Made by a program: the position numbers and the translations under genes. From NCBI GenBank assembly GCA_024278035.1, contig JAJRUA010000217.1, positions 1-12,745 on the forward strand: a stretch of DNA of 12,745 nucleotides, written 5' to 3'. Below, piece after piece: positions 1 to 12,745 of the stretch (the first letter of the stretch is position 1; the number at the start of each line of letters is the position of its first letter). The stretch is from Planctomycetota bacterium. Its GTDB lineage: Bacteria; Planctomycetota; Planctomycetia; Pirellulales; Lacipirellulaceae. Below the pieces are notes generated by a model that was not told where the DNA came from, did not search any database, and worked only from the letters and a program-made list of their open reading frames with translations.

Positions 1-213
1 CTCGGCATGCAAAGTGCCCAGCTATAAGGTTGGCAATTGCCTATAAAAGGCGGACTGCAAGGAAGCGGCTAGAGCCTAGATTTGTAGGTATTGGTTTGAC
101 TGACTATCCTAGGGACAGGCCTAGGGACAGGGTCGCAAAGGCCAGCGGCAAGAGCTGCCTCTGGCCGTATCTTGTGAATTAACGATGCGTTTTAGAAAAG
201 AGGGGCAGAGGAT
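1..213. other. Left-edge intergenic stretch with 12-bp tandem repeat
   Basis: No open frame here looks like a gene. It contains two back-to-back copies of CCTAGGGACAGG at 108-131 and a 10-bp palindrome GGCAATTGCC at about 33-42. TTGACT at about 97-102 could be a -35 box, but no matching -10 was found at normal spacing, so no promoter is called. It is presumably the leader region of the secreted protein that starts at 214. Confidence 0.4.
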
Positions 214-837
214 ATGTTGCGGACTAGAGGACAGACGATGGCGATCGTTGTTGGTTTTGGGTTGGTAGCCTGTTTAAGCAATGGCGCAACCAAGGCAGCT
301 ACTCCCATTCAAAGGAGCCACTATCGGACTCCTGATACGATCGTACCGGACGACTTGCCTCCGATCGGCTATCGCTACGACGGCTTGAATGGCCTGGAGC
401 ATCGGTCGTTGCGCCAGAGTTTTAAGTTGCCGATGGAAGCGCTGGCTGTGGCCGAATCGACCGGTGATCTGCTAGCGGCGGCGGTTGTCCAACCCGTGCC
501 CAACCCCGATCGGCCTTTCTTGCCAATCTCTGCGGCGACCGACACCGCCGGTGATCCTTTTGCGGGTGAGAACAACCCTTCCGCAAGGGACGGACTTGGC
601 GCTCTTGGCCGATTGTTTGCCAAAGAGGCGGCGCTACTTCGTGCCGTTCCCTCGGCCAGTTCTTCGGCTTCCTCCACGACAAACTCGGCGGCTAGAAACG
701 AGACGCCGTTGGTTTCGGAAGACCCTTTTGCCGACAATTTGGCACCCGTTGATCGTGAACCGCAAGCGGAAGAAGCTGACCCGTTCGGCTCGGGCGAGGG
801 CGACGACTTCGACGAAGATCCGTTTGGCGGTTTCTAG
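214..837 (+). CDS. Secreted acidic protein with four DPF motifs, function unknown
   Basis: The product is 207 residues. The N-terminus has an Arg-containing stretch, a hydrophobic segment (about residues 9-22) and small residues near 25-29, which fits a Sec signal peptide. The rest is low-complexity, rich in Ala, Pro, Ser, Asp and Glu, and probably disordered. Four DPF tripeptides occur: DPFAG in the middle, then EDPFAD, ADPFGS and the C-terminal EDPFGGF, in an increasingly acidic tail. No enzyme domain is recognisable. Two starts are possible: ATG 214 after a purine-rich GGGGCAGAGG, and ATG 238 after GAGG. The first is preferred because it supplies the basic N-region of the signal peptide. 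The following gene is on the same strand 258 bp away, so co-transcription is uncertain. DPF-ending, low-complexity exported proteins are, from memory, common in planctomycetes. Real gene: likely. Function: unknown. Confidence 0.7.
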   Translation: MLRTRGQTMAIVVGFGLVACLSNGATKAATPIQRSHYRTPDTIVPDDLPPIGYRYDGLNGLEHRSLRQSFKLPMEALAVAESTGDLLAAAVVQPVPNPDRPFLPISAATDTAGDPFAGENNPSARDGLGALGRLFAKEAALLRAVPSASSSASSTTNSAARNETPLVSEDPFADNLAPVDREPQAEEADPFGSGEGDDFDEDPFGGF

Positions 838-1095
838 AGCTGGCCCCAGAATCCTCCGGAGGCATCTAAAGGCCTGAGGAAGATCGAAGTACCCAGTGAT
901 TTTGGCACACGCCAATCCGTGCGATTCGTGCCGACTGTAGCGGATTTTACGATACTCGGCCTAAGAAAAGGTTCGCTCCTCACCCCAATGCCGTTAAGGG
1001 ATTCGTCTTAGGCGACGGAGAGTGGTATTCTGAAGGGGTGGGTGGTTGTCCCCTATCTGTTAGCTTCTTTCCTTCGCTTGGTGGAGTCTCCGTCG

Positions 1096-1743
1096 ATGAC
1101 TTTTTCACGACGCATTGCGCCCGTTTTCTTTTTACCCCTCTTCGCCTCGCTAGGCGTCGCGGTTTTCATTTCCGCTCTTGGTTGCGAATCCTCAGCGCCC
1201 GTCGAAGCGGAGTCGCGCCCTGTGCCGACGCCCCCCACACCGGAAGAGCAGTTCGAGAACATTGTAAAGACGCTTCGGCTCAAGGTTCAGGATCCGGCGA
1301 TACGCGGCGGGTCGGCCGAGGCCGACTTCGGCAGCGAACCGGGAACGCCCGTCACCGATTGGTCGACGACCATTTCGCATAAATTATTATCCGTCGAAGA
1401 GGGCAAGCCGCGGCGTGCTGTGGTGACGATTTCTACCAAGTCAACCATCACGGTTATTTTGCCACAAGCGAATACGGACGACCCAACCAATGAAAAAAGT
1501 GGCACCCTGAGCGGCAGCAATCCGCCCAGGGTGGAAGGTATGCCTGATATCGAGTCGCTAAGGGTACCAATAAGTGGGACTCAGCTACTGGGGCGTTCTT
1601 CCATCAAGACTTTGCCAGACGAACAGCAAACCCGGCTTGGCTTCGAGCATCGCGACGGGAAATGGGTATTAGTAACGCCAATCGATGCCGAAGAAGAACC
1701 CTTCAACGCCGCGGCCGTTCGGTACGCCTTGAGACGACAGTAA
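1096..1743 (+). CDS. Probable lipoprotein of unknown function
   Basis: The product is 215 residues from ATG 1096. That start has a purine-rich GGTGGAG 9 bases upstream and gives a clean export signal: MTFSRR, a hydrophobic run of about 20 residues, then ALGC. An in-frame GTG at 1042 would add 18 residues before the basic region and hide the signal, so it is not preferred. The lipobox is imperfect (Ala rather than Leu at -3). A Pro/Glu-rich linker follows the Cys. The mature part mixes predicted helix (EEQFENIVKTLRLKV) with a strand-rich section (AVVTISTKSTITVILP), and a second strand-rich block near the end (LGFEHRDGKWVLVTP) suggests a small globular envelope domain. I recognise no family. 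It ends 52 bp from the convergent metal permease gene. Confidence 0.7.
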   Translation: MTFSRRIAPVFFLPLFASLGVAVFISALGCESSAPVEAESRPVPTPPTPEEQFENIVKTLRLKVQDPAIRGGSAEADFGSEPGTPVTDWSTTISHKLLSVEEGKPRRAVVTISTKSTITVILPQANTDDPTNEKSGTLSGSNPPRVEGMPDIESLRVPISGTQLLGRSSIKTLPDEQQTRLGFEHRDGKWVLVTPIDAEEEPFNAAAVRYALRRQ

Positions 1744-1795
1744 GCGCGAGCCGCTGAAAGAAAACGGCAGACAGCCAATCCGTTTTAATCTCGGT

Positions 1796-3103
1796 CTAGC
1801 TTCCCGCCGTTGGTGAAAAACCGGCCTCGGTGATGATCTCATGCAAACGGTCTTCGGGGACGGTGCCCCAGATGGTGGTTTCGCCCGATACAAGATCGAC
1901 CTTGGCTAGGCGAACGGCGGGGTCGGCACGGAGGGCCGTTTCGAGCTTATGAACACAGTTTTGACAGGTGAGGCCTTTTACATGGAGGGTGCTTGTAGGC
2001 GGAGTGTTGGCGATGTCCGAAGTCGTAAAGTAGGCGATTATGCGGCGCAGGTCGGACCAGACGAACCGGGCAAGCCAGACGCCCAGTACGATGGCACTAG
2101 CAACGGCCCACCAAGCGGTGCCATGCGTGTGAGCGCCGGTGTGAGCCAACGTTGCTGGTAGCTCGGTGCTGAACCATTTCTCAAAAAGCAGGCCGCCGAG
2201 GATCGATCCGCCAATAATGGTGGTTAGATAAATCAGCAACGGACGAGGTCCAAGGCCCCGATAGACGGCACCGATGGTGGCGGCGTTGGTCGCGGGGCCA
2301 GCCATGAGGAAGACCAGCACCGCTCCGAGCGGTAAGCCACTAGAGACTAGCGCCGCGGCGATCGGGGCTGATGCCGTAGCACAAACATAAAGCGGCAATG
2401 AAATGCCGAGCGCCGCGCCCATCGAGGCGAGGGCTCCGTAGCTGGCCAAGCTGGAAAAGGCGTCGGGGGGTATCCAAACGCTTATCGCGGCGGAGATAAC
2501 GATTCCTACCACAAGCCAGCGCCAAATCGACTGGAGCAGTTCGTCCGCATGGAGGAAGGCGTCACGTAAGCGGGAACGCTTGGGCGGGGGCCGGGTGCTG
2601 CCAGAGGGCTCAAGGACCGGTAGCGAGAGGTTGCCCATCGCCATTTTGGGCTTGGGCGAAATCCATTCGGTGAGCCAACCCCCCACAAGGCCCGTCACCA
2701 GGGCAACCACCACCTTGAACAACGCCAAGGGCCAACCGAGAAGCGATGCGGTTACCAGGATCGAGTCCACGCCTGTCTGCGGAGTGCTAATGAGGAACCC
2801 GACTGCCGGGCCATCGCCGGCTCCTTGTTTTTTAAGGCCGAGGCCGACCGGTAGAACGCCACACGAACAGAGCGGCAACGGCACGCCGAGCCCAACTGCT
2901 TTGAGCACCCCCCAGCGTCCTGAGAGCTTGCGTTGCAAGAATCCTTCCGGCAAGTAGGCATGCATCGCCCCAGCGATCGCCGAGCCGAGCAAGAGCCACG
3001 GGGCGAATTCAAGGGTGGTGGCCCACATCTCGAGAAAAAGTTCTTGCATCTCGGAACCTACGGTACAAGGTTCTTCACCTAAATTTAGTGGAGAATAATC
3101 CAT
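1796..3103 (-). CDS. SO_0444/ArsP-type metal efflux permease with C-terminal HMA domain
   Basis: This is a 435-residue inner-membrane permease. The N-terminal two thirds match the ArsP_1/permease fold (PF03773-like). Visible hallmarks are PLCSCGVLPVG (Cys79, Cys81), FLISTPQTGVDS, VCATASAPIAAAL (Cys241) and AGPATNAAT, within about eight hydrophobic segments. A charged loop (about 150-180) splits the two halves. A His-rich loop HTGAHTHG (321-328) precedes a further TM segment, and residues about 371-432 form a heavy-metal-associated domain with the binding motif TCQNC (Cys380, Cys383). Known SO_0444-family members combine these parts and are annotated as Cu/Zn efflux transporters; the metal here is inferred. 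ATG 3103 lacks a Shine-Dalgarno site. Met19 (3049) is a credible alternative because the family usually begins just before the first TM. No MerR/ArsR-type regulator is adjacent. Confidence 0.88.
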   Translation of the reverse strand: MDYSPLNLGEEPCTVGSEMQELFLEMWATTLEFAPWLLLGSAIAGAMHAYLPEGFLQRKLSGRWGVLKAVGLGVPLPLCSCGVLPVGLGLKKQGAGDGPAVGFLISTPQTGVDSILVTASLLGWPLALFKVVVALVTGLVGGWLTEWISPKPKMAMGNLSLPVLEPSGSTRPPPKRSRLRDAFLHADELLQSIWRWLVVGIVISAAISVWIPPDAFSSLASYGALASMGAALGISLPLYVCATASAPIAAALVSSGLPLGAVLVFLMAGPATNAATIGAVYRGLGPRPLLIYLTTIIGGSILGGLLFEKWFSTELPATLAHTGAHTHGTAWWAVASAIVLGVWLARFVWSDLRRIIAYFTTSDIANTPPTSTLHVKGLTCQNCVHKLETALRADPAVRLAKVDLVSGETTIWGTVPEDRLHEIITEAGFSPTAGS

Positions 3104-3408
3104 TCAATCGTAGCGTGCAGCCATCGGAAGTAGAATGGCCACCCAGACCAGAAAATCCGTGTTCTGAAATTGAAAGGAAGAGGAGTCTCTCGCAAAGGCG
3201 CGAAGCAAAGCAAGGCCCTTTTTTTCAGCCTTTTATCTTTCCTTTCGGCTACGATCCTGCATGATTGCCCTCATTTTTTTTGGCGCCTTCGCGCCTTTGC
3301 GAGAGGTTTTTTGGGGATTGGGCCAAAGCGCTTCACTTCCGATAGCTGAATCGTTACCTTGTTTCTCTCCTCCGGTCTTCCGCCTCCAACCTACCACCAG
3401 CCTCTCCC
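3104..3408. other. Divergent intergenic region between permease and dehydrogenase
   Basis: This 305-bp gap lies between the divergent metal permease and the dehydrogenase and must hold both leader regions. No open frame looks coding. Its main content is a long-spaced perfect inverted repeat (3187-3205 with 3287-3305) and two T-rich runs at about 3218-3226 and 3273-3281. No consensus sigma70 promoter or regulator operator was convincing. Confidence 0.5.
3187..3305. repeat. 19-bp perfect inverted repeat, 81-bp spacer
   Basis: The left arm at 3187-3205 reads CTCTCGCAAAGGCGCGAAG and the right arm at 3287-3305 is its exact reverse complement. The right arm overlaps a smaller hairpin, GGCGC-CTTC-GCGCC (3282-3295), preceded by eight T. 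Motifs of the type CTCGCAAAGGCGC are, from memory, dispersed intergenic repeats in many bacterial genomes, so this could be a REP/MITE-like unit. The spacer is T-rich and non-coding. Confidence 0.75.
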
Positions 3409-4362
3409 ATGCCACGTGCTTTTTATACGGACTACCCTTGGGCCGATGCGGATATCGAACGAAAAATCCTTGCCGAGGCCGACTGTGATCTGGTGGTTTC
3501 ACCTGATAATCAAGAGGATACGCTAGTGGCCCATGCCAGCGATTGCGAAGTGATTCTCACTTGCTGGGCCCCCGTTACGGCACGCGTCATTGATGCGGCA
3601 AAGCGATGCCGACATATCGCGCGCACCGGGATTGGCCTTGATAACATTGATGTGCCGCACGCTACAGCACAGGGAATGCTCGTGACGAATGTCCCCGATT
3701 ACTGTGTTGAGGAAGTCGCCGAGCATGCGCTGGCAATGATTTTTTCGCTTGGGCGGAAAATTGGAGCGGGGCACCTAGCCACCAAACAAGGCATCTATAA
3801 TTTGGTGGACTTACTGCCTGTAGAACGAATTCGTGGCAAGACGCTCGGCATAGTTGGCCTTGGAGGCACGGGCAAATTGCTCGCTCAAAAGGCGATGGCA
3901 GTCGGTATGCGAGTCGTCGGCACCAATCGATCGAAGCAAATGCCTGAGGGCACCGTGTGGCTGACGCTGGATGAACTGCTGGCCGAGAGCGATTACGTTT
4001 CGCTCAACTGTCCGATGACCGACGAAACGGCACAGCTTATGAATGCAAATGCCTTCAAGCAAATGAAACCGACCGCGTTTCTTGTGAACACGGCCCGGGG
4101 TGGCTTGGTCGATCATGCGGCCCTCGCCGCGGCGATTGAAACGGGCCAAATCGCGGGAGCTGCGCTCGACGTGCAAGAGATGGAGCCGCCTGATCTCTCA
4201 GCGGCACCCTACAATCATCCCCATGTGATCGTCACGCCCCACACAGCGTTCTGTTCGACCGAAGCGATCCACGAGCTACGAACCCGAGTCGCCCGCCAAG
4301 CGGTTGATTTCTTGCAGGGCCGCCAGCCAGAGAACATCGTCAATCCGGCGCTTTTGCGATAA
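3409..4362 (+). CDS. CtBP-like D-2-hydroxyacid dehydrogenase
   Basis: The product is a 317-residue cytosolic NAD(P)-dependent oxidoreductase of the D-2-hydroxyacid dehydrogenase superfamily, a normal length. The substrate-binding half carries ARTGIGLDNIDV (71-82) and DYCVEEVAEHALAM (97-110), the YCVEEVAEH form being typical of the C-terminal-binding-protein/glyoxylate-reductase-like branch. The Rossmann motif GLGGTG is at 150-155. The catalytic triad is visible: Arg230 in NTARGGLVD, Glu259 in DVQEMEPP, and His278 in VTPHTA. After the second Rossmann strand the sequence is VVGTNRSK, with Asn-Arg-Ser where NAD-specific enzymes usually have Asp, suggesting NADP(H) preference. The substrate cannot be read from sequence; phosphoglycerate, glyoxylate/hydroxypyruvate or another 2-ketoacid are options. 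The start ATG has no Shine-Dalgarno. No neighbouring pathway gene helps. It appears to be a single-gene transcript. Confidence 0.9.
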   Translation: MPRAFYTDYPWADADIERKILAEADCDLVVSPDNQEDTLVAHASDCEVILTCWAPVTARVIDAAKRCRHIARTGIGLDNIDVPHATAQGMLVTNVPDYCVEEVAEHALAMIFSLGRKIGAGHLATKQGIYNLVDLLPVERIRGKTLGIVGLGGTGKLLAQKAMAVGMRVVGTNRSKQMPEGTVWLTLDELLAESDYVSLNCPMTDETAQLMNANAFKQMKPTAFLVNTARGGLVDHAALAAAIETGQIAGAALDVQEMEPPDLSAAPYNHPHVIVTPHTAFCSTEAIHELRTRVARQAVDFLQGRQPENIVNPALLR

Positions 4363-4439
4363 GAGAGAGGCGATTCGATCAATGCCTCGGCACTCCCTTC
4401 GTTAGAATCGTTCCAAATGGCACCAGGAAAGGAGCGATT

Positions 4440-4459
4440 GCTTACGGGAAGCCGTAAGC
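4440..4459. other. 8-bp perfect hairpin downstream of dehydrogenase
   Basis: GCTTACGG and CCGTAAGC pair perfectly around the 4-base loop GAAG, 77 bp after the dehydrogenase stop. No T-run follows on either strand, so it is not a textbook intrinsic terminator. It may still end the upstream transcript or be a small dispersed palindrome. The rest of 4363-4589 shows nothing else. Confidence 0.5.
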
Positions 4460-4589
4460 CTGCGCGATGTTTCTGGCAAAATGATCCACTCGCGAATTGG
4501 TGGTTGCGAGAGGGGCGGGAGCGACCTATATACCCTTGTAGACTAGCGCTACGGATTCTCCCTCGATTGCCCCCAGATGCCCCCCCGCC

Positions 4590-6101
4590 ATGGAACCCAA
4601 CGGCGCCGATATCGCCGAACTTCGAGCGCTTGCCGAGCGCTCTCGCGGTCTGCTACACGAATTGCGAGGCAAAACATCACAAGCGTCCGACCAACGTCGC
4701 GAAAGCTTTGAGAGCTTCGGACAAGAAGCGACTCAGCTTATGGAGGAGATATCGGCACAGCTTGCAACGGAGCTGGCTGCTGATCTTGTGGAACAGCATA
4801 CGACGGAGCAGATGGCTGAGACCGAACGACTCGTAGCAGAACGTAAGGCACTTGATGTGGATCGTTCGGTCCTTGCCGAACAAACAGAGCAACTGGCGAC
4901 TGAAAGAGCCGCTTTTCAATCCCACCAAGGGGCATCGCTACTTGAGCAAGAGGCATGGCTCAAAGAACGAACAGAATGGGAGTCGGTTCGTGACGAAGTC
5001 GAAGCCGAACTAGCCAAACGAGAAGAGGAAGTCGAACTCCGTGCGGCTCAGGTCGAAGATCAGCTCGTCCATATCGAAAGCGAGGCCAACGCTGAACTTG
5101 AGCAGCGTTTTTCGGAAGCCGTCGATCGGGCAACCCTTGCTGAAGAGCGTGTTTTAGAAGCCGACCAACACTGCGAACAACTGTTCGGCGAGGCAGAGCA
5201 ACTTACAACGGCACTTGCCGAAGCAAACGCTCAGATTGAATCGGCACGACAAGCAGAAATCGAACTGGCCGATCTTCAAGAAAAGTTCGATATCGCCCTG
5301 CAAGATTTGCAACAGCATCGCGAACAGGTTGCCCTGCTCGACGAAGAACTCGCCACGCGTCCCGAGAGGGAGGACGCTGAAGCTGCCGAGTTAGCCCAGC
5401 TCCGGCAAGAACGGGACGAACTTGCCCTTCAATTAGAAAATGCTTTACGCGAAGTTAGCACGACAGACGAATCGACCGAACTGACGGACTTGCGGGCGCG
5501 TTTTGAGATGGCCGTGGAAGACCTGCGACACCTAAAGACCGAGAACGCCGGCCTCCAAGAACAGCTTTCCGCAGCCCGAGCCACGGGGCCAGCAGAGACG
5601 ACCGGCGGGAATGATTGGGAATCGCAAAAACGCCGACTGCTTGCTTCGCTTGAAGGCGAAGAGGAGCCGAACGACACGCGTCGCCAAGAAGAAAGGACGT
5701 CGATCGCGGACACCATCCAAATCACCGATAGTGTGGTTGCCGAAAAAGACTCCGAAATAGAGCAACTCCGATCCGAGCTAGCCGATTATTCTCAAGAGGG
5801 GCCGTCTCATGTCGCTAGTGCTGAGGAGGCGGCTTTGCTGGATGAAGATGCCATTGTACAAGCTGAACGAGATCGACTAGCGGAATTGGAGAAAGAATGG
5901 GAAGAGAAAATCCGAACCGCTGAGCTGGAGTTTTCTCTTGAAAGAGCCAAGCTCTCTCGAGCACAAAAAGAGATCGCGAATATAAAGATCGAATTTGAAA
6001 CCCAGCAGGGCTCAGGTGCGAGCAAGTTGGGGGCCGCAGCGACCGAAGCTCGACACAACTGGATGAATCAACTCGGCCTTGGCAATGAGGGCGACGAGTA
6101 A
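4590..6101 (+). CDS. Long coiled-coil protein, function unknown
   Basis: The product is 503 residues and very rich in Glu, Ala, Leu, Gln and Arg. From about residue 10 to 330 it is almost unbroken heptad-like sequence (ELRALAERSRGLLHEL, ERLVAERKALDVDRSVLAEQ, ELAQLRQERDELALQLENAL), indicating a long parallel coiled coil. A Gly/Thr/Glu-rich break (about 335-370) is followed by a second coiled coil (about 385-470) and a short tail ending in HNWMNQLGLGNEGDE. No signal peptide, TM segment or nucleotide-binding motif is seen, so it is predicted to be cytoplasmic and structural or scaffolding (SMC-, FtsB- or tropomyosin-like only in physical character). ATG 4590 fits the start of the heptads; there is no Shine-Dalgarno. 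The gene ends 13 bp from the stop of the convergent operon, leaving almost no room for separate terminators. Confidence 0.8.
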   Translation: MEPNGADIAELRALAERSRGLLHELRGKTSQASDQRRESFESFGQEATQLMEEISAQLATELAADLVEQHTTEQMAETERLVAERKALDVDRSVLAEQTEQLATERAAFQSHQGASLLEQEAWLKERTEWESVRDEVEAELAKREEEVELRAAQVEDQLVHIESEANAELEQRFSEAVDRATLAEERVLEADQHCEQLFGEAEQLTTALAEANAQIESARQAEIELADLQEKFDIALQDLQQHREQVALLDEELATRPEREDAEAAELAQLRQERDELALQLENALREVSTTDESTELTDLRARFEMAVEDLRHLKTENAGLQEQLSAARATGPAETTGGNDWESQKRRLLASLEGEEEPNDTRRQEERTSIADTIQITDSVVAEKDSEIEQLRSELADYSQEGPSHVASAEEAALLDEDAIVQAERDRLAELEKEWEEKIRTAELEFSLERAKLSRAQKEIANIKIEFETQQGSGASKLGAAATEARHNWMNQLGLGNEGDE

Positions 6102-6114
6102 TTCGATCTTGTTT

Positions 6115-6624
6115 TTATTCAACCGTCTCGCCGATCATTTGGAAAATTGCCAGGAGGCGGCCATCGGGGCCTCTGAACTCTCGTAGGGCGAACTCTCCTT
6201 CGACGGCCACTGGGCGAATGGAAAATTTAGCCGCCTTGCCGGGGGCCATGGTGACGAGCACACAGTCGTAAAGGGCCGCTCCCGGTCCGAAGCAACATTC
6301 TTGGTTATCTCGCACTAGGACAAACTGTTCGAGCCGCGACTGGGCACTCGGAAGAATGTAACCTCGAATCCGTACTTTCTCGCCATCCAAATCAAGAATC
6401 GGATCGGTAAGCATGGCCGCATCGTAAGGCGCATCCGGCTCGATATCGAACTTTAGATCGTCAAAGGTCTTATCCAGTTGAGTCGGATTCTCAGCAACAA
6501 TCGCTCGGGTGCTACGCTCAGAGGGAGCTTTTCCGCATCCGGAGAGAGTAAGCCCCCCCCCCAGGCCAAGACCGATCGCCAGCCAAATCGGTACCAACAT
6601 CGGATAGCGTTCGGCGTGCTTCAC
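6115..6624 (-). CDS. DUF3299-like lipoprotein with CCFG motif
   Basis: The product is 169 residues. A signal peptide with a strong lipobox LSGC (Cys30) predicts an envelope lipoprotein. After a short linker, residues about 54-168 form one beta-rich domain: FDDLKFDIE, DGEKVRIRGYILPS, FVLVRDNQECCFGPG (101-115; Cys110, Cys111), ALYDCVLVTMAPGK and VEGEFALREF. The order (a GxVRIRGY strand, an LVRDN strand, a Cys pair, a DCV strand) resembles DUF3299-type OB-like domains; the assignment is by eye. It is last in the operon, and its ATG overlaps the stop of the preceding gene by 4 bases (ATGA), so translation is probably coupled. The same domain is the C-terminal part of that preceding gene, so the two are paralogues. 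A run of ten G lies in the signal-peptide codons. Function is unproven; the Cys pair suggests metal or disulfide chemistry. Confidence 0.8.
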   Translation of the reverse strand: MKHAERYPMLVPIWLAIGLGLGGGLTLSGCGKAPSERSTRAIVAENPTQLDKTFDDLKFDIEPDAPYDAAMLTDPILDLDGEKVRIRGYILPSAQSRLEQFVLVRDNQECCFGPGAALYDCVLVTMAPGKAAKFSIRPVAVEGEFALREFRGPDGRLLAIFQMIGETVE

Positions 6625-7328
6625 TCGATGTGATCCGCTTCGAGATAGAAAGTGAGTGGTGTTCCTAGCTCACGGTCGCCCGGGCCGACCTTGAGGATTC
6701 CTCCTACACGGAAAATGCCGCTGGAGTAATCGGTCGTCAGGCCGGGGGCAAGGCGGACTTTGATTTGATCGTAGTATTTTACTTTGGACATGTCCCCAAA
6801 GCAGCAGGTTCGGTTGTCGCGCACCAATAAAAAGTCGCTCAAGTTGCGTTTGAAGCGGATCGAGTCCGGGCGAATGTAACCTTTGATGAAGATTTTCTTC
6901 TGGTTTTTTATGTAGTCAACCACTTCGGAAGGAATCGCTTCGCGATTGACGATGTCGTTTTCGTCCGGCTTAATTTCCAAAAAGGACGTACGGATATATC
7001 CTTCAGGAACCTCAGTGGCATAGACGTAGCCGCCGTAGCTAATACCGACGACGAGAAAAACCACCGAAAGGAGGGCTCCAATCTTTGCCATCGGCCCGCC
7101 CGTGTACATGTCCGACGCTTGAGCGATTTTTCGCCATGAAGTCAGTGAGACAATCAGGCCGAATAACGGAATGGGCGAGAGGGCTACGGTGTACTCAAAA
7201 TTAGAGCTCGCCGTGAATAGGACGACGGAAGACAAAATGCCTAGCATCATGCCAAGCACTGCCCCCGTATGAACCGAGCGATAGAGCAGAGCGTCGTCAA
7301 TCGTCGCATTGGTTTCGGAATGGGTCAC
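6621..7328 (-). CDS. Three-TM protein with C-terminal CCFG (DUF3299-like) domain
   Basis: The product is 235 residues and starts with GTG (7328-7326); no internal Met gives a complete first TM, and no Shine-Dalgarno is visible. Three hydrophobic segments (about 22-42, 46-65, 81-103) resemble the small DUF4190-type membrane module. A soluble domain of about 130 residues follows, presumably periplasmic: KKIFIKGYIRPDS, DFLLVRDNRTCCFGD (166-179; Cys175, Cys176), YYDQIKVRLAPG and a final beta section. It shares RGYI/KGYI, LVRDN and CCFG with the downstream lipoprotein and is clearly a paralogous domain, here TM-anchored rather than lipid-anchored. It is the fourth gene of the operon, 83 bp after the CPFC protein, and overlaps the lipoprotein gene by 4 bases. 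Its role is unknown; an accessory or binding partner of the upstream ABC transporter is the simplest inference. Confidence 0.78.
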   Translation of the reverse strand: MTHSETNATIDDALLYRSVHTGAVLGMMLGILSSVVLFTASSNFEYTVALSPIPLFGLIVSLTSWRKIAQASDMYTGGPMAKIGALLSVVFLVVGISYGGYVYATEVPEGYIRTSFLEIKPDENDIVNREAIPSEVVDYIKNQKKIFIKGYIRPDSIRFKRNLSDFLLVRDNRTCCFGDMSKVKYYDQIKVRLAPGLTTDYSSGIFRVGGILKVGPGDRELGTPLTFYLEADHIE

Positions 7329-7411
7329 AGCAATCTAGTTGGGGAAGTGGGACGGATTACGACTACTTAACGGTTCGAAACGGCTTTCATTGAGAATGGT
7401 TACCTCTTAAC

Positions 7412-9088
7412 TTACGTCACTCCTCCCCGAAAAATTGTCCAGAAGAGACCGAGGCATATCGCGGCAGCAAGTAGCGGGGCGCTCAGCAAGAATAATGGGC
7501 TTGGTAGGCGTTTTGCGGAGTTGGCTTCCGCTACTCTAGCGGCAGCGAGCTTTGCCTTGCGTGCTCGTGCTTCGGCAACCCGCTCAGCGGTGGTCATGCG
7601 AGGCGTGGCAGGCTTGGCCGTTTCGAGAAGTGTTGTTCCTGAAGAATTGGCCTGGCTCTCACGTTCACTTTGGTCGGAAGCTGCCGTATCGTCTTGTTTG
7701 GCACGTGCTTGAGCAAGAGAGCCAAACGCTCTAAGGCTGCGGGCCCGTTTGACGGCGGCAGGATCAAGGGGTTCGACGCGGGCCAGCGCCGCGGTCGCCC
7801 GGACGCCGACCGTTCCCTCCTGTTCTGCTGCGACATCAAGATAAGTGATGATCGGCTCACGGACATAACGATTCTGCTGGCTCTCGACACTTTCCTCGTA
7901 CAGGGTGGTTAAGCGGTCCAAGACCGTCCAATCTTTCCAACGAGCGAGGTCCGGAATTACCTGATCGGCAAAATCACCATTGTCCAGTAGCAACCGGGCG
8001 GACTGCAAAACGCGAGAAAGGGGAACGAGGTCTTTCTGTTCTTCGACTAAAAAACGTAGGGCCATTAGCGCCGAATAAACATGGGAATAGTCCGCCTCTT
8101 GCTGCACTAAAAACCGCGTATCGATCAGATCGAGTCCTTTGGCGGGATCACCATGTTTGCCACAGAGAGTTAAGTAGCAGGCGATCATCGCATCGAGGCC
8201 CAGTTTGCGTTGTCGCTCGGAGTAACGGATCGTCTCGGGAAAAATCGCCGAGCCAAGGGGCCCGCCGAGTGCAAGCGAAGCGGCAATCGCCCCTTCCGCT
8301 CCCGCGCCGAGTATCTTGCCATCTGAAAGCAACATTGCTTCCAGTCGTTTGACATCTTCCGGCTGGCCACACACACCAAGCATCGTAAGAAATAGCCGGC
8401 GGCGGCTGGGGCTAACGCGTCCTTCTTCGATCCAAGCGAGCAATTGCTTTCGATCCATTTGGTCATGGATAGCAATTAAATCTTGATAGGGGGCCCGAGC
8501 AAATTCATCGTAAGCATCTTGGCCCAACAGGGGGTCTTCGTCCTCAAGGTAATCCAGAAAGAACGCCAGCCGTTCGCCCCCCGACTCGGGCAATCCAAAA
8601 AGCTGAGCCACGTATTCGGCCGCTTTCTCGGAGAGGGGCATGGGAATTGTCCAGTCGATCGGTTCGTCTTCTGCATCCACAGGCTGCAACCCACGCACAA
8701 AGAAGGTCGTCTCGAAATCCGCGTCTCCAAAATAGATCGCCTTGACCTCTTTCTTATCCACCATCTTATCTTCGCCAAGTAAAATCCGTTTTACGGCAAA
8801 GCGGGCCTCACCCGAGTCGGCATCAACAAAACCATAGGGGATTCCTTGTTCTGCGAGCGCCTCCGCCGCGGTGGCTGGCTCCGATAGTTTGGCAAAGAGA
8901 ACAATCGCGCTGTCAGCAATCTCCTCGGTCAACGTCCGACTCTCGGCCATACAGAAGGGACAAGCCCGCGCGGTGCCGACCAGCGCGGTGCTGACCATCG
9001 CAGTGCCGACCACCACCATCACCCAACCGGCAAGGGCAAGCGACATCGTTCGGCGAATAGGTGGAGTGGCTGGCATGAGGGTCTTCAT
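7412..9088 (-). CDS. Exported, membrane-anchored CPFC protein with helical repeats
   Basis: The product is 558 residues. The signal peptide (hydrophobic about 16-36, ending TARA) predicts cleavage after Ala42, so the mature protein would begin CPFC, a CxxC pair at its N-terminus. Residues about 55-135 look like a small beta-barrel (IVLFAKLSEP, ARFAVKRILLG, AIYFGDADFETTFF), reminiscent of NTR/TIMP-like or OB folds. Residues about 200-440 are helical and HEAT-like (RLFLTMLGVCGQPEDVKRLEA, ALMALRFLVEE, ATAALARVEP). An Ala/Arg/Lys-rich linker leads to one C-terminal TM (about 532-553), giving a large periplasmic body. The ATG directly follows the permease stop (TAA-ATG), so it belongs to the ABC operon. 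I know of no assigned function. The position suggests a substrate-handling or adaptor subunit of the transporter, with the cysteine pair as a metal or redox site. Met15 is an alternative start. Confidence 0.8.
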   Translation of the reverse strand: MKTLMPATPPIRRTMSLALAGWVMVVVGTAMVSTALVGTARACPFCMAESRTLTEEIADSAIVLFAKLSEPATAAEALAEQGIPYGFVDADSGEARFAVKRILLGEDKMVDKKEVKAIYFGDADFETTFFVRGLQPVDAEDEPIDWTIPMPLSEKAAEYVAQLFGLPESGGERLAFFLDYLEDEDPLLGQDAYDEFARAPYQDLIAIHDQMDRKQLLAWIEEGRVSPSRRRLFLTMLGVCGQPEDVKRLEAMLLSDGKILGAGAEGAIAASLALGGPLGSAIFPETIRYSERQRKLGLDAMIACYLTLCGKHGDPAKGLDLIDTRFLVQQEADYSHVYSALMALRFLVEEQKDLVPLSRVLQSARLLLDNGDFADQVIPDLARWKDWTVLDRLTTLYEESVESQQNRYVREPIITYLDVAAEQEGTVGVRATAALARVEPLDPAAVKRARSLRAFGSLAQARAKQDDTAASDQSERESQANSSGTTLLETAKPATPRMTTAERVAEARARKAKLAAARVAEANSAKRLPSPLFLLSAPLLAAAICLGLFWTIFRGGVT

Positions 9089-10696
9089 TTATCTTACCCC
9101 GGCAAGGGACTTCGCTACATCGGTCCGGTAAGCCGACACCGCAGGTAGCAGTCCGGCCAAGGCGGCCAGAGCGACGAGGGCTGGAATCACCGCGATTTCC
9201 CAGAGATCGAATTCCCAAAACGCTAGCCGTACGCCAGCCTGGGATTCGACATACGGCGAAGCGAGAGCAATCAAAGTGTGACCAAGGAAAATACCCAAGA
9301 GTCCGCCGGCAAGCGACAGCAACACCGATTCGGTAAGCACGATCAGCATGACCGACGCGCGACTGGCCCCCAGGGCTCGCATCACAGCGATGTCGTGTGA
9401 CCGTTCGTTCATCGAGTTGTAGATGCTCACTAAAATGCTAATCGAGGCGACCACGACGATCAGGATCGTAAGAACCAAGAGAACCAATTGTAGGGGACCA
9501 ACGATTCGTTCCAACAAAGACGCCACCACACCAGCGGGGGCGACAGCCTGGGCCGATTGGCTGGCATCTTTGTTGATCTTCGTTAGCAGCGTCATCGGGC
9601 CAAAGGAACTGTTGCAAAGCACCAGGATGCTGGTCACTTCGCGCTGCGCTTCGGGCAAGGGCGTGATGGTATTTCCTTGGTTATCGTACAGCACCGCCGG
9701 GGGGAGGATGCCCTTGGGGCTTTCGCTCGAAATGGTTTTGTTGGCCGTCGCTTTATTTGCTGGCTTCGCTGGAAGCGTATGGCCTTCCATGGGAGCAAAA
9801 ATCGCCTTGTCAGCGGTTTCGTTGATAGAATTGAGCACGCCAATAACAGAAAACGCTTGAAGCGTCTCTTCTGCCATCTCTTCGGCTACCGTTCCTGCGG
9901 ATTCTGGCTTGATGGTGTCACCGACGCCTGCTCCCGAGGACTTGGCAATTGCCGATCCAAGCACCGCCGGAGGAAAACCAGAAAGGCTTTTCTTTTGGGA
10001 GAGAGCATGGCCTTCTAGAAGGTAAAAACCTTCGATATTAACAAAGACGGCCCGGTCGTTTGCCGTGCCGGTTGAATCAAGGATGCCCGTTACCAAGAAG
10101 GCGTCGTGCTCGTCTCCTTTGCCGCTGATGCCGTGCGTTGGGTGAATGGTGTCGCCTGCCTCGATGCCGGATTGGGCAGCGACGACCGAACCCAAGACCG
10201 CCTCAAAGGCACGGTCCGCATGAAAGTTTCGCCCCGAGCTAAAGGTGTAACGCCTTGGCGATCCGTCGCTGTGGGTGCCAAACTCAATCTTGTCAAAAAG
10301 ATCGGGCGTGGTGGCGACCACACGGAACAGTCGGCCACTTGGGTTTTCCGGTTCCGAGCTTGGGTCAAAACTATCACCTAAACAGTAGGGGACCGCCGTC
10401 TCGGTGACGTTCGCATAACGCCCCTCAACGAACTGGCGATAAGACGAATAGGGAATCGGATAGAGGGGTTGCCCAAGGTGATAGACGGTGCTTAGCACAA
10501 GCTGCAACGAACCTCCCTTGCCGCCAACAATCAAGTGATAGCCTTGTGCGTCTTGTGAAAATTGCCGCACGGCGACCGAGTGGATCACGATCACACAAGT
10601 CATCACCGCCACGCCAAGCGCCATCGACAGGGCCGTCAAACTCGAAGCGAGACCCCGTTGTTGCATGTTCTTCCATGCGATTCGCCAGAAACTCAT
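9089..10696 (-). CDS. FtsX/MacB-type ABC transporter permease with duplicated periplasmic module
   Basis: The product is 535 residues. It has an N-terminal TM (about 22-42), a large periplasmic domain beginning LIVGGKGGSLQLVLSTVYHL, and three C-terminal TMs (about 401-425, 452-476, 500-523) of the FtsX core, including NERSHDIAVMRALGAS, the usual coupling motif. This is the LolC/E-MacB exporter-fold family (COG0577). It is longer than the roughly 400-450 residues usual for this branch. The excess is explained by two tandem copies of a segment: copy 1 at about 166-235 (AVLGSVVAAQSG, AGDTIHP, VTGILDSTGTANDRAVF, LEGHAL) and copy 2 at about 244-310 (AVLGSAIAKSSG, VGDTIKP, VIGVLNSINETADKAIF, MEGHTL). 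The start overlaps the ATPase stop by 4 bases and the stop abuts the CPFC gene. Substrate is unknown: lipid or lipoprotein transport, or metal-related transport in a Zrg-like locus. Confidence 0.9.
   Translation of the reverse strand: MSFWRIAWKNMQQRGLASSLTALSMALGVAVMTCVIVIHSVAVRQFSQDAQGYHLIVGGKGGSLQLVLSTVYHLGQPLYPIPYSSYRQFVEGRYANVTETAVPYCLGDSFDPSSEPENPSGRLFRVVATTPDLFDKIEFGTHSDGSPRRYTFSSGRNFHADRAFEAVLGSVVAAQSGIEAGDTIHPTHGISGKGDEHDAFLVTGILDSTGTANDRAVFVNIEGFYLLEGHALSQKKSLSGFPPAVLGSAIAKSSGAGVGDTIKPESAGTVAEEMAEETLQAFSVIGVLNSINETADKAIFAPMEGHTLPAKPANKATANKTISSESPKGILPPAVLYDNQGNTITPLPEAQREVTSILVLCNSSFGPMTLLTKINKDASQSAQAVAPAGVVASLLERIVGPLQLVLLVLTILIVVVASISILVSIYNSMNERSHDIAVMRALGASRASVMLIVLTESVLLSLAGGLLGIFLGHTLIALASPYVESQAGVRLAFWEFDLWEIAVIPALVALAALAGLLPAVSAYRTDVAKSLAGVR
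9767..9967 (-). repeat. Copy 2 of duplicated permease module
   Basis: This encodes permease residues about 244-310. Aligned by eye with copy 1 at an offset of 78 residues, it keeps AVLGS, GDTI-P, V-GVL-S, DKAIF and -EGH-L but has lost the His residues (HPTHG, DEHD) that copy 1 carries. Divergence shows the duplication is not recent. Confidence 0.75.
9992..10201 (-). repeat. Copy 1 of duplicated permease module
   Basis: This encodes permease residues about 166-235. It is the copy that fits the usual family pattern, with IHPTHG followed by DEHDAFLVTGILDSTGTANDRAVF. The His/Asp/Glu cluster could be a metal or ligand contact site. It is adjacent to copy 2, separated by a short Ser/Lys-rich linker. 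Confidence 0.75.
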
Positions 10697-11403
10697 AAGG
10701 GGCCTCCTGCTTCATTAGCAATACAAGTTTTCTCAAAGGATAGATCTAGGCGATTCACTTCTTCGAGCTGTTCAACCCGATCGAATTGGCTCGACACTTC
10801 GGGCGAATGGGTGACTAACAACATGGCGACGTTCTCTTCATGGCAAACACTCCGTAAGAGATCGATGACCTGTTGTTGATGAGTCGGATCGATATTGGCG
10901 GTCGGTTCGTCCGCCAAAAGCAACACGGGGCGATTGGCCAAGGCCCGGGCGACGGCGACCCGTTGTTGCTCGCCGACCGACATGGCGGCCGGTTTATGAT
11001 GCAGCCGGTGGCCAAGGCCTACTCGATCGAGCAAATCGGCAGCCCGTTCTCGATCGACCCGTTGCCCCGTGAAGGTCATGCCTAGCTGAACATTTTCCAG
11101 GGCCGAAAAACCGGCTAACAGGTTGAACGTCTGGAAGACGTAGCCAATGTTTCGGGCTCGGAACTTGTCACGGCCCGCTTCTGCCAAGCGGGTGATTTGG
11201 ACGCCGTTGATTGTTATGGAGCCACTATCGATGGTCGTTAAGCCGGCAATCGCATTGAGAAGTGTTGTCTTGCCACACCCACTTCGGCCACGAATGACAA
11301 CCTGCTCGCCGGCCCCCACTTCAAAGCGAGGAACCTCCAAGATCGGCAGCCGTTTGGCCCCCGGTTGGCGGTACGATTTTTTAATGGACTCAAGCAGCAG
11401 CAT
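10693..11403 (-). CDS. LolD/MacB-type ABC transporter ATP-binding protein
   Basis: The product is a 236-residue cytoplasmic ATPase, the usual length for the LolD group. Visible motifs are Walker A GRSGCGKTT (39-47), Q-loop YVFQTFNLL (88-96), ABC signature SVGEQ (142-146, in place of the common SGGEQ/SGGQQ), Walker B VLLLADEPT (160-168), D-loop NIDP and switch His199 in VTHS. It powers the adjacent FtsX-type permease, whose start codon overlaps its stop (ATGA). It is the first gene of the five-gene operon running to 6115. No Shine-Dalgarno precedes ATG 11403; a weak promoter with an overlapping palindrome lies about 50-80 bp upstream. The Gly-to-Val change at the second signature position is unusual but seen in some members of the family; Ser, Gly144 and Gln are retained, so activity is expected. 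Confidence 0.93.
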   Translation of the reverse strand: MLLLESIKKSYRQPGAKRLPILEVPRFEVGAGEQVVIRGRSGCGKTTLLNAIAGLTTIDSGSITINGVQITRLAEAGRDKFRARNIGYVFQTFNLLAGFSALENVQLGMTFTGQRVDRERAADLLDRVGLGHRLHHKPAAMSVGEQQRVAVARALANRPVLLLADEPTANIDPTHQQQVIDLLRSVCHEENVAMLLVTHSPEVSSQFDRVEQLEEVNRLDLSFEKTCIANEAGGPL

Positions 11404-11455
11404 GATGGCAAGGCACGGATCGACGTGTCGGGCTGGAGAGACGGGCGAATCCTCT

Positions 11456-11485
11456 ATTATCTGCTAGCAGAACCCCGCCTGCCAG
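11456..11485 (-). promoter_or_regulatory. Possible promoter of the ABC operon with overlapping 12-bp palindrome
   Basis: On the - strand, CTGGCA (11485-11480) and GATAAT (11461-11456) are spaced by 18 bases, a 4/6 and 5/6 match to sigma70 boxes. A perfect 12-bp palindrome TCTGCTAGCAGA (11460-11471) overlaps the -10 edge and could be an operator. It is placed 53-83 bases before the ATPase start. Chance occurrence is possible because planctomycete promoters are poorly defined. Confidence 0.3.
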
Positions 11486-11700
11486 CCTGTAATGTCGGTT
11501 CTTCACCAGCAACGCCACTGAAACTTTCGAGCAAATCTTACAAAGGAGCTTGGTAAAGTTTACAACGGACGAGGACGTGAAGCGGTAATAAGCCCCAAAG
11601 AGAGCCATTATTAGCAATCTAGCGATGACTCCTTCCGATTGGCACGGGGCGTGCATCTCTCTACGGATGGTAGAAGAGTTGGGTTCGTCCTAAGAGCCCA

Positions 11701-11908
11701 TCCCAAAACTTTCACAGGAAGTCTCGAAAGACTACGAGAACGCCAAGCGGTTTTGGGACGTGCAAAATAAGAGTGCTTCCGGATGGCGGGACCCAGTGTC
11801 ATCCGCGTTGCCTTTTGTTCGAACCACCTGAGACAAGCCTTCGGAACCCCGAAAGGAGTTCCTCCCTCCGCAAATCGGGCCGTCGAGTTTCCCGCAACTC
11901 GGCGGCCC
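11701..11908 (+). ncRNA. Candidate structured RNA (five hairpins), no known family
   Basis: Five hairpins lie within 210 bases. P1 pairs 11701-11709 with 11750-11758 (TCCCAAAAC/GTTTTGGGA) and encloses P2, AGTCT-CGAA-AGACT (11720-11733). P3 is 11780-11788 with 11797-11805. P4 is 11843-11862, closed by a GAAA tetraloop with one C-A mismatch. P5 is 11877-11889 with 11896-11908, 13 pairs around a 6-base loop. P3 and P5 use G-U pairs and P4 has a GNRA loop only when read as + strand RNA, which sets the strand. No RNase P, tmRNA, SRP or 6S signature was found. No clear promoter or U-run terminator is visible. It could instead be a dispersed palindromic element. The overlapping long - strand open frame (11611-12177) is not considered coding. 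Confidence 0.4.
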
Positions 11909-12047
11909 CTCTTCTGCGCCATCCTTATCTTTCTGCACGCCCAAAACCTTGAGGCACCCCGATCGCTGGGACAGATAAAGATCAGAATTCGATACCCGAC
12001 CGATTTCAAAAAACAACGAAAGTGAGAAAAACACTTGTGGAGAAGAG

Positions 12048-12089
12048 CGCGCCCGGCAGGATTCGAACCTGCAACCCCTGGTTTCGAAG
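12048..12089 (-). pseudogene. tRNA-Arg 3'-half fragment (attachment-site remnant)
   Basis: Read on the - strand this is a canonical tRNA 3' half: anticodon loop CTTCGAA (anticodon TCG, Arg; 12083-12089), 3' anticodon stem ACCAG, 5-base variable loop, T-arm GCAGG-TTCGAAT-CCTGC (perfect), acceptor strand CGGGCGC and discriminator G. CCA is not encoded. The 5' side fails: no GCGCCCG acceptor partner, and the bases before the loop (CAGGC) do not pair with ACCAG. The break at the anticodon loop is typical of tyrosine-integrase att cores. In that reading the element lies at higher coordinates and the original chromosome at lower ones. Confidence 0.75.
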
Positions 12090-12147
12090 GCCTGAGCTGC
12101 AAATCTAGACGCTCGCGACCGACTCTCCCGAACTCTTGAGTATTTCT

Positions 12148-12250
12148 CGACTTACTTAACGACAGCAAGAATTTCAACTTGCCAACAATGTCTATATTCT
12201 ACAGGTTTTTGGACGGTTCGTCACCAATTCTGTACCGGATTCTGTACCAG
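12148..12250. repeat. Element-end repeat, copy 1
   Basis: This starts CGACTTAC, then TAACGAC, ACTTGCC (12177-12183), TCTACAGG-TTTT and CACCAATTCTGTACC, and ends in two ATTCTGTACC boxes 12 bases apart (12227-12236, 12239-12248). A second, diverged copy with the same order lies at 12403-12506. ACTTGCC begins 88 bases after the tRNA-Arg anticodon loop. Confidence 0.65.
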
Positions 12251-12271
12251 AACAGGAACGCTGGTCTTTCG

Positions 12272-12289
12272 GGTACAGAATTCTGAACC
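12272..12289. repeat. Inverted box pair GGTACAGAATTCTGAACC
   Basis: This 18-bp near-perfect palindrome (one mismatched pair) is built from the same ATTCTGTACC box in inverted orientation, overlapping a one-base variant on the other strand. It lies 23 bp after the two direct boxes of copy 1. It looks like a protein-binding site. Confidence 0.55.
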
Positions 12290-12302
12290 AAGTGCATTGT
12301 CT

Positions 12303-12343
12303 CGCTCTTCGGGCGGTTGAACCCCCGACCAAGGAATTATGAG
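12303..12343 (-). pseudogene. tRNA-Met/Ile-like 3'-half fragment
   Basis: On the - strand: anticodon loop CTCATAA (anticodon CAT; 12337-12343), 3' anticodon stem TTCCT, variable loop TGGTC, T-arm start GGGGG-TTCAACC. The T-arm closes poorly (GCCCG gives three of five pairs), so it is decayed. The 5' half is absent: the bases before the loop (GCGGC) do not pair with TTCCT. As with the Arg fragment, similarity begins at the anticodon loop. CAT cannot distinguish Met from lysidine-Ile. Confidence 0.55.
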
Positions 12344-12402
12344 GCCGCTCCACCCGGTCATGGCTGCCCAACTCTCAACGGAGACAACCTGTTTAGGTGT
12401 AA

Positions 12403-12506
12403 CGACTTACGCCTCGATAGCTAACGACTTCGACTTGCCGTTAATTCCCAAATTATACAGGGTTTTCAATAGATTACCACCGATTCTGTACCGGATTCTG
12501 TACCCA
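12403..12506. repeat. Element-end repeat, copy 2
   Basis: Same order as copy 1: CGACTTAC, TAACGAC, ACTTGCC (12433-12439), TTATACAGG-TTTT, TTACCACCGATTCTGTACC, with ATTCTGTACC boxes at 12483-12492 and 12495-12504, again 12 bases apart. ACTTGCC begins 90 bases after the CAT anticodon loop, nearly the spacing seen in the Arg module. Confidence 0.65.
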
Positions 12507-12548
12507 GAATAGAGCAGGGAACTCTTGGGGGATGTCCCATCCATTGTT

Positions 12549-12568
12549 AAAACGTGGTCTCACGTTTT
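12549..12568 (-). terminator. Possible bidirectional terminator hairpin
   Basis: AAAACGTG and CACGTTTT pair perfectly around a 4-base loop, 30 bp after the stop of the partial transposase-like frame on the - strand. The U-run is formed only by the stem's own four T, so termination strength is doubtful. Confidence 0.35.
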
Positions 12569-12578
12569 CGCCAGCGTA

Positions 12579-12590
12579 GCGTAGCTACGC
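12579..12590. repeat. 12-bp palindrome GCGTAGCTACGC
   Basis: This perfect palindrome follows a partial repeat of GCGTAGC, between the AAAACGTG hairpin and the 21-bp hairpin. It forms part of a cluster of three palindromes in about 100 bp beside the transposase-like end, perhaps the terminal region of an insertion sequence. Confidence 0.5.
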
Positions 12591-12597
12591 GCGTCGA

Positions 12598-12745
12598 TCA
12601 ACTTGGCATCGTCTCCTTTGCCGTAGGCAAAGGAGACGATGCCAAGGCTTTCTCTTCCTCCTCCGGTTCCTTCTTCGGTCGCTCAAGAGCCGCTACGAGG
12701 TTCGGCAAGTCCTGGTAACCTGAGATTCGGCGGAACCCTTTCTCC
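12598..12745 (-). CDS. C-terminal end of a transposase-like protein (partial)
   Basis: An open frame enters from the right edge and ends at TGA (12600-12598), giving the last 48 residues. They begin EKGFRRISGYQDLPNLVAAL, a pattern I associate with C-termini of DDE transposases (F-R-I-GY-DLP-L-AL). A Lys/Glu/Pro-rich tail (ERPKKEPEEEEKAL) follows. The family (for example IS256 or IS4) cannot be set from this piece. The final 16 codons are largely made of a 21-bp perfect hairpin. The gene sits just inside the putative element boundary formed by the tRNA fragments, as expected for mobile DNA. Real coding sequence: fairly likely. Transposase: moderate. Confidence 0.45.
   Translation of the reverse strand, partial: EKGFRRISGYQDLPNLVAALERPKKEPEEEEKALASSPLPTAKETMPS
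12602..12646. repeat. 21-bp perfect inverted repeat with 3-base loop
   Basis: The arms at 12602-12622 and 12626-12646 are exact reverse complements (CTTGGCATCGTCTCC... with its mirror) around GTA. It is far longer than chance allows and lies inside the end of the partial transposase-like frame. There is no U-run, so a terminator is not the obvious role. Confidence 0.85.

What the first reader, a model, noticed from the sequence alone, without database searches (positions are those of the whole stretch)
12048..12506. Two modules, each a different tRNA 3' half plus the same distal repeat
An Arg(TCG) 3' half and a CAT-anticodon 3' half, both broken at the anticodon loop, lie 254 bp apart in the same orientation. 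Each is followed after 88 or 90 bp by a shared repeat ending in two ATTCTGTACC boxes. One remnant att site is ordinary; two with different tRNAs and identical architecture are not. Possibilities: successive integration of related elements, or one element with a modular attachment region able to use several tRNA genes. The modules being one system is inference.
Basis: partly seen in the sequence, partly recalled or inferred. Interest (0 to 1): 0.72.

Follow-up and report, generated by a model that had tools for sequence, protein, structure and literature searches.

The report
Two stacked island attachment scars
The feature is two left-end docking scars of related mobile DNA islands lying side by side, one from a tRNA-Arg gene and an older one from a tRNA-Met gene, which suggests that such islands can be stacked or re-addressed while keeping a trace of an earlier address.

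Summary
Window 12048-12504 carries two modules: a tRNA 3' half broken at the anticodon loop (Arg-TCG, then worn Met-CAT), a left arm, and a pair of ATTCTGTACC boxes. In related planctomycete genomes the same module is the left end (attL) of integrative elements of a tyrosine-integrase family whose other end has an intact tRNA and the integrase gene. Core-to-box distance is 137-140 bp in 12 of 14 box-bearing left ends. In four elements picked for visible boxes, both ends share the box; seven further elements show no such match. In the host family nearest the window, a five-member integrase clade splits between tRNA-Met(CAT) and tRNA-Arg(TCG), the window's two tRNAs. Best explanation: successive integration of sister elements with loss of the DNA between. 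A system built to use several tRNAs is unlikely: 2 of 38 left ends examined are doubled (the window and, weakly, G541). The contig ends at 12745, so integrase, right end and activity cannot be tested. New variant of a known kind (tandem accretion at tRNA att sites).

The parts
12048..12089 (-). Outer module A: tRNA-Arg(TCG) 3' half, broken at the anticodon loop; attL core
   Evidence: 100% identical over its 42 bases to a half in G542
12090..12226 (+). Left arm A (137 bp from core end to box pair)
   Evidence: -137; -137 to -140 in 12 of 14 box-bearing left ends
12227..12248 (+). Box pair A, ATTCTGTACC-GG-ATTCTGTACC, proposed arm-type sites
   Evidence: role by comparison
12271..12289 (.). Extra boxes, one inverted (12272) and one direct with 1 mismatch (12280), 13 bp from the Met half
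   Evidence: inverted boxes near a pair also in L027, L065 and L074
12303..12343 (-). Inner module B: worn tRNA-Met(CAT) 3' half; anticodon-arm core 17/18, outer part decayed
   Evidence: no Rfam tRNA hit
12344..12482 (+). Left arm B (139 bp)
12483..12504 (+). Box pair B, identical to pair A
12173..12248 (+). Distal repeat copy A (75% identical to 12429-12504)
12429..12504 (+). Distal repeat copy B
11987..11996 (+). Tentative degenerate box (ATTCGATACC, 2 mismatches) 51 bp left of the Arg half, where a right-arm box would sit; weak, since boxes with up to 2 mismatches occur by chance (12 found, 6.7 expected in the window)
   Evidence: 11982-11999 is 89% complementary to 12269-12286
12598..12744 (-). 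Truncated reading frame (48 aa, runs off the contig), perhaps the first cargo gene of the element to the right
   Evidence: family not searched

Best explanation
Each module is the left attachment end (attL) of an integrative element of one planctomycete tyrosine-integrase family. The integrase recombines in the anticodon loop of a tRNA gene. The element brings its own copy of the tRNA 3' half, so the tRNA is rebuilt at the right end (next to the integrase gene) and the chromosome's own 3' half is pushed to the left end, followed by a 138-bp arm and a pair of boxes that probably bind the integrase. The window shows two such left ends in a row: an intact-looking outer one made in tRNA-Arg(TCG) and an older-looking inner one made in tRNA-Met(CAT). 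They most likely arose by successive integration (accretion) of two sister elements with later loss of nearly everything between them, or by replacement of an old integration module by a new one placed outside it. Shown by comparison: att identity, geometry, integrase at the other end in relatives, tandem arrays in relatives, the Arg/Met split of an integrase clade. Inferred: order of events, loss of the outer element's cargo, binding of the boxes.
For: Same module in relatives: L026, L027; L166, L167; L272, tRNA-Met half; G541. Core-to-box distance 137-140 bp in 12 of 14 left ends, 10 of 12 without the window. Integrase beside right-end boxes with Pfam Phage_integrase in 3 of 3 tested. Intact tRNA in 20 of 30 fetched integrase loci (of 40 matches) of one family, 17 of them Arg, and in 29 of 30 fetched loci (of 32 matches) of the window's nearest family. 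Box pairs with a 1-2 bp gap lie within 400 bp of an intact tRNA in 43 of 91 loci, with other gaps in 2 of 29. A direct-repeat pair of any sequence is seen in 25 of 51 right arms. Left and right boxes match within four elements picked for visible boxes. Tandem junctions: G320, G566, 7 of 25 Bacteroidota left ends. Met(CAT)/Arg(TCG) sister integrases, clade 100/96.
Against: No integrase and no right end in the window (contig end). Box matching is not general: of 11 elements with both ends at hand, the own right arm is strictly the best partner in 3, tied in 1 (G566) and not best in 7; those 7 show no clear shared box and may belong to other integrases. 26 of 51 right arms show no direct-repeat pair, 3 of the 5 in the Met/Arg clade among them. 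The DNA between pair A and the Met half lacks the CGTAAGT motif of 25 of 51 right arms, though only 1 of 5 in the Met/Arg clade has it. Six relatives have no tRNA next to the same ABC-transporter genes, so the original tRNA site was not confirmed by synteny. Boxes of B are unchanged although its tRNA half is worn, which a simply dead fossil would not predict.
Confidence: 0.72

Rival explanations
1. Integration-module replacement (re-addressing): a newer integrase plus att module was placed just outside the older left end of the same island, which now moves with the Arg address and carries the Met address as a relic. (A special form of the best explanation.)
For: G541 shows the same layout: a perfect outer Arg(CCG) half whose boxes match the island's present integrase end, and a worn Ala(CGC) half further in, followed by a box pair of another type 322 bp from the outer pair. 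In the window too the outer half is fresh and the inner worn.
Against: Only two cases; the Ala half in G541 is weak (score 19 against shuffle maximum 18) and its core-to-box distance is 165, not 138. Simple tandem accretion followed by deletion gives the same picture.
Confidence: 0.3
2. One element with a modular left end built to use several tRNA genes: modules A and B are alternative working att sites of the same integrase.
For: Both modules keep identical boxes and the core-to-box distance; B keeps its anticodon-arm core (17/18) and boxes while its tRNA 3' end decays, as if core and boxes were still needed. A and B arms are each other's closest.
Against: 2 of 38 distinct left ends show a second half. 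The arms differ at 45% of compared positions. Integrases beside Met and beside Arg form separate groups within their clade (93/92 and 88/81).
Confidence: 0.1
3. A self-splicing group I intron splits the tRNAs at the anticodon loop.
For: Such an intron does appear to split tRNA-Met in a relative (G556, L316; Intron_gpI 45.3 bits, E 1.6e-10, under the cut-off of 50).
Against: No group I intron hit in 11700-12745 up to E 5, and the two halves belong to different tRNAs.
Confidence: 0.01
4. Chance resemblance, with no att function.
For: The CAT half gives no Rfam tRNA hit.
Against:: outside all shuffles made there, and the same anatomy recurs in other genomes.
Confidence: 0.01

Closest known systems
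tRNA-directed genomic islands as mapped by Islander (PMC4383910; passages read)
   Same: tRNA fragment plus rebuilt tRNA marking the island ends; crossover at the anticodon loop is one of the sublocations named there (2083 of 3919 islands); tandem arrays known (125)
   Different: Two different tRNAs within 255 bp and no cargo between; Islander pairs each fragment with its cognate tRNA and rejects candidates under 2 kb
CIME / ICE accretion model (PMC5704250; passages read)
   Same: A decayed element keeps att sites, a new one integrates beside it, giving stacked att sites
   Different: The passages describe stacking at one target gene; here the stacked sites come from two different tRNA genes
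ICECleSHZ29-like ICEs (PMC12561888; passages read)
   Same: Similar backbone, two tRNA targets (Met-CAT and Glu-TTC), attributed there to integrase differences
   Different: Each copy has a single address in the passages read; insertion there is said to be at the tRNA 3' end with a 17-bp repeat, not at the anticodon loop
NBU1 / IntN1-type elements of Bacteroidota (recalled; seen only through PMC6764341 passages)
   Same: Tyrosine integrases acting next to tRNA genes
   Different: No sequence test against IntN1 was made here

Membership tests
tRNA-directed tyrosine-integrase genomic island | displaced tRNA 3' fragment ending at a known crossover sublocation | tested here: met
   many other halves in the family stop near the same place
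tRNA-directed tyrosine-integrase genomic island | intact cognate tRNA at the far end in the correct orientation | not testable with these tools
   window ends at 12745; no whole genome held; met in relatives
tRNA-directed tyrosine-integrase genomic island | integrase gene between fragment and tRNA | not testable with these tools
   none seen in the window; met in relatives
tRNA-directed tyrosine-integrase genomic island | arm-type sites shared by both ends of one element | tested here: inconclusive
   clear in 3, tied in 1, not seen in 7 of 11 relatives with both ends; only left ends visible in the window
CIME (cis-mobilizable element) | attL and attR kept, integration and transfer genes lost | tested here: inconclusive
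   12090-12302 has a left arm and boxes but no recognisable right-arm motif
group I intron in tRNA | Intron_gpI between the two halves of one tRNA | tested here: not met
   likely positive example in a relative
left end of the planctomycete element family described here | core-to-box-pair distance 137-140 bp and a 12-bp box period | tested here: met
   winA -137, winB -139; pairs at 12227/12239 and 12483/12495

The most novel reading that the evidence does not exclude
Islands of this family change their tRNA address by adding a new integrase and attachment module outside the old left end, and keep earlier addresses as a readable stack inside the island. Module B, whose core and boxes are preserved while its tRNA 3' end has decayed, may still serve as an alternative left end, so that one integrase could excise two nested versions of the island.
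Probability: 0.25. Interest if true: 0.65.

Novelty: new variant of a known kind. Interest (0 to 1): 0.45.

Why it matters
Changes of target by tRNA-directed integrases are usually inferred from trees. Stacked left ends with different tRNAs would record such a change in the DNA itself. The fixed 138-bp arm also gives a simple way to find left ends of these islands in planctomycetes. That the same 10-bp box serves a different-looking integrase at tRNA-Met in marine Bacteroidota is unexpected and testable.

Tried and rejected
Group I intron, chance match and recent duplication of one module were considered; the first two were rejected by Rfam, shuffles and recurrence, the third made unlikely by 55% arm identity. 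The viral-contig hit L001 is a coding chance match in a phage-like contig with no tRNA in the stretch held. Exact box pairs are rare in the phylum (3 of 392 genomes), so an integrase survey replaced a pattern survey. Synteny of the ABC-transporter flank in six relatives showed no tRNA beside it, so the original site stays unproven. Left ends of the elements in G543, G526 and G571 were not found within about 98 kb; a Met left end in G571 lies about 378 kb away and faces the wrong way, perhaps a rearrangement. Box matching between ends was first run on four elements picked because boxes were visible; widened to 11 elements it held strictly in 3, tied in 1 and failed in 7, so it is no longer offered as general and my confidence went from 0.75 to 0.72. 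Of the second control set (27 further stretches), L316 proved to be an intron-split gene and was dropped (26 left); L318, L332 and L333 match a tRNA at only 81-85% and may not be left ends; only 4 of the 27 show a box pair on the left side, so the set tests only the second-half question. In one search three left ends had under 300 bp of right flank. Papers: the box sequence was searched in the held library: 50 papers hold either string, 10 were listed and are unrelated by title, the other 40 were not seen, so nothing firm is claimed about print. Further paper searches: (listings only, apart from the four papers cited with passages).

Full report
What is there. The window (12,745 bp) has no complete tRNA and no held genome. 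At its right end lie two modules. Module A: tRNA-Arg(TCG) 3' half 12048-12089, arm, box pair 12227-12248. Module B: tRNA-Met(CAT) 3' half 12303-12343, arm, box pair 12483-12504. The box is ATTCTGTACC; each pair has a 2-bp gap, i.e. a 12-bp period. The 76-bp distal repeat is 57/76 identical (maximum 43 in 100 dinucleotide shuffles); two pairs are found where 0.00 are expected. Extra boxes lie at 12272 (inverted) and 12280 (1 mismatch).

Are the tRNA halves real? Against a library of tRNAs from fetched loci, half A scores 42 and half B 27; 500 base shuffles of each give at most 18 and 21. The best matches of B are the tRNA-Met(CAT) genes of L211 and L216, then that of L060, all beside integrases of this family. 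Rfam's tRNA model does not list B up to E 5, which is against it as a tRNA but expected for a worn half. The 18-nt anticodon-arm part is 18/18 in A and 17/18 in B, the rest 23/25 and 14/25 ungapped.

What the module is. All 120 were examined. With a gap of 1 or 2 bp, 43 of 91 loci lie within 400 bp of an intact tRNA; with other gaps 2 of 29 do, and these two (L025, L060) are planctomycete loci too. Planctomycete loci show two main kinds of place: next to intact tRNA 3' ends, with an integrase beginning beside the boxes in L050, L060, L065 and L075 (right ends), and beyond tRNA halves broken at the anticodon loop in L026 and L027 (left ends, as in the window). Some of the 16 loci first looked at fit neither (L016, L039, L074), and L066 and L025 have the boxes the other way round. 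Three integrases tested carry Pfam Phage_integrase.

Both ends of one element. In G320 (8.9-Mb contig) an intact tRNA-Arg(TCG) with boxes and integrase lies 52 kb from a tRNA-Arg half with arm and boxes; a second integrase abuts that half, a tandem array. In G541 a 58-kb element lies between tRNA-Arg(CCG) and a 54-bp identical fragment. In four elements picked for visible boxes (G541, G320, G558 contig 7, G566), with four different boxes, the longest word shared by left and right arm is the box, and the true pairing scores best of 24 permutations. In G558 and G566 the right end used is at a neighbouring half of a tandem array, and the G558 left arm has one box only. When seven more elements with both ends were added, the own right arm was strictly best in 3 of 11, tied in 1 and not best in 7. 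In right arms, a direct-repeat pair of any sequence was found in 25 of 51. So the boxes behave as arm-type sites where they can be seen, but many elements at the same tRNAs lack a recognisable pair.

Geometry. The distance from the end of the anticodon-arm core to the box pair is 137-140 bp in 12 of 14 box-bearing left ends, including A (137) and B (139); exceptions are L031 (not found in the range searched) and the inner module of G541 (165). One of the 12, L117, holds a tRNA that ARAGORN calls complete. In L108, L139 and L056, as in B, the core is kept (16, 14, 16 and 17 of 18; shuffle maxima 13, 13, 14, 13) while the rest of the tRNA half is worn. This would fit retention of what the integrase needs; it was not tested.

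Why Arg and Met. The nearest held genomes to the window, by identity of an ABC-transporter protein, are G503 (71%), G526 (66%) and G488 (63%), each over the best-matching stretch. In the family of G503, 16 of 43 genomes have an integrase match, and 29 of 30 fetched loci contain an intact tRNA. In a tree of 42 integrases of at least 300 aa with a neighbouring tRNA, a clade with support 100/96 holds five integrases, all from that family: two at tRNA-Met(CAT), three at tRNA-Arg(TCG). The third Met integrase (L060) lies elsewhere, 13 of 38 inner branches are open, and several rows are long. Only 2 of these five right arms (L211, L212) show the ATTCTGTACC pair. Getting two different tRNA cores next to each other still needs an extra step (recombination between unlike cores, rearrangement, or module replacement), which was not observed directly.

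How unusual is the double. One search scanned 13 box-bearing left ends and 29 entries; 38 are distinct after removing three repeats and one intron-split gene. A second tRNA half above the shuffle maximum of its call was found in the window (24) and in G541 (18 against 16); the best of the others was 15. In G541 the outer Arg(CCG) half is perfect and its boxes match the present integrase end. The inner one is a worn tRNA-Ala(CGC) half (score 19; 0 of 500 shuffles, maximum 18), followed by a box pair of the ATTCTGTACC type found independently. It is weaker evidence than the window's and its spacing is off (165 bp; a short tandem repeat lies in the arm).

Bacteroidota. All 72 loci with a 1-bp gap bear titles that I read as Bacteroidota. 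Of these, 33 lie within 400 bp of an intact tRNA (31 Met(CAT), 2 Leu), and 25 have a T-loop motif 132-135 bp before the boxes. In 20 of 25 left ends given to (23 of those 25 plus two triple-box loci) a 443-445-aa reading frame begins 44-60 bp inside the boxes (190 bp in two); the other five loci have under 1 kb there. One such protein was tested: Arm-DNA-bind_5, Phage_int_SAM_5 and Phage_integrase. None of the left-end frames matches the planctomycete integrase by phmmer at 1e-2, but one frame near a Bacteroidota right end does (L096, E 4.1e-15; 1 of 23 Bacteroidota right-end loci). In 7 of the 25 left ends, right-type boxes precede the half: tandem junctions with the boxes-half-arm-boxes layout of window 12227-12504. 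Why unlike integrases share a box is open; the scan selected for the box, which inflates this impression.

Limits. The ABC-transporter flank gave no tRNA in six relatives. Calling the boxes arm-type sites rests on position and on the match between ends in the elements where boxes are visible, not on binding data.

Noticed in passing
L316 (G556:C1:338000-339800), 653-937: tRNA-Met split at the anticodon loop by 285 bp that match the group I intron model (45.3 bits, E 1.6e-10, under the cut-off of 50). Lone tRNA-Met 5' parts in L322, L323, L324 may be similar cases; L322 and L323 gave no hit at the gathering score.
   Followed up: partly
L002-L121, 72 loci with a 1-bp box gap: Marine Bacteroidota elements at tRNA-Met(CAT) use the same 10-bp box, with an integrase at the left end that phmmer does not relate to the planctomycete one.
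   Followed up: partly
L066, L114, L025: Box pairs downstream of intact tRNA-Arg(TCG) or tRNA-Lys in the opposite orientation to the other right ends.
   Followed up: no
G571:C1:2694370 and 2683594: Two tRNA-Met halves 10.8 kb apart, far from the intact tRNA-Met at 3072094 and facing the wrong way for it; suggests rearrangement.
   Followed up: no
G546:C96:39319, 47777, 54322: tRNA-Arg(CCG) 3' half, a near full-length gene match and a 5' part on one contig.
   Followed up: no
L089: Ten further box-like words at an 18-bp period beside the box pair, of unknown nature.
   Followed up: no
window 12602-12646: Perfect 21-bp inverted repeat with a 3-bp loop within the end of a truncated reading frame, terminator-like or a repeat.
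   Followed up: no
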